A DNA stretch of 64,000 bases. Origin: Candidatus Desulfofervidaceae bacterium (GTDB lineage: Bacteria > Desulfobacterota > Desulfofervidia > Desulfofervidales > Desulfofervidaceae). The position numbers were made by a program, and so were the translations under genes. The notes under the pieces are model-generated. The model saw nothing but the letters and a program-made list of their open reading frames with translations, was not told the origin of the DNA and did not search any database. This document shows, one piece after another, positions 1 to 64,000 of this stretch. The DNA lies in the NCBI GenBank assembly GCA_027038965.1, contig JALWFG010000021.1, positions 62,001-126,000 of the forward strand. The letters run 5' to 3'. Positions within the stretch are counted from its first letter, which is position 1, and each line of letters starts with the position of its first letter.

Positions 1-2916
1 AAAGAATTCCCTTAATGCCTCTAGGACCATTTGAGATCTTTCTTTTATTTCCTTCCAATCTGTTTCCTTAAGGTAAAGGCCAAATTTTTCTTTGGCCTTT
101 AAAAAGGCATAATCTAAATTATCATTGTATGTCTTAATGTGTGCCATTACTTCATGAAAGGCCTCCCCAAATTTTTCTTCTCCTGCTGGGGAAATGGGTT
201 CAGGAAGAAGCCCTTCCAAGTCTTGTTCAGAAGTAAGCCTAAAGGGCAGGATTAAGGATGAAGTAGGGCTTATGTGAGGCACTTTGCCTTGATTTGTCTT
301 TGGAAAAGATTTTTTATTAGGCTCCTGATAAAGTCTGGGCAAGGTTCCTTCTTGATAGAGGGTGAAGGGACCCGAAGCACAGGCCATATCCTTAAGCCTC
401 TCTTCTAAAACCTCTTCTAAATCAAGGGCACTTGCTATTAGCCGAGTCCAGCAAATTTGGGGTAAGGCCTTACGTTGAACCTGACTTAGGATAAAAAGAG
501 CCTTTTTGGCCCTGGTTAAGGCGACATAAAGGAGGTTCAATTCATCCTCCAGGTGTCTTTTTTGAGCATATTCCTTAGCCTTTTTAAGACGAGGATTTAG
601 CTCTGCCTCGTAACGGTTGGGGCGCAGATAGATGCCTTCAAGCATAAAGCCTGAGTTCTGATAACTATATTCCCAAATAAGCCTATCTTGAGTTTCGTCT
701 GTGCAGTCATAGTTAGTGTCAGGGAGGATAACGGCCTCGTATTCTAGTCCCTTGGCCTTGTGAACCGTAATTACTTTAACCGAGCCCTCAAGGGTTTCTT
801 TTGCCTGTCGCAAGGAGCCCTTTCTTTCTTCAAGATAATTCAAAAAGGCTCGTAAGCTGCGTAAAGATGACATTTCAAATTGATGGGCCACCTCCATAAG
901 CTGAACTAAATTGGGCCTATCTCCTAGTTTTGAGGGGAGATCAAAGGTATCATAGATGCGTTTTAAAAGACTACAAATGGAAACAAGGTCAACTTGATTG
1001 CGAAGGGATTCAAGTCTTTTTTTAAGCCCTTCATAGGCCTGATCTGAGACAAAAAAGTCTTCTATCTGAGGGTCAGATAAACCCAAGGCCTTCAAAAAGA
1101 CACTGAGCCCAAGTTTGTTCTTGGGATTATCCAAATAGCTTAAGAGGTTTACTACGGCCCTTACCGATGGAGCCATCATTAAAAGCACTTGGGTCTCTGT
1201 TTGGACAGGAATACCTGCCTCCTTGAGAATAGATAAAAACCTTTCAGCCGTTTTTTTTCTTCTGACTAAAATCCCAATATCTTTGTAGTCAAAGCCAAGT
1301 GCTTTAAGTTCCTCAATGATCCCACAAATAGTCTTTCCCAAAATACCATTGGCTTGCTTTAGCTCTAGCGAAGCTTCTTCAGGGGGAAGGAGATCAAAGC
1401 GGATAAAATGAGGCTGTTTCTTGCCTGCCTCATTACTAAAAGCAGATTGTTGTTCCTGAAAGGGAAAACCAAAGCGATCCTTTAGATAAAATCCCACTTT
1501 GTTGACAAAGGTCACCAACCCACTGCTACTGCGGTAGTTTATGGGAAGCGTTTTCTCTTCAATAAAACCTTTAAAACGGCTTTTGACATACTCTGAAAGC
1601 CTACTTTCTCCACCTCGAAACCGATAAATTGCCTGTTTGGGATCACCTACAAAAAAGAAGCTACCTGCTGTATCTCGGCTACCTATACCAGCTACAAGCT
1701 CATTTACCAGAGGCTCCAAGATTTGCCATTGAAGCACATTTGTGTCTTGGAATTCATCTAAAAGCAGATGTTTTATCCTGGCATCTAGCCGATAATAAAA
1801 GAAATCCTTTTGGTCAGAATAAAAATTCTGCTTAACCAAAAGACGGTAGGCCAAAGAAGAAAGATCGGCGAAGGTTAAACAATTTTCCCGCCTTTTTATG
1901 GTTTCAAAGTGGGTATCAAAATGCTTAAAGAGCTCATACAAAACCCCCACCAAGTGCTGATTGCTCAAAAAGAGATACCCTGAAAGGGCCTGTTTGAGGG
2001 TTTGAAAACCCTCCTCACAGGCTGAGGCCACTGATTTAAAATGTTGATGCTCGGCAAGGCTTGGTTTGGAAAAAAGCGGAATACAGGCCAGTTCTTTTAT
2101 AGAATTTGATTTTTCTATCTTATCTAAAGTCTTCAGACCACTTTTATTCTTCAAAATGTTTTTTGTTTGCTTTACAAAGTCTTTGGCGGCCTGCCATACC
2201 CTTTGTTCGGCTTCTTTTAAATCCTTAATTGAAGGAAAAACAAAATCTTTCACAAACTCTTTGTGGGCAATAAATCCCCTAAATACTGCCTTAATCCATT
2301 CTCTTATGCCCCGACGCAAGAGGTCCTGACGACTCAATTCCAGAAGGTCATTTTTGAGCCCTTCATTATGAACGGCCTCTATTAAGGTCAAATCCAGGGC
2401 CTCCTCAAACATAAGCTCTTCTTTGGCCTCGTCAGCTACTTCAATATCAGGTCTGATGCCTAATTCAAAGGGAAAGAGGCGAATAACCCCCAATAAAAAG
2501 CTGTCAAGGGTAGAAATCTCAAGCCGGGAAAGGCTGTTCAAAAGGAGAATATAAAGCCTTTGGGCCTTGTGCTTGAGTAGGTTAATATTGGGCTCTAACT
2601 CAAAGAGCAAGGTGTATTCCCCTTCATCTGGAGATGTCAATTTGTCTGCTTGCATGGCAACCCTAATCCATTTCAGGAGACGCTCTTTCATCTCATGGGC
2701 CGCTTTGTTGGTAAAGGTAAGAGCCACTACTTCTTGGATAAATCTAGAGTCTATTTTTTCTTCAGAAGAATTTATTGGTCTTGCTTCTACCTGCTTTAAA
2801 AGGATGTTGAAGAGCCGAAGGGTAAGGATATAGGTCTTGCCTGTGCCAGCACTAGCCTCTAGGGCAATGTTTCGCCTTGGTTCTAATAAATATTTGGAAT
2901 CAAATGGAGACTTCAT
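1..2916 (-). CDS. AddA/RecB-like UvrD-family helicase-nuclease, 3' end outside window
   Basis: The reading frame starts at the ATG complementary to 2914-2916 and stays open to base 1, so 972 residues are visible and the C-terminus is missing. UvrD/SF1A motifs are clear: Walker A ASAGTGKT (residues 21-28), the DEFQD Walker B box near residue 388, VGDPKQAIYRFRGG shortly after, VITVHKAKGLEYE, and LLYVALTRAKK near the end. The motif FGEAFHEVMAHI close to the visible end resembles the start of an AddA-type nuclease domain. It lies 94 bases downstream of an AddB-like gene on the same strand, so the two probably form a RecBCD/AddAB-type complex that resects double-strand breaks. A remote AddA or RecB assignment is equally possible; the helicase call itself is firm. 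Confidence 0.9.
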   Translation of the reverse strand, partial: MKSPFDSKYLLEPRRNIALEASAGTGKTYILTLRLFNILLKQVEARPINSSEEKIDSRFIQEVVALTFTNKAAHEMKERLLKWIRVAMQADKLTSPDEGEYTLLFELEPNINLLKHKAQRLYILLLNSLSRLEISTLDSFLLGVIRLFPFELGIRPDIEVADEAKEELMFEEALDLTLIEAVHNEGLKNDLLELSRQDLLRRGIREWIKAVFRGFIAHKEFVKDFVFPSIKDLKEAEQRVWQAAKDFVKQTKNILKNKSGLKTLDKIEKSNSIKELACIPLFSKPSLAEHQHFKSVASACEEGFQTLKQALSGYLFLSNQHLVGVLYELFKHFDTHFETIKRRENCLTFADLSSLAYRLLVKQNFYSDQKDFFYYRLDARIKHLLLDEFQDTNVLQWQILEPLVNELVAGIGSRDTAGSFFFVGDPKQAIYRFRGGESRLSEYVKSRFKGFIEEKTLPINYRSSSGLVTFVNKVGFYLKDRFGFPFQEQQSAFSNEAGKKQPHFIRFDLLPPEEASLELKQANGILGKTICGIIEELKALGFDYKDIGILVRRKKTAERFLSILKEAGIPVQTETQVLLMMAPSVRAVVNLLSYLDNPKNKLGLSVFLKALGLSDPQIEDFFVSDQAYEGLKKRLESLRNQVDLVSICSLLKRIYDTFDLPSKLGDRPNLVQLMEVAHQFEMSSLRSLRAFLNYLEERKGSLRQAKETLEGSVKVITVHKAKGLEYEAVILPDTNYDCTDETQDRLIWEYSYQNSGFMLEGIYLRPNRYEAELNPRLKKAKEYAQKRHLEDELNLLYVALTRAKKALFILSQVQRKALPQICWTRLIASALDLEEVLEERLKDMACASGPFTLYQEGTLPRLYQEPNKKSFPKTNQGKVPHISPTSSLILPFRLTSEQDLEGLLPEPISPAGEEKFGEAFHEVMAHIKTYNDNLDYAFLKAKEKFGLYLKETDWKEIKERSQMVLEALREFF

Positions 2917-2964
2917 TTCTAAATTTCAAAAAACATTCAACCTTGCTTCTAGTAATCGCATGTA

Positions 2965-3004
2965 AGTTTTAAGTGTTAAGGTAAGTCTTTTCCCTCTACA
3001 ACCT
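2965..3004. repeat. 40-bp dispersed repeat, copy 1
   Basis: This sits in the 94-base gap between the two recombination genes. It begins with two 7-mers (AGTTTTA at 2965, AGTGTTA at 2972), followed by a 26-base pyrimidine-rich stretch ending CTACAACCT. By hand alignment it matches 44741-44780 at 34 of 40 positions in the same orientation, and that second copy is part of a longer 7-bp-period array. Function unknown. Confidence 0.55.
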
Positions 3005-3010
3005 CGTAGT

Positions 3011-5767
3011 CTAACACATATCTTGATACTCGCAAAAGCGGCATTGGTCTCCTTGTTTTCTTTCCCAGGTATCTTTGGCAAGGATTTCTGTCAATATCTT
3101 TTTAAGCCAGTGTTCATAAGTTTCCATATAGCCCCAAGGGTCTTTAGCAAAATCCTTATAGTGATACTTGATTTCAAAGTTGTTCAAGTCATAAAAGCCA
3201 AGGGCCTCGCAGTTTTCATAATCCCACCCATACTTTTTATAAAGCAAAAATAGATAAAAGGGTAATTGCACCCCCAAAAAATTTTCTCCAATTTCACAGG
3301 CCCTGGCCGAAGGGATATAACCGGTTTTATAGTCAATAATTCGAAATTTTCCTGCTTTGCGATCTATTCGGTCCGGAATACCCTTAAGAATAAGGGTAAA
3401 ATCCCGTATGGTATAAGGCACTTCTATTTCGGTTTCTAAAAGGGAGACTTCTGGCTGCCAACCTTGCCTGAACTCGCGGTATTCGTTCTTTATAAAACGT
3501 CCAAGCCGGGTTAGGAGAATCTCTATCTCCAACTGGGCAGAAGGTTGTTGGTTGAACTGGGGCATTTTTTTAAACTCCTCTAAAAGGCCCTGCCTGAGTT
3601 TCTCTAAAAACTCTTTATGGCCCCTTTCCCAGATTCGCTGTTTATAAAGCATTTTTAAAACTTTATGAAAGACAATGCCCTTATCCTGAGGCAAAATCCT
3701 TTCGGTTACCCGAATGGGTGGTTCCAGTTTGAGTATATAACGCAAGTAGAATTTATAAGGACATACCTGATAACAAAATAAGGCTGAAGGACTAATACTC
3801 CTTTCTTCTAGAAAGGCCGGTTTGAATCTCCTTTTCATCTTGTTTTTACCAGAAGTGTCATTTATTTGAGACCAAGGCTGGTCTCTCAATAGCGGGGCAG
3901 GTATTGTTGTATAAGCCTGATAATCCTCAACTTCTTTCTCATAATCTGGGTAAAGAAGAGATTTTTGATAGATAATTTCCTCTATAAAACGGCTTCTAAC
4001 ACCTCTCTCTTCACTAGCAACATAGCTCAAATAGGCCCTTCTGGCCCCCTTTAAAAGCCTTTCAAAGTGGTAGCGATAAAGGGCCTCTCTTTCCTTATAG
4101 GTAGGTAGATTTAAGGCCCTGCGAACCGCGGTATTTAAAAAAAGGTCCTTCTCGCTTTTTGCCGGAAAAAGGCCCTCATTCATATCTGGAATAATGACTA
4201 CATCAAACTGAAGATTTCTAGTTTCAAGCACCTCCATCACCTGAATCTTACCGCCGATGCCTCCAGGAAGGGGATAATTAAGCCCCCCTAAATAATTGAG
4301 TATATAGCGAAAAAGGCTTAAAAAATCGTTTTTTTCAGGAGAGATTCTTCCAAGGGTAGCCAAATCCTCAAGCGCCTCCCACATTTTCTTTAGGGCCATG
4401 GTTTCATGAGGGTGACTCAAAAGGGGTTTCAAGGAGCCCTGAAGACAAAGTTTCTGCAAAAAATCGGTAATTCTCAGACAGAGGTCATCTATACGCTCGG
4501 ACTCAAGCTGTCCCTTTATTTCAGAAATGGTTCTAAATATAGGTCCCTTTTGATCAGAAATGTAGATAAGATTATTCTTTAAAATTCTTTCTTGATAGCC
4601 TTGACATTCACCAGGAATAAGACCCTTAAAAAGGGGATGAGTAAGGAGATTGAGTAAAGGGCGGTGATAATAACCATACTCTGTTTGAGTTGCCCAAAGC
4701 TCATAAAAAAAGTAGAGCAAACTATAGCTTAGACTGTGCTTGAGATCTAGGCCCATGGTCAGATTCAAATGTCTTTCATCTAGGTAGCTTAAAAGTAAAT
4801 TTTTAAGGCTAGCGTCTGGCAATACAATGGCAATTTTATGGGGTTCGAGACCCATTTTTAGGGATTCACTTATTGCATTTAGAATAAAGCCAACTTGTGA
4901 AACGGCGTTTGGAAAGGCCTTGATAGTAGGATTTATAAGCAAACTAGCTTGCATTTCACTTCGAGTCTGGCTTCCCTCTAACCAGATGACCTCAGAAGGG
5001 TCTTTGCCCCACGCCTTCAAAATGGCCTCCTGGTGGGGATAAGGTTTCTTAATTTCGGCCTGAAAAAAGACAAAAAGGGGTACCCTGTGGGCTACCAACT
5101 TAAAAAAGGCCATCTCTGTCTTGGTCATCGTAATAGGGCCCACCAGATAAATCGTCCTAAACTGCGATAGAAATGTCTCATCAAGTTGCAAGGCAGTCTC
5201 TTTAACAACAGGGTCTATTAGACTTCTTTCCCTTAAGAGATGGACGTAGGTGCTCCAAACTTTTTCCAGCACTTGAACGTGGGCCTCATAGTCAGTATAA
5301 AGGGCCTGTTCTCTGAGCTGGGTAAAATCTATTCGTTCCCTTAAAATTTCATCGTAAAAACGCAAAAGCCGATTTCCCACTTCTAAAAAGCTAAATAGGT
5401 CTTCAAGCCAATTTTCCTTGTTTTTCTGGGGCGTTTCTTCTAAAAGGTTCCTAAAAAGGGAACTTGAATGAGCCTCTGTCTGCTTAATAGCCTCTTTTAA
5501 GAAAAAATTGCGTTGCCAATTGTTAATGATGATGCCTGAATAGGGGCTTAAGGTAGCTTCACGAATAAATTCGCCTATTTCATAAAGATAGGGCAAAAAA
5601 AAGGCTTCTTTTTGGAAATTTTCCTGAAGGTAATGGCTAAAATAGAGTTTATTCCGTTGCGTAGGAAAAACGACCGCTATTTCGGAAAAATCAAGACCAT
5701 TTTTGAGAATTTCCTTACATAAAACATCCAAAATATCTGTGCCAAAGGGAACACCAAAGACATGCAC
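3011..5767 (-). CDS. AddB-like PD-(D/E)XK nuclease with Fe-S cluster cysteines
   Basis: This 918-residue protein is the probable partner of the helicase downstream. The N-terminal half is helicase-like without an obvious P-loop (the stretch VVFPTQRNKLYF stands where one might be), as in structural AddB-type subunits. The C-terminal third carries a PD-(D/E)XK nuclease: the CPYKFYLRY motif near residue 695, then IPDRIDRK and IIDYKTGY. It ends with C909-x2-C912-x5-C918, which with the earlier Cys forms the four-cysteine Fe-S signature of AddB/RecB-like nucleases. Expected role: double-strand break processing with the helicase. The family is firm; calling it AddB rather than a diverged relative is inference. 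Confidence 0.85.
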   Translation of the reverse strand: MHVFGVPFGTDILDVLCKEILKNGLDFSEIAVVFPTQRNKLYFSHYLQENFQKEAFFLPYLYEIGEFIREATLSPYSGIIINNWQRNFFLKEAIKQTEAHSSSLFRNLLEETPQKNKENWLEDLFSFLEVGNRLLRFYDEILRERIDFTQLREQALYTDYEAHVQVLEKVWSTYVHLLRERSLIDPVVKETALQLDETFLSQFRTIYLVGPITMTKTEMAFFKLVAHRVPLFVFFQAEIKKPYPHQEAILKAWGKDPSEVIWLEGSQTRSEMQASLLINPTIKAFPNAVSQVGFILNAISESLKMGLEPHKIAIVLPDASLKNLLLSYLDERHLNLTMGLDLKHSLSYSLLYFFYELWATQTEYGYYHRPLLNLLTHPLFKGLIPGECQGYQERILKNNLIYISDQKGPIFRTISEIKGQLESERIDDLCLRITDFLQKLCLQGSLKPLLSHPHETMALKKMWEALEDLATLGRISPEKNDFLSLFRYILNYLGGLNYPLPGGIGGKIQVMEVLETRNLQFDVVIIPDMNEGLFPAKSEKDLFLNTAVRRALNLPTYKEREALYRYHFERLLKGARRAYLSYVASEERGVRSRFIEEIIYQKSLLYPDYEKEVEDYQAYTTIPAPLLRDQPWSQINDTSGKNKMKRRFKPAFLEERSISPSALFCYQVCPYKFYLRYILKLEPPIRVTERILPQDKGIVFHKVLKMLYKQRIWERGHKEFLEKLRQGLLEEFKKMPQFNQQPSAQLEIEILLTRLGRFIKNEYREFRQGWQPEVSLLETEIEVPYTIRDFTLILKGIPDRIDRKAGKFRIIDYKTGYIPSARACEIGENFLGVQLPFYLFLLYKKYGWDYENCEALGFYDLNNFEIKYHYKDFAKDPWGYMETYEHWLKKILTEILAKDTWERKQGDQCRFCEYQDMC

Positions 5768-5940
5768 ATTAAGGAACCTTACAAAGTTTATTTTTTCTTA
5801 AAAATTAATACCCCTTTTAAAAATGTTTTTCAAGCTACCTTCTGGACTAAAAAATCATCAGCCTCAGGTATACTCATGTGGATAGAGCAAACTTGCCTTT
5901 GCTTCTTGACTTATTGGAGGAAAAATGGCATGAAGTCAGC

Positions 5941-7239
5941 ATGCATCAGGGTAAACATGGGAAAGTGCTTTTGTTTGAAGTAAACCCTTACTCTCCCCCT
6001 ATGACTCCCATTTCTTTAGGATATCTGGCAGCTTTTTTAAAGAAACATGGATTTGAAACAAAGATTGTAACTATCAGCGAATATGGGGAACATTCCCTTA
6101 ATTCGTTATCCCGCCTGATTAAAGAATTTGACCCCCAATTAGTAGGCTTTTCTACATACCAAAGGAATATTTTATACGTCTTGGGTTTGGCTTCGTTTAT
6201 AAAATCCCTCAATTCTGAAATAAAAATTGCTTTGGGAGGCCCTCAGATCACCTTTATGCCTTCTCAGGCCCTAAAGGAAATGCCCATGATAGATTATCTG
6301 TGTCGGAGCGAGGGCGAGCTGACCCTCTTGACTATTGCCCAGGCGATTGCAGGTGGGCATCCATTTGATAGTCTTAAAGGAGTAACCTTCAACTATCAAG
6401 GAGAGATTGTAGAAACAGAACCTCTTGTAGGCCTTGAAGACCTTGATGAATATCCCTCTCCCCATTTGATGGGCCTTTTTGATTACACCCAAGTTGAAGA
6501 AGTAATCATGCTTTCCTCCAGGGGATGCCCTTACAATTGCATTTTCTGTTACACCCCTCAGGCATTCAATCACAAAATAAGGTTTCATTCCATTGAAAGG
6601 GTTATAGAAGAAATTAAGTGGGTCTTAAAAAAGGGGAAAAATCGGTTTTGGTTTGCTGACCCCAACTTTTCGTTTAAGGCCGAAAGGGTTCATCAGATAT
6701 TGGATGAGATTATTCGTCACGAGCTAAAAGTAAACATGTGGCTCGAAACCAGAGTAGATTTAATCAACGAAGCAATGATGAAAAAGATGAAACGGGCTGG
6801 GGTTCACACCATTGCTTATGGTTTAGAATCTGCTTCCGAGCATGTATTAAAAATCATTAAAAAGAGGGTATCTTTAGATCAGTTAAGAAATGCCATTAAA
6901 CTGGCTCAAAAATATGAGATAGAAGTAGAACTTTTTTCCCTATTTGGGCTTCCGGGAGAAAGGTTCGTTGATGCAGTCAAAACATTGGAATTTGTGAAAA
7001 AACAGGGGGTAAAAATTCAGGGCAACTCTAATGCTCAACAGATGCAATTATACTTTGGGACCCCTTTAACTAGGAATTACGCTCGTTATGGGATCAAACC
7101 ATTGCCAGACAAAAGACCAGCGTATATCTCTATTGGTGACCGCTATGAAACAGATACTATGACCAGAGAAGAAATAGAAAAGATTAAGGCATTATGGCGC
7201 CAAAATTCTCTAGATAGAGGTAAAAGGGTGGTTTCATGA
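5941..7239 (+). CDS. B12-binding-domain radical SAM protein
   Basis: The N-terminal ~130 residues look like a cobalamin-binding Rossmann domain (VNPYSPPMTPISLGYLAAFL). A radical SAM core follows with C-x3-C-x2-C in SSRGCPYNCIFCYTP near residue 196. The frame is open from a GTG at 5878, but homology begins around KVLLFEVNP, so ATG 5941 is the most economical start; a GGAGG lies about 20 bases upstream, a poor spacing, so the start is unsure. Proteins of this class do methylations, ring rearrangements or other radical chemistry; no substrate can be read here. The stop overlaps the next start in ATGA, so the SPASM/TPR protein is probably a coupled partner. Confidence 0.85.
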   Translation: MHQGKHGKVLLFEVNPYSPPMTPISLGYLAAFLKKHGFETKIVTISEYGEHSLNSLSRLIKEFDPQLVGFSTYQRNILYVLGLASFIKSLNSEIKIALGGPQITFMPSQALKEMPMIDYLCRSEGELTLLTIAQAIAGGHPFDSLKGVTFNYQGEIVETEPLVGLEDLDEYPSPHLMGLFDYTQVEEVIMLSSRGCPYNCIFCYTPQAFNHKIRFHSIERVIEEIKWVLKKGKNRFWFADPNFSFKAERVHQILDEIIRHELKVNMWLETRVDLINEAMMKKMKRAGVHTIAYGLESASEHVLKIIKKRVSLDQLRNAIKLAQKYEIEVELFSLFGLPGERFVDAVKTLEFVKKQGVKIQGNSNAQQMQLYFGTPLTRNYARYGIKPLPDKRPAYISIGDRYETDTMTREEIEKIKALWRQNSLDRGKRVVS

Positions 7240-8642
7240 TTGATAAATGTTATTTAAAACTAAGCCCTGAAACGCCTTTTGAACCCATATTTAACCTCCT
7301 TTCTAATCTCAAAATTTTTAGCGATATCTATGTTTTTGCCGATGACCCTCTAGAGTTATCGCCCCAAATATTCAAACTGGCTCAAGGCATCCGTGATTTT
7401 TTAAGTCAATACTCTTTCTGCAGAATTTATCTTCACCTCGTGCATCCTTTTAGACCCGATTTGAATCCATTTTATACCCAGCTTACGGAATTCACCTCTG
7501 CTTTCAACATTGAAGGGTACAACCACCAATGCACACCCAGATTTATTATCTTCCCTGTTCTAACTCATATTCCCAACGAACAAGAAATGCTTCCTTTTCT
7601 CAATTTTCTAGAAGACCAGTTTATGCCCCCTAGTCTGATTGTTGATGCCTCACATGATGCCTCTGTCCCTCAAATGATAGAAAGGTTATTCTATCTCTCT
7701 GACCCAGACCCTATAGTATCGCTAGGACAACATGAACTCCTTTTGGACTTGACAGAAATGGAATACCCAGATGAACGTTTGACAAGCCCTTGCATGGTGC
7801 AAGCGGTGATAGACGAGAGGGGATATGTCTATCCGTGCTTTCGGGCTTATCAGACCAAAACAGGTGGAGTAAAACTTACTGAAGGTTACATTGAGGATAA
7901 GTTGTTTCCCCCTACGGAGATGTGTGCGGAATGTAAATATAGAACTCTAATCTCTGCTGGGCCTGCCCTTGAAAAGAGGGTTCAAGGAGAAATTCACTTT
8001 GAACTAGGACTTTCATATTTTGATCAAGCGGCTATAGAAGCGGCCTTGAAACACTTTAATCAAGCCTTGGCCTTGGTTTCAGAAGAAGATAAGTCTGAGG
8101 TATATTTTTACTTGGCCCTATGTAAGGCCAATCTGGGTGAGTATCAAAACGCTATTGAGCTATTGCAACGGGCAAACATTTGGAATTATAATGCTTATTT
8201 CTACCTCGGAATTTGTCATTTCAATCTGGGAAACTACAAACGGGCTAAAGATGCCTTGATAAAGGCCCTTGAGTTTGAATTGCCATTTGAGGATAAAATT
8301 TCAATTGTCCTTTATTTGGCTAGTGCTTACAAGGAAATTGGGGAATATTCAAAGGCCATTTCTTTGCTTAAGAACCTGGTCCTATTTAGTCCTGAAATAA
8401 AGGAAATTTATAATTTAATGGGGACATGCTATTACAAGACACATCAATATCAAGATGCGATTGCCTGTTTTGAAAAGGCCATCGGCTTAGATCCCAACTC
8501 GGCCATTGACTATGCCAATCTTTGTTTGTCCTTCAAGGCCATAGGAAATAAAGAAAAGGCAATCCTATATTGCCAAAAGGCGCTTCAAATAGACCCTACT
8601 CTTAGTTTTGCTCGGACGGCATGGGAAGAGCTCAATTCTTAG
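7236..8642 (+). CDS. SPASM-like cysteine cluster plus TPR protein, no radical SAM core
   Basis: This 468-residue protein starts inside the stop codon of the radical SAM gene (ATGA overlap). The N-terminal ~180 residues lack the radical SAM C-x3-C-x2-C. Next comes a SPASM-like auxiliary cluster region: Cys near 187, then VIDERGYVYPCF with Cys near 202, then MCAECKYR. From about residue 255 to the end there are tetratricopeptide repeats, such as YFYLALCKANLGEYQNAIEL and AIACFEKAIGLDPNS. The first part may be a degenerate TIM-barrel remnant. Plausibly it is an accessory or substrate-presenting subunit for the upstream enzyme. I recognise domains, not a named family. Confidence 0.65.
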   Translation: MIDKCYLKLSPETPFEPIFNLLSNLKIFSDIYVFADDPLELSPQIFKLAQGIRDFLSQYSFCRIYLHLVHPFRPDLNPFYTQLTEFTSAFNIEGYNHQCTPRFIIFPVLTHIPNEQEMLPFLNFLEDQFMPPSLIVDASHDASVPQMIERLFYLSDPDPIVSLGQHELLLDLTEMEYPDERLTSPCMVQAVIDERGYVYPCFRAYQTKTGGVKLTEGYIEDKLFPPTEMCAECKYRTLISAGPALEKRVQGEIHFELGLSYFDQAAIEAALKHFNQALALVSEEDKSEVYFYLALCKANLGEYQNAIELLQRANIWNYNAYFYLGICHFNLGNYKRAKDALIKALEFELPFEDKISIVLYLASAYKEIGEYSKAISLLKNLVLFSPEIKEIYNLMGTCYYKTHQYQDAIACFEKAIGLDPNSAIDYANLCLSFKAIGNKEKAILYCQKALQIDPTLSFARTAWEELNS

Positions 8643-8910
8643 CCACCGCTGGTATGCAAATCTTTTGTAAAAAGCGAACTCTGTGAGAAAATCATATAAA
8701 ATTGCCTTTTAGTGTTTGGTAAATCTAAAATTTTGTTTTTTATTTAAAAAGTCTGCTCGCACCGACAGTTAGAAAACTTTTTCTTCTTTACAGTCTTTCT
8801 TTGAAGCAAAGCCCGTTGTATTCGTGGAAAGGAAATTGTCTTTCTCCTTCTTTCCAGATGCTTTTTAAACAAAAAATGGTCTCTTCAAGGCGTTTCCCTG
8901 ATTTCTAAAA

Positions 8911-8973
8911 AAGGGGGGGATACAATGATTATATATACACCCTATCCCCCCTTAACCCCCTAGAAACGGGGTT
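8911..8973. repeat. Paired G/C-tract hairpins
   Basis: An arm AAGGGGGGGATA (8911-8922) faces TATCCCCCCTT (8943-8953), complementary apart from one extra G, across an AT-rich loop. Directly after it AACCCC (8954-8959) faces GGGGTT (8968-8973). Two adjacent hairpins with homopolymeric stems in otherwise gene-free DNA resemble REP- or MITE-like palindromic units. No second copy was seen in this window, so repeat status is inferred from structure only. Confidence 0.45.
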
Positions 8974-9282
8974 CTGAAATCAATTTTGGCCATCCTCAAG
9001 TAAAGGATAAAGGAATAATAAGAAAGCGGCAACTTCAAGACCAAAAAACTGCCACACCGATTAAAGGACCGACCTGCACGCTGCTTTATCGGAAATATCA
9101 TTACCTATAAGTAAACCTTTTACTTAACTTGAAATATTACCTCTTTTCCTCTCTTTTGTCAACCCCTGTTGTGGTGGCCTGGTTTTAATTGGGATGATGG
9201 GAGAAAATATCCGGCTTGCTTGACCCTTATGGAATTGTATGTTTACAAGAAATACCATTTTAAAGTGTAATTGAAAATTTTC

Positions 9283-9311
9283 TTGAAGAGGTAAGTGGAA
9301 AGTAGTAGTAT
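9283..9311 (+). promoter_or_regulatory. Possible sigma-70-type promoter
   Basis: TTGAAG at 9283-9288 and TAGTAT at 9306-9311 are separated by 17 bases. They precede a gene with a strong ribosome site by about 46 bases. The -10 matches consensus at only four of six positions. Confidence 0.4.
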
Positions 9312-9357
9312 ATTAACCTCATGGGTTGAAGAGCAAACTTTAAAAAGGAGGTAAGAG

Positions 9358-10116
9358 ATGGGGATTTATAAAAAGATAATCAACTCAAAGTTGTCCTATA
9401 CCCCTAAGGGTGCAGGACAAATGACCACCAAAGAATTTGAGATTCTAATGAATCATTTGGGATGGGGAGACCCTGATGCCATTTTGTGGACTGTGGGAAT
9501 TGAAGAAGCAGAAACATGGTGTACAGATGAAAAATCGCAAGATCTTTCCCGTGTGAAAGAGCGCATAAGAAGAGAATTTGCCAAGAAAGTTGAACCAGTG
9601 TCAGAAGAGGATCCTAATTTCCCTATCGCTTATCCCATTGCAAAGATTGCATGCGGGGTAAGTGCTTCTTACCATAACTGGAAAAAAGAATGGAAAGATT
9701 ACCGAAGAGACAAACTATGGAAAGAAGGTAGTAAAATCTGTAACATTAACATATATCCTCTTGGTAAAGATTCCTTGAATAGTTCATTTCCCAAATGCTA
9801 TAGAGAGCTTTTTGGAATAGATAATTGGGAAGATTATAAGAAAATTGTGAAGGAACAGAGGTTCCAAGTAATTCAAAACTTTTACAAAGAAAAACAACCT
9901 CAAGCAGTAATATGCTATGGGAAGTCCCATTGGAGTGAATTTGAAGAGGTTTTTAAACTACATAAAGAAAAATCAGAAGACCATGGAGATAAATTAACAA
10001 AAATTTATCCTGAAAAGAGAATAATATTGACGAGACATTTCAGTGTAGGTTTTCGTGATAATACTTGCGAATTCATAGTTGAAAAGCTAAAAGAATGGAA
10101 TGTAGAAATTCCTTAA
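9358..10116 (+). CDS. Hypothetical protein, possible uracil-DNA-glycosylase fold
   Basis: This 252-residue protein follows a strong AAGGAGG ribosome site 7-8 bases upstream of the ATG. I do not recognise the family with certainty. The order of motifs recalls the UDG superfamily: an N-terminal ILWTVGIEEAE where glycosylases have a glycine-rich hydrophobic strand, NINIYPLGK in the middle, VICYGKSHW as a strand with Gly-Lys, and ILTRHFSVGF near the end where the family has a His-containing motif. It could be a DNA-damage or defence protein. It stands alone between gene-free stretches and is AT-rich, consistent with recent acquisition, which is inference. Confidence 0.55.
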   Translation: MGIYKKIINSKLSYTPKGAGQMTTKEFEILMNHLGWGDPDAILWTVGIEEAETWCTDEKSQDLSRVKERIRREFAKKVEPVSEEDPNFPIAYPIAKIACGVSASYHNWKKEWKDYRRDKLWKEGSKICNINIYPLGKDSLNSSFPKCYRELFGIDNWEDYKKIVKEQRFQVIQNFYKEKQPQAVICYGKSHWSEFEEVFKLHKEKSEDHGDKLTKIYPEKRIILTRHFSVGFRDNTCEFIVEKLKEWNVEIP

Positions 10117-10481
10117 AGACTAAGATGTAATAGGTTTTGCTCACCAACCCATAAGAGTTATAAAATACAAGGACCTGGAAGAGTGAGAAGAACGGTGTTT
10201 TCTGGATAATAAATGGTAAAGTTGATGGTTTTAGAAAACCTGTTAAAAATGCCACTGAAATTGAAGAATTACAACAAAATTCCAAGAGGCAAAGTGGTCT
10301 ATGATAAATGAGATGAAGCTCTATGAAATTCAAGGGGCGAATAGTGAAGGATGAAAAGCCCTTAAAATTACTGGAAAGTCAATTTCAGTTTTGACTTAAG
10401 CTTAAAAACTAAAATAAATGGGACTCCTTTTGTCCATTTTTTTCTTAATATTTCAAGTTTAAAACATTTAAAGGAGTAAAA
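10117..10481. other. 365-base gene-poor gap with possible coding remnant
   Basis: No intact gene is seen. A stretch at about 10170-10300 on the plus strand reads open for some 40 codons after an in-frame stop and contains NGKVDGFRKPVKNA and TEIEELQQNSK. It has no start codon or ribosome site and may be a fragment of a decayed gene. The last 15 bases carry the GGAG ribosome site of the next gene. Confidence 0.3.
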
Positions 10482-12275
10482 ATGAGAGTTGAAGGACTCA
10501 TCCAATCAATTGGTCATCCTTACTGGATTACCTACCTGGGTTTTACACCTGACGGAAGAAAACTGATTTCTGCCTGTCGTTCGTTTACAAAATGTTGGGA
10601 CAGAGAAACTGGGAAGCTCCATTGGACATTAAGGAATAAAATTTGGCTTTGGGAGGCAGATATTACATCAGATGGTAGATTAATCCTGAGGGCTGATGAA
10701 GTGCTTGATTTTGTTGAGATTGAAAGTGGCAGAGTCATAGACACTTTAACGGGAAACTTTGATTTTACAAACGATGTTAAAGTAAATCCCAATGGTAAAA
10801 CTTTTGCAGTTATAACCCAAAAGGAAATACTAAAAGAAAAAGGAATGGAGTTCTTAAATCATCTTCAGATAAGGGATTTAAAGACAAAAGAAATCTTATG
10901 GGAGCAAAAAGTTGAACAGGGAGGATGTGTCAGTTTTACACCCGACGGTAAAAGAATAATTTATGCGGAAGGCAAAACAATAAAGATATTTGATGCTGAG
11001 ACCGGAAAAGAGATTAAATCGTTTAAAATCCATGAAGGTTTAAAGGCCCATTTTTGCTCTATTGATATAAGCCCTGATGGAAAAATTCTCCTCGGTGAAA
11101 TGATTTTATACCATGTAGAAAATGGAAAACTAACAAAAAGAGAGGAGATAGTAAGCCTTATAGACTTTGAAACAGAAAGGGTCTTGAAAACTTTTGCTAA
11201 TTCTATATCTGCTGTTTTTAGCCCTAATGGAAAGACAGTAGTTCTTGGGAAAATTGGAGAAATAGTCTTCATTGATCTACACACTCTTGAAGAGATTAAA
11301 ATACTAAAAAGCACTTTATCTGATGAAAGAGGCAGGAAAGGATTTGCAAAAATTTTTTCACTATCTTTTAGTCCTGACGGCAAATACCTTGCAGCAGGAA
11401 GTCTTGGAATAGAACTCTGGGATGTGGGAAAAGATGATGTTATCTGGGAAGTAGAACCTGCCGAGCGTGGAGAGTTTATATTTTGTTCCCAAGACTTTTT
11501 TATCTTGATAACAGATACGAAGATTTTTAGATACAGTTTTGAAGATAGGAACCTAAAAAAGATAATAGAAACTAATGGATTTATAAAATCATCTCTATTT
11601 AATCAAAAAACAGGTCTTTTAGCTTGTGGGACAAGAGACAAGCAGGTTTTAATAATTGATACTAATAGAGCAGAGGTCATCAAGAAAATTGTATGTCCAA
11701 CATTTGTAGAATCTTTAGCTTTTTCGGATAATAAGAAAACTCTTGTAGCAGGATGCTTTGGCACTGTAGTGTTAATAGATATTAAAACATGGCAAAGTTC
11801 TGAGATTCCACTTGGAAAATTTTGTCCTTCAGCTATGACTTTCAGAAATAATTCCCTTTTGGGTGGTTACTTAAACGAAAAATCTGAGTTTATACTTGAA
11901 AACATTACAGACCATAAGGTAGTGAGGAATTTTGGGAAAAAAGTATCATGCTTTGCATTTTCTTGCGATGGAAAGATCCTTGCAGTAGGTAAAAGTGCCG
12001 GAGCAGTGGAAATCGTAGATACAGAAACAGGTCTAACAGAGAGCAGTCTCAAGGTAAAAGAACCTTCAACCTTAAAGTTTTTAAGTCACAATCTTTTAGC
12101 GTGCGGCACTTTTGAAGGAAATGTTCTTGTTTTTAACTTAGAGAACAACGACCTTATTTTAAAACTTCCTGCTCATATTGGATTTGTAAGCTCTATTGAT
12201 CTTTCAAATGACGGGAAATATATGCTTTCAACAGGAGAAGACGGAGTAGTTGTGAGATATGATTTTACTTTGTAA
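10482..12275 (+). CDS. WD40-like beta-propeller protein
   Basis: This 597-residue protein is made almost entirely of WD40/YVTN-like blades. Recurrent units such as VSFTPDGKRIIYAEG, FDAETGKEIKSF, LSFSPDGKYLAAGSLG and IELWDV occur from the N-terminus to the end (LSNDGKYMLSTGEDG). No signal peptide, kinase, caspase or other effector domain is attached, so it is probably a cytoplasmic scaffold. A GGAG site lies 7 bases upstream of the ATG. Its neighbour at 9358 is separated by a 365-base gap, so co-transcription is uncertain. Fold call is firm; function unknown. Confidence 0.75.
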   Translation: MRVEGLIQSIGHPYWITYLGFTPDGRKLISACRSFTKCWDRETGKLHWTLRNKIWLWEADITSDGRLILRADEVLDFVEIESGRVIDTLTGNFDFTNDVKVNPNGKTFAVITQKEILKEKGMEFLNHLQIRDLKTKEILWEQKVEQGGCVSFTPDGKRIIYAEGKTIKIFDAETGKEIKSFKIHEGLKAHFCSIDISPDGKILLGEMILYHVENGKLTKREEIVSLIDFETERVLKTFANSISAVFSPNGKTVVLGKIGEIVFIDLHTLEEIKILKSTLSDERGRKGFAKIFSLSFSPDGKYLAAGSLGIELWDVGKDDVIWEVEPAERGEFIFCSQDFFILITDTKIFRYSFEDRNLKKIIETNGFIKSSLFNQKTGLLACGTRDKQVLIIDTNRAEVIKKIVCPTFVESLAFSDNKKTLVAGCFGTVVLIDIKTWQSSEIPLGKFCPSAMTFRNNSLLGGYLNEKSEFILENITDHKVVRNFGKKVSCFAFSCDGKILAVGKSAGAVEIVDTETGLTESSLKVKEPSTLKFLSHNLLACGTFEGNVLVFNLENNDLILKLPAHIGFVSSIDLSNDGKYMLSTGEDGVVVRYDFTL

Positions 12276-12479
12276 AATATTAATCAAACTAAAACGGTCA
12301 AACTTCTCCATGTGATACTTGATCAATGTCTGTCTATGGTGGCATTTTTGTTATATCCGACCTTACGCAAATCAGAAAAGGTGCTAATATTAAACCAGGA
12401 ATTGGTTGACCTACATACAGATTACCTCAGCTAAATCTAAAGATTTTATTAGTATATTATCTTAACAAAACTGATCTAT

Positions 12480-13115
12480 TTATGGCAAAAAAGAAGGGAC
12501 AAACATGTTGATAATGTAATAAATCCCAATGATAATTAAAATAATGCCTGTAATTCGGTTAATTAACTTGTGGTCAAAATTTTTCTGGTTTTTTCTTATC
12601 CAGAAGAGGATAAAGGGCCACCATGTGCTGGCCCCGCAAATCATCCCTATCAATACCAGAAACCGGCTGGTCAAGCTCAGGGATACATGAATGAGGCCTA
12701 ATATTGTCAAGACCAGGAGAAATCCTAAAAGATTTAAAGGATTCAAAAGGGCAAATCCAAAGGTGGTAAAAAATACATGCTGACTATAAAGAATCTTTTG
12801 TTCTGTTTTATTTGAAGCGCGTTTTTGTAAAATCAATCTTAGTCCTATTAAAAGAACCAAAATTCCCACACTAAAGTGCAGGGCCATCTCATGAGAAGGA
12901 AGTTTCTTTTCAATAAAAGACACAAAGTGTTTGTCAAATATAAACAAAAAAGTATAAATGAGGTCTGCTGTAATCATTCCAAAGGCCGCTGCAAAGCGGG
13001 CAATGCCTTTATGCAAAACAGCATATCTTATGGTTACCACACCTACCGGCCCAATAGGTGCAGAAACGATCATTCCTGCCAGTAATGCACGCAAAAAGAT
13101 TTGATAATGGTTCAT
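12480..13115 (-). CDS. LysE/ArgO-family amino acid exporter
   Basis: This small multi-spanning membrane protein has the LysE signature near the N-terminus (MIVSAPIGPVGVVTIRYAV) and a conserved central GFALLNPLNLLGFLL block. About six hydrophobic segments are visible, matching the family's ~210 residues. The frame is also open from 13157, adding 14 polar residues. The shorter start fits the family better, but neither start has a well-placed ribosome site. LysE proteins export basic or neutral amino acids; the substrate cannot be read. It is divergent from the aromatic-attenuator promoter, so a link to aromatic amino acid balance is possible but unproven. Confidence 0.8.
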   Translation of the reverse strand: MNHYQIFLRALLAGMIVSAPIGPVGVVTIRYAVLHKGIARFAAAFGMITADLIYTFLFIFDKHFVSFIEKKLPSHEMALHFSVGILVLLIGLRLILQKRASNKTEQKILYSQHVFFTTFGFALLNPLNLLGFLLVLTILGLIHVSLSLTSRFLVLIGMICGASTWWPFILFWIRKNQKNFDHKLINRITGIILIIIGIYYIINMFVPSFLP

Positions 13116-13166
13116 AAAAGTTTCAAAGGAATTAAAACTGGATGTTTTTATCACCATTATTAACTC

Positions 13167-13195
13167 TTGACAACTCCTTTTCTCTGTGCTAGTAA
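13167..13195 (+). promoter_or_regulatory. Promoter of the aromatic operon
   Basis: A perfect -35 hexamer TTGACA (13167-13172) is followed after 17 bases by TAGTAA (13190-13195), which has an extended -10 TGC immediately before it. Transcription would start near 13202, only a few bases before the ribosome site of the leader ORF. That is typical of attenuated amino acid operons. Confidence 0.65.
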
Positions 13196-13218
13196 AGTTC
13201 CAATTCTAGGAGATGGTT

Positions 13219-13326
13219 ATGTGCAGGCTGTTGAGTCCTAAACCAAGTAAAGTTGAAGTGGGAAGGAGTTACTTTTATTATTTTTGGTATTATTGGTTTA
13301 GGCGGGGTCTGCCCACTATCTCCTAA
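13219..13326 (+). CDS. Aromatic leader peptide (35 aa, YFYYFWYYWF)
   Basis: This short ORF is ATG at 13219 to TAA at 13324-13326, with ribosome site AGGAG (13208-13212) spaced 6 bases. An in-frame ATG at 13213 sits too close to that site. After 17 ordinary residues, codons 18-27 (13270-13299) encode ten consecutive aromatic residues: Tyr, Phe, Tyr, Tyr, Phe, Trp, Tyr, Tyr, Trp, Phe. Eight more residues (RRGLPTIS) and the stop follow, and those final codons overlap the first arms of the downstream RNA structures. It stands before four shikimate-pathway genes. The layout is that of a ribosome-stalling leader peptide such as TrpL or PheL, here sensing charged tRNA-Tyr, tRNA-Phe and tRNA-Trp together. 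The codons are read directly; stalling is inference. Confidence 0.85.
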   Translation: MCRLLSPKPSKVEVGRSYFYYFWYYWFRRGLPTIS

Positions 13327-13421
13327 GTGAGACCCCAAAAAGGATAAAGGCCGTGGGCAGACCTGACCGTCGCCCACGGCTGAGATAGAAGGCCGTGGAG
13401 AAAACCTTCACGGCTTTTTTT
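13304..13421 (+). promoter_or_regulatory. Ribosome-mediated transcription attenuator of the aromatic operon
   Basis: Five segments can pair in competing ways. Segment 1 (13306-13316) is exactly complementary over 11 bases to segment 2 (13353-13363). Segment 2, read as 13350-13358, pairs 9 of 9 with segment 3 (13372-13380). Segment 3 (13374-13380) pairs 7 of 7 with segment 4 (13392-13398). Segment 4 forms the terminator with segment 5 (13409-13414). A ribosome stalled on the aromatic codons leaves segment 1 free, so 1:2 and then 3:4 form and transcription continues. A ribosome at the leader stop covers segment 1, so 2:3 and 4:5 form and transcription ends. Extra helices are possible: 13304-13310 with 13330-13336 (7 bp) and 13316-13322 with 13382-13388 (7 bp). 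Confidence 0.8.
13389..13421 (+). terminator. Intrinsic terminator of the attenuator
   Basis: A 12-bp stem (13389-13400 with 13406-13417, two G-U pairs, core GCCGTG/CACGGC) closes a 5-base loop. It is followed by T residues 13415-13421. It lies 33 bases before the first operon gene, so read-through must be regulated. Confidence 0.85.
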
Positions 13422-13453
13422 ATTTTTAAACAAATTTTTAAGGAGGATGGGCG

Positions 13454-14272
13454 ATGGGAATTGATTTAGTAGGCAAACAAATTGGTAAGAGGGTTAGACT
13501 TGAAAGAATCTTCAACCGAGATACTGGTAAAACAGTAATCATCCCCATGGATCACGGCGTAACTGTAGGTCCTATTGCCGGATTGGCAGATATGAAGAAT
13601 ACCATTAATGAGGTAGCTTATGGTGGGGCCAATGCCATTGTTATTCACAAAGGTATTGTTACGGCTGGACACAGAGGAGGGGGGCCTGACGTGGGACTCA
13701 TCATTCACCTTTCTGGAAGCACGTCTTTATCTCCTTTTCCTAACTCAAAAACCCTTGTATGTACCGTAGAGGAGGCCATTCGTTTAGGGGCAGATGGGGT
13801 TTCTATTCATATCAATCTTGGAGACGAAAATGAAAAAGAAATGCTGAGGGATTTTGGAGAGGTAGCCAATAAGGCCTTTGAATGGGGAATGCCCCTTTTG
13901 GCCATGGTCTATCCCAGAGGTCCAAAGATTAAAGACAGCTATGACCCGGATATTATTGCCCACTGTGCCCGCTTAGGGGCTGAGCTTGGAGCGGATGTAG
14001 TGAAGGTGTCTTACACTGGTTCTCCAGATACATTTAAAAAGGTAGTTGAGGGCTGCCCAGTGCCGGTAGTGATTGCAGGTGGGCCCAAGATGGATTCGGA
14101 CCGAGCCGTGCTAGAGATGGTCAAAGGGGCCATTGAAGCAGGAGGAGCTGGAGTTTCAATTGGACGAAACGCCTTTCAACACAAAAATCCACGCCAGATG
14201 GTAAAGGCAATTGCCAGGATTGTCCATGAAGGTGTAAGTGTTGAAGAGGCATTAAAAGAGTTGGAGGGTTAA
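13454..14272 (+). CDS. 2-amino-3,7-dideoxy-D-threo-hept-6-ulosonate synthase (archaeal-type shikimate entry)
   Basis: This 272-residue class I aldolase-like enzyme makes the 7-carbon precursor of dehydroquinate from aspartate semialdehyde and a deoxy-ketohexose phosphate, replacing DAHP synthase. The full TIM barrel is present. Residues D33 and H34 (PMDHGV), Y153 (MVYPRG) and the Schiff-base Lys K184 (VVKVSYTG) fit the Asp33/Tyr153/Lys184 set I recall for the Methanocaldococcus enzyme. AGGAGG lies 7 bases upstream of ATG 13454. It is the first structural gene after the aromatic attenuator and is 2 bases from the DHQ synthase II gene. FbaB-like aldolases are the nearest alternative, but the neighbour decides the call. 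Confidence 0.92.
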
Positions 14273-14274
14273 CC

Positions 14275-15267
14275 ATGAAACAGGTATGGGTAAAGGTAAT
14301 TCCTTGGCAGAAGAAGCTTGTCACCACTGCCCTTGAGGGTGGGGCAGATGCGGTGATTGTAGAAAGGGGAAAAACCGAGGCGGTAAAAAAGTTGGGTCGG
14401 ATAAAAACAGTGGCTGAAGATGGGGATTTAAAGCCTAACCAAGATGTGGTGTTTATGGAAATTAAGGGGAAAGAGGACGAAGAAAAGGCCTTAGCACTTT
14501 CTAAGCAAAAGATAGTGGTCATTACCGAAGCAGATTGGAAAATCATTCCGCTTGAAAATTTGGTAGCCCAGACAAGTAATATCTTTGTAGAAGCCCACAA
14601 TTTGGAAGAGGCCCAAGCATTTTTGGGCGTATTGGAAAAGGGCGTTGATGGTGTAGTTATAGATACTACAAATGTAAATGAATTAAAAAAGATACTTGAT
14701 ATAACTAAACGCTGGTCTGAAAAAACAGAGGTTCAAACGGCCCAAATTACCGCTGTCAAACCGTTGGGAATGGGGTATCGGGTTTGTGTGGACACCTGCG
14801 ATTTGATGGAAATTGGTGAGGGTATGCTTGTGGGCAATAGCAGTGCGGCCCTGTTTTTGGTCCATGCCGAAAATGTAGAAAATCCCTATGTTAGTCCTCG
14901 CCCTTTCAGGGTAAATGCCGGGCCAGTGCATGCCTACATTCGCACCACAGGTGGAAAGACAAAGTATCTTTCAGAATTGAAGGCTGGCGATGAGGTCTTA
15001 TTGGTTAACTATAAAGGTGAGACTCGCCCAGGGGTGGTGGGGCGAGTGAAGGTAGAACGTCGTCCCTTGTTATTGGTAGAAGCAGAAGTGGGCGGAAAAA
15101 AGATAACGACCATCTTACAAAACGCTGAAACTATCCGCCTTACCACACCAGAAGGCAAACCCATTTCTGTAGTTGAGCTTAAACCTGGAGATGAAGTAGT
15201 TGTAGCCCTAGAAGAGGCCGGCAGGCACTTTGGGCACAAGGTAGAAGAGACCATTATGGAGAAATAG
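14275..15267 (+). CDS. 3-dehydroquinate synthase, type II (AroB')
   Basis: This 330-residue protein of the archaeal-type DHQ synthase family performs NAD-dependent oxidative deamination and cyclisation of the ADTH synthase product to 3-dehydroquinate. Typical blocks are visible: the N-terminal KQVWVKVIPWQKKLVTTALE, the central GMGYRVCVDTCDLMEIGEGM followed by LVGNSSAALFLVHAE, then NAGPVHAYIRTTGGKTKYLS, and the C-terminal barrel ending VVVALEEAGRHFGHKVEETI. It follows the ADTH synthase after a 2-base gap and precedes aroE by 3 bases. No classical aroB or aroF/G/H gene is in the window, so this pair presumably supplies the pathway. Confidence 0.93.
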   Translation: MKQVWVKVIPWQKKLVTTALEGGADAVIVERGKTEAVKKLGRIKTVAEDGDLKPNQDVVFMEIKGKEDEEKALALSKQKIVVITEADWKIIPLENLVAQTSNIFVEAHNLEEAQAFLGVLEKGVDGVVIDTTNVNELKKILDITKRWSEKTEVQTAQITAVKPLGMGYRVCVDTCDLMEIGEGMLVGNSSAALFLVHAENVENPYVSPRPFRVNAGPVHAYIRTTGGKTKYLSELKAGDEVLLVNYKGETRPGVVGRVKVERRPLLLVEAEVGGKKITTILQNAETIRLTTPEGKPISVVELKPGDEVVVALEEAGRHFGHKVEETIMEK

Positions 15268-15270
15268 AAG

Positions 15271-16098
15271 ATGCCTTGTATAGATGCCAACACAATGCTT
15301 TATGGCATTATCGGGCATCCAGTCAGACATAGCTTTAGCCCTCTAATTCATAACTTTGCCTTTAAAACCCTGAACATCAATGCCATTTATCTGGCCTTTG
15401 ATGTGACGGATTTGCCTTCTGCTGCCCTTGGAATACGGGCCTTAGGAATCAAAGGGCTCAGCGTAACCATTCCTCACAAGACAAGCATTATGCCCCTGCT
15501 TGACGAAGTTGATGATACGGCTAGGCAAATTGGAGCCGTTAATACGATTATAAATAGAGGTGGTTGGCTTATTGGCACAAATACCGATTGGATAGGAGTC
15601 GTCTCAGCGATTAAGGAAAGGGGAAAAATCCAAGGCAAAGATTATCTGATTCTTGGGGCCGGGGGAGCGGCTAGGGCAGTGGCCTATGGGCTTAAAAAAG
15701 AAGGGGCAAAGGTGGTAATTTGCAATCGCACCTATGAGAAGGCCCGATCCCTAGCTGAGGAATTGGACCTAGAGGTAATCAAGTGGGAAGATAGAAATGA
15801 CTTTAGGGCCTACGGTTTGGTGAACACTACCCCGGTAGGAATGTGGCCTGAAGTAGATAAAAGCCCTATGGAGCAGAAGGCCCTAAAAAACTATGCCCTG
15901 GTTATGGATGCGGTTTATCGACCCCTTGAGACATGTCTTTTAAAACAAGCAAAGCTGGCTGGGTGCCTTTGTGTGGATGGATTAAAGATGCTTATTTATC
16001 AAGGAGTGGAACAATTTAAACTTTGGACTGGAAAAGAACCTCCCATAGAGGGTATGTTTAAAATCGCAATTGAGATTTTGCAAAATGAACAAAATTAA
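15271..16098 (+). CDS. aroE: Shikimate dehydrogenase
   Basis: This 275-residue enzyme reduces 3-dehydroshikimate to shikimate with NADPH. Substrate residues are in GIIGHPVRHSFSPLIHN (Ser-x-Ser) and VTIPHKTS (catalytic Lys). The nucleotide fold shows LGAGGAARAVAYGL and NRTYEKA, followed by NTTPVGMWP, DAVYRP and a C-terminal GLKMLIYQGVEQFKLWTG. Length is normal. The first ATG (15271) is kept because the family usually has about ten residues before the YGIIG strand. It overlaps the 3' neighbour aroA by 14 bases. 3-dehydroquinate dehydratase, needed just before this step, is not seen in the window. Confidence 0.96.
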   Translation: MPCIDANTMLYGIIGHPVRHSFSPLIHNFAFKTLNINAIYLAFDVTDLPSAALGIRALGIKGLSVTIPHKTSIMPLLDEVDDTARQIGAVNTIINRGGWLIGTNTDWIGVVSAIKERGKIQGKDYLILGAGGAARAVAYGLKKEGAKVVICNRTYEKARSLAEELDLEVIKWEDRNDFRAYGLVNTTPVGMWPEVDKSPMEQKALKNYALVMDAVYRPLETCLLKQAKLAGCLCVDGLKMLIYQGVEQFKLWTGKEPPIEGMFKIAIEILQNEQN

Positions 16099-17347
16099 GA
16101 CAATTAAGCCATTAACTCAAGGAATTAAGCTCAAAATTTCCGTCCCTGGCTCTAAGAGTTTAACTCATCGGGCCTTGATTGCAGCGGCCTTAGCCGATGG
16201 CCAAACAGTGCTTCAAAACATGCTGGTGGCTGAGGATACCATGCTTACCCTAGGGGCCCTTAAAGCAATGGGAATAGGGATTGAGACAGATAATACTACA
16301 GCAGTCATAAAGGGCAGGGCAGGGTATCTGAAGGCGCCGTCAGAACCGATTTATCTTGAAAATTCTGGAACATCCATGCGTCTTTTAACAGGAATTTGTG
16401 CCTTGGCAAAAGGAAGGTTTGTTCTCACAGGTAATGAGCGAATGAGACAGCGTCCTATTCAACCCCTTTTAGAGGCCCTGCAAAAATGGGGCGTAAGGGC
16501 ATACAGCGAAAAAGACAATGGTTGTCCACCGGTAGTGATAGAATCAAATGGCTTAGAGGGCGGAGCAACTGAAATTGATGCCACCCTAAGCAGCCAGTTC
16601 TTATCGGCCCTTTTGCTAGCCGCACCCTATGCTCAAAAACCTGGAGTTATAAAGGTAAAAGGAAAACTGGTGTCATTGCCTTATGTAGATTTGACCCTGC
16701 AGGTGATGGAAGACTTTGGCATCAAGGTAGAACATCATGATTACCAGGTGTTTAAAATAGGGCAGGGGTGTTATAAGGCACGCCCTTATACCATAGAGGG
16801 AGATTGTTCTACTGCCTCCTATTTTTGGGCAGCGGCAGCCGTTTTAAAAGGTGAGATTACTGTGCGGCCCATTTCTATTCACACTAAACAAGCCGATTTT
16901 AAACTGCTAGATATCTTAAAACAGATGGGTTGTCATATAGAGGCAAGCGGTGATGGAGTAAAAGTGATTGGTGGGAATTTGGTAGGAGTGGAGGTGGACA
17001 TGAATAAAATGCCTGATGTGGTGCCTACCTTGGCAGTGGTGGCGGCCTTTGCCAAGGGAAAAACAAAGATTACAGGCATTGGCCACTTAAGACATAAAGA
17101 ATCCGATCGGATTCAGGCGGTAGCCACCGAGCTTCAAAGAATGGGAATCAAGGTAATAGAGGGAGATGACTATCTTATTATCTGGGGTGGAAACCCTCAG
17201 CCTGCTATGATTGAAACCTATAATGATCACCGTATTGCCATGAGCTTTGCTGTAGCTGGATTAAAGTTGCCGGGAGTAAAGATAATCAATCCAGAATGCG
17301 TCAAAAAGTCCTTTCCAGGGTTTTGGGAAACAGAAATGTTTAAATAA
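16085..17347 (+). CDS. aroA: 3-phosphoshikimate 1-carboxyvinyltransferase (EPSP synthase)
   Basis: This 420-residue enzyme transfers enolpyruvyl from PEP to shikimate-3-phosphate. Motifs: VPGSKSLTHRALIAAALADG (substrate Lys/Ser), LENSGTSMRLL, ERMRQRPIQPLLEALQKWG, LSSQFLSALLLAAPY, EGDCSTASYFWAAAAV, KESDRI and YNDHRIAMSFAVAGL. The frame is open from 16070, but ATG 16085 (MNKIKTIKPL) is the better start because it shortens the overlap with aroE to 14 bases. It is the last recognisable aromatic gene of the operon. A 170-base gap then precedes cvpA, so transcription may or may not continue. Confidence 0.95.
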   Translation: MNKIKTIKPLTQGIKLKISVPGSKSLTHRALIAAALADGQTVLQNMLVAEDTMLTLGALKAMGIGIETDNTTAVIKGRAGYLKAPSEPIYLENSGTSMRLLTGICALAKGRFVLTGNERMRQRPIQPLLEALQKWGVRAYSEKDNGCPPVVIESNGLEGGATEIDATLSSQFLSALLLAAPYAQKPGVIKVKGKLVSLPYVDLTLQVMEDFGIKVEHHDYQVFKIGQGCYKARPYTIEGDCSTASYFWAAAAVLKGEITVRPISIHTKQADFKLLDILKQMGCHIEASGDGVKVIGGNLVGVEVDMNKMPDVVPTLAVVAAFAKGKTKITGIGHLRHKESDRIQAVATELQRMGIKVIEGDDYLIIWGGNPQPAMIETYNDHRIAMSFAVAGLKLPGVKIINPECVKKSFPGFWETEMFK

Positions 17348-17376
17348 GAATAATTTGGACTTTAGCCTTTGAAATA

Positions 17377-17514
17377 ATGGAAAAATCAAGCATTTCTGGT
17401 TTAGGTAAAGCCCTTTCCAAAGTCTGCTTTAGCTTGCCTTCAGACATTTCAAGGCAATTGCAGACCTTGGGCCTTTTGCCCCTTGCATTTTATCTTTATT
17501 TTCTATATTCTTAG
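17377..17514 (+). CDS. Possible 45-residue small protein
   Basis: An ORF from ATG 17377 to TAG 17512-17514 fills most of the gap between aroA and cvpA. It is polar at the N-terminus (MEKSSISGLGKALSK), has one Cys, and ends in a hydrophobic run (LGLLPLAFYLYFLYS) that could insert in the membrane. No ribosome site is visible and the family is unknown. It may be chance. Confidence 0.2.
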   Translation: MEKSSISGLGKALSKVCFSLPSDISRQLQTLGLLPLAFYLYFLYS

Positions 17515-17517
17515 TCC

Positions 17518-18018
17518 ATGCTGCTCAATCCGATTGACCTCTTAGTAGTCATTTTGGCAGGTTTTTTCTTGATCCTTGATGGAGTAAGGGGATTTATTAA
17601 AAGTATTAGTTTATTATTGGGTATTGTGGCGGGTTTTTGGTTGGCTGGTCATTATGCAGGCCTGGCCGCAGCCTTCTTAGAGCCTACTATTCCCTTTCCC
17701 TTCTCCTATATTATAGCCTTTATTTTGGTCTTTTTTGCAAGCATTCTGGGGGTTCAGCTTTTAGGAAAGATAATTCAATTTATCTTTAGGCCTCAGGTAT
17801 TACGATGGGCAGATCATCTTTTGGGATGTTTTTTGGGAATAGTGAAGGGCATTGTCTTAGCGGCTTTGATTCTGGCGGTCTTTAATGTCTTTCATCCCTT
17901 GCCTCGGGAAGTAAAAGAAAACTCTTATACATATCAATATCTTTCCCAAATTGCCAAGTGGATGACGGTAAAGGTCCCTCAAAAATTTTATTTAAAACCG
18001 ATAAAGGCGAAGAAATGA
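17518..18018 (+). CDS. CvpA-family membrane protein
   Basis: This 166-residue protein has four predicted membrane segments, starting NPIDLLVVILAGFFLILDGV and including the conserved loop RGFIKSISLLLG typical of CvpA/colicin V production proteins. The role in the cell envelope is poorly defined. Its stop codon overlaps the mazG start in ATGA, which argues that mazG starts at 18015. No clear ribosome site precedes ATG 17518. Confidence 0.8.
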   Translation: MLLNPIDLLVVILAGFFLILDGVRGFIKSISLLLGIVAGFWLAGHYAGLAAAFLEPTIPFPFSYIIAFILVFFASILGVQLLGKIIQFIFRPQVLRWADHLLGCFLGIVKGIVLAALILAVFNVFHPLPREVKENSYTYQYLSQIAKWMTVKVPQKFYLKPIKAKK

Positions 18019-18782
18019 GTGAAATTAAGAAATTAGAGGATGTCATAAGTGCTTTAAGGGGGGAAAATGGCTGTCCTTGGGATAAAAAGCAAACCCCACA
18101 GACACTCAAAAATTATCTTTTAGAAGAGGTTTATGAACTTATAGAGGCCATTGAAGAGGACGATGAAGAGGCCCTTAAAGAGGAATTGGGGGATGTTCTA
18201 TTTATGCTTGTCTTTTTAGCCCATATATATAGGCAAAGGGGGAAATTCAGCCTACAGGATGTTATTGACCAAGAAGTAGCCAAAATGGTGGGGCGTCATC
18301 CTCATGTGTTTGGCGAATTTCGTCCCAAGAGTATAGAAGAAATACATGCCAGATGGGAAGAAATAAAGGGTAAAGAAAAGCCAAAACGCCGTTCTCTTTT
18401 GGATGGTATTCCCAAGACTTTGCCTGCCTTAATGCTGGCTTATAAGGTGGGCAAAAAGGCCGCTAAGGTGGGGTTTGATTGGAAACGGCCTGAAGATGTT
18501 TTTGAAAAGCTTGAAGAGGAAACTGAAGAATTCAAACAATCTTTGAAACAGCAAAATGCAGAGAAAATAAAAGAAGAGCTAGGAGACATTCTTTTTTGCT
18601 GGGTAAATGTGGCTCGGCTTTTGAAAATCCAGCCAGAAGATGCCTTGCGCCAGACTGTGAAGAAGTTTAAAAAGCGGTTTCAATTCATAGAAAATGAGCT
18701 TAAAAAGAGACAGAGAGACATCAAAGAAGCCTCCTTAGAGGAGATGGATGCCCTTTGGGAAGTGGCCAAGGGTAAAAGCTAA
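18015..18782 (+). CDS. mazG: Nucleoside triphosphate pyrophosphohydrolase
   Basis: This 255-residue protein has two tandem MazG domains. The first carries GCPWDKKQTPQTL and the EExxE...ExxD metal ligands (LEEVYELIEAIEED and EELGDVLFMLVF). The second repeats them as KLEEETEEFKQSL and KEELGDILFCWV. It hydrolyses NTPs, including damaged or canonical ones, to NMP and pyrophosphate. The frame is open further upstream from 17958, but ATG 18015 overlaps the cvpA stop by 4 bases and begins directly before the conserved KLEDVISALRGENGCPWD region. The stop TAA shares its last base with the fxsA ATG. Confidence 0.93.
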   Translation: MSEIKKLEDVISALRGENGCPWDKKQTPQTLKNYLLEEVYELIEAIEEDDEEALKEELGDVLFMLVFLAHIYRQRGKFSLQDVIDQEVAKMVGRHPHVFGEFRPKSIEEIHARWEEIKGKEKPKRRSLLDGIPKTLPALMLAYKVGKKAAKVGFDWKRPEDVFEKLEEETEEFKQSLKQQNAEKIKEELGDILFCWVNVARLLKIQPEDALRQTVKKFKKRFQFIENELKKRQRDIKEASLEEMDALWEVAKGKS

Positions 18783-19165
18783 TGTTTTTTAAACTTTTTT
18801 CCCTTTTTACCATTGTTAGTTTAGTAGAACTTGCCCTGATCATCAAAGTAGGAAGTTGTTTAGGAGCACTAACGACTATTTTGATTATTGTGGCAACCGC
18901 CGTTTTGGGTGCCTATCTAGCCCAAATGGAGGGGTTGCAAATCATTGCCCGGATTCATGCTGAACTTCAGTCTGGGCGGGTACCTAGTGATTCTTTGATT
19001 GAAGGCCTACTCATTTTAGCTGGGGGACTTTTGCTCTTAACTCCAGGTTTTATTACTGATACCATCGGTTTTCTATGCATTATTCCCCCTACACGTCGGT
19101 TTTTTCGTAAAAAGCTAAAGGAATATTTCAAGACCAAAGTCGAAGTTCATTATTGGAGAATGTAG
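18782..19165 (+). CDS. FxsA-family membrane protein
   Basis: This 127-residue protein matches the FxsA (suppressor of F exclusion of phage T7) family: an N-terminal membrane segment, ALTTILIIVATAVLGAYLAQ, the conserved EGLLILAGGLLLLTPGFITD with Thr-Pro-Gly-Phe, and PPTRRFFRKKL. Function is largely unknown beyond overexpression phenotypes in E. coli. The start overlaps the mazG stop by one base (TAATG) and the stop directly abuts the argJ ATG, so the three are translationally coupled. Confidence 0.85.
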   Translation: MFFKLFSLFTIVSLVELALIIKVGSCLGALTTILIIVATAVLGAYLAQMEGLQIIARIHAELQSGRVPSDSLIEGLLILAGGLLLLTPGFITDTIGFLCIIPPTRRFFRKKLKEYFKTKVEVHYWRM

Positions 19166-20353
19166 ATGGGAAAGGAAATCCTTATCCCTGGTTTCTCTGT
19201 GGCAGTGGCCAGGGCAGGTCTTAAAAAAAATGAATTAGATATGGCCTTGGTTTACAGTGAAAGGCCAGCGGTCGTAGCCGGTTGTTTTACCCAAAATAGG
19301 GTCAAGGCGGCGCCTGTAATCTTAACTCAAAGGCATGTCAAAACGGGATTGGCTCAAGCCATCGTAATTAACAGTGGCAATGCCAATGCCTGTACTGGAG
19401 AACAAGGGCAAAAGGACGCCCATGAAATGGCATCTCTTATTGCCAAAGGATTAAATATCCCTGAAAATCTGGTTTTGGTATGTTCTACAGGGGTAATTGG
19501 TTCCTATTTGCCCATGGACAAGGTGAGGGCGGGAATCAACGAGCTTTTTTCAAAACTTGGTTCTGCTTCTTTTGAAGATGTGGCCAGGGCCATTATGACA
19601 ACAGATACCTTTCCTAAAATGGTTTATAAGGAAGGAAAAATAAAGGGATATCGCTTTCGACTTTTGGGAATAGCCAAAGGAGCCGGGATGATTCAGCCCA
19701 ATATGGCCACCATGTTGGCCTTTTTTTTGACCGATATTTATATTACTCCAGCCCTTCTTCAACCGATGTTTCAAAAAGTCGTTTCTTTAAGCTTTAATCG
19801 GATTTCTGTAGATGGGGATACAAGCACTAATGATACTGCCCTAGCATTGGCAAATGGATATGCCCAAAACCCCATATTGAAGGAAAGGGACTATGCCTCA
19901 TTTAAAAAGGTCTTATTAGAAACGGCCATGGAACTGGCCAAAATGATTGCTAAGGATGGAGAAGGCGCAAGTAAACTGATAGAAATCCACATAAAAGGGC
20001 TCTCTACAGTAGATCAAGCCAATCAGGTAGCCCGTACTATTGCCAATTCGCCCTTGGTAAAGACAGCCATTTATGGGGGAGATGCCAATTGGGGGCGGAT
20101 TATGGCCGCCATTGGTAGGTGCGGCATAGACCTTAATCCTGAAAAGGTTGACATTTATCTAGGTAATGTGCATCTTGTCAAGAATGGTCTGGGAATGGGT
20201 AAAGAGGCAGAAGATAGGGCCCAAATTTATTTAAAAAACAACAAGGAAGTCCTTCTTGTGGTAGACTTTAAAAGTGGTCAAGCTGAAACCCGATGGTATA
20301 CTTGTGATTTGACAGAAGACTATATCCGCATCAATGCAAGTTATAGGACATGA
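19166..20353 (+). CDS. argJ: Bifunctional ornithine acetyltransferase / N-acetylglutamate synthase
   Basis: This 395-residue self-cleaving enzyme of the cyclic arginine pathway transfers acetyl from N-acetylornithine to glutamate. The autoproteolysis site is at A181-T182 in KGAGMIQPNMATML, where Thr182 becomes the nucleophile. Other signatures are INSGNANACTG, DGDTSTNDTAL, and the C-terminal DANWGRIMAAIGRCG and RINASYRT. Whether it also acts as acetyl-CoA-dependent synthase cannot be decided from sequence. It starts directly after the fxsA stop and converges with an HD gene 10 bases downstream. argG and argH lie 31 kb away. Confidence 0.96.
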   Translation: MGKEILIPGFSVAVARAGLKKNELDMALVYSERPAVVAGCFTQNRVKAAPVILTQRHVKTGLAQAIVINSGNANACTGEQGQKDAHEMASLIAKGLNIPENLVLVCSTGVIGSYLPMDKVRAGINELFSKLGSASFEDVARAIMTTDTFPKMVYKEGKIKGYRFRLLGIAKGAGMIQPNMATMLAFFLTDIYITPALLQPMFQKVVSLSFNRISVDGDTSTNDTALALANGYAQNPILKERDYASFKKVLLETAMELAKMIAKDGEGASKLIEIHIKGLSTVDQANQVARTIANSPLVKTAIYGGDANWGRIMAAIGRCGIDLNPEKVDIYLGNVHLVKNGLGMGKEAEDRAQIYLKNNKEVLLVVDFKSGQAETRWYTCDLTEDYIRINASYRT

Positions 20354-20363
20354 TTTGTGAACC

Positions 20364-21155
20364 CTAGCAAGAATTCTGAAGGTAATTCTTGAGGTGTTTC
20401 TCAATCCGTCTTATATCCTCAGTATGAGGTAAAAAGGAAAGGATTTTTTCTAAATACTGCCTTCGTTTTATGACCTGAAAGGTAGGCTTAAAATTGATGT
20501 CAAAGATCCAGCTTAGAAGCATAAGCTTCATATCATTTTTGCACTGCATCAGTTTCAAATCAGAAATCTGATTATTAAGAATGTCATTAATAATTTCGGT
20601 TGAATATCCCTCTTTATCTGGCAATTCTAATTCAATGGTCTTATTGGCAGGTGTAGGATGTTCATACGAGTTTATAAACACGCGAAGAACATCCAGTTTA
20701 TCGGCATCTCGGATAAGCCTGCTATAAAACAAAACTTCATCTGAGAGATTATCTGGCAATTTGCGAACATTGTGGTATTCAATGGCCTTTAGGATAATAT
20801 TTTGAACATTTGCTGGCAAATTTTCTAGAATATGACTTTTTTTCAACACCTTAACCCCTAAAAGGGCATGATTTTCAGAGGCAGCATCTCTAAAGGTGCC
20901 ATATTTTTCATATTGAGGGAAACGTCCCACATCATGAAATAAACCAATCGTCTTGGCAAGAAAAAGTTCTTCCTGTTTAAGATTGAGTTTCCGACCCAGA
21001 TTAACAATCTCCTGACAAACTCTTAGGGTGTGCTTTTCTTTCAAAGAAATGATTTTTTGCCGTTCTTTTGATTTATGGTTATAAAAAGAACGAACATAGA
21101 CTTTAAACCAATGATAAAAGGAAAGAAAGTGCCTACCAGTAATTAAACCTTGCAT
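20364..21155 (-). CDS. HD-domain phosphohydrolase
   Basis: This 263-residue protein has an HD metal-binding core: HTLRVCQEIVNLG, then GLFHDVGRFPQYEKYGTF with the His-Asp pair, IEYHNVRKLP and RDADKLDVLRVF. It is a soluble single-domain metallo-phosphohydrolase; nucleotide-type substrates are typical but unpredictable. It follows the AMMECR1 gene after a 57-base gap on the same strand and may be the last gene of the aminotransferase-hom-apgM-pncB run. No partner domain is present. Confidence 0.8.
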   Translation of the reverse strand: MQGLITGRHFLSFYHWFKVYVRSFYNHKSKERQKIISLKEKHTLRVCQEIVNLGRKLNLKQEELFLAKTIGLFHDVGRFPQYEKYGTFRDAASENHALLGVKVLKKSHILENLPANVQNIILKAIEYHNVRKLPDNLSDEVLFYSRLIRDADKLDVLRVFINSYEHPTPANKTIELELPDKEGYSTEIINDILNNQISDLKLMQCKNDMKLMLLSWIFDINFKPTFQVIKRRQYLEKILSFLPHTEDIRRIEKHLKNYLQNSC

Positions 21156-21212
21156 AATACTCTTTAAGATGGTGCCTTATCAATTTTTGTCAAAGTGGGC
21201 TGAAAGCCCGAT

Positions 21213-21770
21213 CTACCTAATCCCTAGATCCTTCTCACTGAACACATTGGCCGAAAAAATATATATTTCTGCCCCTGACTGCCAGCATCCTGGAGGCAAC
21301 CCGGCCTTCAGGCAGGTATGATCCAGAAATTGATACCTATCCCAACCATATTCTGTAGCCACCTGAGGCAAAAGCACGCCTCGATAAAATCCCTTTATTA
21401 AAAAAATACCATGTTTGCCAACCTCTATTTGCTCCACATCCGTAATGCGTTGCAAGGGGGAAAGCACCGAAATTTCTATGTCTATCTCCTCATATTCTTC
21501 CTTGGTTAACGGAGGGAATCTAGGGTCTCTAAAGGCCGCTTCTATGGACATTTGCTGAACTGTAAGATAAAGGGGTCTTTCACCAATGAGAGAGCCGATA
21601 CAACCTCTTAGTTGGCCATGCTTGTGCAAGGTAACAAAGGTCCCGCATCGTTTCTTCAAAATTTCACTTGGAGGAGAAACTTCGGGTAAAGGTTGATGAT
21701 TTAAAGCAGCCCAGATGGTGTCCCTGGCCAATTTCAAAAGAAATTTTTTTTCTTCATTGGTCAACTGCAT
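21213..21770 (-). CDS. AMMECR1-domain protein
   Basis: This 185-residue protein has the invariant LRGCIGSLIG motif and the surrounding pattern GTFVTLHKHG, AAFRDPRFPPLTKEE and EIDIEISVLSPLQRI. In many anaerobes this family is the A component of an AmmeMemoRadiSam set, but no Memo or AMMECR1-type radical SAM gene is nearby here. Molecular function is unknown. The start overlaps the pncB stop by one base, indicating coupling. Confidence 0.88.
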   Translation of the reverse strand: MQLTNEEKKFLLKLARDTIWAALNHQPLPEVSPPSEILKKRCGTFVTLHKHGQLRGCIGSLIGERPLYLTVQQMSIEAAFRDPRFPPLTKEEYEEIDIEISVLSPLQRITDVEQIEVGKHGIFLIKGFYRGVLLPQVATEYGWDRYQFLDHTCLKAGLPPGCWQSGAEIYIFSANVFSEKDLGIR

Positions 21771-23122
21771 TAGCTCTCTCCCAACTCTTTTTCCTTCACT
21801 TTAAAAACGACTTGGTTTTGAAGATTTTCAAGTCCTGAAGAAATTTCTACAGGGTAGGTGTCTGGGGCATTAAGCCGCCTATATCTTTCTGCCAGATTGC
21901 CAAATTCCTCTTGAAACCTAGCCCTGATATCTTTAAGGTCATCGTTAATTATTCTTTTCCCGCCTTTCATAACTGGCCTCAACAGGGGATCTCCTGAAAG
22001 TTGCTCACTCCTCAAGGCAATGATATCCTTTTTAAGCTTGCCATTTTCTATAATCCGAAACACCTGTTTTTCGTCTACTAATGTCCTTTTGCCTGTGCTT
22101 AATTTTAAAACCGGTCTGCCATTATATTTGACTAGTTTATAGGCAATATCTGTATAAGGGGCATCGGCTGAAACCCCCATTTTTGTGCCTACACCAAAGG
22201 CATCAATCTCTGCCCCCTCCTTTAAAAGTCTTTCAATTTTGTATTCATCAAGCCCACCACTAGCAAAAATCATAACATCGTTAAGCCCTGCTTCTTCTAA
22301 AACCGCTTTTACCTCTTGGCTTAATTCAGCCATGTTTCCACTATCAATACGCACTCCTTTCAAGCGTTTTCCCTTCTCTATCATTTCCTTTCCCACAATA
22401 GCTGCCTTATGGGCACCAATGACAGTGTCATAGGTATCAATTAAAAGGACCGTATTTTCTGGAAACATTTCGGCAAAGGCTCGAAAGGCATCAATCTCCC
22501 TTTTAAAACTAGTAACAAAAGAGTGGGCCATAGTACCAAACACCGGAATGCCATAATGTTTTCCTGCTAGAACATTACTAGTCCCAATAAAGCCAGCAAT
22601 ATAGCTAGCCCGGGCCACCTTAAGCCCGGCGTCTATTCCCTGAGTGCGTCTTAAAGAAAAATCTACTACGGCCCTTCCTCCAGCCGCATGAACGCATCTC
22701 GCAGCCTTGGTAGCAATCATAACCTGAAGATTAATGGCGTTCATCACAAAGGTTTCAACAAGCTGGGCCTCAATAATAGGAGCAGTAATCTCCAAAATGG
22801 GCTCGTCTTTGAAAAAGAGTCTGCCTTCAGGAATGGCAAAGACATCTCCTGTAAAACGAAGCTTACCCAAGTAATGAAGAAAATCATCACTAAAAAGTCC
22901 TGTTTGGGCAAGATAATCAAGGTCGCCCTGTTTGAAGTGGAATGTCTCTAAAAAATCCAACACATCAGCCAATCCAGCGCTCACAAAATAGCCTCGGTTA
23001 GGAGGATATTCCCGAATAAAAAGGCTAAAGGTCGCTGGGGCAAACATTTTGTGTCGATAATAGCAAGCTGCCATCGTAAATTCATAAAGGTCTGTCAAAA
23101 GACTCAAATTGTTTTTCCACAT
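21770..23122 (-). CDS. pncB: Nicotinate phosphoribosyltransferase
   Basis: This 450-residue enzyme converts nicotinate and PRPP to nicotinate mononucleotide in NAD salvage. Signature blocks: LTDLYEFTMAACYYRH at the N-terminus, LRRTQGIDAGLKVARASYIA, and FGTMAHSFVTSF with the phosphorylated-His region, then IDTYDTV, GVRIDSGNM and FASGGLDEYKI. The C-terminal ~100 residues follow the longer bacterial/archaeal form. It lies 11 bases after apgM and overlaps the AMMECR1 gene. No NAD biosynthesis neighbours are seen in the window. Confidence 0.93.
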   Translation of the reverse strand: MWKNNLSLLTDLYEFTMAACYYRHKMFAPATFSLFIREYPPNRGYFVSAGLADVLDFLETFHFKQGDLDYLAQTGLFSDDFLHYLGKLRFTGDVFAIPEGRLFFKDEPILEITAPIIEAQLVETFVMNAINLQVMIATKAARCVHAAGGRAVVDFSLRRTQGIDAGLKVARASYIAGFIGTSNVLAGKHYGIPVFGTMAHSFVTSFKREIDAFRAFAEMFPENTVLLIDTYDTVIGAHKAAIVGKEMIEKGKRLKGVRIDSGNMAELSQEVKAVLEEAGLNDVMIFASGGLDEYKIERLLKEGAEIDAFGVGTKMGVSADAPYTDIAYKLVKYNGRPVLKLSTGKRTLVDEKQVFRIIENGKLKKDIIALRSEQLSGDPLLRPVMKGGKRIINDDLKDIRARFQEEFGNLAERYRRLNAPDTYPVEISSGLENLQNQVVFKVKEKELGES

Positions 23123-23133
23123 GATACCTTACC

Positions 23134-24321
23134 TTAAATATTGAGAAACTTCTTCAACAATTTAGGTCCACTAGGGATAAAGATGCCATTTTCCTGGGCT
23201 ACCCTTTCACAAAATGGTCTTTTATCAGATGCCTGACCTTTATTTGTCAAAATAGCAAAAGGCACAGGGGCGGCAACATGAGTTTTCACAGCAATAGGGG
23301 TATAATGGTCCATTGTTACCATAATCCTAATGTCTTCTTTTAAGGCCCTTTCAAGCACTGTTCCCACAACCTCTTTATCAAATTTTTCAATGGCCTTTAT
23401 TTTGGCTTCGAGATTCCCTTCATGTCCGGCCTCATCAGGGGCCTCTACATGAACATAGACAAAATCATGGTCGTTTAGTGTTTCCAGGGCATACTTAGCC
23501 TTGCCTCTAAAGTTTGTATCCAAATACCCAGTTGCTCCAGGCACATTGATTACCTCTAGACCTGCCAAAACTCCAATTCCTTTAATCAAATCTACGGCTG
23601 AAATCACAGCACCTTTTAAACCGTATAATTCTTCAAACTTGGGCATCCGAGGCATCTTTCCCTGACCCCAAGGCCAGATACTGTTGGCAGGATTTTTTCC
23701 TTCTTTAATTCGCCTTTGATTTACAGGGTGGGCCGTCAATAATTCTCGAGTTTGGATAATCAGTTTTTTAATCTCTTCTGGCAGTTCCTTTAAATAAGGA
23801 GAAATTTCCTGGCCAGTAATGTCATGAGGAGGAGTAGTCTTGAAATTTTCCTTACCACCATGCCAAATCAGGATATGCCTATAGCTTATGCCTGCAAAAA
23901 GGGAAAATTTGTCTGGTAAGATGCCTTCTAAACTAGTGATGATTTGTCGGGCCTCCTCAGAAGAAATGTGCCCGGCACTGTAATCCTGCATAAACGTTTG
24001 GCCATCTTTTTGTTGAAGGGTAACCAGATTGCACCGAAAAATAATATCGTCAGGCTTGACTTTTATTCCCAGGCTGGCCGCCTCTATGGGACCTCTGCCA
24101 GTATGATATTTCTGAGGATCAAACCCCATAAGGCTCATGTTGGCCACATCGCTTCCTGGAGGCATACCTTCAGGCACCGTTTGCACTACTCCCAAGACAC
24201 CACAAGAGGCGATAAAGTCCATATTAGGAGTATGAGCGGCTTCCAAGGGAGTCTTTCCCTGAAGTGCTTCTATAGGGTAATCTCCCATGCCATCGCCAAC
24301 GAGAATGACAAACTTGGACAT
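23134..24321 (-). CDS. apgM: Cofactor-independent phosphoglycerate mutase, archaeal (ApgM) type
   Basis: This 395-residue alkaline-phosphatase-superfamily enzyme interconverts 2- and 3-phosphoglycerate. The N-terminus VILVGDGMGDYPIEALQGKT holds a metal Asp. PGSDVANMSLMGFDP contains the phospho-Ser, and HVEAPDEAGHEGN and MVTMDHYTPIAVKTH hold later metal ligands. The length and pattern are those of the archaeal ApgM class rather than the ~510-residue bacterial GpmI. It sits between hom and pncB with one-base overlap to hom, an arrangement often seen in deltaproteobacteria, where a homoserine kinase role has been considered for neighbours of hom. Confidence 0.92.
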   Translation of the reverse strand: MSKFVILVGDGMGDYPIEALQGKTPLEAAHTPNMDFIASCGVLGVVQTVPEGMPPGSDVANMSLMGFDPQKYHTGRGPIEAASLGIKVKPDDIIFRCNLVTLQQKDGQTFMQDYSAGHISSEEARQIITSLEGILPDKFSLFAGISYRHILIWHGGKENFKTTPPHDITGQEISPYLKELPEEIKKLIIQTRELLTAHPVNQRRIKEGKNPANSIWPWGQGKMPRMPKFEELYGLKGAVISAVDLIKGIGVLAGLEVINVPGATGYLDTNFRGKAKYALETLNDHDFVYVHVEAPDEAGHEGNLEAKIKAIEKFDKEVVGTVLERALKEDIRIMVTMDHYTPIAVKTHVAAPVPFAILTNKGQASDKRPFCERVAQENGIFIPSGPKLLKKFLNI

Positions 24322-25643
24322 TATTCTATCCTTAAACTTTCTTCTATTCTGATAAACACAGGTTTGTCTTTTACTACTTCCAACCCTTCAATTTCCTTTA
24401 AGGCCTGTTTAACATTGGCCTCTCTGGCCTCATGAGTAAGCATAACAATGGGAACAGCGCCGTTAACCTCCCGCCCTTTTTGAACGACTGATTCAAGACT
24501 AATATTATATCTGCCTAAAATGCCAGAAATCTTGGAAAGCACACCAGGACGGTCTAAGGCATAAAATCGGAAATAATACCTAAAATCCATTTCATCTATT
24601 TTGACCATAGATTTTGGTCTTCTTTGACCCAAAATAAAGGCCATAGATGGAGTGCGTCCATTAGCCCCTTTGACGATATTTCTGGCAATATCCACTATAT
24701 CACTTACTACGGCACTACCAGTAGGCATCATGCCTGCCCCCAGACCATAAAAAAGCACATTACCCACAGCATCCCCCTTGACCAAAAGGGCGTTATAGGC
24801 CCCGTTGACATTTGCCAGAAGATGGTCCGAGGGAATCATTGTAGGATGGACCCGGGCTTCAATCCCTTGCTCAGTCATGTGAGAAATGGCCAAAAGTTTT
24901 ATCGTGTAACCAAATTCTTGAGCAAACTGAATATCAACCGGTTCAATTTGACTAATACCTTCAATATGAATAGACTTGTAGTCTATGGGCACCCCATAAC
25001 AAAGCCCCACTAAGATGGCCAGTTTGTGGGCTGTATCAATGCCTTCTACATCAAAGGTAGGATCGGCTTCGGCATACCCCTTTTGCTGAGCCTCTTTAAG
25101 CACTTCTTTAAATGGCTTGCCTTCATTAGTCATTTTGGTAAGGATATAATTGGCTGTGCCATTCAAAATCCCAAAGAAACATAGTATATTATTGGCCACT
25201 AATCCTTCTTTAATACCTCGGATGAGGGGAATTCCCCCCCCCACACTGGCCTCAAATCCAATGTCTACATTGCATTCCGTAGCAGTATCAAAAATTTCTT
25301 CTCCATAAAGGGCCAAAAGGGCCTTGTTGGCAGTTATCACATGTTTTCCATTTTTTATGGCGTTGAGGATAAATGTCCTAGCAGGCTCATATCCACCAAT
25401 AAGCTCTACGACAATGTCAATATCAGGGTCATTGATTACCTCACTGGCATCGGTAGTAAGCTCAATCCCTGAAAGGTCTACTGGCCGAGGGCGAGTCAAA
25501 TTTCTATCAGCGATTTTTTTTAAAACTATGGGGACACCTACTTTTTTCAATAAAAGCGTTTTTTGTTCTATTAGAATTTTAGCCACCCCTGTACCTACGG
25601 TTCCTAGACCAATAAGTCCTACTTTTACCTCTTTCATTTCCAT
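24321..25643 (-). CDS. hom: Homoserine dehydrogenase with ACT domain
   Basis: This ~440-residue enzyme reduces aspartate semialdehyde to homoserine. Motifs: GLIGLGTVGTGVAKIL (NAD(P) fold), VGGGIPLIRGIKEGL, LNGTANYILTKM, and ADPTFDVEGIDTAHKLAIL with catalytic Asp/Lys. A C-terminal ACT domain (RFYALDRPGVLSKISGIL) probably gives threonine feedback. The frame is open from GTG 25646, but ATG 25643 overlaps the aminotransferase stop by one base (TGATG) and is preferred. Its substrate is also a substrate of the ADTH synthase at 13454, so threonine/methionine and aromatic synthesis draw on one pool. Confidence 0.96.
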   Translation of the reverse strand: MEMKEVKVGLIGLGTVGTGVAKILIEQKTLLLKKVGVPIVLKKIADRNLTRPRPVDLSGIELTTDASEVINDPDIDIVVELIGGYEPARTFILNAIKNGKHVITANKALLALYGEEIFDTATECNVDIGFEASVGGGIPLIRGIKEGLVANNILCFFGILNGTANYILTKMTNEGKPFKEVLKEAQQKGYAEADPTFDVEGIDTAHKLAILVGLCYGVPIDYKSIHIEGISQIEPVDIQFAQEFGYTIKLLAISHMTEQGIEARVHPTMIPSDHLLANVNGAYNALLVKGDAVGNVLFYGLGAGMMPTGSAVVSDIVDIARNIVKGANGRTPSMAFILGQRRPKSMVKIDEMDFRYYFRFYALDRPGVLSKISGILGRYNISLESVVQKGREVNGAVPIVMLTHEAREANVKQALKEIEGLEVVKDKPVFIRIEESLRIE

Positions 25644-26833
25644 CACCCTTGTTGAAACACCTTCCTAATTCCTCTAATGGCTTGTCTAATCCGATGAGGA
25701 TTTTCTACCAATGCAAATCGCACATACTCATCGCCATACTCCCCAAACCCAACCCCAGGAGAAACAGCTACTTTGGCCTCACGAATCAACTTAAGCGAAA
25801 ATTCTACTGAACCTAAGTGCTTAAATTGCTCTGGAATTTTGGCCCACACAAACATAGTGGCCTTTGGCTTTTCAATTTTCCAGCCAATACGGTTTAATCC
25901 TTCTATTAAAACATCTCGTCGCTCCTTATAGATTTCAACTGTTTCTTTAACACAATCTTGAGGGCCATTTAAGGCAATAATAGAGGCAATTTGGATAGGC
26001 TGAAAGATACCATAATCCAGATAACTCTTGATGCGTGTTAAGGCGCCAATGATTTTTTTGTTACCCACACAAAAACCTACCCGCCATCCGGGCATATTAT
26101 AGCTTTTGGACAGAGAGAAAAACTCCACTCCAATATCCTTAGCACCCTTAGCCTGAAGAAAACTAGGCGGCCTATAGCCATCAAAGGCCAAATCGGCATA
26201 AGCAAAGTCGTGGATTACCCACATTTTGTGCTCTTTGGCAAAGTCTACTACCTTTTGGAAAAAGTTAATATCTACTATTTGAGTGGTGGGGTTGTGCGGG
26301 AAAGAAAGCACAAGTAGTTTTGGCCTTGGCCAGGCCTCTTTAGTAGCCTTGACCAACTCTTCAAAAAAGTCATACTCTTCAGTTAAAGGAATACTACGCA
26401 CATCGGCATTGGCAATAACCACAGCATAACTGTGGATAGGATAGGTAGGATTAGGCACTAAGGCTAGGTCCCCTGGGCCCAACATTACGAGCATAAGATG
26501 GGCATAACCTTCTTTACTTCCAATGGTAGCTACGGCCTCAGTTTCAGGATCAATGTCTATATCATAGCGGCGTTTATACCAATCGGCGATGGCCATCCGG
26601 AGTTTTCTTATTCCCCTAGAGGCAGAATAACGATGGTTTTTGGGTTTTTGAGCCGCTTCAACTAATTTATTTACAATGTGTTTAGGGGTAGGTAAATCAG
26701 GATTACCCATTCCAAGGTCAATAATATCCTCACCCCTGCGCCTAGCCTCCATCTTTAACTGATTGACTACCGCAAAGACATACGGAGGCAGTCTTTTAAT
26801 CCTCGGGAAAACGTCTTCTAAACGATTGGCCAT
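25643..26833 (-). CDS. Class I PLP aminotransferase (aspartate/alanine type)
   Basis: This 396-residue fold-type I aminotransferase starts [20 protein letters not shown] and has the PLP lysine in [17 protein letters not shown], plus FPHNPTTQ and the C-terminal [19 protein letters not shown]. Sequence style is that of the AlaA/AlaC-like and putative aspartate aminotransferases beside hom in many Desulfobacterota. Substrate is unproven; amino-group supply for the aspartate family is the contextual guess. A GTG at 26845 extends the frame, but ATG 26833 lies closer to the family start. It is the first gene of the hom-apgM-pncB operon behind the promoter at 26866-26893. Confidence 0.9.
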
Positions 26834-26865
26834 TTTATACCCCACAGCAAATTTCTTTAAAAAAA

Positions 26866-26893
26866 ATTATAACTCTTTTAACTTTTATGTAAA
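26866..26893 (-). promoter_or_regulatory. Promoter of the aminotransferase-hom operon
   Basis: Reading the minus strand, TTTACA (26893-26888) and a perfect TATAAT (26871-26866) are separated by 16 bases. The expected start leaves about 25 bases of leader before ATG 26833. Confidence 0.65.
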
Positions 26894-27006
26894 TGGCATA
26901 AAAAAAATGGATTGTCAATTTTTGAAGTAAGTATGTGAAGTATTAAAGTTATGCTTCATTATCATTTTTCTTTATAACGAAATTAAATTTTATTAATTTT
27001 TTTTAT

Positions 27007-27035
27007 TTGACTTAAAAAAAGTTTGTTGCTAATAA
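27007..27035 (+). promoter_or_regulatory. Promoter of the MopB oxidoreductase
   Basis: TTGACT (27007-27012) and TAATAA (27030-27035) are spaced by 17 bases. An imperfect palindrome with arms TGAAG and CTTCA lies about 60 bases upstream (26936-26958) and could be an operator. Confidence 0.5.
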
Positions 27036-27067
27036 AACTGAACTTAGTTGGCAATTTGGGGGAGAAA

Positions 27068-29341
27068 ATGACAAGAAGGCAATTTATTAAAGTTCTTTTG
27101 AAGGTAGCTGCTACAAGTGGGGTATACCCAGTTTTATCCTATGCCACGGCCTTAAACATTGCCAGAAAGGACATTGAGGGAAGTCAGGCTTACATCAGTG
27201 GCTGCATGTGGTGTCAGGCAGGTTGTTCTATGCTGATTTATGTTAAAGATGGCAACATAGTACATCTAACAGGTAATCCAAATGATCCGGTTACTAAAGG
27301 GCGTATTTGTGTAAAACCATTCGGCAGTCTGGAAATACTCAGTTCGGCCAACCGTTTGAAGTATCCATTGAAGCGAATAGGAAACCGACTTATCAAAATT
27401 GGTTGGAAAGAGGCCTTGGATGAAATTGCCTTTAAGCTAAAACAGATAAGAGATAGATACGGTCCTGAATCCTTGGGTATATGGGCCTCAGGCAGAAGTG
27501 CTTTTGATGGAAGGCTCTTAAACAAGGCCTTTGCTAGACTTTATGGCACTTCTAACTATGCCAAAACAGGACCGTTTTGCAATTGTTCAGGTAAACCAGC
27601 CGGTATCTCCACCGTAGGAAGCAGACATACTCCGTGGATTTATGAAGACGGCGATTTCTACGGAGCCGATTTATATATCTTCGCAGGGAGCAATATGGCG
27701 GCCACTAGACCGACGATTTTTAAAAATTTACTTCAAGAAAAGAGAAAACGGGGTTGTAGGTTTGTTTGCCTAGATCCCAGACGCTCTCAGACGGCTCAGG
27801 TAAGTGACTGGTGGCTTCCTATCCGCCCAGGTACGGATATGGCCCTGGCATTAGGCATGATTCATTATATTATTAGTCAAGGATGGGAGGATAAAAAATT
27901 TATTGAGCGAAAAACAGAAGGCTTTGAAGAATTTAAGAGGGAACTATTTGTCCATAACTACAGCATTGAGTGGGCAGCCAAGATAACAGGCCTTTCCCAA
28001 GAAGACATCGCCACACTGGCCAAGCTTTATGTTCAAACCCCTAAGGCCATTATTATAGGTAATGCTGGACTGAGTCATCATACCAATGCCGTGCAAACGC
28101 ACAGATGTTTTTATTTCCTGGCCGCAATCACTGGCCATTTTGGAAGACCAGCTACAGGATACGGCTGTTTGAACAATGGAGGACATAAAATCGGGGCTAT
28201 TCCGCTATCTAAAAAAAGGCTTCCTCAATTAAAACCTTCCTTAGGGCCAAATCCAGTAAAGTGGCTTCTATCTTTAGAAGATAAAAAGGCTCCCTATAGA
28301 CTCCGAGCCCTTATTGCTACGGGAAGCCCTTTAACTCAGTGGCCTGAACAGAAAAGAATAAGAAGGCTAATTAGCAAATTGGATTTAAGCGTGTGGAATG
28401 GGCTTGTACCCAGTGTTAACGTGCGTTTCTTCAAATATATTTTGCCAGCGGCAACCTGGATAGAAGCAGGTGGAATTGCTCCGGTATCTGACGATAGTCG
28501 TTTTGTATTTGTGCCTAAGCTAGTAGAGCCTCCTCAAGAGGCCAGGCCCGACCGCTGGTGGTGGATAGAATTGGGAAAAAGAATGGGTTGGGAGGATGTT
28601 TTTAGAGACGAGTTGAAGGATTATAAAACACTTATTGATTTTGCCTGTGGTAGGTTTGGATTTGGAGTAAAGGACTTTTTATCCCAACCCAAAACCCATG
28701 CCCTGAGGGCTCCTAAGGGTAGAAGGTATCTTTTTGAAGGTGGTCGTTTTTTGACCAAAAGTGGGAAATTTCAATTTGTTGACAAGGCACAAAGATTTGA
28801 ACAATATGGTCTTTCCTCCTTTCCTGAATTTTATCTTGATCCCGATTTGGCCCAAAAAGGTCAGCCTACGATTGTTTACAAAAAAAACTTGATTAGATCC
28901 CCTTTTCACAAAGGCAAGTGCTATGTGCCAATTGTGGAAATCTCAAAGCAGAAAAATTTTTCTGGTGATTACCCTCTAACACTTATTAGCGGCCGGCCAT
29001 CGGTAGCCATCATGGGTGACGCCGCTCACTGGTCAAGGAAGTTGATTCAAATGGCACCTGACCAAATATGTCTTATTCACCCTGAAACAGCCCAAAAATA
29101 TGGTATCTCAAATAAACAGAAGGTGAAGGTTATCTCTGCTTACGGACAAACTGTTTGTTTGGCAGTAGTTTCTCAGAACATAAGAAAGGAAACGGTCTTT
29201 GTGCCGTATTCTTATGGCGAAAAAAATCCCTGGAGGCCGTGGAAGTCCATAAACTTTGTTACTTCGGCCAACGCCCTTGATCCCATTGCTGGACAAGTGG
29301 CCTTTAATGGCATTAGAGTGAAAATAGAAAGGGGAGAGTAG
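27068..29341 (+). CDS. Twin-arginine molybdopterin oxidoreductase catalytic subunit (PhsA/PsrA-like)
   Basis: This 757-residue periplasmic MopB enzyme begins with a Tat signal, TRRQFIKVLLK, after a GGGGGAG ribosome site 4-5 bases from ATG 27068; the frame is open 15 codons further up. A [4Fe-4S] cluster is bound by C46, C49, C53 and C81. The likely molybdenum ligand is a Cys in KTGPFCNCSGKPAG (C171 or C173), as in thiosulfate/polysulfide reductases and formate dehydrogenases. The C-terminal molydopterin dinucleotide domain shows TLISGRPSVA and GQVAFNGIRVK. Unusually, no ferredoxin-like or NrfD membrane subunit is adjacent. Substrate cannot be read; sulfur-compound reduction is a guess. Confidence 0.85.
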   Translation: MTRRQFIKVLLKVAATSGVYPVLSYATALNIARKDIEGSQAYISGCMWCQAGCSMLIYVKDGNIVHLTGNPNDPVTKGRICVKPFGSLEILSSANRLKYPLKRIGNRLIKIGWKEALDEIAFKLKQIRDRYGPESLGIWASGRSAFDGRLLNKAFARLYGTSNYAKTGPFCNCSGKPAGISTVGSRHTPWIYEDGDFYGADLYIFAGSNMAATRPTIFKNLLQEKRKRGCRFVCLDPRRSQTAQVSDWWLPIRPGTDMALALGMIHYIISQGWEDKKFIERKTEGFEEFKRELFVHNYSIEWAAKITGLSQEDIATLAKLYVQTPKAIIIGNAGLSHHTNAVQTHRCFYFLAAITGHFGRPATGYGCLNNGGHKIGAIPLSKKRLPQLKPSLGPNPVKWLLSLEDKKAPYRLRALIATGSPLTQWPEQKRIRRLISKLDLSVWNGLVPSVNVRFFKYILPAATWIEAGGIAPVSDDSRFVFVPKLVEPPQEARPDRWWWIELGKRMGWEDVFRDELKDYKTLIDFACGRFGFGVKDFLSQPKTHALRAPKGRRYLFEGGRFLTKSGKFQFVDKAQRFEQYGLSSFPEFYLDPDLAQKGQPTIVYKKNLIRSPFHKGKCYVPIVEISKQKNFSGDYPLTLISGRPSVAIMGDAAHWSRKLIQMAPDQICLIHPETAQKYGISNKQKVKVISAYGQTVCLAVVSQNIRKETVFVPYSYGEKNPWRPWKSINFVTSANALDPIAGQVAFNGIRVKIERGE

Positions 29342-29418
29342 CCCTAACTAACCAACCACATCTTATGCATCTTAACTTAACTTGATGGTGAATAGTGGCT
29401 AGGATAGGGGGTAATCAA

Positions 29419-30333
29419 ATGAAAAGGTTGACGTTAAAGGAAATTATAATTGGAGTTTTATTTATCATTGGGATTTCAACCCCTGTCCAGGCCCAAAATC
29501 AAAGGTTTTTGATCACTTACCAAATAGAGTTTCACTCATTAATTCCCAAAGATATCTTTTTACCTTTTCCCTTACAGTTGCCAGAACAACAAGTTTTGGA
29601 CTATACTGTTTACCCCTCAAACCTTAGGGCTGAACTTTTTTATGATACACAATTCGGCAATCCCATTGTGCATATCTTAAATACGAATTCAAAGGTTGTA
29701 AAAGTAAGTTATTTAGTTGAAAGAAAGGATTTGCATATAAGATTTAGGTCTGTAAAACCCTATAAAGCTTACCCATTCAAACAATATTTCGTTATTAAAC
29801 CAACACCTGCTATCAAAAAAATGGCTCAAACATCAGTTAAAGGGATTAAATCCCCACTTCAAAGGGTAAAAAAACTTTATAACTTGGTAATTAATTTTAT
29901 GAGATATAACAAACACCATCTTGGGGCTGGAAAGGGAGACCTAAATTATATCCTCCACTTCCATCAGGGTAACTGTATTGATTATCACAGTCTTTTCATG
30001 GCCTTGTGTGGCAGTATCGGAATTCCAACAATGTTTGAAATTGGCTTGGTAGTCCCTCAGGGACAATCGGGCTATATTAAAGGCTACCACAGTTGGGTAA
30101 AGGTCTTTCTGCCTGAATGCGGCTTTATACCAGTAGACATTTCTGAGGCCGATAAACATCCAAGGCTTAAAAGTTACTTTTTTGGGAACCTGCCCTCAAA
30201 TAGAATTACCATGAGCAGAGGAAGATTCTTGGAGATTACTCCTGATTTAAAACATATAAACTTTTTTATAAAACCTATAACTTTGCCAAGGTCTAAAATC
30301 AGGCTCAAGATTTCATTTCGGAAAACACCTTAA
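29419..30333 (+). CDS. Exported transglutaminase-like protein
   Basis: This 304-residue protein has a signal peptide (MKRLTLKEIIIGVLFIIGIS, cleavage near AQNQ). The catalytic triad pattern of the transglutaminase-like superfamily is visible: Cys in HQGNCIDYHSLFMALCG, His in GYHSWVKVF and Asp in FIPVDISEADKH. An upstream GTG at 29395 also opens the frame, but ATG 29419 has a GGGGGT ribosome site and gives the signal peptide. Likely a periplasmic cysteine protease or peptide-crosslinking enzyme. It follows the MopB gene after about 77 bases on the same strand; whether they work together is unknown. Confidence 0.8.
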   Translation: MKRLTLKEIIIGVLFIIGISTPVQAQNQRFLITYQIEFHSLIPKDIFLPFPLQLPEQQVLDYTVYPSNLRAELFYDTQFGNPIVHILNTNSKVVKVSYLVERKDLHIRFRSVKPYKAYPFKQYFVIKPTPAIKKMAQTSVKGIKSPLQRVKKLYNLVINFMRYNKHHLGAGKGDLNYILHFHQGNCIDYHSLFMALCGSIGIPTMFEIGLVVPQGQSGYIKGYHSWVKVFLPECGFIPVDISEADKHPRLKSYFFGNLPSNRITMSRGRFLEITPDLKHINFFIKPITLPRSKIRLKISFRKTP

Positions 30334-30490
30334 CTATTTTTTTATCTCTTTGCAAGCTTTTTTGACTTGTTTAAAACAGCTCGCTATATTTCATCTTAAC
30401 CCCTCTGGTATGAAGAAACAATCGGGTGTTCAAAACTCGTTATAAATAAACTTAGAAGAAGTTATTTCATATGTTGGTCCCTTGTATACC

Positions 30491-30865
30491 TTAAAAAAAC
30501 ACCTTGTGGGCCTGGGGCAACCAGATAATAAAATGGCATCTACTAATAGGTTCACTCGGGTCTTTTATGTTATTATCGTTTTCATCTCTCCAAAAACGCA
30601 CATCAATATAAAAGTAATCCTTGGTCCTGACTAAATCTTTGGGAATATTTACCTTAATACTATATCTACCTCTAGAAGAAACAGAACTTGTTTTTAGCGG
30701 GATATGAGAACGCCCGCTTTCAAAAAGAGACACCTTGTTATAAATAGGTCTGATTTTCCCAACTATGATTAGACTAGAAAAGGGAAGGGATTGAGCAAAT
30801 CCTACTTGCCTGCCAAATATGATGGCAATTACTCCAAGAAATATAAGTTTTGTGCCTTTTTTCAT
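30491..30865 (-). CDS. Small exported hypothetical protein
   Basis: This protein has about 124 residues from ATG 30865 (MKKGTKLIFLGVIAIIFG), a probable signal peptide with cleavage after VGFAQ. The frame is open to 30904, but that would overlap lon. The mature part looks beta-rich (GRYSIKVNIPKD, FYIDVRFWRDENDNNIKDPSEP), and the last stretch resembles a short Ca-binding-like DxDxN loop. I do not recognise the family. It lies 22 bases downstream of lon on the same strand, so co-transcription is likely. Confidence 0.55.
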   Translation of the reverse strand: MKKGTKLIFLGVIAIIFGRQVGFAQSLPFSSLIIVGKIRPIYNKVSLFESGRSHIPLKTSSVSSRGRYSIKVNIPKDLVRTKDYFYIDVRFWRDENDNNIKDPSEPISRCHFIIWLPQAHKVFF

Positions 30866-30887
30866 CTTCTTATCTACCTGCTTTTTT

Positions 30888-33242
30888 TTACAGATTACTG
30901 CCAACTTTAAGGGCCTCTTTTATGACCTGGTCCATATTTCTAACGAATTTAAACCTTAATTTCCTTTTGGCAGAAACAGGCACCTCTGTCAAGTCTTCCT
31001 TATTTCTTTCAGGCAAGATAACACACTTCACCTTCGCCCTAGCAGCCGCAAGAATTTTTTCCTTTATTCCTCCAACCGGCAATATCCTTCCCCTTAAGGT
31101 AATTTCCCCTGTCATAGCAATTTCTTTATCCACAGGTTGGTTAATCAGGGCAGAAATCAAGGCCGTAGCCATAGTAATGCCTGCTGAAGGTCCATCTTTA
31201 GGAACTGCCCCTTCAGGCACATGAATATGAACGTCTATTTTTTCATAAAAGTCCTCTTTCAAATTGAGTACCTTGGCCCGTGAGCGAACATAACTTAAAG
31301 CTGCCTTGGCTGACTCCTGCATAATATCTCCCATCTGGCCTGTCAGAACAAGGTTGCCTTTGCCCTTCATAACGATGGCCTCTACCCTCAAAATTTCACC
31401 TCCGTAAGGTGTCCAGGCCAATCCGGTAGCCACTCCTACTTCACTTTCTTCAACCTCCATTTCAGGCCGATACTTAGGTAATCCCAAGTAAGTCCTCAAT
31501 TTTTGAGGAGTAATCTTAAAAGGACCTTTTTGTCCCTCAGCAATCTTTCGGGCCACTTTTCTACACAATGAACCAATTTCCCTTTCCAAATTTCTCACCC
31601 CTGCTTCTTGGGTATAATGACTAATAATCCTCTTTACTGTAGCGGCAGGAATGGAAATATTATCAGGACTAAGTCCGTGTTCTTTAATCTGACGTGGGAT
31701 GAGATACTTTAAGGCAATTTGAAGCTTTTCTTCTTCAGTATAGCCAGGGATTTCAATAATTTCCATTCTATCCTTTAAGGCAGAGGGAATGGTATCTGTT
31801 ACATTGGCCGTAGTGATAAACATTACCTTGGAAAGGTCAAAGGGAACATTAAGATAATGGTCACTAAAGCCTGTATTTTGTTCTGGGTCCAAAACCTCCA
31901 ACAAGGCCGAAGCAGGGTCTCCCCTAAAATCCGCCCCAATTTTATCAATTTCATCCAACATAAATACTGGATTATTGGTATTGGCCTGCTTAAGGCCTTG
32001 GATAATCCTTCCTGGAAGGGCACCGATATAAGTGCGTCTGTGCCCTCTAATTTCCGCTTCATCCCTAATACCTCCTAGAGAAATACGCACAAATTTTCTT
32101 CCTAAGGCCCTGGCAATAGATTTTCCCAACGAGGTCTTTCCTACTCCTGGAGGACCTACAAAACACAAAATGGGCCCCTTGGCCTTGGGATTAAGCTTTC
32201 TCACACTGAGGTATTCTAAAATCCGTTCTTTTACCTTTTCTAAATCGTAATGGTCTTCATCAAGAATCATCTTAGCCGTTTTTATATCCATCTTGTCCCT
32301 AGTGCTCTTACGCCAGGGTAGGGAAACCAACCAATCTAAATAGGTGCGGATAACATTGGCATCCGCAGAATCAGGATGCATCATTTCTAGTCGATCAAGT
32401 TGCTTAAGGGCTTCTTCTTTAACCGCCTTAGGCATCCGTGCTTTTTCAATCTTTTCTTGTAATTCTTCTATTTCTTCATCAAACTCGTCAAACTCCCCTA
32501 ACTCTCGTTTGATGGCCTTAAGCTGCTCTCTTAGAAAATACTCTCTTTGAACCTTGTCTATCTCCTCCCTAGCCTCGGATTGAATCTTGGCCTGAACCGT
32601 AGACACTTGAAGTTCCTTTCTTAAAAGGTCATTTACCTTCCGAAGCCTTTCAATAGGATCAAGAGTCTCTAAAATCTCTTGGGCCTCCGAAACCTTAAAT
32701 CGTAAATTAGAAGCAATGATATCTGCTAGTTGGCCTGGGTCCTCTATGCTAGTTAAAATGGCAATAATATCATCGTAATCAAGTCCCTTAAGAGATAATA
32801 TTTTTTCGCTTTGCTCCCTAACATTGCGAACCAGAGCCTCTATTTCAACCGTGATTTCAGGCACTGGTCTATCTTCCAACACCTTTACTTGGGCCTGAAG
32901 GAAACTCTCATTTCGAACATACTTTTCTACTTTTGCCTTGGTTATCCCCTGGACTAGCAATTTAAGTCTTCCATCGGGAAGTCGCAGTTGGCGCATGATT
33001 AAACAAACGGTACCCACAGTATACAAATCCTCATAAGTAAGTTCCTCCAAAGAAGGATCCCTTTGGGTCACCATTAAAACCAGTTTGTCTCCTTTCAGGG
33101 CCTCATCAACGGCCTTTAAAGAAATTTCCCTTCCTACAAAAATCGGCAAAATCATAGAAGGAAACACCACCAAGTCTTTAACCGGCAATACTGGAACAGC
33201 CTCAGGAATAGTTATTTCTTTCTCTTCTAAAAAATTGTCCAT
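30888..33242 (-). CDS. lon: ATP-dependent protease Lon
   Basis: This 784-residue AAA+ serine protease has an N-terminal substrate domain ([20 protein letters not shown]), a coiled-coil middle, Walker [10 protein letters not shown], Walker [10 protein letters not shown], and the Ser-Lys dyad in [10 protein letters not shown] and [10 protein letters not shown]. Length is normal. AAGGAG is best spaced for ATG 33242; a GTG one codon earlier is possible. It degrades misfolded and regulatory proteins in the cytoplasm. It is divergent from the folate cyclo-ligase gene across 52 bases, which include a short GCTAA/TTAGC palindrome. Confidence 0.97.
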
Positions 33243-33294
33243 CACTGCTCCTTTCTCGTTGATTTTTTATTAATTCTTTGCTAATATTTTTAGC

Positions 33295-33888
33295 ATGCTT
33301 GCCAAAAAAAAAGAAGAGTATCGAGAATACTATCTTAACATTAGAAAGGGCCTTAGCCTAGATGAAGTTAAAGAAAAAAGTAAAACTATCTGCGGTATTG
33401 TCCATTCCTTTCCTATTTGGGAAAGGGCTCAAACAGTAATGCTTTACGCTCCTACCCAAAATGAAGTAGATGTAACCAGCCTTATCAAGGCCGCCCTAGA
33501 AGAGGGAAAAAACCTGCTGTTGCCTCGGGTAGAACACAAAATTGATATTGTCCCTTATAAAATTAGAAACTTTCCTGAAGACCTTGCTCCAGGTTTTGCA
33601 AGCATTTTAGAACCTATTCCTGGGAAAACGATTCCGTGGGAAGGAGAAATTAACATTATCGTAGTCCCTGGGGTTGTATTTGATATCCGGGGAGGAAGGA
33701 TTGGGTATGGGTTAGGGTGTTATGACAGATTTTTAAAAAAACATCCTAAGGCAATCAAAATTGGATTAACCTTTGAAAGATGTCTCACCTATGCCCTTCC
33801 ATTGGAATCAGAAGATGAGATGCTGGATATTGTCATTACTGAAGAACACACCTTTAAAACTGAGAAGGGGAAACATCTCTACATCTAA
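33295..33888 (+). CDS. 5-formyltetrahydrofolate cyclo-ligase
   Basis: This 197-residue enzyme makes 5,10-methenyl-THF from 5-formyl-THF with ATP. The N-terminal basic residues (KKKEEYREYYLNIRKGLS), LYAPTQNEVDV, LPRVE and the signature DIRGGRIGYGLGCYDRFL are all present. In some proteobacteria a 6S RNA gene accompanies this gene, but I could not recognise one in the flanks. It converges with the histidine kinase gene, separated by a long inverted repeat. Confidence 0.9.
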   Translation: MLAKKKEEYREYYLNIRKGLSLDEVKEKSKTICGIVHSFPIWERAQTVMLYAPTQNEVDVTSLIKAALEEGKNLLLPRVEHKIDIVPYKIRNFPEDLAPGFASILEPIPGKTIPWEGEINIIVVPGVVFDIRGGRIGYGLGCYDRFLKKHPKAIKIGLTFERCLTYALPLESEDEMLDIVITEEHTFKTEKGKHLYI

Positions 33889-33983
33889 AACATGTTTTGT
33901 TTCAGCAGGAATTATAAAAAATCCAAAGTATTACATTCAGCCTTTCACATTTGGCTTCCTTTTAATCCTAAAACAATTTTTCT

Positions 33984-34046
33984 AGTTGACCAATTGGGCT
34001 ACTCGGTCAATTTAACTGAAACAAATCAAAGTAATTGGTCTACTAA
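33984..34046. terminator. Inverted repeat between convergent genes
   Basis: TAGTTGACCAATT (33984-33996) faces AATTGGTCTACTA (34034-34046), complementary at 12 of 13 positions. Both are flanked by T and A runs that extend the stem with one bulge. A smaller TTGACC/GGTCAA pair lies in the loop. Its position between convergent stops suggests a bidirectional terminator, but the loop is long and other roles are possible. Confidence 0.45.
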
Positions 34047-34055
34047 AAACGTTTT

Positions 34056-36380
34056 TCAAGATCTTGAACCTCCCAACACCTCTTTAACAATCTTAAGAAG
34101 TTCTATAGGAACATATGGTTTGGGAAGGAAGGGAAAATGCTTCTTTTGAATCTCCTGCCAACGGGTTCTCTCATCTGCATAACCACTGCTTAAAAGCACC
34201 CTTAAATTGGGTTTTAAGACAACAAGTTGCTTAATTAATTCAATTCCACTTCCATCTGGGAGAACAATGTCTGTAAAAACAAGGTCAAAATCGTAATTAT
34301 GTCTTTTAAAAACCTCTAAGGCTTCTTTAAATGTGCTGGCTTCTTGAACCTCATATCCATATTCTTTTAAGGTATCTCTAGCTAATTCTCTCACTACCCT
34401 TTCATCTTCAACTATAAGGATTTTCTCCCCATTTCCTTTAAATATGTCTAATGGCCTTTCTGAAACTTCCTCTTCTGGTAATGATTCTTCTGAAGAGGTT
34501 ATTTTGAAATATATCTTAAAAACAGTGCCCTTTTGGGGTTCACTATAAACATTTATCCACCCGCCCTGTTGCTTCACAATGCCATAAACAACAGAGAGGC
34601 CAAGCCCTGTACCCTTCCCAAGCTCTTTGGTGGTAAAAAAAGGTTCAAATATATGTTTCATTGTCTCCTCATCCATGCCACATCCACTATCTTCAACTGA
34701 CAGAACAACAAAATGTCCAGGATAGGCATAGCTAAATCGCTGACAATAGCTTTTATCTATAAATACATTTTCGGTTTTAATAATGATTTTTCCTCGTTTT
34801 CGGGCAGTACTTTCTATTGCATCCTTAGCATTGATCACCAAATTCATAATGATCTGCTGAATCTGTCCTGGATCGGCCTTTATAGGTCGCACAACAGGCT
34901 CAAGTTGAGTTATCAATTCGATGTTTTCTCCTATGGTATGTCTAAGCATTTTCTCCATTTGGGCCACAATAGAATTTAGATTTAAGACTGTTGGATTTAC
35001 CATCTGTTTTCTTCCAAAAGCCAACAATTGTTGAGTAAGATAAGCTGCTTGCTCGGCTGATTTTATAATTTCTTTGGCATAAGAATGCAAAGGATGCTGA
35101 TGGGAAAGCTTTAGGCTCAATAACTGGGCATATCCCATAATCCCGGTTAAGAGATTGTTAAAATCATGGGCCACTCCGCTAGCCAATCTACCAATAGCCT
35201 CTAATTTCTGCATTTGAAGGATTTGTTGTTGAAGCTTTTGTTTTTCTACCTGATCTTGTTTCCATTTTGTAATATCTGTAGCAATATGGATAAACTTTTT
35301 GATCTCTCCATTTTCCTCAATTACAGGGGTAGAAGAAACAATAAAAATCTTACCTAAGGCCTCCATTTTCATTTCTGATGTTTCAAATGAACCAGATTTA
35401 AGGCTCTTTTCTAAAGGACAGTTTGAAGGAACCTTGTTATTAAGGTGGAAAATTTCATAGCATTTCCTTCCCCTGAGCTCGTCTGCAGACTTTCCAAGCA
35501 TTCTTTGAGTAGCGATATTTGCCTCTAAAATAGTATGGTCTGGCCCCAAAATCATAGTAGGATGTCCAATGCTGTTGAATATCAGTTCCCATTCTCTCTG
35601 AGCATTTCTCAAGGCCTTTTCGGCCCTTATTCTCTCGCTTATATCAATCACACTAGTAATTATGGCAGGTTCTCCGCAATAATCAATCCGCCGTCCAAAG
35701 ACCTCACAATAAACCACTGTCCTATCCTTGCGAACGACCCTAAAGGTGTAATGTGCCTTTTGAATTTCCCCTCTTAACCTTTTTTCAATCATTCTGGTCG
35801 CTAGGGGCAAGTCCTCGGGGTAAATAAAATCCAAGGGGCTAAATTTATCCAAAATAATTTCTCTTGGATAACCAATAAGCTCAGCCAAGGCGGGATTTAC
35901 ATAATAAAATTTGTCTTTATCAAAAATACATATCCCTACTAATGATTGCTCTACAAAGGCCTCAAAAAGGTTTTGTTTGGCAGATTCTTCAGAACATTTC
36001 CTTAATCTAGAAAGCATCTTTAGCTTAGCACTTAACTCTGTTTTGCCTAACGGTAATCGCAAGACATCATCATATCCTGCCTCAAGCCAAGGCTCAGATT
36101 TATCCTCTGGGTCTAAAATCACCAAAATAGGGGAGTGAGCGTTTTTTAAAGTCCTTTTTAAGGATCCAATTTCATCATTTAACAATTGGGCCGATTTTTT
36201 ATCTATAAGGATGACAGTGGCTTTACAAAAGACCTCTTTTTTTAAGATTTCATCGTATTTATGGGGACTAAAGGTTAAAAAATTATAATTTAGATCTGTT
36301 AGAATCTGGGAGAAAAGGGCGATTTTTGAGGATTCAGTAAAAATAAGGGCTACAAACTCCGAAATTGCGGTTAAATTCAT
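34056..36380 (-). CDS. Hybrid sensor histidine kinase (PAS-PAS-HisKA-HATPase-receiver)
   Basis: This 774-residue cytoplasmic protein has no membrane segments. Residues 1-125 look like a degenerate receiver. Two PAS domains follow (FYYVNPALAELIGYPREI; ILEANIATQRMLGKSADEL). HisKA has the phospho-His in LASGVAHDFNNLLTGI, as in NtrB-like kinases. The ATPase part shows NLVINAKDAIE, DSGCGMDEE and GTGLGLSVVYGIVKQQGG. A C-terminal receiver (ILIVEDERVV, the phosphorylated Asp in VFTDIVLPDGSG, and FLPKPY) completes it. Signal and partner regulator are unknown; no response regulator with output domain is adjacent. Confidence 0.93.
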   Translation of the reverse strand: MNLTAISEFVALIFTESSKIALFSQILTDLNYNFLTFSPHKYDEILKKEVFCKATVILIDKKSAQLLNDEIGSLKRTLKNAHSPILVILDPEDKSEPWLEAGYDDVLRLPLGKTELSAKLKMLSRLRKCSEESAKQNLFEAFVEQSLVGICIFDKDKFYYVNPALAELIGYPREIILDKFSPLDFIYPEDLPLATRMIEKRLRGEIQKAHYTFRVVRKDRTVVYCEVFGRRIDYCGEPAIITSVIDISERIRAEKALRNAQREWELIFNSIGHPTMILGPDHTILEANIATQRMLGKSADELRGRKCYEIFHLNNKVPSNCPLEKSLKSGSFETSEMKMEALGKIFIVSSTPVIEENGEIKKFIHIATDITKWKQDQVEKQKLQQQILQMQKLEAIGRLASGVAHDFNNLLTGIMGYAQLLSLKLSHQHPLHSYAKEIIKSAEQAAYLTQQLLAFGRKQMVNPTVLNLNSIVAQMEKMLRHTIGENIELITQLEPVVRPIKADPGQIQQIIMNLVINAKDAIESTARKRGKIIIKTENVFIDKSYCQRFSYAYPGHFVVLSVEDSGCGMDEETMKHIFEPFFTTKELGKGTGLGLSVVYGIVKQQGGWINVYSEPQKGTVFKIYFKITSSEESLPEEEVSERPLDIFKGNGEKILIVEDERVVRELARDTLKEYGYEVQEASTFKEALEVFKRHNYDFDLVFTDIVLPDGSGIELIKQLVVLKPNLRVLLSSGYADERTRWQEIQKKHFPFLPKPYVPIELLKIVKEVLGGSRS

Positions 36381-36506
36381 TTCTTCTCTTATATTAAAAC
36401 CTGCCCACTATTGTTAGTTTTATATACCACGGCCAATAATAAAAATCAAATTTTAATTAATAAATGAGACTAAGGTTTAACATTAAGCTAAGAAAAAGAA
36501 GGATAT

Positions 36507-36532
36507 CTCTCAATTGTTCTTGAGAGTTTTTT
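36507..36532. terminator. Perfect hairpin with T-run in 288-base gap
   Basis: CTCTCAA (36507-36513) and TTGAGAG (36520-36526) form a 7-bp perfect stem with a 6-base loop, followed on the plus strand by six T. Both flanking genes are on the minus strand, where the hairpin is followed only by a looser T-rich stretch. It may end the CNNM operon transcript inefficiently or stop antisense transcription. The remainder of 36381-36668 shows nothing else. Confidence 0.45.
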
Positions 36533-36668
36533 AACAGCCTTTAGTAGGAGTTTTAAATTATGGAAATAAAACTGTGATACAGAAAAAATATAATCAATTG
36601 TCCTCTTTAAATAAAAAATCCTACACGCAAAAATCCATAACTAGCTCACTTAATACCTAAAACCTCAC

Positions 36669-37889
36669 CTACTTTACCGTTACTTCCACCTCTTCTACAC
36701 ACCTGGGTTGAGCCTTTTTGATAGTAAACTCCAGACCTTCGTATTGGAAGGATTCGCTTTCTTTAGGAATACGGCCCAAAAAGCTGATAATAAACCCATT
36801 TAAGGTTTCATAATCACCTTCAGGCAAATGAAAGGGAAGTTGCTCATTTATAAGTTCTATTTCCATTCGACCTTTTATAAGATATTTGTTTTTTCCAACC
36901 TTCTGATAAAAAACAGGAGAAATCTCGTCTTCTGCTATGATTTCACCTGTGATTTCTTCTAATAAATCTTCAACACAAACAATGCCTACGGCCCCTCCAT
37001 ATTCATCGACCACCACAGCCAATGGCTGTTTTTGCCATTGCATTTCTTTGAGAAGTAGGTGTACAGGTTTTGTTTCTGGCACAAAAAAAGCTGGTTTGAT
37101 ATAATCTTTTATAGATTTATCGGCTTTTTTTTCAAAAAGTAGGTCAAAATAATGAATGATGCCGACAATTTGGTCGACCCTTTCTTTATACACAGGTAGG
37201 CGACTGTAATGATATTGAGAAAAAATAGTTATTGCCTCTTGAATTGTAGCTGTTTCAGGAATAGAGGCTACTTCAACCAGGGGAATCATTGCGTTTCTAA
37301 CATCCTTTTCGGTAAAACTAAACAAACGGGAAAAAAGCTTTTTCTCTTTAGGTGAAAGGCTAATTTCCAACTCGTCCTTTTGGATTAAAAAACGCAGTTC
37401 TTCTTTGGTAAAAAAAGGTTTTTTCGCTAAATTTTTTGCCCCAAGCAGGTTTAAAATCCCCTTTGTCACACCGGCAAAAAAGAATACAATGGGAGCCAAA
37501 AAGACAGAGGCCACCTTTAGTCCATAGGCAAACTTAGGGGCAATTGAATTGGAATATCGGCGGCCAATACTTTTAGGAATGACCTCACCAAAGATAAGAA
37601 GGATTGGAGGTAAAGAAAAAACGGCTATAATTTCTCCCCTTGAACCAAATGTTTTTAACAAAAAGGCAGTAGTCAGGGCGGTATTTGAAATCACACAAAG
37701 ATTGGTCCCCACTAAAGTTACAGCCAGCAAGTTTTCAGGATTTTGAAGTAAGCTCAAGACATATTTTTTCCCTTTTCCTTTAATATATTTAGGGTCTGAA
37801 GAAACAATAGCAATCTCTGCTCCAGAAAAAAATCCTTCTAAAAGGAGTAAAAAAAGGAATATTAATAGGCCTAACATGATAGAATTCAT
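36669..37889 (-). CDS. CNNM/HlyC-family transporter with CBS pair (copy 2)
   Basis: This 406-residue membrane protein has an N-terminal DUF21 domain (MLGLLIFLFLLLLEGFFSG and further helices to about residue 170), a CBS-domain pair (MIPLVEVASIPETATIQEAI; AVVVDEYGGAVGIVCVEDLLEEI) and a C-terminal CorC_HlyC domain. The family moves or senses Mg2+/Co2+; the haemolysin name is historical. It is adjacent to and overlaps by 4 bases a paralogue of nearly equal length, which suggests tandem duplication and possibly a heterodimer. Confidence 0.88.
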   Translation of the reverse strand: MNSIMLGLLIFLFLLLLEGFFSGAEIAIVSSDPKYIKGKGKKYVLSLLQNPENLLAVTLVGTNLCVISNTALTTAFLLKTFGSRGEIIAVFSLPPILLIFGEVIPKSIGRRYSNSIAPKFAYGLKVASVFLAPIVFFFAGVTKGILNLLGAKNLAKKPFFTKEELRFLIQKDELEISLSPKEKKLFSRLFSFTEKDVRNAMIPLVEVASIPETATIQEAITIFSQYHYSRLPVYKERVDQIVGIIHYFDLLFEKKADKSIKDYIKPAFFVPETKPVHLLLKEMQWQKQPLAVVVDEYGGAVGIVCVEDLLEEITGEIIAEDEISPVFYQKVGKNKYLIKGRMEIELINEQLPFHLPEGDYETLNGFIISFLGRIPKESESFQYEGLEFTIKKAQPRCVEEVEVTVK

Positions 37890-39121
37890 GATTTCTTTTC
37901 TACCTCTACTTCAATTATACGTCGGCCCTTTATTTGGGTAATGGTAAAGAAATAATTCCCAATGGCTATTTTCTCTCCTTTTTTAGGAATCTTGCCCAGA
38001 GTGCTAATTATAAACCCTGCTAAAGTATCCTCTTCGCAAGAAAAATTTGTTTTGAACAAATAATTGAAATCACTTAAGGGAATTTTGGCCAAAACTCGAT
38101 ATTTGTTGGGTGCAATTTGCTTATACCAGCTTTGAGTGACATCATATTCATCATAAATTTCACCAAACAGCTCTTCTAACAAATCCTCTATGGTAATCAA
38201 ACCCGTCAGGGTTCCATATTCATCCACTACCAGGGCAATAGTTATCCGCTTTTTTTGTAATTCCCAAAAAAGGTCTTCTGCATTCTTTGTCTCTGGAACG
38301 AAATAGGGAGAAACAAAATGCTCTTTCAACCTGAATAATTTTATTTCTTTATCTACTCCCAATAAAAACTTAGTAGGCAAGATACCCACTATATTGTCTA
38401 TTTTTGATTTATATATTGGAACACGGCTGAACGGATGCCTTTTTAACTCCGATTTGAGGGTTCGAACTGATATATCCATAGGGACAGCAAAAATATCAGG
38501 ACGAGGAATCATAATCTCAGAAACGGCCTTTTTACGAAAGCGCAAAAAGTTGGCAATAAATTCCTTTTCTATTGTTTGAAATTCACCTTTTTTGTGCCCA
38601 TGTTCTATCAGATTTAGAAAGTGCTTATCCAAAGCATGTTCGGGTTTACCCTTTACCTCAGGCAAAGGGGCCATAGCCAGATTGACAACCGACTTAACCA
38701 CATTGCGGAGAGGACTTATAACCTTTACAAAAAGGGCAACCAGAGGTGCCGCTTTGAGAGAAAATGATTCTGCCTTCACAAAGGCAATCGTCTTAGGAGT
38801 AATCTCGCCAAAAAGTAGAAGGATAGGGGTCATAATAACAATGGCCAACCATTTACCCTTTTCTCCGTAGTAGTAAATGGCAATAGAGGTCAAAAGTGCC
38901 GAGGCGGTGATATTTACCGTTTCATTCCCAATAAGAATAGAAATGAGAAGCCGAGAAGGCCTTTCTAAAAGGTGGGCCACAATTTCTCCCTTTGGGTCCT
39001 CTCTAAGTTTTAACACCTGGTATCGGGTAAGGGAAAAAAAGGCCGTTTCTGAACCAGAAAAAAAGGCAGAAGCTATTAAAAGAAGGACTACTAAAAAGAT
39101 CTTTAAATAAATTATTTCCAT
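37886..39121 (-). CDS. CNNM/HlyC-family transporter with CBS pair (copy 1)
   Basis: This 411-residue paralogue of the next gene has the DUF21 membrane domain with FFSGSETAFFSLTRYQVLKL, then EIMIPRPDIFAVPMDISVR and ALVVDEYGTLTGLITIEDLLEELFG as CBS elements, and a CorC_HlyC end (YNYLF-type loop before DTLAGFIISTLGKIPKKGE). Probable divalent cation efflux or sensing in the inner membrane. The 3' end overlaps the second copy in ATGA style, so both are made from one message. It is 83 bases downstream of proB's stop in the reverse sense, on the same strand. Confidence 0.88.
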   Translation of the reverse strand: MEIIYLKIFLVVLLLIASAFFSGSETAFFSLTRYQVLKLREDPKGEIVAHLLERPSRLLISILIGNETVNITASALLTSIAIYYYGEKGKWLAIVIMTPILLLFGEITPKTIAFVKAESFSLKAAPLVALFVKVISPLRNVVKSVVNLAMAPLPEVKGKPEHALDKHFLNLIEHGHKKGEFQTIEKEFIANFLRFRKKAVSEIMIPRPDIFAVPMDISVRTLKSELKRHPFSRVPIYKSKIDNIVGILPTKFLLGVDKEIKLFRLKEHFVSPYFVPETKNAEDLFWELQKKRITIALVVDEYGTLTGLITIEDLLEELFGEIYDEYDVTQSWYKQIAPNKYRVLAKIPLSDFNYLFKTNFSCEEDTLAGFIISTLGKIPKKGEKIAIGNYFFTITQIKGRRIIEVEVEKKS

Positions 39122-39204
39122 CTGGAACTTAATTTAATCAGCCTCTGACTTAAAGGCCCTAACTAATTAAAACCAATCCTTGAGTTATATATTACCAAAA
39201 TTTT

Positions 39205-40347
39205 TCAATTTAATACACACATGTTATCTCTATGGATAACCTCATCAAAATCTTTATGGCCAAGTACCTTTTCAATCTCTCCTGTTTTAAGACCTTTTAT
39301 TTTGGCTACTTCTATAGAATTATAATTGCTAAGACCAATGGCAATCTGATTTCCACCTTTATCTATACAAACAACAGGATCTCCTCTAAAGAACTCTCCA
39401 TCTACTTTAACTATTCCTGAAGGTAACAAACTTCCGCCTTGAAAAACAATGGCCTTAACCGCACCATCATCTATAACAAGCTTTCCCTTTGGCAGTAAAG
39501 AAGCAAGCCAATGTTTTTTAATCCGTTTGATTTTTTGAGGGACAAAAAAGGTGCCTATAGCCTTTCCTCTCACAATTTCCAGCAAGACATCATTTTCAAA
39601 ACCACCAGCAATAACTACAGGAATCCCAAGCTGCATCATTTGTTTTGCTACCTTTATCTTACTCCCAATTCCACCCCTGCCAACCTTGTTAGGCAGGCTT
39701 TGTCCCAACTTTTCAATCTTCTCGTCAATTCTTTCTATAATTCCTATACATTTTGCTTCAGGACAAATGCGGGGATCTGCGTCATAAAGTCCCTTCATAT
39801 CGGTCAGCAATATAAGCAAATCGGCTTCAACCATCGCTGCAATCAAACCAGCTAGGTTGTCATTATCGCCAAATTGGATTTCTTCTACAGTAACGGTATC
39901 ATTTTCGTTAATAATTGGAATTACATTCCAATGTAAAAGACTAAATAAGGTGTTTCGGGCATTTAGATACCGATGTCTTTGAACTAATCCATCTCTAGTC
40001 AATAAAATTTGAGCTACTTTTTGATCATATTGTGCAAAGGCCTCTTCATAAGTGTGAATAAGATCTCCTTGACCAATGGCAGCCAAGGCTTGCTGTTTAG
40101 GCAAAGAAACAGGTCTCTTTTTTAACCCCATTTTACGCATTCCAGCCGCAATAGCCCCAGAAGTAACCAAAATAACCTCTTTTTTTTGTTCCCAAAGGAG
40201 ACTAATTTGGGCAGTAAGGGCATTAATCCTCCCTAAATTAAGCCCTTCTGGGGTAGTAATTACACTACTACCTACTTTCACTACAATGCGGTGGGCACCT
40301 TTACAAATACATTCTCTTAATTGTTGAATGTTGTTTTTTGAGCCCAT
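39205..40347 (-). CDS. proB: Glutamate 5-kinase
   Basis: This 380-residue first enzyme of proline synthesis phosphorylates glutamate. The amino acid kinase domain shows RIVVKVGSSVIT, TSGAIAAGMRKMG, INENDTVTVEEIQFGDNDNL, LLTDMKGLYDADPR and GGIGSKIKVAKQMMQLG. A C-terminal PUA domain (KLVIDDGAVKAIVFQGGSLL) makes the long form. The only plausible start, ATG 40347, lies 47 bases inside obgE; no later start keeps the first beta strand. It ends the rplU-rpmA-obgE-proB cluster. proA is not in the window. Confidence 0.95.
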   Translation of the reverse strand: MGSKNNIQQLRECICKGAHRIVVKVGSSVITTPEGLNLGRINALTAQISLLWEQKKEVILVTSGAIAAGMRKMGLKKRPVSLPKQQALAAIGQGDLIHTYEEAFAQYDQKVAQILLTRDGLVQRHRYLNARNTLFSLLHWNVIPIINENDTVTVEEIQFGDNDNLAGLIAAMVEADLLILLTDMKGLYDADPRICPEAKCIGIIERIDEKIEKLGQSLPNKVGRGGIGSKIKVAKQMMQLGIPVVIAGGFENDVLLEIVRGKAIGTFFVPQKIKRIKKHWLASLLPKGKLVIDDGAVKAIVFQGGSLLPSGIVKVDGEFFRGDPVVCIDKGGNQIAIGLSNYNSIEVAKIKGLKTGEIEKVLGHKDFDEVIHRDNMCVLN

Positions 40348-41338
40348 ATACCCTTTGCGCCAATCCCTTCTTTAATTCCTCAATCCCTTCTCTGGTAAGG
40401 GCCGAAACCTTCCAATAAGTCAGGCCCTTCCTTTCTAAGGCATTTTCTAAAACTGGCAACACCTTTTTGGCAAGGGGCAAATCAATTTTATTAATAATTA
40501 CTACCCTTTCTTTTTTAAGCAACTCTGGCTTATAGGCCCTTAATTCCAAATTTAACTTTTCTAAAACGTCTAAGGGACTTTCCACAGAGACCTGAGACAC
40601 ATCTAATACGAAGGCAATAATCATATTCCTTTCTATATGCCTTAAGAAACGCAATCCCAAACCAACTCCTTTGTGAGCCCCTTCCAGCAAGCCGGGAATT
40701 TCGGCCATTACAAAGGGTGGAAGACCTTCTGTCTCTACTACTCCCAACTGAGGGGTAATGGTAGTAAACGGATAATCTGCCACCTTGGGACAGGCCGCAG
40801 ATAGGGCCTTAACAAGAGAAGACTTCCCTACATTAGGCTCTCCTACCAAGCCTACGTCTGCTAACAATTTTAACTGAAGAATAATCCACCTTTCTTCGCC
40901 CTTTTCTCCGGGTTCGGCAATTCGAGGGGCTTGATTTGTAGGAGTAGCAAAGTGCCAGTTACCCCTTCCGCCTCTACCTCCTTTGGCCACAATAACCTCT
41001 TGCCCATCTTCTACCAGATCTGCTAAAATTTCACCTGTTTCAGCATCTACGACCACCGTCCCTACAGGCACAGGAACAACTAAATGGGCACCGCTTTTCC
41101 CGGTCTGTCGCTTACCCCTACCATGTCTCCCCCTTGGGGCCTTAAAGTGCCTGCGATATTTAAAGTCAAGGAGGGTGCTCAATTGACTGGTGGCCCTTAA
41201 AATAACATGCCCACCGTGGCCCCCATCTCCTCCATTAGGGCCACCGCGGGGCACATATTTCTCACGGCGAAAGCTAATACAGCCCCTTCCACCATCGCCG
41301 GCTTTAACATAAATTTTGGCTTCATCAACGAAACGCAT
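40301..41338 (-). CDS. obgE: Ribosome-assembly GTPase Obg
   Basis: This 345-residue GTPase takes part in 50S subunit maturation. The glycine-rich Obg fold (GDGGRGCISFRREKYVPRGG) is at the N-terminus. The G domain has GLVGEPNVGKSSLVKAL (G1), DYPFTTITPQLGVV (G2), EIPGLLEGAHKGVGLGLRFL (G3) and INKIDLP (G4). The C-terminal OCT domain of some Obg proteins is absent. It is 51 bases after rpmA, the classic order, and overlaps proB by 47 bases. Confidence 0.96.
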   Translation of the reverse strand: MRFVDEAKIYVKAGDGGRGCISFRREKYVPRGGPNGGDGGHGGHVILRATSQLSTLLDFKYRRHFKAPRGRHGRGKRQTGKSGAHLVVPVPVGTVVVDAETGEILADLVEDGQEVIVAKGGRGGRGNWHFATPTNQAPRIAEPGEKGEERWIILQLKLLADVGLVGEPNVGKSSLVKALSAACPKVADYPFTTITPQLGVVETEGLPPFVMAEIPGLLEGAHKGVGLGLRFLRHIERNMIIAFVLDVSQVSVESPLDVLEKLNLELRAYKPELLKKERVVIINKIDLPLAKKVLPVLENALERKGLTYWKVSALTREGIEELKKGLAQRVYGLKKQHSTIKRMYL

Positions 41339-41389
41339 GAGAAAAGAAATGAATTACCTTTATTGGTAATGATTGGCAAAAAAGGGATA

Positions 41390-41653
41390 TCAATTTTCAC
41401 CTATGGGATATACACTTACCTTCTTTTTATTCTTCCCCAATCTTTCGAAGGCTACAATACCATCAATTTTGGCAAACAGGGTCCAATCCTTGCCTACCCC
41501 TACATTGGCCCCAGGGTGGATCTTAGTTCCTCTCTGTCGCACTAAGATATTCCCTGCCTTGACAATTTGACCGGCAAATCGCTTAATCCCTAATCTTTTG
41601 CCTACACTATCCCTTCCATTCCTAGAGCTACCACCTGCCTTCTTATGAGCCAT
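41390..41653 (-). CDS. rpmA: 50S ribosomal protein L27
   Basis: This 87-residue protein begins [20 protein letters not shown] and contains [19 protein letters not shown], the diagnostic L27 sequence at the peptidyl-transferase centre. No Firmicute-type cleavable N-terminal extension is present. It lies 11 bases after rplU. Confidence 0.98.
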
Positions 41654-41664
41654 AGCCTGCCTCC

Positions 41665-41976
41665 TTATACCAAAATTTCGTCAATTTTAACGGCCGTAAA
41701 ATATTGTCTGTGGCCATATTTCCTATGATACCGCTTTCTCCTTTTGAATTTAAAAACAATAACCTTCTTAGCCCTGTCTTGCTTGACAATGGTCCCCTTT
41801 ACCTTCACTTCTTCTAAAATAGGAGTTCCGATCTTTACATCCTCGTTATCTGCTAAAAGCAATACTCTATCAAAGACTACCTCTTCTCCCTCCTGGCCGG
41901 GAAGTTTTTCTACCCGAATAATGTCACCAGTCTGCACTTTATATTGCTTTCCGCCTGTCTCCACAATAGCATACAT
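41665..41976 (-). CDS. rplU: 50S ribosomal protein L21
   Basis: This 103-residue protein has [18 protein letters not shown] at the N-terminus and a basic [19 protein letters not shown] near the C-terminus, both characteristic of L21. A GGGAGGGAG ribosome site lies upstream, with a consensus-like promoter at 42009-42037. First gene of rplU-rpmA-obgE-proB. Confidence 0.98.
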
Positions 41977-42008
41977 AAAACTCCCTCCCTCACGTTTTTA
42001 GCCCAATA

Positions 42009-42037
42009 ATTAAACGCAATTATTCCCTTTCTGTCAA
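42009..42037 (-). promoter_or_regulatory. Promoter of rplU operon
   Basis: On the minus strand TTGACA (42037-42032) and TTTAAT (42014-42009) are separated by 17 bases. The start would be about 30 bases before the rplU ATG. Confidence 0.75.
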
Positions 42038-42079
42038 GGTCTCGGTGTTCCTCAAATCCGCAATCTCTTTGAATACAGA

Positions 42080-42115
42080 AAAATCCCTAAGATTAATCGC
42101 GAATTTTGGGATTTT
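42080..42115. promoter_or_regulatory. Inverted repeat between rplU and the Pit gene, possible operator
   Basis: AAAATCCC (42080-42087) and GGGATTTT (42108-42115) are perfect complements, extendable by one pair with a bulge, around a 20-base centre. A weak -35 (TTGACT, 42117-42122) for the phosphate transporter follows at once, so a repressor or Pho-type site is conceivable. Confidence 0.35.
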
Positions 42116-42157
42116 CTTGACTAATTTATTGAATAATGATAAAAGCCAGGCAATACA

Positions 42158-43396
42158 ATGGTCATGGAACACGCTCTCTTCTTTCTGATAGGTGGCTTCT
42201 TTTTAGGTTTTGCAATGGCCTGGAATTTAGGGGCCAATGATGTGGCCAACTCTATGGCCTCAGCCGTGGGTGCCAAGGCAATTACCATTCGCCAAGCCAT
42301 GTTTATCGCCGGCATACTTACCTTTGTCGGAGCCACCTTTATTGGAGGGCACGTAACTGAAACCATTCGAAAGGGCATTGTTCCCTTTGAAGCCTTTTCT
42401 TCTCATCCAGAATTGATTGTCATTGGCTCTTTTTCTGCCCTTTTTGCTGCCAGTTTATGGGTTTTCATAGCTACCTGGGCCGAAATGCCGGTATCAAGCA
42501 CCCATTCTATCGTAGGGGCATTGTTAGGTGTAGGTATTATTGCTGGAGGACCAAACGCTGTCAATTGGCATAAAGTAGGAGAAATTGTCGCTAGTTGGGT
42601 AATTTCTCCATTTTTTAGTGGTTTTTTAGGATTCATTCTCTTTTTTACCATCAGAAAGACCATATTGGAAAAAGAAGACAGTAACAAAATGACTCAAAAG
42701 GTCAGTCCTTTTTTTATAGGTTTTGCCTTTTTTATCATCTCCATGTCCTTTTTGCTCAAGACTCCTTTAGGAAAGAGTTTAAATACAAGCACCCTTTCAG
42801 CTGCTGGAGTTTCGTTAGTTATTGCTGGCTTAATGGGATTCACAAGCAGATTTTTGGTCCAAAGGTGGTTGAAATTAAAAGAAAATGACTGTGTAGAAGG
42901 CGTTTTTAGAAGACTTCAGGTCTTCACCTCTTGCTATGTTGCCTTAAGCCAAGGAGCCAATGATGTAGCCAATGCCGTTGGGCCCTTGGCAGTAATCTAC
43001 CTAGTGGTAAAAACAGGACACATAGGAGAAAAGGTGCCTGTCCCAACCCTTTTGTTGGCCTTTGGAGGGTTAGGAATTGCCATTGGAATAATTACCTTTG
43101 GACATAAAGTGATTGAAACCGTGGGTTTCAAAATTACCCAATTAACTAATACCAGAGGCTTTGCTATTGATCTAGGCACTGCTACTACGATTCTTTTAGC
43201 ATCTAAACTTGGACTTCCTGTTTCAACCACCCACGCCGCTGTAGGAGCAGTAATAGGCATTGGATTGGCTAGGGGATTTGAAGCAGTGGATTTAAAAATC
43301 ATTTTCAAAATTATTCTCTATTGGCTAATTACGCTTCCTGTGGTAGCATTAACAGGAATGGTTGTCTATAAAATATTAACGGCAATTTTTATCTAA
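42158..43396 (+). CDS. PiT-family inorganic phosphate transporter
   Basis: This 412-residue inner membrane carrier has the two duplicated PiT signatures, NLGANDVANSMASAVGAKA near the N-terminus and SQGANDVANAVGPLAVIY in the second half, each followed by a TTHA/STHS loop (PVSSTHSIVGALLGVG; PVSTTHAAVGAVIGIG). About ten hydrophobic segments are visible. It imports phosphate as a metal complex with protons, although sulfate has been suggested for some members. The DUF47 partner follows 11 bases later, the standard pairing. Confidence 0.92.
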   Translation: MVMEHALFFLIGGFFLGFAMAWNLGANDVANSMASAVGAKAITIRQAMFIAGILTFVGATFIGGHVTETIRKGIVPFEAFSSHPELIVIGSFSALFAASLWVFIATWAEMPVSSTHSIVGALLGVGIIAGGPNAVNWHKVGEIVASWVISPFFSGFLGFILFFTIRKTILEKEDSNKMTQKVSPFFIGFAFFIISMSFLLKTPLGKSLNTSTLSAAGVSLVIAGLMGFTSRFLVQRWLKLKENDCVEGVFRRLQVFTSCYVALSQGANDVANAVGPLAVIYLVVKTGHIGEKVPVPTLLLAFGGLGIAIGIITFGHKVIETVGFKITQLTNTRGFAIDLGTATTILLASKLGLPVSTTHAAVGAVIGIGLARGFEAVDLKIIFKIILYWLITLPVVALTGMVVYKILTAIFI

Positions 43397-43407
43397 AGGA
43401 GCAGAAC

Positions 43408-44100
43408 ATGCGAGTCCCTCTTCTTTATACCTTTGTGAAAAGTCCATTTGAGGGTCTTATCCCCTTTACTGGGAAGATTAAAGAGGGAATGGACACGCTA
43501 AAAGAGGCCGTTATTGCATATATAGATGGGGACGAAGAGAAATTTAATAAATTCTCAGATAAAGTATGTGCTATTGAACACGAGGCCGATAAAATAAAGA
43601 GAGAAATTAGAAACAGCTTGCCTAAAGGGGTCTTTATGCCTGTAGATAAATTCCAATTTTTCACTTTGATAAAGGAATTAGACCAGATTTTGGACAGCGC
43701 TGAAGACATTGTAGTTTGGTTATCTTTTAAAAAAGGAGTGGTTTTGAGAGAAATAAAGAAGGAATTTTTGGCGCTTCTAAATATCTCCATAAGTTCAGTG
43801 CCTATTTTAATCGAAGCTATTGAAATTTTGCCTCGGGCCGTAGGTTTTATTAAACGAGATAAAAAACTGTTGAAAGAAAAAATACGGGCCGTAAGACAAA
43901 GGGAATGGGAAAGTGACCAAATTGCCCAATGCATTGTAAGAACTATCTTCAATCTTCCTCAGGTAGATTGCATGATAAAGGGGAATGGTGTGGACTGTCT
44001 TACCATTCATCACATTCTAGAAACAACAAAATACATAGGACACATTGCTGATCATGCTGAAAACGCTGCGGATATTATTCGAGTCATGATTTCTGAATAA
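43408..44100 (+). CDS. PhoU-like DUF47 protein (Pit accessory)
   Basis: This 230-residue all-helical protein of the DUF47/TIGR00153 family includes KFSDKVCAIEHEADKIKREI and LIKELDQILDSAEDIVVWL. It is structurally related to PhoU and is thought to regulate the adjacent Pit carrier. GGAG lies 8 bases upstream of ATG 43408. It is co-transcribed with the transporter. Confidence 0.9.
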   Translation: MRVPLLYTFVKSPFEGLIPFTGKIKEGMDTLKEAVIAYIDGDEEKFNKFSDKVCAIEHEADKIKREIRNSLPKGVFMPVDKFQFFTLIKELDQILDSAEDIVVWLSFKKGVVLREIKKEFLALLNISISSVPILIEAIEILPRAVGFIKRDKKLLKEKIRAVRQREWESDQIAQCIVRTIFNLPQVDCMIKGNGVDCLTIHHILETTKYIGHIADHAENAADIIRVMISE

Positions 44101-44182
44101 GATAGTGTCAATAAATTATATTTTATTGCTTCAGAGAAGGAAGAGTAAATTCCTTTAGCTTATTGAAATTGAAATAAATATA

Positions 44183-44653
44183 ATGAAATGTCCTTTTTGT
44201 GGTAGTCTGGAAAATAGGGTAATAGACTCTCGGTTAACCAAAGACGATACAGCTATTAGGAGAAGAAGGGAATGTCTTCACTGTGGGCGTCGATTCACCA
44301 CCTATGAATGTGTAGAAGAAATCCAGCTTATGGTAATTAAAAAGGATGGACGTCGGGAGCCTTTTAATCCGCAGAAAATCCTTCAGGGTATGAGATTGGC
44401 CTGTCAAAAACGGCCTATCAGCATTCATCAGATGGAAGAATTTGTGCAACAGTTAGAACAGAGCTATCAGGAAACAGGACTCAAAGAAATTCCTACCTCT
44501 GATATTGGCGAACAGGTAATGGCCAAGCTGCATGAATGGGACAAAGTGGCCTATGTTCGCTTTGCCTCTGTCTATCGAGATTTCAAAGATGTTAATGAGT
44601 TTATGCAGGAATTAAAAGAACTTCTAGGTCATAAAAAAGGGAACAAACATTAG
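44183..44653 (+). CDS. nrdR: Transcriptional repressor NrdR
   Basis: This 156-residue regulator of ribonucleotide reductase genes has a zinc ribbon made by C3-x2-C6 and C31-x2-C34 (MKCPFCGS; ECLHCGRRFTTYE), followed by an ATP-cone (KKDGRREPFNPQKILQGM). It binds NrdR boxes according to dATP/ATP level. No nrd gene is in the window. A 7-bp A/T hairpin (44109-44128) lies upstream, and no proper ribosome site is obvious. Confidence 0.96.
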   Translation: MKCPFCGSLENRVIDSRLTKDDTAIRRRRECLHCGRRFTTYECVEEIQLMVIKKDGRREPFNPQKILQGMRLACQKRPISIHQMEEFVQQLEQSYQETGLKEIPTSDIGEQVMAKLHEWDKVAYVRFASVYRDFKDVNEFMQELKELLGHKKGNKH

Positions 44654-44954
44654 TTTTTAAGTAAAGGCCTTTGGAGTACCCCCCCTCTAGGGGAAGCATG
44701 TTTGAGTCCTTAGCGCTTAGTCCTTAGTTGTTAAGTTTTAAGTTTTAAGTTTTAAGGAAAATCCCTTCCTTCTACAACCTTTACAACCTCCGCCTTTAGC
44801 CTTTCGCCTTAATTCAAAATTCAAAATTCAAAATCCAAAATCTAACTGGTATCCCCAAAGAGGTCGCAAATCTTGGGTTTTAGACTCGGCTCGGGAAAAT
44901 ACTTGCCCATTTTCAAAATAAGATGTAAATTCATTTTTCTAATGGAGTGTATTT
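44654..44954. other. 301-base gap containing heptad repeat array
   Basis: About half of this gap (44706-44846) is a degenerate 7-bp-period array, described separately. The remaining bases up to ribD hold no ORF with a ribosome site. There is no recognisable FMN riboswitch before ribD. Confidence 0.6.
44706..44846. repeat. Degenerate 7-bp-period tandem array
   Basis: Consecutive 7-mers can be read with hardly a break. From 44706 the units end in TTA: GTCCTTA twice, GCGCTTA, GTTGTTA, then AGTTTTA three times to 44754. After a 36-base unique stretch, from 44791 come CGCCTTT, AGCCTTT and CGCCTTA. From 44812 come ATTCAAA three times and ATCCAAA. Part of the array (44741-44780) is repeated at 2965-3004. 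Heptanucleotide short tandem repeats are known in cyanobacteria (STRR elements); the origin here is unknown. Confidence 0.7.
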
Positions 44955-46091
44955 ATGAACAAAATGAATAAAGAATTTTATATGAAGCGAGCCCTCAAGT
45001 TGGCCAAAAAGGGACTAGGGCGCACTTCGCCCAACCCTATAGTCGGTGCAGTCATTGTCAAAGACGGTCTTATTATCGGTGAAGGTTATCATAAAAGGGC
45101 TGGTCTGCCTCATGCAGAAATAGAGGCTATCAGAGCCGCGGGAGAAAAGACAAAGGGGGCAGACTTATATGTCACCCTTGAACCCTGTAATCACTACGGG
45201 CGCACTCCACCCTGTACTGAGGCCATTTTGAAAGCAGGGATAAAACGGGTGTTTGTAGGCATGCGTGACCCCAATCCACGGGTAAGGGGAGGAGGGGTTG
45301 AGTATTTAAGAAGTAAAGGAGTTGAAGTAGAAACCGGGATTTTAGAAAAAGAATGTCAACGTTTAAATGAAGTATTTATTAAGTATATCACTACAGGACT
45401 GCCCTTTGTTAGCCTTAAACTGGCCGCTACTTTAGATGGCAAGATTGCCCTCGCTAACGGAGAGGCAAAATGGATTACTAATGAAAAATCCCGCCGTTTT
45501 GTTCATCGTCTCAGGGATATATACGATGCGATTTTGGTGGGTATCGGTACAGTGTTAAAGGATAATCCTTCTTTAACCACGCGATTGCCTGGTAAAAAGG
45601 GGAAAGACCCCGTGCGCATTATTCTGGATACACATCTCCGTATTCCCTTAGAGGCCAAGTTGCTACACCTTCACTCTAAGGCTCCAACTTTGATTGTCGC
45701 TGGCCCGAATGCGTCAGACAAAAAAAAAATAGAGGCGCTTAAAAATCTAGGAGCAGAAGTGGTAGTAGTAAATCTAGAAAATGGACAAATATCTTTAACC
45801 GAGTTATTGAAGATATTGGGAAAAAGGCAAATTACTTCGCTGCTAGTAGAGGGAGGAGCAAAGGTAGCAGCCAGTTTTCTTGGTCAGAGATTGGTGGATA
45901 AGGCCTATTTCTTCTATGCACCCAAGGTATTTGGTGGGAAGCATATTTCTATGATCTCAGATTTGAGTATTACTTCAATGGAGGAGGTAATTTCTTTTAA
46001 AGAACTTACTATAAAGCGATTTAGTAATGATATTTTAGTAATAGGCTATCCTATCTACTCAATGAAAGAAGCTGATTTGAATTCCAATTGA
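44955..46091 (+). CDS. ribD: Bifunctional riboflavin deaminase/reductase
   Basis: This 378-residue enzyme performs steps two and three of riboflavin synthesis. The N-terminal deaminase has zinc ligands in LPHAEIEAIRAAG and EPCNHYGRTPPCTEAI. The reductase follows with FVSLKLAATLDGKIA, AILVGIGTVLKDNPSLTTR and LLVEGGAKVAASFL. Length and domain order are standard. GGAG lies 10 bases upstream of ATG 44955. The other rib genes are not in the window. Confidence 0.95.
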   Translation: MNKMNKEFYMKRALKLAKKGLGRTSPNPIVGAVIVKDGLIIGEGYHKRAGLPHAEIEAIRAAGEKTKGADLYVTLEPCNHYGRTPPCTEAILKAGIKRVFVGMRDPNPRVRGGGVEYLRSKGVEVETGILEKECQRLNEVFIKYITTGLPFVSLKLAATLDGKIALANGEAKWITNEKSRRFVHRLRDIYDAILVGIGTVLKDNPSLTTRLPGKKGKDPVRIILDTHLRIPLEAKLLHLHSKAPTLIVAGPNASDKKKIEALKNLGAEVVVVNLENGQISLTELLKILGKRQITSLLVEGGAKVAASFLGQRLVDKAYFFYAPKVFGGKHISMISDLSITSMEEVISFKELTIKRFSNDILVIGYPIYSMKEADLNSN

Positions 46092-46139
46092 AGTAGAATA
46101 CCACCCTCAATTATCAATCACCTCACCTATCAGCTAAAC

Positions 46140-46168
46140 TTGTTGCTTTTCCAAAATAGCTGTGTTAT
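46140..46168 (+). promoter_or_regulatory. Possible promoter of the phasin-ubiB pair
   Basis: TTGTTG (46140-46145) and TGTTAT (46163-46168) are spaced by 17 bases, about 45 bases before the start of the phasin-like gene. Both boxes deviate from consensus. Confidence 0.4.
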
Positions 46169-46212
46169 TTTTTAAAAGTGAGAATTAAAGAAATAGAAAT
46201 AAGGAGGGGAAA

Positions 46213-46530
46213 ATGCTAGAAGCTGTAAAAAAGGGATTTTATATGGGGCTTGGCCTACTTTTGGTAACCAAAGAAAGAGCAGAAAGTTTAATTGATGATT
46301 TAGTGAAAAAGGGAGAAATCTCTCAAAAGGAAGGGGAGGAATTTGTCAAAGAACTTACTAAAAAATCCGAAGAGGCACAACAGGAATTTCAGAAGAAGAT
46401 AGAAACGGTTGTTACCCAAGCAATTCAAAAGCTGGATTTACCAACCAAAACTGATTTGGAGGAAATTATTAGGCGGTTGGAGAACATAGAACGGCAACTA
46501 GAAGGAAGCAAGAAAGACACCGTTAAATAA
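46213..46530 (+). CDS. Phasin/PhaF-like helical protein
   Basis: This 105-residue protein is related to the small polyhydroxyalkanoate-granule/phasin-like family common in anaerobes: AVKKGFYMGLGLLLVTKERAE, then a charged amphipathic helix with LIDDLVKKGEISQKEGEEF and a C-terminal coiled-coil. In these organisms it nearly always precedes an AarF/UbiB kinase, as here (one-base TAATG overlap). True granule binding is unproven, as no PHA genes are nearby. AAGGAGGGG ribosome site. Confidence 0.8.
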   Translation: MLEAVKKGFYMGLGLLLVTKERAESLIDDLVKKGEISQKEGEEFVKELTKKSEEAQQEFQKKIETVVTQAIQKLDLPTKTDLEEIIRRLENIERQLEGSKKDTVK

Positions 46531-48218
46531 TGTTTTCTCTTAAAAAATTACACACTATAGGGCGCACATATAGGCACTTTCGTCGCTATCAGCAAATTCT
46601 GAGCGTTTTAATTAAGTATGGATTTAGCGACATTTTGCAACAGTTACGTCTTTATCAAGCCCTTAAAGGTAGAATAAGGTCATCTCCTAAACAAAAAGAT
46701 GTTATTCAATTAACCCGTTATGAACGCATCCGGCTGGCCCTAGAAGAACTTGGCCCTACGTTTATCAAATTAGGTCAACTTTTAAGTACTCGACCAGATC
46801 TTGTTCCTCCAAGTTTGGCCCAGGAGTTATCAAAGCTTCAAGACAAAGTTCCTCCATTTTCCTTTGAGCAGGTCCGAGAGATAATTGAAGGTGATTTAAA
46901 TCAGCCTTTAGATAAGGTATTTTCTGAATTTGATCCGCGCCCTATAGCAGCCGCTTCCTTGGGACAAGTCCACCGTGCTAGGTTGAAAAACGGGCAGGAA
47001 GTGGCAGTCAAGGTTCAAAGACCAAATATTAGGCGCACCATAGAGGTAGACCTAGAAATTATGCTTTATCTGGCTACATTGCTCCAAAGGCACGTGGTAG
47101 AAGCAGAGTATTATAATCCGGTAGGAATTGTTAAAGAATTTTCTAAAACCATTGTCAAAGAGCTGGATTACATATTAGAAGCGGCAAACGTAGAACGATT
47201 TGCCAGAAACTTTAAAAATGATCCTACCATTCATGTCCCTCAAACATATCGTGAATATACAACCGAAAGAGTGCTTGTAATGGAGTATATTAGAGGGATA
47301 AAAATTTCAGAAATAGACAGGTTAAAGAAGGAAGGATATGATTGCCATCTATTGGCCAGGCAGGGGGCTAACCTCATTTTAAAACAGATATTTGAGTTTA
47401 ATTTTTTCCATGGAGACCCACATCCTGGGAATATATTCGTTCTTCCTGGAAATGTAATTTGCTTCTTGGACTATGGGATGATGGGGCGAATAGACGAAGA
47501 AACAAAGGAAATCCTAGCCCTTTTTGTTCGCTCCTTTGTAGAAAGAGATGTCGGGGAAACTACCCGCTGGCTTTTGAAATTATATCCAGCCGATAAGGTA
47601 GAAATGCGGGAACTTAAGCTTGATGTTTGGGAGCTTATTGATCAATATCATGGCGTTCCTCTTAAGCAAATAGAACTAAGGCGCCTTTTTCGTCAGGCAT
47701 TATATATAGTAGAAAAACACCGCTTAAGGGTCCCTCCTGACTTATTCCTGTTAAATAAGGCCTTGGTTGCCTTAGAGGGTTTGGGTAAGTCCCTTGACCC
47801 GGATTTTGATGCCATTAGTGCCATTGAGCCCTTTATTAAACGATTAATAGCCCAAAAGTATAGTCCTTGGGCAGTGGCTCAAAAATGGCATCGGGGCGTT
47901 GAAAATTTAATGCGCATTTTTCAAATCCTGCCTCAAGAATTTCAAGAAATTATAACCCTTTTAAAAAAGGGAGAAATCAACGTTAAGTTAGAGCACATTA
48001 AGCTCGACTTATTAATTGCCAAACTTGATCGCATCAGTAATCGTTTGGCCTTTGCTATTATTGCGGCGGCATTAATCGTAGGTTCGGCATTAATTACCAT
48101 TGCCAATATCCCCCCTTTTATATTAGGTATCCCTGTAATTGGATTCTTGGGATTTTTAATTGCAGGTTTTATGGGATTATGGCTTCTTATTGCCATTTTT
48201 CGCTCAGGCAAATTTTAA
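46530..48218 (+). CDS. UbiB/AarF (ABC1) atypical kinase
   Basis: This 562-residue membrane-associated kinase-like ATPase has the KxGQ motif in FIKLGQLLSTRPDLVPPSLA, the nucleotide-binding Lys in VAVKVQRP, HGDPHPGNIFV and the metal Asp in DYGMMG. Two membrane helices sit at the extreme C-terminus (AIIAAALIVGSALITIA; GFLIAGFMGLWLLIAIF). The family supports ubiquinone or other isoprenoid quinone synthesis; here it presumably acts on menaquinone or lipid extraction. Coupled to the phasin-like gene. Confidence 0.93.
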   Translation: MFSLKKLHTIGRTYRHFRRYQQILSVLIKYGFSDILQQLRLYQALKGRIRSSPKQKDVIQLTRYERIRLALEELGPTFIKLGQLLSTRPDLVPPSLAQELSKLQDKVPPFSFEQVREIIEGDLNQPLDKVFSEFDPRPIAAASLGQVHRARLKNGQEVAVKVQRPNIRRTIEVDLEIMLYLATLLQRHVVEAEYYNPVGIVKEFSKTIVKELDYILEAANVERFARNFKNDPTIHVPQTYREYTTERVLVMEYIRGIKISEIDRLKKEGYDCHLLARQGANLILKQIFEFNFFHGDPHPGNIFVLPGNVICFLDYGMMGRIDEETKEILALFVRSFVERDVGETTRWLLKLYPADKVEMRELKLDVWELIDQYHGVPLKQIELRRLFRQALYIVEKHRLRVPPDLFLLNKALVALEGLGKSLDPDFDAISAIEPFIKRLIAQKYSPWAVAQKWHRGVENLMRIFQILPQEFQEIITLLKKGEINVKLEHIKLDLLIAKLDRISNRLAFAIIAAALIVGSALITIANIPPFILGIPVIGFLGFLIAGFMGLWLLIAIFRSGKF

Positions 48219-48234
48219 TTGGTTAATAATTAAC

Positions 48235-48318
48235 CTTCGATATTTCTATTCCCGTTTGCTCTGAAATAGTGAGAAAACTAGCTGAATTTGTAGATAAAAA
48301 CGGGAAGCAGAAACGAAG
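48235..48318. repeat. Long imperfect inverted repeat between convergent genes
   Basis: The left arm is 48235-48257 and the right arm 48298-48318. The inner 9 bases, TTCCCGTTT against AAACGGGAA, are perfect, and the outer CTTCG and TTTCT blocks are also complementary with short offsets. The spacer is about 40 bases. Just before lies a 15-base palindrome, GGTTAATAATTAACC (48221-48235). Could be a bidirectional terminator, a small RNA or a MITE-like element; ubiB and tsaB converge on it. Confidence 0.5.
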
Positions 48319-48364
48319 ATACTTATCAAGGCCATTTTTTGGAAAAACTGCGATGGGCGTAAGG

Positions 48365-49042
48365 TCAATAATTTAATTCTGCGTCCGAAGGGCGGATATA
48401 AAAAGGTGTCAGTTGAGCTGGGTGAAAATCCCCTCCTTTTTTGAAAATCTTAAGGGCTAACCGGGCTACTCCTTGAGGGTAGATACGCTGGAGGTGTTCA
48501 GGGGCTAAAAGGCATCGTTCTTTCATCTTTTGAGAGATTAAGTCCTTATATATTTTTACGCCCGTCCCTGTAAAGATTGTTTTGCGTCTAAGCCCTTTTA
48601 GAAGTTTTTCAGGAATAATAGAGTTATATTCTGAAATCCGAATTACATCACTTCCCCTTGCCTCGTATAGGGCTGTAAATACTTGCTTCTTTCTTGCATC
48701 CAAGATAGGGCATATCAAATAACGGCTGAAGGGGAAATTAGAGGCAAGGGCATCCAAACCATTAATTCCAATTAAGGGTTTGTCTAACGCATAGGCAAGC
48801 CCTTTAGCGGTAGCAACCCCTATCCTCAAGCCTGTAAAACTTCCTGGGCCATGCACCACAGTCAAAAGTTCAACGGAATTCAGTTTTATTTTGGTCCATT
48901 CCAGCAAAGTTTCAATGCCCTTAATTAAACGTTGATTGTGGGTAGTAGGAAGGTTCAAATCCATTTGAGCTATAAGCTCTGTATCTTCTAAAATCCCTAT
49001 ACTTCCCAGATTGGTTGAAGTATCAATGGTTAAAATTTTCAT
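48365..49042 (-). CDS. tsaB: tRNA threonylcarbamoyladenosine protein TsaB
   Basis: This 225-residue protein of the t6A37 tRNA modification complex has MKILTIDTSTNLGSIGI and VVHGPGSFTGLRIGVATAKG, the conserved ASKHA-type motifs of TsaB. A C-terminal region of moderate length (PIYIRPSDAELNY type) is present. It overlaps the rseP stop by 4 bases. TsaC, TsaD and TsaE are not seen in the window. Confidence 0.93.
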   Translation of the reverse strand: MKILTIDTSTNLGSIGILEDTELIAQMDLNLPTTHNQRLIKGIETLLEWTKIKLNSVELLTVVHGPGSFTGLRIGVATAKGLAYALDKPLIGINGLDALASNFPFSRYLICPILDARKKQVFTALYEARGSDVIRISEYNSIIPEKLLKGLRRKTIFTGTGVKIYKDLISQKMKERCLLAPEHLQRIYPQGVARLALKIFKKGGDFHPAQLTPFYIRPSDAELNY

Positions 49043-50160
49043 GGCAAGGCCGTTTTGTTGAATATTCTCAAAATATCATTATACATAACAAGAATCATGA
49101 GTAAAACTAAAATGATAATCCCCATTTTCTGGGTAATTTCAATCGTCTTTGCACTAAAGGGCCTTCTTCTGATGGCCTCAATGGCATACATAAATAGATA
49201 CCCACCATCCAGAACAGGCAGGGGAAAAAGATTAATGATGCCAAGATTGATTGAAATCAAGGCGGCAAAGGAAAACAGAGCTGCTACCCCAGCCTTTGCC
49301 TCTTGGGTCGTAAGCTGAACGATCCCTATAGGGCCAACCAACATCCTAAACGATAGCTTTCCTAAAATGAGGTTTTTTAATGTAATGAGCGTCAATTTAA
49401 TTGTCATCCAGGTTTGTTCTGTCCCTTCTATTAAGGCCCTAAACGGACTAACCTTTTCAATTTTTATTGTTCCTGCAGCGGTTATCCCAATAATAGGCTT
49501 TTTAATTTTATCTCCTAATAAAGTTTGGATTTCCTGAATTTGTGGCTTGACTGTGAGTTCCAGAATTTCATTCTTTCTTTTTATGCGAAGACGGATTGGA
49601 CGTTGGCCATGTTTCTTAATCTCTAAAGCCAATTGTTCCCAACTTGAAATATTTTGACCATCAATGGCCAAAATAATATCTCCCTTTTTGAGCCCTGCTT
49701 GGGCTGCAGGGGAGTTTTGTTGAACATTCCCAATTTGGGGCAACATTATAGGTTTACCTGCAAAAGCAAAGATAAGGATGAAAATGAACAAGGCAAATAA
49801 CAAGTTGAAAAGGGGGCCTCCCAACACAATAAGAGACCTCTTCCAAACAGACTGGTAGCTAAAGGCCCTTCGTTTGTCAGGTTCGGGGATAAACTCTAGC
49901 GGAGATTCGCCTAGCAATTTGACATAGCCTCCTAATGGAAAGGCAGAAATGACATATTCAGTTTCTCCCCATCGCTTACTTATTACCTTTGGGCCAAAAC
50001 CTAAAGAAAAGGTTTTTACGCTAACGCCACAAAATCTGGCCATGAGGAAATGGCCCCATTCGTGAACAAAAATCAAAAGACCTAAGATAATAATTGTCCA
50101 AATAACAGCCAATGCAACCCTCCAATTTTTTTGCAAGAGGTTATAACATAATTTTTTCAT
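49039..50160 (-). CDS. rseP: Site-2 intramembrane metalloprotease RseP
   Basis: This ~373-residue zinc protease has the HExxH motif in LLIFVHEWGHFLMARF, a conserved GFGPKVISKRWGETEY, one PDZ domain (AGLKKGDIILAIDGQNISSW), and the second metal motif in NLFPLPVLDGGYLF. It cleaves membrane-anchored regulators in envelope stress signalling. The frame is open from GTG 50193 but ATG 50160 gives a normal distance to the first helix; neither has a ribosome site. dxr and bamA, common neighbours, are absent. Confidence 0.93.
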   Translation of the reverse strand: MKKLCYNLLQKNWRVALAVIWTIIILGLLIFVHEWGHFLMARFCGVSVKTFSLGFGPKVISKRWGETEYVISAFPLGGYVKLLGESPLEFIPEPDKRRAFSYQSVWKRSLIVLGGPLFNLLFALFIFILIFAFAGKPIMLPQIGNVQQNSPAAQAGLKKGDIILAIDGQNISSWEQLALEIKKHGQRPIRLRIKRKNEILELTVKPQIQEIQTLLGDKIKKPIIGITAAGTIKIEKVSPFRALIEGTEQTWMTIKLTLITLKNLILGKLSFRMLVGPIGIVQLTTQEAKAGVAALFSFAALISINLGIINLFPLPVLDGGYLFMYAIEAIRRRPFSAKTIEITQKMGIIILVLLMILVMYNDILRIFNKTALP

Positions 50161-50186
50161 TTTTACGAGCAGAGAATTTAGGTTTA

Positions 50187-50215
50187 TTGACACATGACTA
50201 ACATCAGCGTATTAT
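50187..50215 (+). promoter_or_regulatory. Promoter of the usp-argG-argH run
   Basis: TTGACA (50187-50192) and TATTAT (50210-50215) are spaced by 17 bases, about 31 bases before ATG 50247, which has a TTAGGAGG ribosome site. The -35 lies in the upstream extension of rseP. Confidence 0.75.
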
Positions 50216-50246
50216 TGCAACATTTAGAGAATGTTAGGAGGTTTTA

Positions 50247-51134
50247 ATGCTAAGTAGAATTCTTTTCCCAACTGATTTCTCTCCTCAGACAGAAAAGCTC
50301 TTAGAAGCCCTGCCTGCCTTTCAAAAAGTGGGAACTAAAGAAGTAATTTTAATTCATGTAGTAAGCCCTATTATAGCCTCAGACTGGCCTGAGCTTGATC
50401 CCAATTTCTTGTTAGACCTTCAAAAAAATGCTCATACAGTCCTTGAAAGCTGGGCCGAAAGACTTGAGAGATTAGGCGTAAAAGTAAAAACAAGAGTGGA
50501 ATTAGGGACCCCCTTTAAAGAGATTTTAAGGGTGGCTGAGGAAGAAGGGGTAAGGCTTATCGTTGTTGGGGCCCATGGGAAGGGATTTATTGCCGGACTT
50601 ATCCTTGGCAGTGTAGCCAATAATGTGGTTAAACACAGCAAAATTCCAGTGCTTGTTTACAAATTGAAGGCAGTTGAGCACTACGATAAGTTTACCTTTC
50701 AATTCTTGAATGAGAGGCTTTTTGAAAAAATCCTTTTTCCCACTGATTGGTCTCCTTGTGCCATGAGTGCCGTTCAATATCTATTACAGATGGCAACAGA
50801 GGATACCAAAGAAGTTCTCATCTGTCGAATTATCGATGAGGATAAGATAAAGGATGTTACTGAAGAAAAACTGGCAGAGATATTAAAAGAGAATGAGCAG
50901 AACTTAGTTCAACTAAAAAGAGACTTAGAGACCTATAATTTAAAGATCACGCCTATCTTAAAAATAGGTAAGCCTGCCTTAGAAATTACAAAGATTGCCG
51001 AAGAGGAAGGGGCATCTTTAATTATCATGGGGCATCATGGAAGGGGTTTTTTTAAGGGAATGCTTTTAGGGAGTGTTTCGACAAAAGTGCTTGAAATGAG
51101 CAAACAACCAGTATTTTTAGTAAGAGGGGAGTAA
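50247..51134 (+). CDS. Tandem universal stress protein
   Basis: This 295-residue protein has two Usp domains. Each starts with a beta strand and Asp ([26 protein letters not shown]) and ends with the ATP-binding G-x2-G-x9-G pattern ([38 protein letters not shown]). Such proteins bind ATP and respond to stress. It stands directly before argG with a 2-base gap, an unusual partner, and the promoter at 50187 probably drives all three genes. Confidence 0.9.
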
Positions 51135-51136
51135 GA

Positions 51137-52339
51137 ATGAAAAGAAATATTAGTAAGGTTGTCTTAGCCTATTCTGGAGGACTTGATACCTCAGTAATTT
51201 TGAAATGGCTTAAAGAGAAATATAAATGTGAGGTTATTGCCTATGTGGCCGATGTAGGACAAGAAGAAGAACTCCAGGGGTTAGAACAAAAGGCCAAGGC
51301 TACTGGAGCAGATAAGTTTTATCTAGTTGATTTGAAAGAAGAGTTTGTAAGAGACTTTGTCTTTCCTGCCTTTAAGGCCAATGTAGTTTATGAGGCAGGG
51401 TATCTTTTAGGTACGGCTTTAGCTCGACCAGTCATCGCCAAAAAACAGGTAGAGATTGCCCTCAAGGAAAATGCCGATGCAGTAGCCCATGGTGCCACTG
51501 GCAAGGGTAATGATCAAGTGCGATTTGAATTGACATACATGGCCTTGGCCCCACATTTAAAGGTTATTGCTCCCTGGCGAGAGTGGGAATTTCAAGGCAG
51601 AACTGATTTAATTGCCTACGCCCAAAAGACAAAAATTCCAGTAGAGGCAACCCCAGAAAAACCTTATAGTATGGATAGAAATATCCTTCACATTAGCTAT
51701 GAAGGAGGGATTTTGGAGAATCCGTGGGAGGCACCTCCTGAAGATATATTTAAGCTTACGGTTTCTCCTCAGAAGGCCCCCGATGAACCTGAAGAAATAG
51801 TTATTGGTTTTGAGAAAGGGGTCCCGGTAACGGTAAATGGAGAATCTTTTTCTCCTGCAGCTTTGCTTGATTATTTGAACAAAATTGGTGGCAGACACGG
51901 AATAGGAAGACTTGATATTGTAGAAAACCGGTTTGTAGGGATTAAATCCCGAGGGGTGTATGAAACTCCAGGAGGAACTATTTTAAGGATTGCTCATCAG
52001 GCCCTTGAAACCATTACTATGGATAGGGAAGTGATGCACCTTCGGGATAGTTTGGTTTCTCGCTATGCCGAATTGATTTATTATGGTTTCTGGTTTTCTC
52101 CAGAGAGAGAAGCGCTTCAGGCCTTTATTGATAAAACTCAAGAAAATGTTACAGGTGAAGTAAGGCTTAAACTTTACAAAGGCCAATGTGTGGTTTTGGG
52201 CAGAAGGTCTCCGTGTAGCCTTTACAGCCCAGAATTGGCCACCTTTGAAACAGGCAAAGGTTACACTCCCAAAGATGCTGAGGGTTTTATCAGATTGCAT
52301 GGCTTAAGACTCCAAATGTGGCATAAGAGGAGAGGATAA
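51137..52339 (+). CDS. argG: Argininosuccinate synthase
   Basis: This 400-residue enzyme joins citrulline and aspartate with ATP. Markers: [18 protein letters not shown] (PP-loop), [50 protein letters not shown] and [17 protein letters not shown]. Length is typical of the type 1 enzyme. GGGGAG lies 8 bases upstream of ATG 51137. The stop shares a base with the argH start. Confidence 0.97.
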
Positions 52340-53715
52340 TGAGTAAGTTGTGGGGAGGCAGATTTAGTAAAGAAACGTCAGAATTAGTGGAACAATTTAC
52401 TGCCTCTATTCATTTTGATAAACGACTTTATAAACAAGATATTGCAGGAAGCATTGCTCACGTAAAGATGTTAGCCAGACAGAAAATAATTGCTCCTGAA
52501 GAAGCAGAAAGTATTATTAAAGGGCTTAAAGAAATTGAAGATGAAATAAAAAAAGGGCAGTTTGATTTTTTGGTAAAAGATGAAGATATCCATATGGCTA
52601 TTGAAAGAAGACTGCATGAGAAAATCGGGCCCGTGGCGTCCAAACTCCATACTGCTCGCAGTAGAAACGACCAGATTGTGTTAGATATGCGATTATATCT
52701 TAAGGAGCAGATAGAGGAAATTATAACCTTACTTAGAAGATTGATGCTTAGTTTGGTTGAGAAGGCAGAAGCACATGTAGAAACCATTATGCCTGGCTAC
52801 ACCCATTTACAGAGGGCTCAGCCAATTTCTTTAGCTCACCATCTTCTGGCCTATGTACAGATGCTCAAAAGAGACGAGGAAAGGCTTAGGGATTGTTATA
52901 AAAGGGTAGATATTATGCCTTTAGGAAGTGCTGCTTTGGCTGGAACGACTTTTCCCATAGATAGGCATTTTGTGGCCGAACTCTTAGGTTTTTCTAAAGT
53001 GGGTGAAAACAGCATTGATAGTGTAAGCGATCGAGACTTTATTATAGAATTTTTAAGTATCAGTGCCATTATAGCAATGCATTTAAGTCGCATGGCCGAA
53101 GAACTTGTTTTATGGTCGTCTCAAGAGTTTAACTTTATAGAAATAGACGATGCCTTTTGCACTGGGAGCAGCATTATGCCCCAAAAAAAGAACCCTGATA
53201 TAGCTGAACTGGTTCGGGGTAAATCAGGACGGGTTATTGGAAATCTTCTAAGTTTACTTATAGTACTTAAGGGTCTACCATTGGCCTATAATCGAGATTT
53301 GCAAGAAGATAAAGAACCCCTTTTTGACACCATAGATGCCATCAAACCGTCTCTGGAGATTTTGGCCCAATTATGGGTAAATATTACCATAAAGAAGCAA
53401 GACATGTTTCACGCAACTCAGAAAGGATTTCTTTTGGCTACAGATTTGGCTGACTATTTGGCAAAAAAGGGACTTGGTTTTCGGCAAGCCCATCGAGTAG
53501 TAGGGGAAATTGTAAAATACTGCCAAGAACAGGGGAAGGAACTTGAGAATTTAAGTTTGGAAGAAATGCAGCGTTTTTCTCCCTTGATAGAACAGGATGT
53601 CAAAGATGCCTTGGATTTGAAGAAGGCTGTGGCCCGGAGAAACTCTTATGGCGGGACTGGTTTTGAAGAAGTAAAGAGGCAAATAGAAAAAATCAAAGCA
53701 GAGTTATCCTCTTGA
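52339..53715 (+). CDS. argH: Argininosuccinate lyase
   Basis: This 458-residue fumarase/aspartase-superfamily enzyme splits argininosuccinate into arginine and fumarate. Markers: KLWGGRFSKETSELVEQFTA, DEDIHMAIERRLHEKIG, HTARSRNDQIVLDMRLYL, MPGYTHLQRAQPISLAHHL and the catalytic-Ser loop GSSIMPQKKNPD. It is coupled to argG. Its TGA stop lies inside the -35 box of the tRNA promoter. Confidence 0.97.
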   Translation: MSKLWGGRFSKETSELVEQFTASIHFDKRLYKQDIAGSIAHVKMLARQKIIAPEEAESIIKGLKEIEDEIKKGQFDFLVKDEDIHMAIERRLHEKIGPVASKLHTARSRNDQIVLDMRLYLKEQIEEIITLLRRLMLSLVEKAEAHVETIMPGYTHLQRAQPISLAHHLLAYVQMLKRDEERLRDCYKRVDIMPLGSAALAGTTFPIDRHFVAELLGFSKVGENSIDSVSDRDFIIEFLSISAIIAMHLSRMAEELVLWSSQEFNFIEIDDAFCTGSSIMPQKKNPDIAELVRGKSGRVIGNLLSLLIVLKGLPLAYNRDLQEDKEPLFDTIDAIKPSLEILAQLWVNITIKKQDMFHATQKGFLLATDLADYLAKKGLGFRQAHRVVGEIVKYCQEQGKELENLSLEEMQRFSPLIEQDVKDALDLKKAVARRNSYGGTGFEEVKRQIEKIKAELSS

Positions 53716-53740
53716 CAAACTTGAAATTTAAGGCTAATTT
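53712..53740 (+). promoter_or_regulatory. Promoter of the tRNA-Gly/tRNA-Cys pair
   Basis: TTGACA (53712-53717) and TAATTT (53735-53740) are spaced by 17 bases; the start falls near 53747, 12 bases before tRNA-Gly. The argH stop codon TGA is embedded in the -35 hexamer. Confidence 0.7.
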
Positions 53741-53758
53741 AATAGTATCTGAGTTTGA

Positions 53759-53833
53759 GCGGGAATAGCTCAGGGGTAGAGCACCACCTTGCCAAGGTGG
53801 GGGCCGCGGGTTCAAATCCCGTTTCCCGCTCCA
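53759..53833 (+). tRNA. tRNA-Gly (GCC)
   Basis: The acceptor stem GCGGGAA pairs with TTCCCGC, the anticodon arm CCACC/GGTGG encloses loop TTGCCAA with anticodon GCC, and the T-arm carries GGTTCAAATCC. The CCA end is encoded. It is followed 8 bases later by tRNA-Cys. Confidence 0.97.
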
Positions 53834-53841
53834 TTTGTTAT

Positions 53842-53916
53842 GGCGGCATAGCCAAGTGGTAAGGCAGCGGTCTGCAAAACCGCGATTCACCGGTTCGAAT
53901 CCGGTTGCCGCCTCCA
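53842..53916 (+). tRNA. tRNA-Cys (GCA)
   Basis: The acceptor stem GGCGGCA pairs with TGCCGCC, the anticodon arm GCGGT/ACCGC encloses loop CTGCAAA with anticodon GCA, and the T-loop is GTTCGAATC. CCA is encoded. It shares the promoter of tRNA-Gly. Confidence 0.97.
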
Positions 53917-53988
53917 TTCTTCTCAAATCCAAACCTGGTCGGATCAGGAAGGGGTCTTATTATTCCATCGGCAGTCAAATGGAATGTC

Positions 53989-54873
53989 TTATTCTGAAGA
54001 TAGCTGAAACCATATAGGCAAAATAATGGTTATCTTAACTTTTGAGATATTATGGGGTAGGGGAGGAAAGGGAGCTGCATCTTTTATGGCATTAATAGCA
54101 GCTTGGTCTAAGATAGTATAGCCAGAAGTTCTTTTTATCTTCAAACCCAAAAGGCCACCGTTTTTGTCAATTGTAAATTCTGTGATTACCCTTCCTTCTA
54201 TGCCCATTCTACGTGCCATAAATGGGTAGTTTTTACGTGCCTCTATGCGCCGTCTAATTGTATTCAGGTAATTTTTAAGTGACGAATTGGCAATCTGGTT
54301 TGATAATGACTGGTTTTTTGAGACAGAAGCAGGAGAGGATTTTCCTTTGAGTGTTTTTTGAATGGATGACTGGCTGGCAGAAAAAATTTTCTTATTTAAG
54401 TTATGTCTGGGGGCAACTGATGGGAAAGGGCTGGTAGAAGTTTGAGTATTTTTTTCAGCCTTTATAAGCTTAGAGTTATGAACAATTTGTGATTGAATAG
54501 GGGCTTTAGAGATAGGTTTTGGCAATGTAGGTTTGGGCTTAGGCCTTTTCATTTTAGTGGTCCTTTCCAATCTATCAACCGGTTTTAGTTTGGGCTTCTT
54601 TAGTTTGGGTTTGAGTTTGGGTTTTGATTTTGGTTTTATTTTGGATTTTGGAGATGTCTTTAAGGGCACCGTTTTTCCTTTATGCTTGACCCTTTTAACC
54701 TTAGACCTTGCCTTTTGGCCTTGGTTGGATAAGGCCTTATAGCTGGTTAGATGGATCTTTATTGAAGATAAAGTCTGAGGAACAGGGATATGAAAAGATA
54801 TGGATTTAATTAAGAACAAATGGAAAATGATTGAAAATGCCAAACAAAGCTTTAAAGAATGTTTTTTTAACAT
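53989..54873 (-). CDS. TonB-family energy transducer
   Basis: This 294-residue protein has an N-terminal membrane anchor ([14 protein letters not shown]), a long periplasmic linker very rich in Lys-Pro (for example [19 protein letters not shown]) and a C-terminal TonB domain ([20 protein letters not shown], then [14 protein letters not shown] and [10 protein letters not shown]). It transfers proton-motive force from ExbBD to outer membrane receptors. It abuts exbD, whose stop codon ends directly before its start. No TonB-dependent receptor is in the window. Confidence 0.88.
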
Positions 54874-55275
54874 TTAGTCTTCTTGTTGGGTTGCCAGAAT
54901 GATTTGTGTTATTCCGGCCAGTCTGGCTCGGTCCATGATTTTTATTACAACCTCTACAGGGGCCTTCTTGTCTGCCTTAACCATTAAGGATGGATGTATT
55001 TTAGAAGCCAAATCGCAAAGGCGGGGGTATAAGGAAACGAGATTAATTTGATGGTTGTTTAAAAAGATGTGTCCCTGGGCATTGACAAAAACAATTAAAT
55101 TGTGATTTGCATGAGAAATGGTGCTGGTTTTAGCTTCAGGTAAATTGATAGGAATTCCTTCATTTCTCAAAAAATTGGCCGTGAGCAAAAAGAAGATGAG
55201 AAGCAAAAAGACCATGTCAATCATCGGGGTAAGGTTTAAATTGGGTTTAGATGAGCTTTTTTTAAAAGAAATCAT
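54874..55275 (-). CDS. exbD: ExbD/TolR-family protein
   Basis: This 133-residue protein has a single N-terminal transmembrane helix with the functional Asp (LTPMIDMVFLLLIFFLLTANF), followed by a periplasmic ExbD domain (SLMVKADKKAPVEVVIKIMD). It lies between exbB (2-base gap) and tonB. ExbD rather than TolR is chosen because of the TonB neighbour. Confidence 0.88.
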   Translation of the reverse strand: MISFKKSSSKPNLNLTPMIDMVFLLLIFFLLTANFLRNEGIPINLPEAKTSTISHANHNLIVFVNAQGHIFLNNHQINLVSLYPRLCDLASKIHPSLMVKADKKAPVEVVIKIMDRARLAGITQIILATQQED

Positions 55276-55277
55276 AC

Positions 55278-55898
55278 TTATTCCTTAAAAAAGTCCTGTT
55301 TTTCAAGTAAATTGAGAATCTCATTAAGTGTATCTTCAATGCTAGTGGCATAGCCGTTTACTTTGTGCATAAAATAATCATAAGCAATCAAAGAAGGAAT
55401 GGCAACAATTAATCCAAAGGCGGTAGTCAACATAGCCTCCCAAATACCCCCAGCCAGCATGGCGGCGTTGACCCTGTTGCCCATGTTTTGAACGACCATA
55501 AAGGCCTTAATCATGCCAGTAACCGTGCCCAACAATCCCAAAAGCGGTGAAATGTTGGCAATGGAGGCCAAAAAAGGTAGATGCCTTTCGGCTTCTCTTA
55601 ACTCTTTCTGCCCTTCATGGGCCAAGGCCTTTTCCATGGCCGTGCGTTGGGAGCAATTGGACAAAAAATGGCCTAATTCTTTCAAAAGCAATTCATGGGC
55701 ACTTAGAGCTAGTTTGGTTGCTTCTCGGAGTTTATGTCTTCTAATTAAATCTTTGATTTGATTCAATTCCCAAATCAGCCCCCGTTTTTTTAAATGCCAG
55801 AGGGCATAGCCTCTTTCCAATATGATTGCCAAAGAGGCAATGGAGCAAATGAGAATGGGATACATCAAAAAACCGCCTTTCATAAACAGAGCTAGCAT
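55278..55898 (-). CDS. exbB: ExbB/MotA/TolQ-family proton channel
   Basis: This 206-residue protein has three membrane segments. The first is GGFLMYPILICSIASLAIILE, and the last two contain PLLGLLGTVTGMIKAF and GGIWEAMLTTAFGLIVAIPSL, the conserved proton-channel helices. It energises the adjacent TonB. It lies 20 bases after a truncated gene. Confidence 0.9.
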   Translation of the reverse strand: MLALFMKGGFLMYPILICSIASLAIILERGYALWHLKKRGLIWELNQIKDLIRRHKLREATKLALSAHELLLKELGHFLSNCSQRTAMEKALAHEGQKELREAERHLPFLASIANISPLLGLLGTVTGMIKAFMVVQNMGNRVNAAMLAGGIWEAMLTTAFGLIVAIPSLIAYDYFMHKVNGYATSIEDTLNEILNLLEKQDFFKE

Positions 55899-55918
55899 AG
55901 ATTAACTCCTTTGGGTTT

Positions 55919-56179
55919 TTATTTTAGAAAAGCAATTATTTCTTTTATCCAGCCCCAAAATCCAAATATAACAAAGATTCCAATAATTGCTAACCCAGTA
56001 TTAGACAACGGAAGATTCATATTTGACCGAATTTTCAGATTTGCCAACTTTAGGTTTATCATAAGTTTCATAGTTAACCTGTGACCTATTCCATCAGCAA
56101 CGATTATTTTCCATTTGCCAGGAACGTCAGGCATAAAAGCAAACCGCCCGTTTCTATCTGTCCTATATTGCCACCAATT
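55919..56179 (-). pseudogene. 5'-truncated DUF4198/CbiL-like membrane-anchored protein
   Basis: The frame encodes NWWQYRTDRNGRFAFMPDVP, then GKWKIIVADGIGHR, a linker and a single C-terminal membrane helix (GLAIIGIFVIFGFWGWIKE). That is the C-terminal part of the carboxypeptidase-regulatory-like/CbiL-type proteins often found with TonB-ExbBD or metal uptake genes. An in-frame TAA lies at 56180-56182 and no N-terminal domain or signal peptide precedes it. The only Met (56134) falls in mid-domain. A remnant of another frame, GVEVGLKLVAI, lies just upstream and may be its frame-shifted part. Treated as a decayed gene, though a short expressed fragment cannot be excluded. Confidence 0.55.
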
Positions 56180-56386
56180 TTAAACCAACTTCTACTCCTA
56201 GACAACTAGTTTAGACCCATCATTTAAATCAGCCTTAATTTAAGAAGCTATCCGATACTTATAATAGGAAAAAATTTTATGGGCAACTTGGAACATAAAA
56301 ATTGAAATACCATATTTGGCTTTTTGGTTAGAACTTGACCTTTGGAACGATAATTGTTAACCTTTAGCATATAAAATTTGTCCCAT

Positions 56387-56431
56387 GACTGAGGGGGCAA
56401 AGCAAATACTCAGTCTTACCCCAAAGGGTAA
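56387..56431 (+). promoter_or_regulatory. Two adjacent perfect hairpins before ftsH
   Basis: GACTGAG (56387-56393) pairs with CTCAGTC (56409-56415), and directly next TTACCC (56416-56421) pairs with GGGTAA (56426-56431). The first loop contains GGGG, which could pair with the CCCC of the second hairpin and form an alternative. The structure ends 14 bases before the GTG start of ftsH. It matches no riboswitch I recognise. Confidence 0.45.
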
Positions 56432-56445
56432 AAACGGGTTGTGAG

Positions 56446-58242
56446 GTGAAATCAACATACAAAAATTTGGCCATTTGGTTAGTGATCACTATTTTGATGA
56501 TTTTAAGTTTTAATCTCTTTAACCATCCCAAAACTAGCTCTCAGTCAATCAGTTATAGCGATTTTTTAGACAAGATTGATCGTGGGGAAGTTGTAAGTGT
56601 TACTATCAGAGGAAATAAAGTAAAAGGTACCCTTATTACCAATGAGCCCTTTCAAACTTACATACCCAAAGACGCGAAAATTACACCCTTACTTAGGGAA
56701 CATAAGGTCCGCATTCGAGTAGAACCAGAGGAAGAGTCGCCTTGGTATATGACAGTGCTTGTCTCTTGGTTTCCAATGATTCTTCTGATTGCCGTATGGA
56801 TATTCTTTATGCGGCAGATGCAAGCAGGAGGTGGCAAGGCCTTTTCCTTTGGTCGGAGTAAGGCTCGCTTAATCAACGACCAAACTAAAAAGGTTACCTT
56901 TAAAGATGTGGCTGGGGTGGAAGAAGCCAAAGAAGAGGTCCAAGAAATTGTAGATTTTCTTAAAAATCCTCAAAAATTTACTAAATTGGGCGGAAAGATT
57001 CCCAAAGGGGTTCTTTTAGTAGGTCCTCCTGGGACAGGGAAAACCCTTTTGGCCAAGGCCATTGCAGGAGAAGCAGGGGTTCCGTTTTTTAGCATTAGTG
57101 GTTCCGAATTTGTGGAAATGTTTGTGGGTGTTGGTGCCGCTAGGGTCAGAGATTTATTTCAACAGGCCAAGCGGAGTGCCCCATGCATTATTTTTATAGA
57201 TGAGATAGACGCCGTAGGAAGATATCGGGGGGCAGGACTAGGTGGCGGACATGATGAAAGAGAACAAACCCTAAATCAGCTTTTGGTGGAAATGGATGGG
57301 TTTGATGCGAGCGAAGGTGTAATTTTAATCGCAGCTACCAACCGCCCCGATGTTTTAGACCCAGCCCTCTTAAGACCAGGGCGTTTTGACCGTCAGGTAA
57401 TCGTGCCCATGCCTGATGTAAGGGGCAGAGAGGAAATTTTAAAAGTCCATGCCAAAAATGTGCCTCTGGCTGAAAATGTTGATTTAAGCGTAATTGCTCG
57501 GGGAACACCGGGCTTTTCAGGAGCGGATTTGGCCAATCTGGTCAATGAAGCTGCCCTTTTGGCAGCCAGAAAGGGAAAAGAAAAGGTAGAAATGGACGAT
57601 TTTGAGGAAGCTAAAGATAAAGTCTTAATGGGCAAAGAAAGAAAAAGTATGGTGATTAGCGAAGAGGAAAAAAAGCTTACGGCCTATCATGAAGCAGGTC
57701 ATGCCTTAGTGGCCAAACTTTTGCCTGGCAGCGATCCGGTCCATAAGGTAAGTATTATTCCTAGAGGTAAAGCCCTTGGGGTTACCCAGCAACTGCCTAT
57801 GGACGAAAAATACACCTATTCTAAAAAGTATCTTCTAACCCGGCTTGCGGTCTTATTAGGAGGGCGGGCGGCTGAAGAAATTATTTTTAATGATTATACC
57901 ACCGGTGCTGGCAATGACCTTGCCCAAGCCACGGAATTGGTCAGAAAAATGGTGTGTAATTGGGGTATGAGTGAAAAGATAGGACCAGTTACCTTTGGGC
58001 GGCGGGAAGAGCACATCTTTTTAGGCAAAGAGCTGGTGCAGTCCCGGGATTATAGTGAAGAAACAGCCAGAGCCATAGATGAGGAAATAAAAAATACAGT
58101 TAGCCGAACTTATCACGAAGTCAAAAATTTGCTCACCAAGCACATAGATTTGCTCCATAAAATTGCGGGGCTTCTGCTTGAAAAAGAAACTATAGATGGA
58201 GCAACTTTGGATAAAATTGTAACTGAGGCCACTGTTAGGTAA
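56446..58242 (+). CDS. ftsH: ATP-dependent zinc metalloprotease FtsH
   Basis: This 598-residue membrane AAA+ protease has two N-terminal helices (around residues 9-25 and 104-122), Walker [17 protein letters not shown], pore motif [17 protein letters not shown], Walker [12 protein letters not shown], and [14 protein letters not shown] as the zinc site. Start is GTG 56446. The gene degrades membrane and regulatory proteins. It heads the ftsH-folP-glmM-coaX cluster; the folP start overlaps its stop by one base. Confidence 0.97.
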
Positions 58243-59069
58243 TGTCTAGTTGGTCTGAGCTTTTGTCTTCCTCTCCCCTTTTAATGGGCATTGTTAATGT
58301 TACCCCTGACTCCTTTTCTGATGGAGGTCTCTTTTTATCTCCCCAAAAGGCCGTTTGTCATGCCGAAGAACTTCTATTATCAGGAGCCGATATTATTGAC
58401 ATTGGAGGAGAATCCTCACGTCCCTTTTCAGAGGCCGTGCCTTTAGAAGAAGAAATGAGAAGGGTTATTCCGGTGATAAAACAAGTATCTATCAGAATGG
58501 AAGCCCTTATTTCTATAGATACCTATAAGGCAAGGGTGGCAGAGGCAGCAATAAAGGCAGGTGCAAAGATAGTAAATGATATAAGTGCTTTGCGTTTTGA
58601 TAAGGATATGGCTAAGGTAGTTGCTGATTACAAAGTGCCTGTGGTCTTAATGCATATGAAAGGGACTCCCAAAGACATGCAGCTTAATCCCTATTATGAA
58701 GATGTTCTTAAGGAAATTTATCAATTTTTTGAAGAAAGGATAGAGTTTGCTTTAAAAAATGGCATTTCTGAAGGGCAGATTTGTCTTGACCCTGGGATTG
58801 GTTTTGGCAAGAGACTGGAAGATAACTTACGTATTTTGAAGCATATTTCCTATTTTAAATCTCTTGGATTCCCTATTTTAGTTGGCCCTTCAAGAAAGAG
58901 CTTTATTGGGCAAATTCTCGGGATTGAAAATCCTGCTAGGAGGGATATAGGTACAATGGGCGTCATAGCCTATTTGGTAACCCAAGGAGTAGACATTATC
59001 AGAGTCCATGCTGTCAAAGAGTGTAGGCAGATAACAGACATTTTACACGCTATTTTGCATATAGACTAA
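58242..59069 (+). CDS. folP: Dihydropteroate synthase
   Basis: This 275-residue folate enzyme condenses pterin pyrophosphate with p-aminobenzoate. Motifs: LMGIVNVTPDSFSDGG, IIDIGGESSRPFS, LMHMKGTPKDMQ, LDPGIGFGKRLEDNL and VGPSRKSFIG. The TAATG overlap with ftsH makes the start clear; glmM follows after 11 bases. The ftsH-folP-glmM order is widely conserved. Confidence 0.96.
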   Translation: MSSWSELLSSSPLLMGIVNVTPDSFSDGGLFLSPQKAVCHAEELLLSGADIIDIGGESSRPFSEAVPLEEEMRRVIPVIKQVSIRMEALISIDTYKARVAEAAIKAGAKIVNDISALRFDKDMAKVVADYKVPVVLMHMKGTPKDMQLNPYYEDVLKEIYQFFEERIEFALKNGISEGQICLDPGIGFGKRLEDNLRILKHISYFKSLGFPILVGPSRKSFIGQILGIENPARRDIGTMGVIAYLVTQGVDIIRVHAVKECRQITDILHAILHID

Positions 59070-59080
59070 CGGAGGCGTTA

Positions 59081-60439
59081 ATGGGGAGGCTTTTTGGAAC
59101 AGATGGAATTAGAGGCAAGGCCAATATTTGGCCTATGACCACCGAAACAGTAATGCAAGTCGGCAGGGCATTGGCCTACGTAATTAAAAAACATTCTCAT
59201 AGACATAAAGTGGTGGTAGGTAAGGATACGCGTCTTTCAGGATATATGATTGAAACGGCCCTTACAGCCGGCATTTGTAGCATGGGAGTAGATGTCCTTC
59301 TAATCGGTCCCTTGCCTACGCCTGGAATTGCCTTTATTACTACTAACATGAGGGCAGATGCAGGAGTAGTCATTTCCGCCTCTCACAACCCCTATGATGA
59401 TAATGGAATTAAATTTTTCGCTAGAGATGGATACAAATTGGCCGATGAAACAGAAGCAGAAATTGAAAAATTGGTGTTGGCTGAAAACAACCACATTGAT
59501 AAAATTCGACCTACGGCTGAAGAAATTGGCAAGGCCTTTCGCATAGAGGATGCCCTGGGTAGATATGTAGTTTTTCTAAAAAACACCCTGCCTAAGGGTA
59601 TGCTTTTTGATGGGTTGAAGATGGCACTTGATTGTGCTCACGGGGCTGCCTACAAAGTGGCCCCTATCGTCTTTTCAGAGTTGGGTGCAAGATTAACGGT
59701 ATTAGGAGCACAACCTAATGGAATGAATATCAATCATCAATGTGGCGCTTTGCATCCAGAAGTAGTGGCCCAAAAAGTGAAAGAAACAGGGGCCGATGTT
59801 GGTTTGGCCTTAGATGGGGATGGCGACCGAGCCATTTTAGTAGATGAAAACGGCCATATTGTAGATGGAGATAAGGTTTTGGCCATTTGTGCAGAATACA
59901 TGAAAGAGAAGGAACAACTAAAAAATAACACCGTAGTGGGAACGATTATGAGCAATTTTGGTCTGGAGCTGTTTTTAAGGGAAAAAAATATTTTTCTCTT
60001 ACGCACCAAGGTGGGAGATCGATATGTGACTGAGGCCCTTAGGGCAGGAAAGGGAAACCTTGGTGGCGAGCCTTCAGGACACATTGTTTTTCTTGATCAT
60101 CATACTACGGGTGATGGTATTCTAACTACCCTTCAGGTATTAAAAATCATGCAAGAAACAGGAAAACCATTGTCCAAATTGGCATCAAGGATGCAGCCAG
60201 TACCTCAGACACTTCTCAATATTGAGGTGAAGGAAAGGCCGCCGTTTGAGTCCATTCCAGAAATTAAACAATGCTTAGAAAAAAAGAGGAAGGAGCTTGA
60301 TGGCAAGGGCAGGATTGTATTGCGCTATTCTGGAACCGAGCCCGTAGCAAGGATAATGGTAGAAGGTAAGAACGAAATTCAAGTAAAAAACATCGCTCAG
60401 GAATTGGCCATGGTAATTCAAAAAGCAATAGGGGCTTAA
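59081..60439 (+). CDS. glmM: Phosphoglucosamine mutase
   Basis: This 452-residue enzyme makes glucosamine-1-phosphate for UDP-GlcNAc. Motifs: FGTDGIRGKANIWPMT, phospho-Ser in VISASHNPYDDNGIKFF, the metal loop ALDGDGDRAILV, GGEPSGHIVFLDHHTTGDG and RYSGTEPVARIMVEG. Normal length. coaX follows after 1 base. Confidence 0.97.
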   Translation: MGRLFGTDGIRGKANIWPMTTETVMQVGRALAYVIKKHSHRHKVVVGKDTRLSGYMIETALTAGICSMGVDVLLIGPLPTPGIAFITTNMRADAGVVISASHNPYDDNGIKFFARDGYKLADETEAEIEKLVLAENNHIDKIRPTAEEIGKAFRIEDALGRYVVFLKNTLPKGMLFDGLKMALDCAHGAAYKVAPIVFSELGARLTVLGAQPNGMNINHQCGALHPEVVAQKVKETGADVGLALDGDGDRAILVDENGHIVDGDKVLAICAEYMKEKEQLKNNTVVGTIMSNFGLELFLREKNIFLLRTKVGDRYVTEALRAGKGNLGGEPSGHIVFLDHHTTGDGILTTLQVLKIMQETGKPLSKLASRMQPVPQTLLNIEVKERPPFESIPEIKQCLEKKRKELDGKGRIVLRYSGTEPVARIMVEGKNEIQVKNIAQELAMVIQKAIGA

Positions 60440-60440
60440 A

Positions 60441-61226
60441 ATGCTTTTGGCACTTGATATTGGAAATACCCATACGGTCATTGGTCTTTTCAAAGAGGAT
60501 GAGCTTGTATCTGTATGGCGAATTCGAACCCAAAGGGACTTTACCGCTGATGAATTGGCCTTGATTATCAAAAATTTGTGTGAATTCAAAGGGCTTGAAT
60601 TTTCTCAAATCAACAAAGTGGCCATTTCTTGTGTTGTCCCTCCCCTTTTAAGCATATTGATAGAATTAAGCCAACGCTATTTTCAAACTCGACCCTTAAT
60701 TGTAGGTCCAGGTATAAAAACAGGTCTTTCTATTCAATATGACAGCCCCAAAGATGTAGGGGCAGACCGTATTGCCAATGCTGTAGCTGCTTATGAGAAA
60801 TACCGTTGTGCCTTGATTATCATTGATTTTGGCACGGCAATTACCTTTGAATACGTGTCTTCAAAGGGCGAATACAAAGGAGGACTTATTGTTCCAGGAA
60901 TCCAGATTGCGGCCGAGGCCCTTTTTATTCATGCCTCTAAGTTGCCTAGGGTAGAGATGTTTGTAAAACCTCCCCAAGTGATTAATAGGAATACCATCGG
61001 GGCTATAAACGCGGGACTGATTTATGGCTATGCCGCCCTTACTGAAGGGATAATTATGCGCATTAAAAAAGAAGTTTCGGAGAGTCCTTTGGTAATCGCT
61101 ACAGGAGGCCTGGCATATTTGATTGCTACTGAGACAAAAGGCATAGACAAAATTGAAGAAAATTTAATTTTAGAGGGACTTAGAATCCTTTATAAAAAAA
61201 ATACTCAAAAACAATCAGCTATATAA
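60441..61226 (+). CDS. coaX: Type III pantothenate kinase
   Basis: This 261-residue enzyme phosphorylates pantothenate, the first step of CoA synthesis, in an ASKHA fold. Motifs: LLALDIGNTHTVIGLF, VGADRIANAVAAYEKY, IIDFGTAITFEYVS and GGLIVPGIQIAAEALF. It lies one base after glmM and probably ends the ftsH operon; a new promoter begins 42 bases later. Confidence 0.95.
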   Translation: MLLALDIGNTHTVIGLFKEDELVSVWRIRTQRDFTADELALIIKNLCEFKGLEFSQINKVAISCVVPPLLSILIELSQRYFQTRPLIVGPGIKTGLSIQYDSPKDVGADRIANAVAAYEKYRCALIIIDFGTAITFEYVSSKGEYKGGLIVPGIQIAAEALFIHASKLPRVEMFVKPPQVINRNTIGAINAGLIYGYAALTEGIIMRIKKEVSESPLVIATGGLAYLIATETKGIDKIEENLILEGLRILYKKNTQKQSAI

Positions 61227-61267
61227 CTTATGACATATTTTGTGACTCTTTTATAAAAAATGTTTAT

Positions 61268-61297
61268 TTGACACGTGTTTTCATTTTTGTTTATGAT
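61268..61297 (+). promoter_or_regulatory. Promoter of the selenoprotein-selD operon
   Basis: Perfect TTGACA (61268-61273) and TATGAT (61292-61297) are spaced by 18 bases. The expected start near 61304 leaves only about 5-8 bases before the ATG at 61309 or 61312, which has no ribosome site, so translation is probably (nearly) leaderless. Confidence 0.7.
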
Positions 61298-61308
61298 ATG
61301 ATTCGTTG

Positions 61309-61809
61309 ATGATGAAAGATGACTTTTTGGTATGCCATCTATGTGGAGGTAGGGCTATTATAAAAGGCCGGTGAGCCAAGGCAAGGGTAGTCTGCATGGA
61401 CTGTGGACAGGAACAATCTATAGAGGATTACCAAGAAGATATTGAGGAATTGAAGGAAAAGTGGATTTGCGATTTTTTAAAAGACGAGTCTAAAGTGACG
61501 ATAAAGGTGCATTTTGAAGACAAGCGCTATTTTTTGGCTGAAGTAGATTTTAAAGACCAAACTTATATCTACCTTTATGATAAAAAACAATCGTCGGAGA
61601 TGTTGGGTTTAAAGGAAGGCAATTTGAACTTGGAGGCCTTATGGCAAAGGCATAAAAGAGAAGCAAATTTTTGTCTGCCTTGTGAGCTAATGTTAAACTT
61701 TAACAAGCGCATTATAACTTCTGAAGGTTTCAAACCTTTAGAAGTAGGAATTAACTTTAAAGATACAAGGGCTTTAATTACGGAAATGAGAAAAAGGGCA
61801 GGGCGATGA
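61309..61809 (+). CDS. Zinc-ribbon protein with in-frame TGA, candidate selenoprotein
   Basis: The frame from ATG 61309 (or 61312) to TGA 61807-61809 is 166 residues with one internal TGA at codon 22 (61372-61374). Zinc-ribbon cysteine pairs lie on both sides of this TGA in the same frame: C9-x2-C12 (VCHLCGGRA) before and C29-x2-C32 (VVCMDCGQE) after. Reading TGA as Sec gives one intact ribbon with U22 in its middle. The rest is charged and helical, then beta, with another CxxC (FCLPCE). A SECIS-like hairpin lies 18 bases after the TGA. The stop overlaps selD in ATGA. Nonsense mutation is the alternative; the intact reading frame, location and hairpin favour Sec. I do not recognise a named family. 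Confidence 0.65.
61387..61404 (+). promoter_or_regulatory. SECIS-like hairpin of the zinc-ribbon gene
   Basis: GTAGTC (61387-61392) and GACTGT (61399-61404) form four Watson-Crick and two wobble pairs around loop TGCATG, with G at loop position 2. The loop begins 18 bases after the TGA, inside the 16-37-base window usual for bacterial SECIS elements. The stem is weak, so this is suggestive only. Confidence 0.45.
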
Positions 61810-62852
61810 ACTATCGGTTAACTGAGAAAGTGAAGGCGGCAGGATGAGCTGCTAAGCTTAGCCCAGGGGACCTGGCTGAGATTATGGCGCAATTGCCTGT
61901 GCAAAAACACCCTAATCTGCTGGTAGGTTACGAAACAGCAGATGATGCCGGGGTATATCAATTGACGGAGGAAATTGCCCTCATCCAAACCCTTGATTTT
62001 TTCACTCCCATTGTAGACGACCCCTATTATTTTGGCCAGATTGCTGCCGCCAATGCCTTGAGTGACATCTATGCCATGGGAGGAAGGCCTCTAACGGCTA
62101 TGAATATTGTTTGTTTTCCAATAAAGGAAATGCCTAAGGAGGTTTTGAAACAGATATTGCAAGGTGGGATGGATAAAATTCATGAAGCAGGGGCCATTTT
62201 GGTAGGAGGACATAGTGTAGAAGACCCAGAGATTAAATATGGACTTTCGGTTACTGGGGTAATTCATCCTCAAAAAATATTGACAAATAAAGGGGCTAGG
62301 GTAGGGGACTTTCTGATCCTGACTAAACCCTTAGGCACAGGGGTATTAGCCACAGCCGTTAAAGGGAACTTGGCTAGTGAGGCAGCTATAACCAAGTTGG
62401 TAAAGGTTACTGCCACCCTTAATTCCAAGGCCGCAGAAATTATGGCAGAATTTAATGTTCACGCTTGTACTGATGTGACTGGATTTGGGTTGGGGGGACA
62501 TCTATTAGAGATGGCTCGGGCCTCCCAAAAGGAAATAGAACTTTGGTCCAACAAAGTTCCTATTATCCCTGAAGCCTTGGAATATGCGGCTATGGGGCTT
62601 ATTCCAGCAGGAAGTTATGCCAACAAACATTTCTGTGAAAATACAGTAGAAATTAGAGGGAATATCTCCAGTTTGACCATAGATATGCTTTTTGACGCTC
62701 AAACTTCAGGCGGTCTTATTATAGCCCTACCTCAAAAAGAAGCAGAAACATGCTTAAAGCGGCTTAGAGAAAATGGCGTCTCTGAGGCCACTATCATTGG
62801 ATATGTAAAAGGGAATCATCCTTGTGGAAAATTGGTAATTGCTGAATCTTGA
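61806..62852 (+). CDS. selD: Selenide, water dikinase (selenophosphate synthetase), Sec-containing
   Basis: The full protein is 348 residues from ATG 61806. The frame continues through an in-frame TGA at codon 14 (61845-61847) into the ORF that would otherwise start at ATG 61884. The sequence around it, KVKAAGUAAKLSPGDL, places Sec at the catalytic Cys/Sec position next to catalytic Lys17 (E. coli C17 and K20). Later motifs: ETADDAGVYQL (metal Asp), ALSDIYAMGGRPLTAMNIV, GGHSVEDPEIKYGLSVTG and CTDVTGFGLGGHLLEM. It makes selenophosphate for Sec synthesis. The start overlaps the zinc-ribbon stop. A start at 61884 would remove the active site and is rejected. Confidence 0.93.
61857..61880 (+). 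promoter_or_regulatory. SECIS hairpin of selD
   Basis: A stem with one bulged C joins 61857-61867 to 61871-61880, with loop GGA (61868-61870), about 20 bases after the Sec codon. A strong stem, a guanine-starting loop and correct distance fit a bacterial SECIS. Confidence 0.65.
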
Positions 62853-62916
62853 AAATTGGGATGAAAGAGTTGGGTTTAATCACATTTATTCCTCTTTAGC
62901 CATTAGGGAAAAATAA

Positions 62917-63975
62917 TTAAGGCAAGACTACCATCCAAAAGCTTATGGCAGTTTTTCTTGTGTTTTTTTCAACCCCTGCAATGGCAATACGGTTAATTTT
63001 ACGCCTTAAGGGAGAAACTCCTTTTACATACACCTTGCTTAAATGAGGGTCATATTTGGCCTTTTTCCACCCTAACTCGCTAATGTAAATCTTGAACCTG
63101 TTTGGAAAATATCGGCCAGGGTATTTTAAGATGCCATAAATTTCAAGGGGAGGATTCTCTTTTAAAAATCCTATTTTAGGATAACGAATCAAAAGAGGCA
63201 GATCAACTCTTTTTAAAATGGTTTTAAAATGCTCTAAAGTACTCCAATTTTTGCCTAAAATGGGCTCACGGGGGATATGATAAAGGGGGGTATCTTCACT
63301 TACTACTCCTGGGTCTTGAGAAAGAAGCACCCTGTATCCAAGCCTGAGGGCCTCATTAATCAAAATTTTATTATAATATCCGTAAGGAAAAGCAAGCATG
63401 GTTGGGCAATAACCTAATCTTTTTTCAAAGATACATCTGCTTTTTTTTAAATCTGCTTGAATCCACTCCCTGTATTCCCTCTCAGTCATAGACAAAGGTT
63501 TTAAACCCAGCTTGTGATGGGCATAGGTGTGATCTTGAAAATCCACCCCTGCTTGTTTCATTTGATATATCTCATCCCAATTTATGTAGTCCGGGTAGTG
63601 TTTCTCAATGGCCTCAGTAGGAATAAATACAGTAAAGGGATAACCAAATCGCCTCAAGATAGGAAAGGCCTTAGTAAAAACCGTTTTATATCCATCATCA
63701 ACAGTGATAACCACCGTTTTTGGGGGGAGTGGTTGATGAGAAGATAAGAGGCAAGCAAGTCGTTTTAAAGAAATTACTTGATAATTATGGGTCTTGAGAT
63801 AGGTCATTTGCGCTATGAAATTTGATAAAGGCACGTTGGTGGAGGGAGTGCGCCTATCACCAAACTTGTGATAAAGAAGCACTACAACATTATTGGCATA
63901 AGTTGTTTGGACAAGCCCAATTATTAAGAGCACACAAATTAATGTGCCCAAAACAAGGCTGGAGCTTTTGCGCAT
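62917..63975 (-). CDS. Exported polysaccharide deacetylase (NodB homology)
   Basis: This ~352-residue protein has a signal peptide (MRKSSSLVLGTLICVLLIIG). The NodB domain shows VVVLLYHKFGD, the catalytic Asp in VVITVDDGYKTVFTKAF, the metal His motif QDHTYAHHKLG and LAFPYGYYN. The C-terminal ~90 residues form a separate, probably beta-rich domain (LEIYGILKYPGRYFPNRF). It removes acetyl groups from cell wall or exopolysaccharide sugars in the periplasm. An ATG three codons upstream (63984) is also possible. It converges with selD. Confidence 0.88.
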   Translation of the reverse strand: MRKSSSLVLGTLICVLLIIGLVQTTYANNVVVLLYHKFGDRRTPSTNVPLSNFIAQMTYLKTHNYQVISLKRLACLLSSHQPLPPKTVVITVDDGYKTVFTKAFPILRRFGYPFTVFIPTEAIEKHYPDYINWDEIYQMKQAGVDFQDHTYAHHKLGLKPLSMTEREYREWIQADLKKSRCIFEKRLGYCPTMLAFPYGYYNKILINEALRLGYRVLLSQDPGVVSEDTPLYHIPREPILGKNWSTLEHFKTILKRVDLPLLIRYPKIGFLKENPPLEIYGILKYPGRYFPNRFKIYISELGWKKAKYDPHLSKVYVKGVSPLRRKINRIAIAGVEKNTRKTAISFWMVVLP

Positions 63976-64000
63976 AATAATCATACCGGCGTAAATGATG

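Follow-up and report, generated by a model that had tools for sequence, protein, structure and literature searches.

What does a short open reading frame (ORF) with ten consecutive aromatic codons do directly upstream of an operon for aromatic amino acid biosynthesis? The question is raised by a locus in a 64,000-nt stretch of DNA (the window) from a Candidatus Desulfofervidaceae bacterium, and a sequence-only reading had proposed a leader peptide that senses all three aromatic amino acids. Our analyses of sequence conservation and predicted RNA folding argue for a ribosome-mediated transcription attenuator of the common aromatic pathway, a reading to which we assign a probability of about 0.92. 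The features from the promoter to the end of the operon are as follows (ADTH, 2-amino-3,7-dideoxy-D-threo-hept-6-ulosonate):

13167 to 13172, plus strand: proposed promoter −35 element TTGACA, perfect consensus, invariant in five same-family genomes (that of the window and four others)
13190 to 13195, plus strand: proposed −10 element TAGTAA with an upstream TG (extended −10) and a 17-nt spacer, read by eye; TG-n-TA is kept in the alignment of the five genomes
13208 to 13212, plus strand: Shine-Dalgarno sequence AGGAG of the leader ORF, 6 nt 5′ of the ATG
13219 to 13326, plus strand: leader peptide ORF, 35 codons plus stop, MCRLLSPKPSKVEVGRSYFYYFWYYWFRRGLPTIS
13270 to 13299, plus strand: putative sensor, ten aromatic codons YFYYFWYYWF (5 Tyr, 3 Phe, 2 Trp)
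13454 to 14272, plus strand: ADTH synthase gene (aroA'), TIGR01949 with 388.6 bits (cut-off 299.45), ribosome-binding site AGGAGG at 13441 to 13446
14275 to 15267, plus strand: 3-dehydroquinate synthase II (aroB'), above the NCBIfam cut-off
15271 to 16098, plus strand: shikimate dehydrogenase (aroE), above the NCBIfam cut-off
16085 to 17347, plus strand: EPSP synthase (aroA), above the NCBIfam cut-off

The ORF, its correctly spaced AGGAG and the aromatic run had been pointed out before and are confirmed by sequence and translation, with the codons TAC TTT TAT TAT TTT TGG TAT TAT TGG TTT in the run; a second in-frame ATG at 13213 adjoins the Shine-Dalgarno sequence and would be a poor start. 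The densest nine-codon window in the 400 nt upstream is entirely aromatic (9/9), and the expectation that such a run is improbable by chance is borne out by dinucleotide shuffles, none of 5000 of which reached 9/9, with a single one reaching 7. Aromatic runs are rare on the reverse strand of ADTH-synthase upstream regions (about 1% or less), and none was found upstream of 13 aldolase paralogs with at most 40% identity in related genomes. The shuffles and these two controls rule out a chance run from AT-rich DNA.

All four genes behind the leader exceed their NCBIfam cut-offs, which upholds their assignment to the shikimate pathway, and the operon makes the precursor that phenylalanine, tyrosine and tryptophan share. 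Transcription is predicted to start near 13202. We infer this promoter, since a simple promoter scan did not report it and called a weak site within the leader instead. The divergent neighbor gene (12480 to 13157, minus strand) has a weak LysE-type translocator match (23.9 bits, cut-off 25.6) and possibly encodes an amino-acid exporter.

Alternating RNA arms and a predicted switch

The 127 nt between the leader stop codon and the ADTH synthase gene hold an intrinsic terminator (13391 to 13421) and alternating complementary arms, and with the end of the leader ORF six regions can be distinguished:

13304 to 13316, plus strand: region 1, GGGGTCTGCCCAC, overlapping the last leader codons (GLPT); pairs with region 3 (11 bp) or region 2
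13330 to 13336, plus strand: region 2, AGACCCC, 3′ arm of the 1:2 hairpin (probable pause hairpin); kept less well in relatives
13349 to 13363, plus strand: region 3, GGCCGTGGGCAGACC; pairs with region 1 or region 4
13372 to 13380, plus strand: region 4, GCCCACGGC; pairs with region 3 (termination state) or region 5 (antiterminator)
13391 to 13399, plus strand: region 5, GGCCGTGGA, 5′ arm of the terminator
13406 to 13421, plus strand: region 6, CTTCACGGC (pairing arm 13406 to 13415), and U-run, forming the intrinsic terminator with region 5

These arms allow two mutually exclusive states, an antiterminator of 1:3 and 4:5, and a terminator of 3:4, 5:6 and the U-run. In computed folds, the RNA ending before region 6 adopts 1:3 and 4:5, and the full leader RNA adopts 1:2, 3:4 and 5:6 (z −6.4). 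With the ribosome represented by masking the A site plus 9 or 12 nt, the predicted antiterminator probability was 0.98–0.99 for an A site at any of codons 18 to 25, dropped to 0 from codon 26 or 27 on, depending on the footprint assumed, and was 0.00 with the ribosome at the leader stop codon. The permissive zone includes the first Tyr (13270), Phe (13273) and Trp (13285) codons; codons 5′ of the run are also permissive, and the run, which ends at codon 27, represents the last part of the zone. With few exceptions among the masking states, the complete RNA favors the terminator at equilibrium; the switch must therefore be a kinetic one and would work by competition between helices during transcription.

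In the mechanism that we propose, RNA polymerase would start near 13202, with a ribosome translating the leader ORF behind it. A shortage of charged tRNA for Tyr, Phe or Trp would stall the ribosome within the aromatic run and leave region 1 free to pair with region 3; region 4 could then pair with region 5, the terminator hairpin 5:6 would come too late, and transcription would continue into the four aro genes. If all three amino acids are plentiful, the ribosome would reach the stop codon and cover regions 1 and 2, which would permit 3:4 formation, leave region 5 free for 5:6 formation ahead of the U-run, and end transcription before the ADTH synthase gene.

The locus contains what is seen in attenuators of the trp/phe type: a short ORF with a ribosome-binding site and codons for the pathway products, a terminator before the first structural gene, an antiterminator that depends on ribosome position (by folding only), and conservation of frame and codon class. 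Rfam gave no match in 12900 to 13700 even at E ≤ 1, with Trp_leader, Phe_leader and T-box included, and none at the gathering threshold in 11 related loci. A terminator of the upstream gene is ruled out, as that gene lies on the opposite strand.

Conservation in the family and spread in the phylum

The sequence-only reading had suggested an alignment of the upstream regions of the ADTH synthase gene in related genomes, and a short ORF with clustered aromatic codons is indeed conserved in four genomes of the same family, which share the promoter, the ORF, the RNA arms and the terminator with the window. Their leader peptides are MRKTLTATKNYYFYFWYYWFGRGLPTVS (L002), METLKAIGSVNFYYFYFWYYVGRGLPAVS (L003), MKKVGLKYGYFYYYKWGLPTVF (L004) and MQQLKGGFYYFSYFDLGLPTVS (L005), and the aromatic runs of the four relatives read NYYFYFWYYWFG, NFYYFYFWYYVG, YGYFYYYKWG and FYYFSYF. 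The frame and the aromatic class are kept while codons drift, the N-termini vary, as does the order in which Phe, Tyr and Trp appear, and leader length ranges from 22 to 35 residues in the family. The C-terminal GLPT is conserved in the family leaders, which is explained by the pairing of region 1. Of the five family members, four have Trp codons within the permissive zone; the leader of genome G002 has no Trp codon. The 1:3 helix is invariant in the five genomes except for one A-U to G-U change, and RNAalifold found almost no covariation in the family arms, with one pair changed on both sides, since the arms are nearly invariant within the family. The 1:2 hairpin that overlaps the leader folds in the window and is weak in some relatives. 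With the ribosome at the stop codon, the antiterminator is predicted at intermediate levels of 0.4–0.5 at equilibrium in genome G003 and still at 0.7–0.9 in genome G001, where 3:4 would have to form first.

In the phylum Desulfobacterota, 87 ADTH-synthase loci were considered (five of the family and 82 others), and a scripted search that called leaders at a threshold of at least 6 aromatic residues in 9 codons found them at 51 of these loci, in 17 families as labeled in the genome database, the other 36 being below the threshold. Runs of at least 7/9 aromatics occur at a frequency of 0.45 at the loci of other families, whereas the reverse strand gives 0.01 and shuffles give 0.0002. Phe and Tyr are present in all 51 leaders and Trp in 38. 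A terminator lies between the leader and the gene in 51/51 cases, versus 7 of the 36 ADTH-synthase loci at which no leader was called and 2/13 aldolase paralog loci; of the seven, at least three carry a weaker aromatic leader. The reverse strand of the 51 loci was terminator-like in 18, which is the background of the custom terminator scan. For a ribosome placed at the first aromatic codon, the predicted sequestration of the terminator 5′ arm was 0.81, compared with 0.42 for one at the stop codon; it fell by more than 0.3 between these positions in 34 of 47 loci and rose as much in none. Shuffled spacers gave a lower value than the real ones in the stalled state (0.64 versus 0.81, Wilcoxon p about 1e-9).

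ADTH-synthase loci of Planctomycetota and Bathyarchaeota showed no enrichment of aromatic runs. A single upstream ORF (uORF) with FYFGYWFWFYY precedes the ADTH synthase gene of one planctomycete (Phycisphaerales, L070); the remaining Planctomycetota loci that were examined have none. Searching plasmids for the ADTH synthase gene yielded nothing further.

Pathway-matched leaders, known attenuators and rival readings

Leaders with sensor codons that match the downstream pathway are also found at other genes of the same genomes. The genome of the window has a leader MFGLCWWWALQMAME with a terminator before trpE, relatives have MLKIRNWWWLLQGAME, ..NWWWAL, ..YWWWLLRTAME and others, each with a terminator, and G001 has a leader MAAGINLDFFFYFMIYPPRSRP (..DFFFYF..) with a terminator before pheA (L261, about 1090 to 1230); no such leader was seen at pheA in the genome of the window, G002 and G003. 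The sites of the trpE leaders and of a hairpin core, GCCGTG..CACGGC-n-TTT, are:

L248, 1230 to 1283, and also L247, L241, L245, L242, L243 and L244: leaders with Trp runs (WWW or WCWW) and terminators before trpE, in the genome of the window and relatives
Window, 13346 to 13380 and 13392 to 13418: hairpin core in the aro leader
Genome of the window (G000), contig C16, 137923 to 137992: hairpin core sites

The core occurs four times in the 2.19-Mb genome, twice in the trp leader and twice in the aro leader, and its matches lie mostly in trp or aro leaders in most related genomes searched. This restriction points to a common origin or to a factor that binds both leaders, and shared descent of the trp and aro switches appears likely. 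The comparison suggests a modular attenuator, in which trp, pheA and the common pathway use one RNA switch, each with its own sensor codons. Two further leaders were noticed: G149 has an FWGWWF leader with a terminator before a DAHP-synthase-like gene (identified by eye; L303, about 1370 to 1550), and G280 has an aromatic leader GYRFYWFYLTEVYPLSP with a terminator before a gene for a PAS-domain sensor-like protein, which is not an aro gene (L301, about 1320 to 1610).

Leaders that read several amino acids are textbook knowledge from ThrL (Thr/Ile) and IlvL (Ile/Val/Leu), in which, as proposed here, a single leader serves a shared or branched pathway, but these are not aromatic and have no mixed Phe/Tyr/Trp run. 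The closest described system is the aroR leader of aroF in C. glutamicum, reportedly described by Neshat et al. in 2014. Like the locus in the window, it combines a mixed aromatic leader with an attenuator before the first gene of the common pathway, but it lacks Trp, precedes a DAHP synthase gene instead of an ADTH synthase gene, and belongs to another phylum. Its sensor is Phe-Tyr-Phe, and it responds to Phe and not to Tyr (PMC4046766; PMC11802643). The E. coli leaders trpL and pheL (PMC11802643) share the leader codons, the mutually exclusive terminator and antiterminator, and the kinetic switch by ribosome position, but each senses one amino acid with a four-region RNA, whereas six regions without an Rfam match are present in the window. 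In Acholeplasma, the uORFC-13-1 motif likewise places a uORF and a terminator before aroF, the first shikimate-pathway gene, but with Phe codons only and a different RNA (PMC8632094). A table published in 2005 that draws on Merino's database (PMC1173090, Table 7) gives a predicted attenuator in front of aroA'-aroB' for Desulfovibrio vulgaris, which is of the same phylum; the first two genes and the terminator/antiterminator arrangement agree, but no leader peptide or sensor codons were described. The claim that no mixed leader of this kind had been described thus stands in part: we found no Phe/Tyr/Trp leader in the open literature (Lopatovskaya et al. 2010 and Vitreschak et al. 2004 may hold earlier predictions for the phylum), but mixed Phe/Tyr and other multi-amino-acid leaders and the D. 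vulgaris prediction were known. The mechanism would be classical ribosome-mediated transcription attenuation, and new, as far as the accessible literature shows, are the three-amino-acid sensor for a common pathway and its phylum-wide spread. With a single short RNA, a shortage of any one of the three end products would be enough to switch on their shared pathway, and the ADTH/DHQS-II route would receive a testable regulatory assignment in a phylum with few genetic tools.

The strongest rival is a narrower version of the same attenuator, which would sense only one or two of the aromatic amino acids (Tyr and/or Phe), with minor Trp codons and no three-input OR gate. It would agree with the universal presence of Phe and Tyr in the 51 bacterial leaders, of which just 38 contain Trp, with the Trp-free leader of G002, with the separate WWW leader on trpE, and with the one-sided response of AroR (FYF) to Phe (PMC11802643). 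On the other hand, Trp codons are positioned in the permissive zone in most of the family and are kept by most leaders of the phylum. We regard this narrower sensor as the less probable version, and Tyr, Phe and Trp are probably all effective inputs. The OR sensor that had been proposed is thus compatible with the predicted permissive zone, which covers the first codon of each amino acid, while an equal response to the three is uncertain in view of AroR and G002.

Readings without a sensing leader fare far worse. A functional small protein as the product of the ORF, with an incidental terminator, would be in line with the ORF's good start and its conservation, but the N-terminus is not conserved, the length varies, GLPT has its explanation in the RNA pairing, the peptide has no Pfam match, and a terminator follows every one of the 51 leaders; we consider this very unlikely. 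Equally improbable is control by a riboswitch, a T-box or a protein-bound leader, with an aromatic run that simply reflects AT-rich sequence. The strong structure of the leader RNA speaks for such an element, but Rfam does not recognize this RNA, shuffles do not yield such runs, and the run lies in the frame from start to stop in 17 families. A leader peptide of mixed design that senses aromatic amino acids is supported by the conservation of frame and aromatic class, by the attenuator structure, and by the pathway-matched leaders in the same genomes.

A candidate counterpart in Methanomicrobiales

An aromatic-run uORF also precedes the ADTH synthase gene in about 50 of 57 genomes of the archaeal order Methanomicrobiales. 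At least 6 aromatics in 9 codons are reached in 75% of the 57, the corresponding figures being 0.9% for shuffles and zero for the reverse strand, and nearly all genomes reach at least 5. The run, for example FYYRYYFWY or AYRYSGFGFYFWY (loci L111–L140 and L161–L187), forms the very end of the uORF, a hairpin starts a few bases 3′ of the stop codon, and in many loci (e.g., L119, L124, L136, L162, L178) its 3′ arm covers or touches the Shine-Dalgarno site of the ADTH synthase gene. In a folding comparison of the set without its last two loci, placing a ribosome on the last aromatic codon raised the probability of an unpaired Shine-Dalgarno site from about 0.1–0.4 to about 0.5–0.8 in many loci, though not in all. 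These predictions somewhat favor translational attenuation, in which ribosome stalling at the Phe/Tyr/Trp run before the hairpin would control the aromatic operon. No Trp-run leader was seen before archaeal trpE.

No transcription attenuation or antitermination is known in archaea according to a 2021 paper (PMC8448881), and we found no described example of leader-peptide control of amino-acid synthesis in Archaea in the literature. The archaeal counterpart is the more surprising lead compared with the bacterial attenuator and would, if true, open the archaeal domain to leader-peptide mechanisms.

The archaeal loci also contain a conserved, apparently leaderless ORF with its own stop codon, M[CQR]G[EG]CFFAG[ED][CR]FY.. 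(e.g., L161, L135, L178), and third-position variability is highest in its frame. In most species the aromatic uORF is +1 to this ORF, and at least seven loci (L118, L124, L126, L169, L174, L175, L179) have both in one frame. A programmed +1 frameshift in the archaeal leader is suggestive only; candidate readings of the leaderless ORF are such a frameshift, an overlapping ORF, or an RNA motif.
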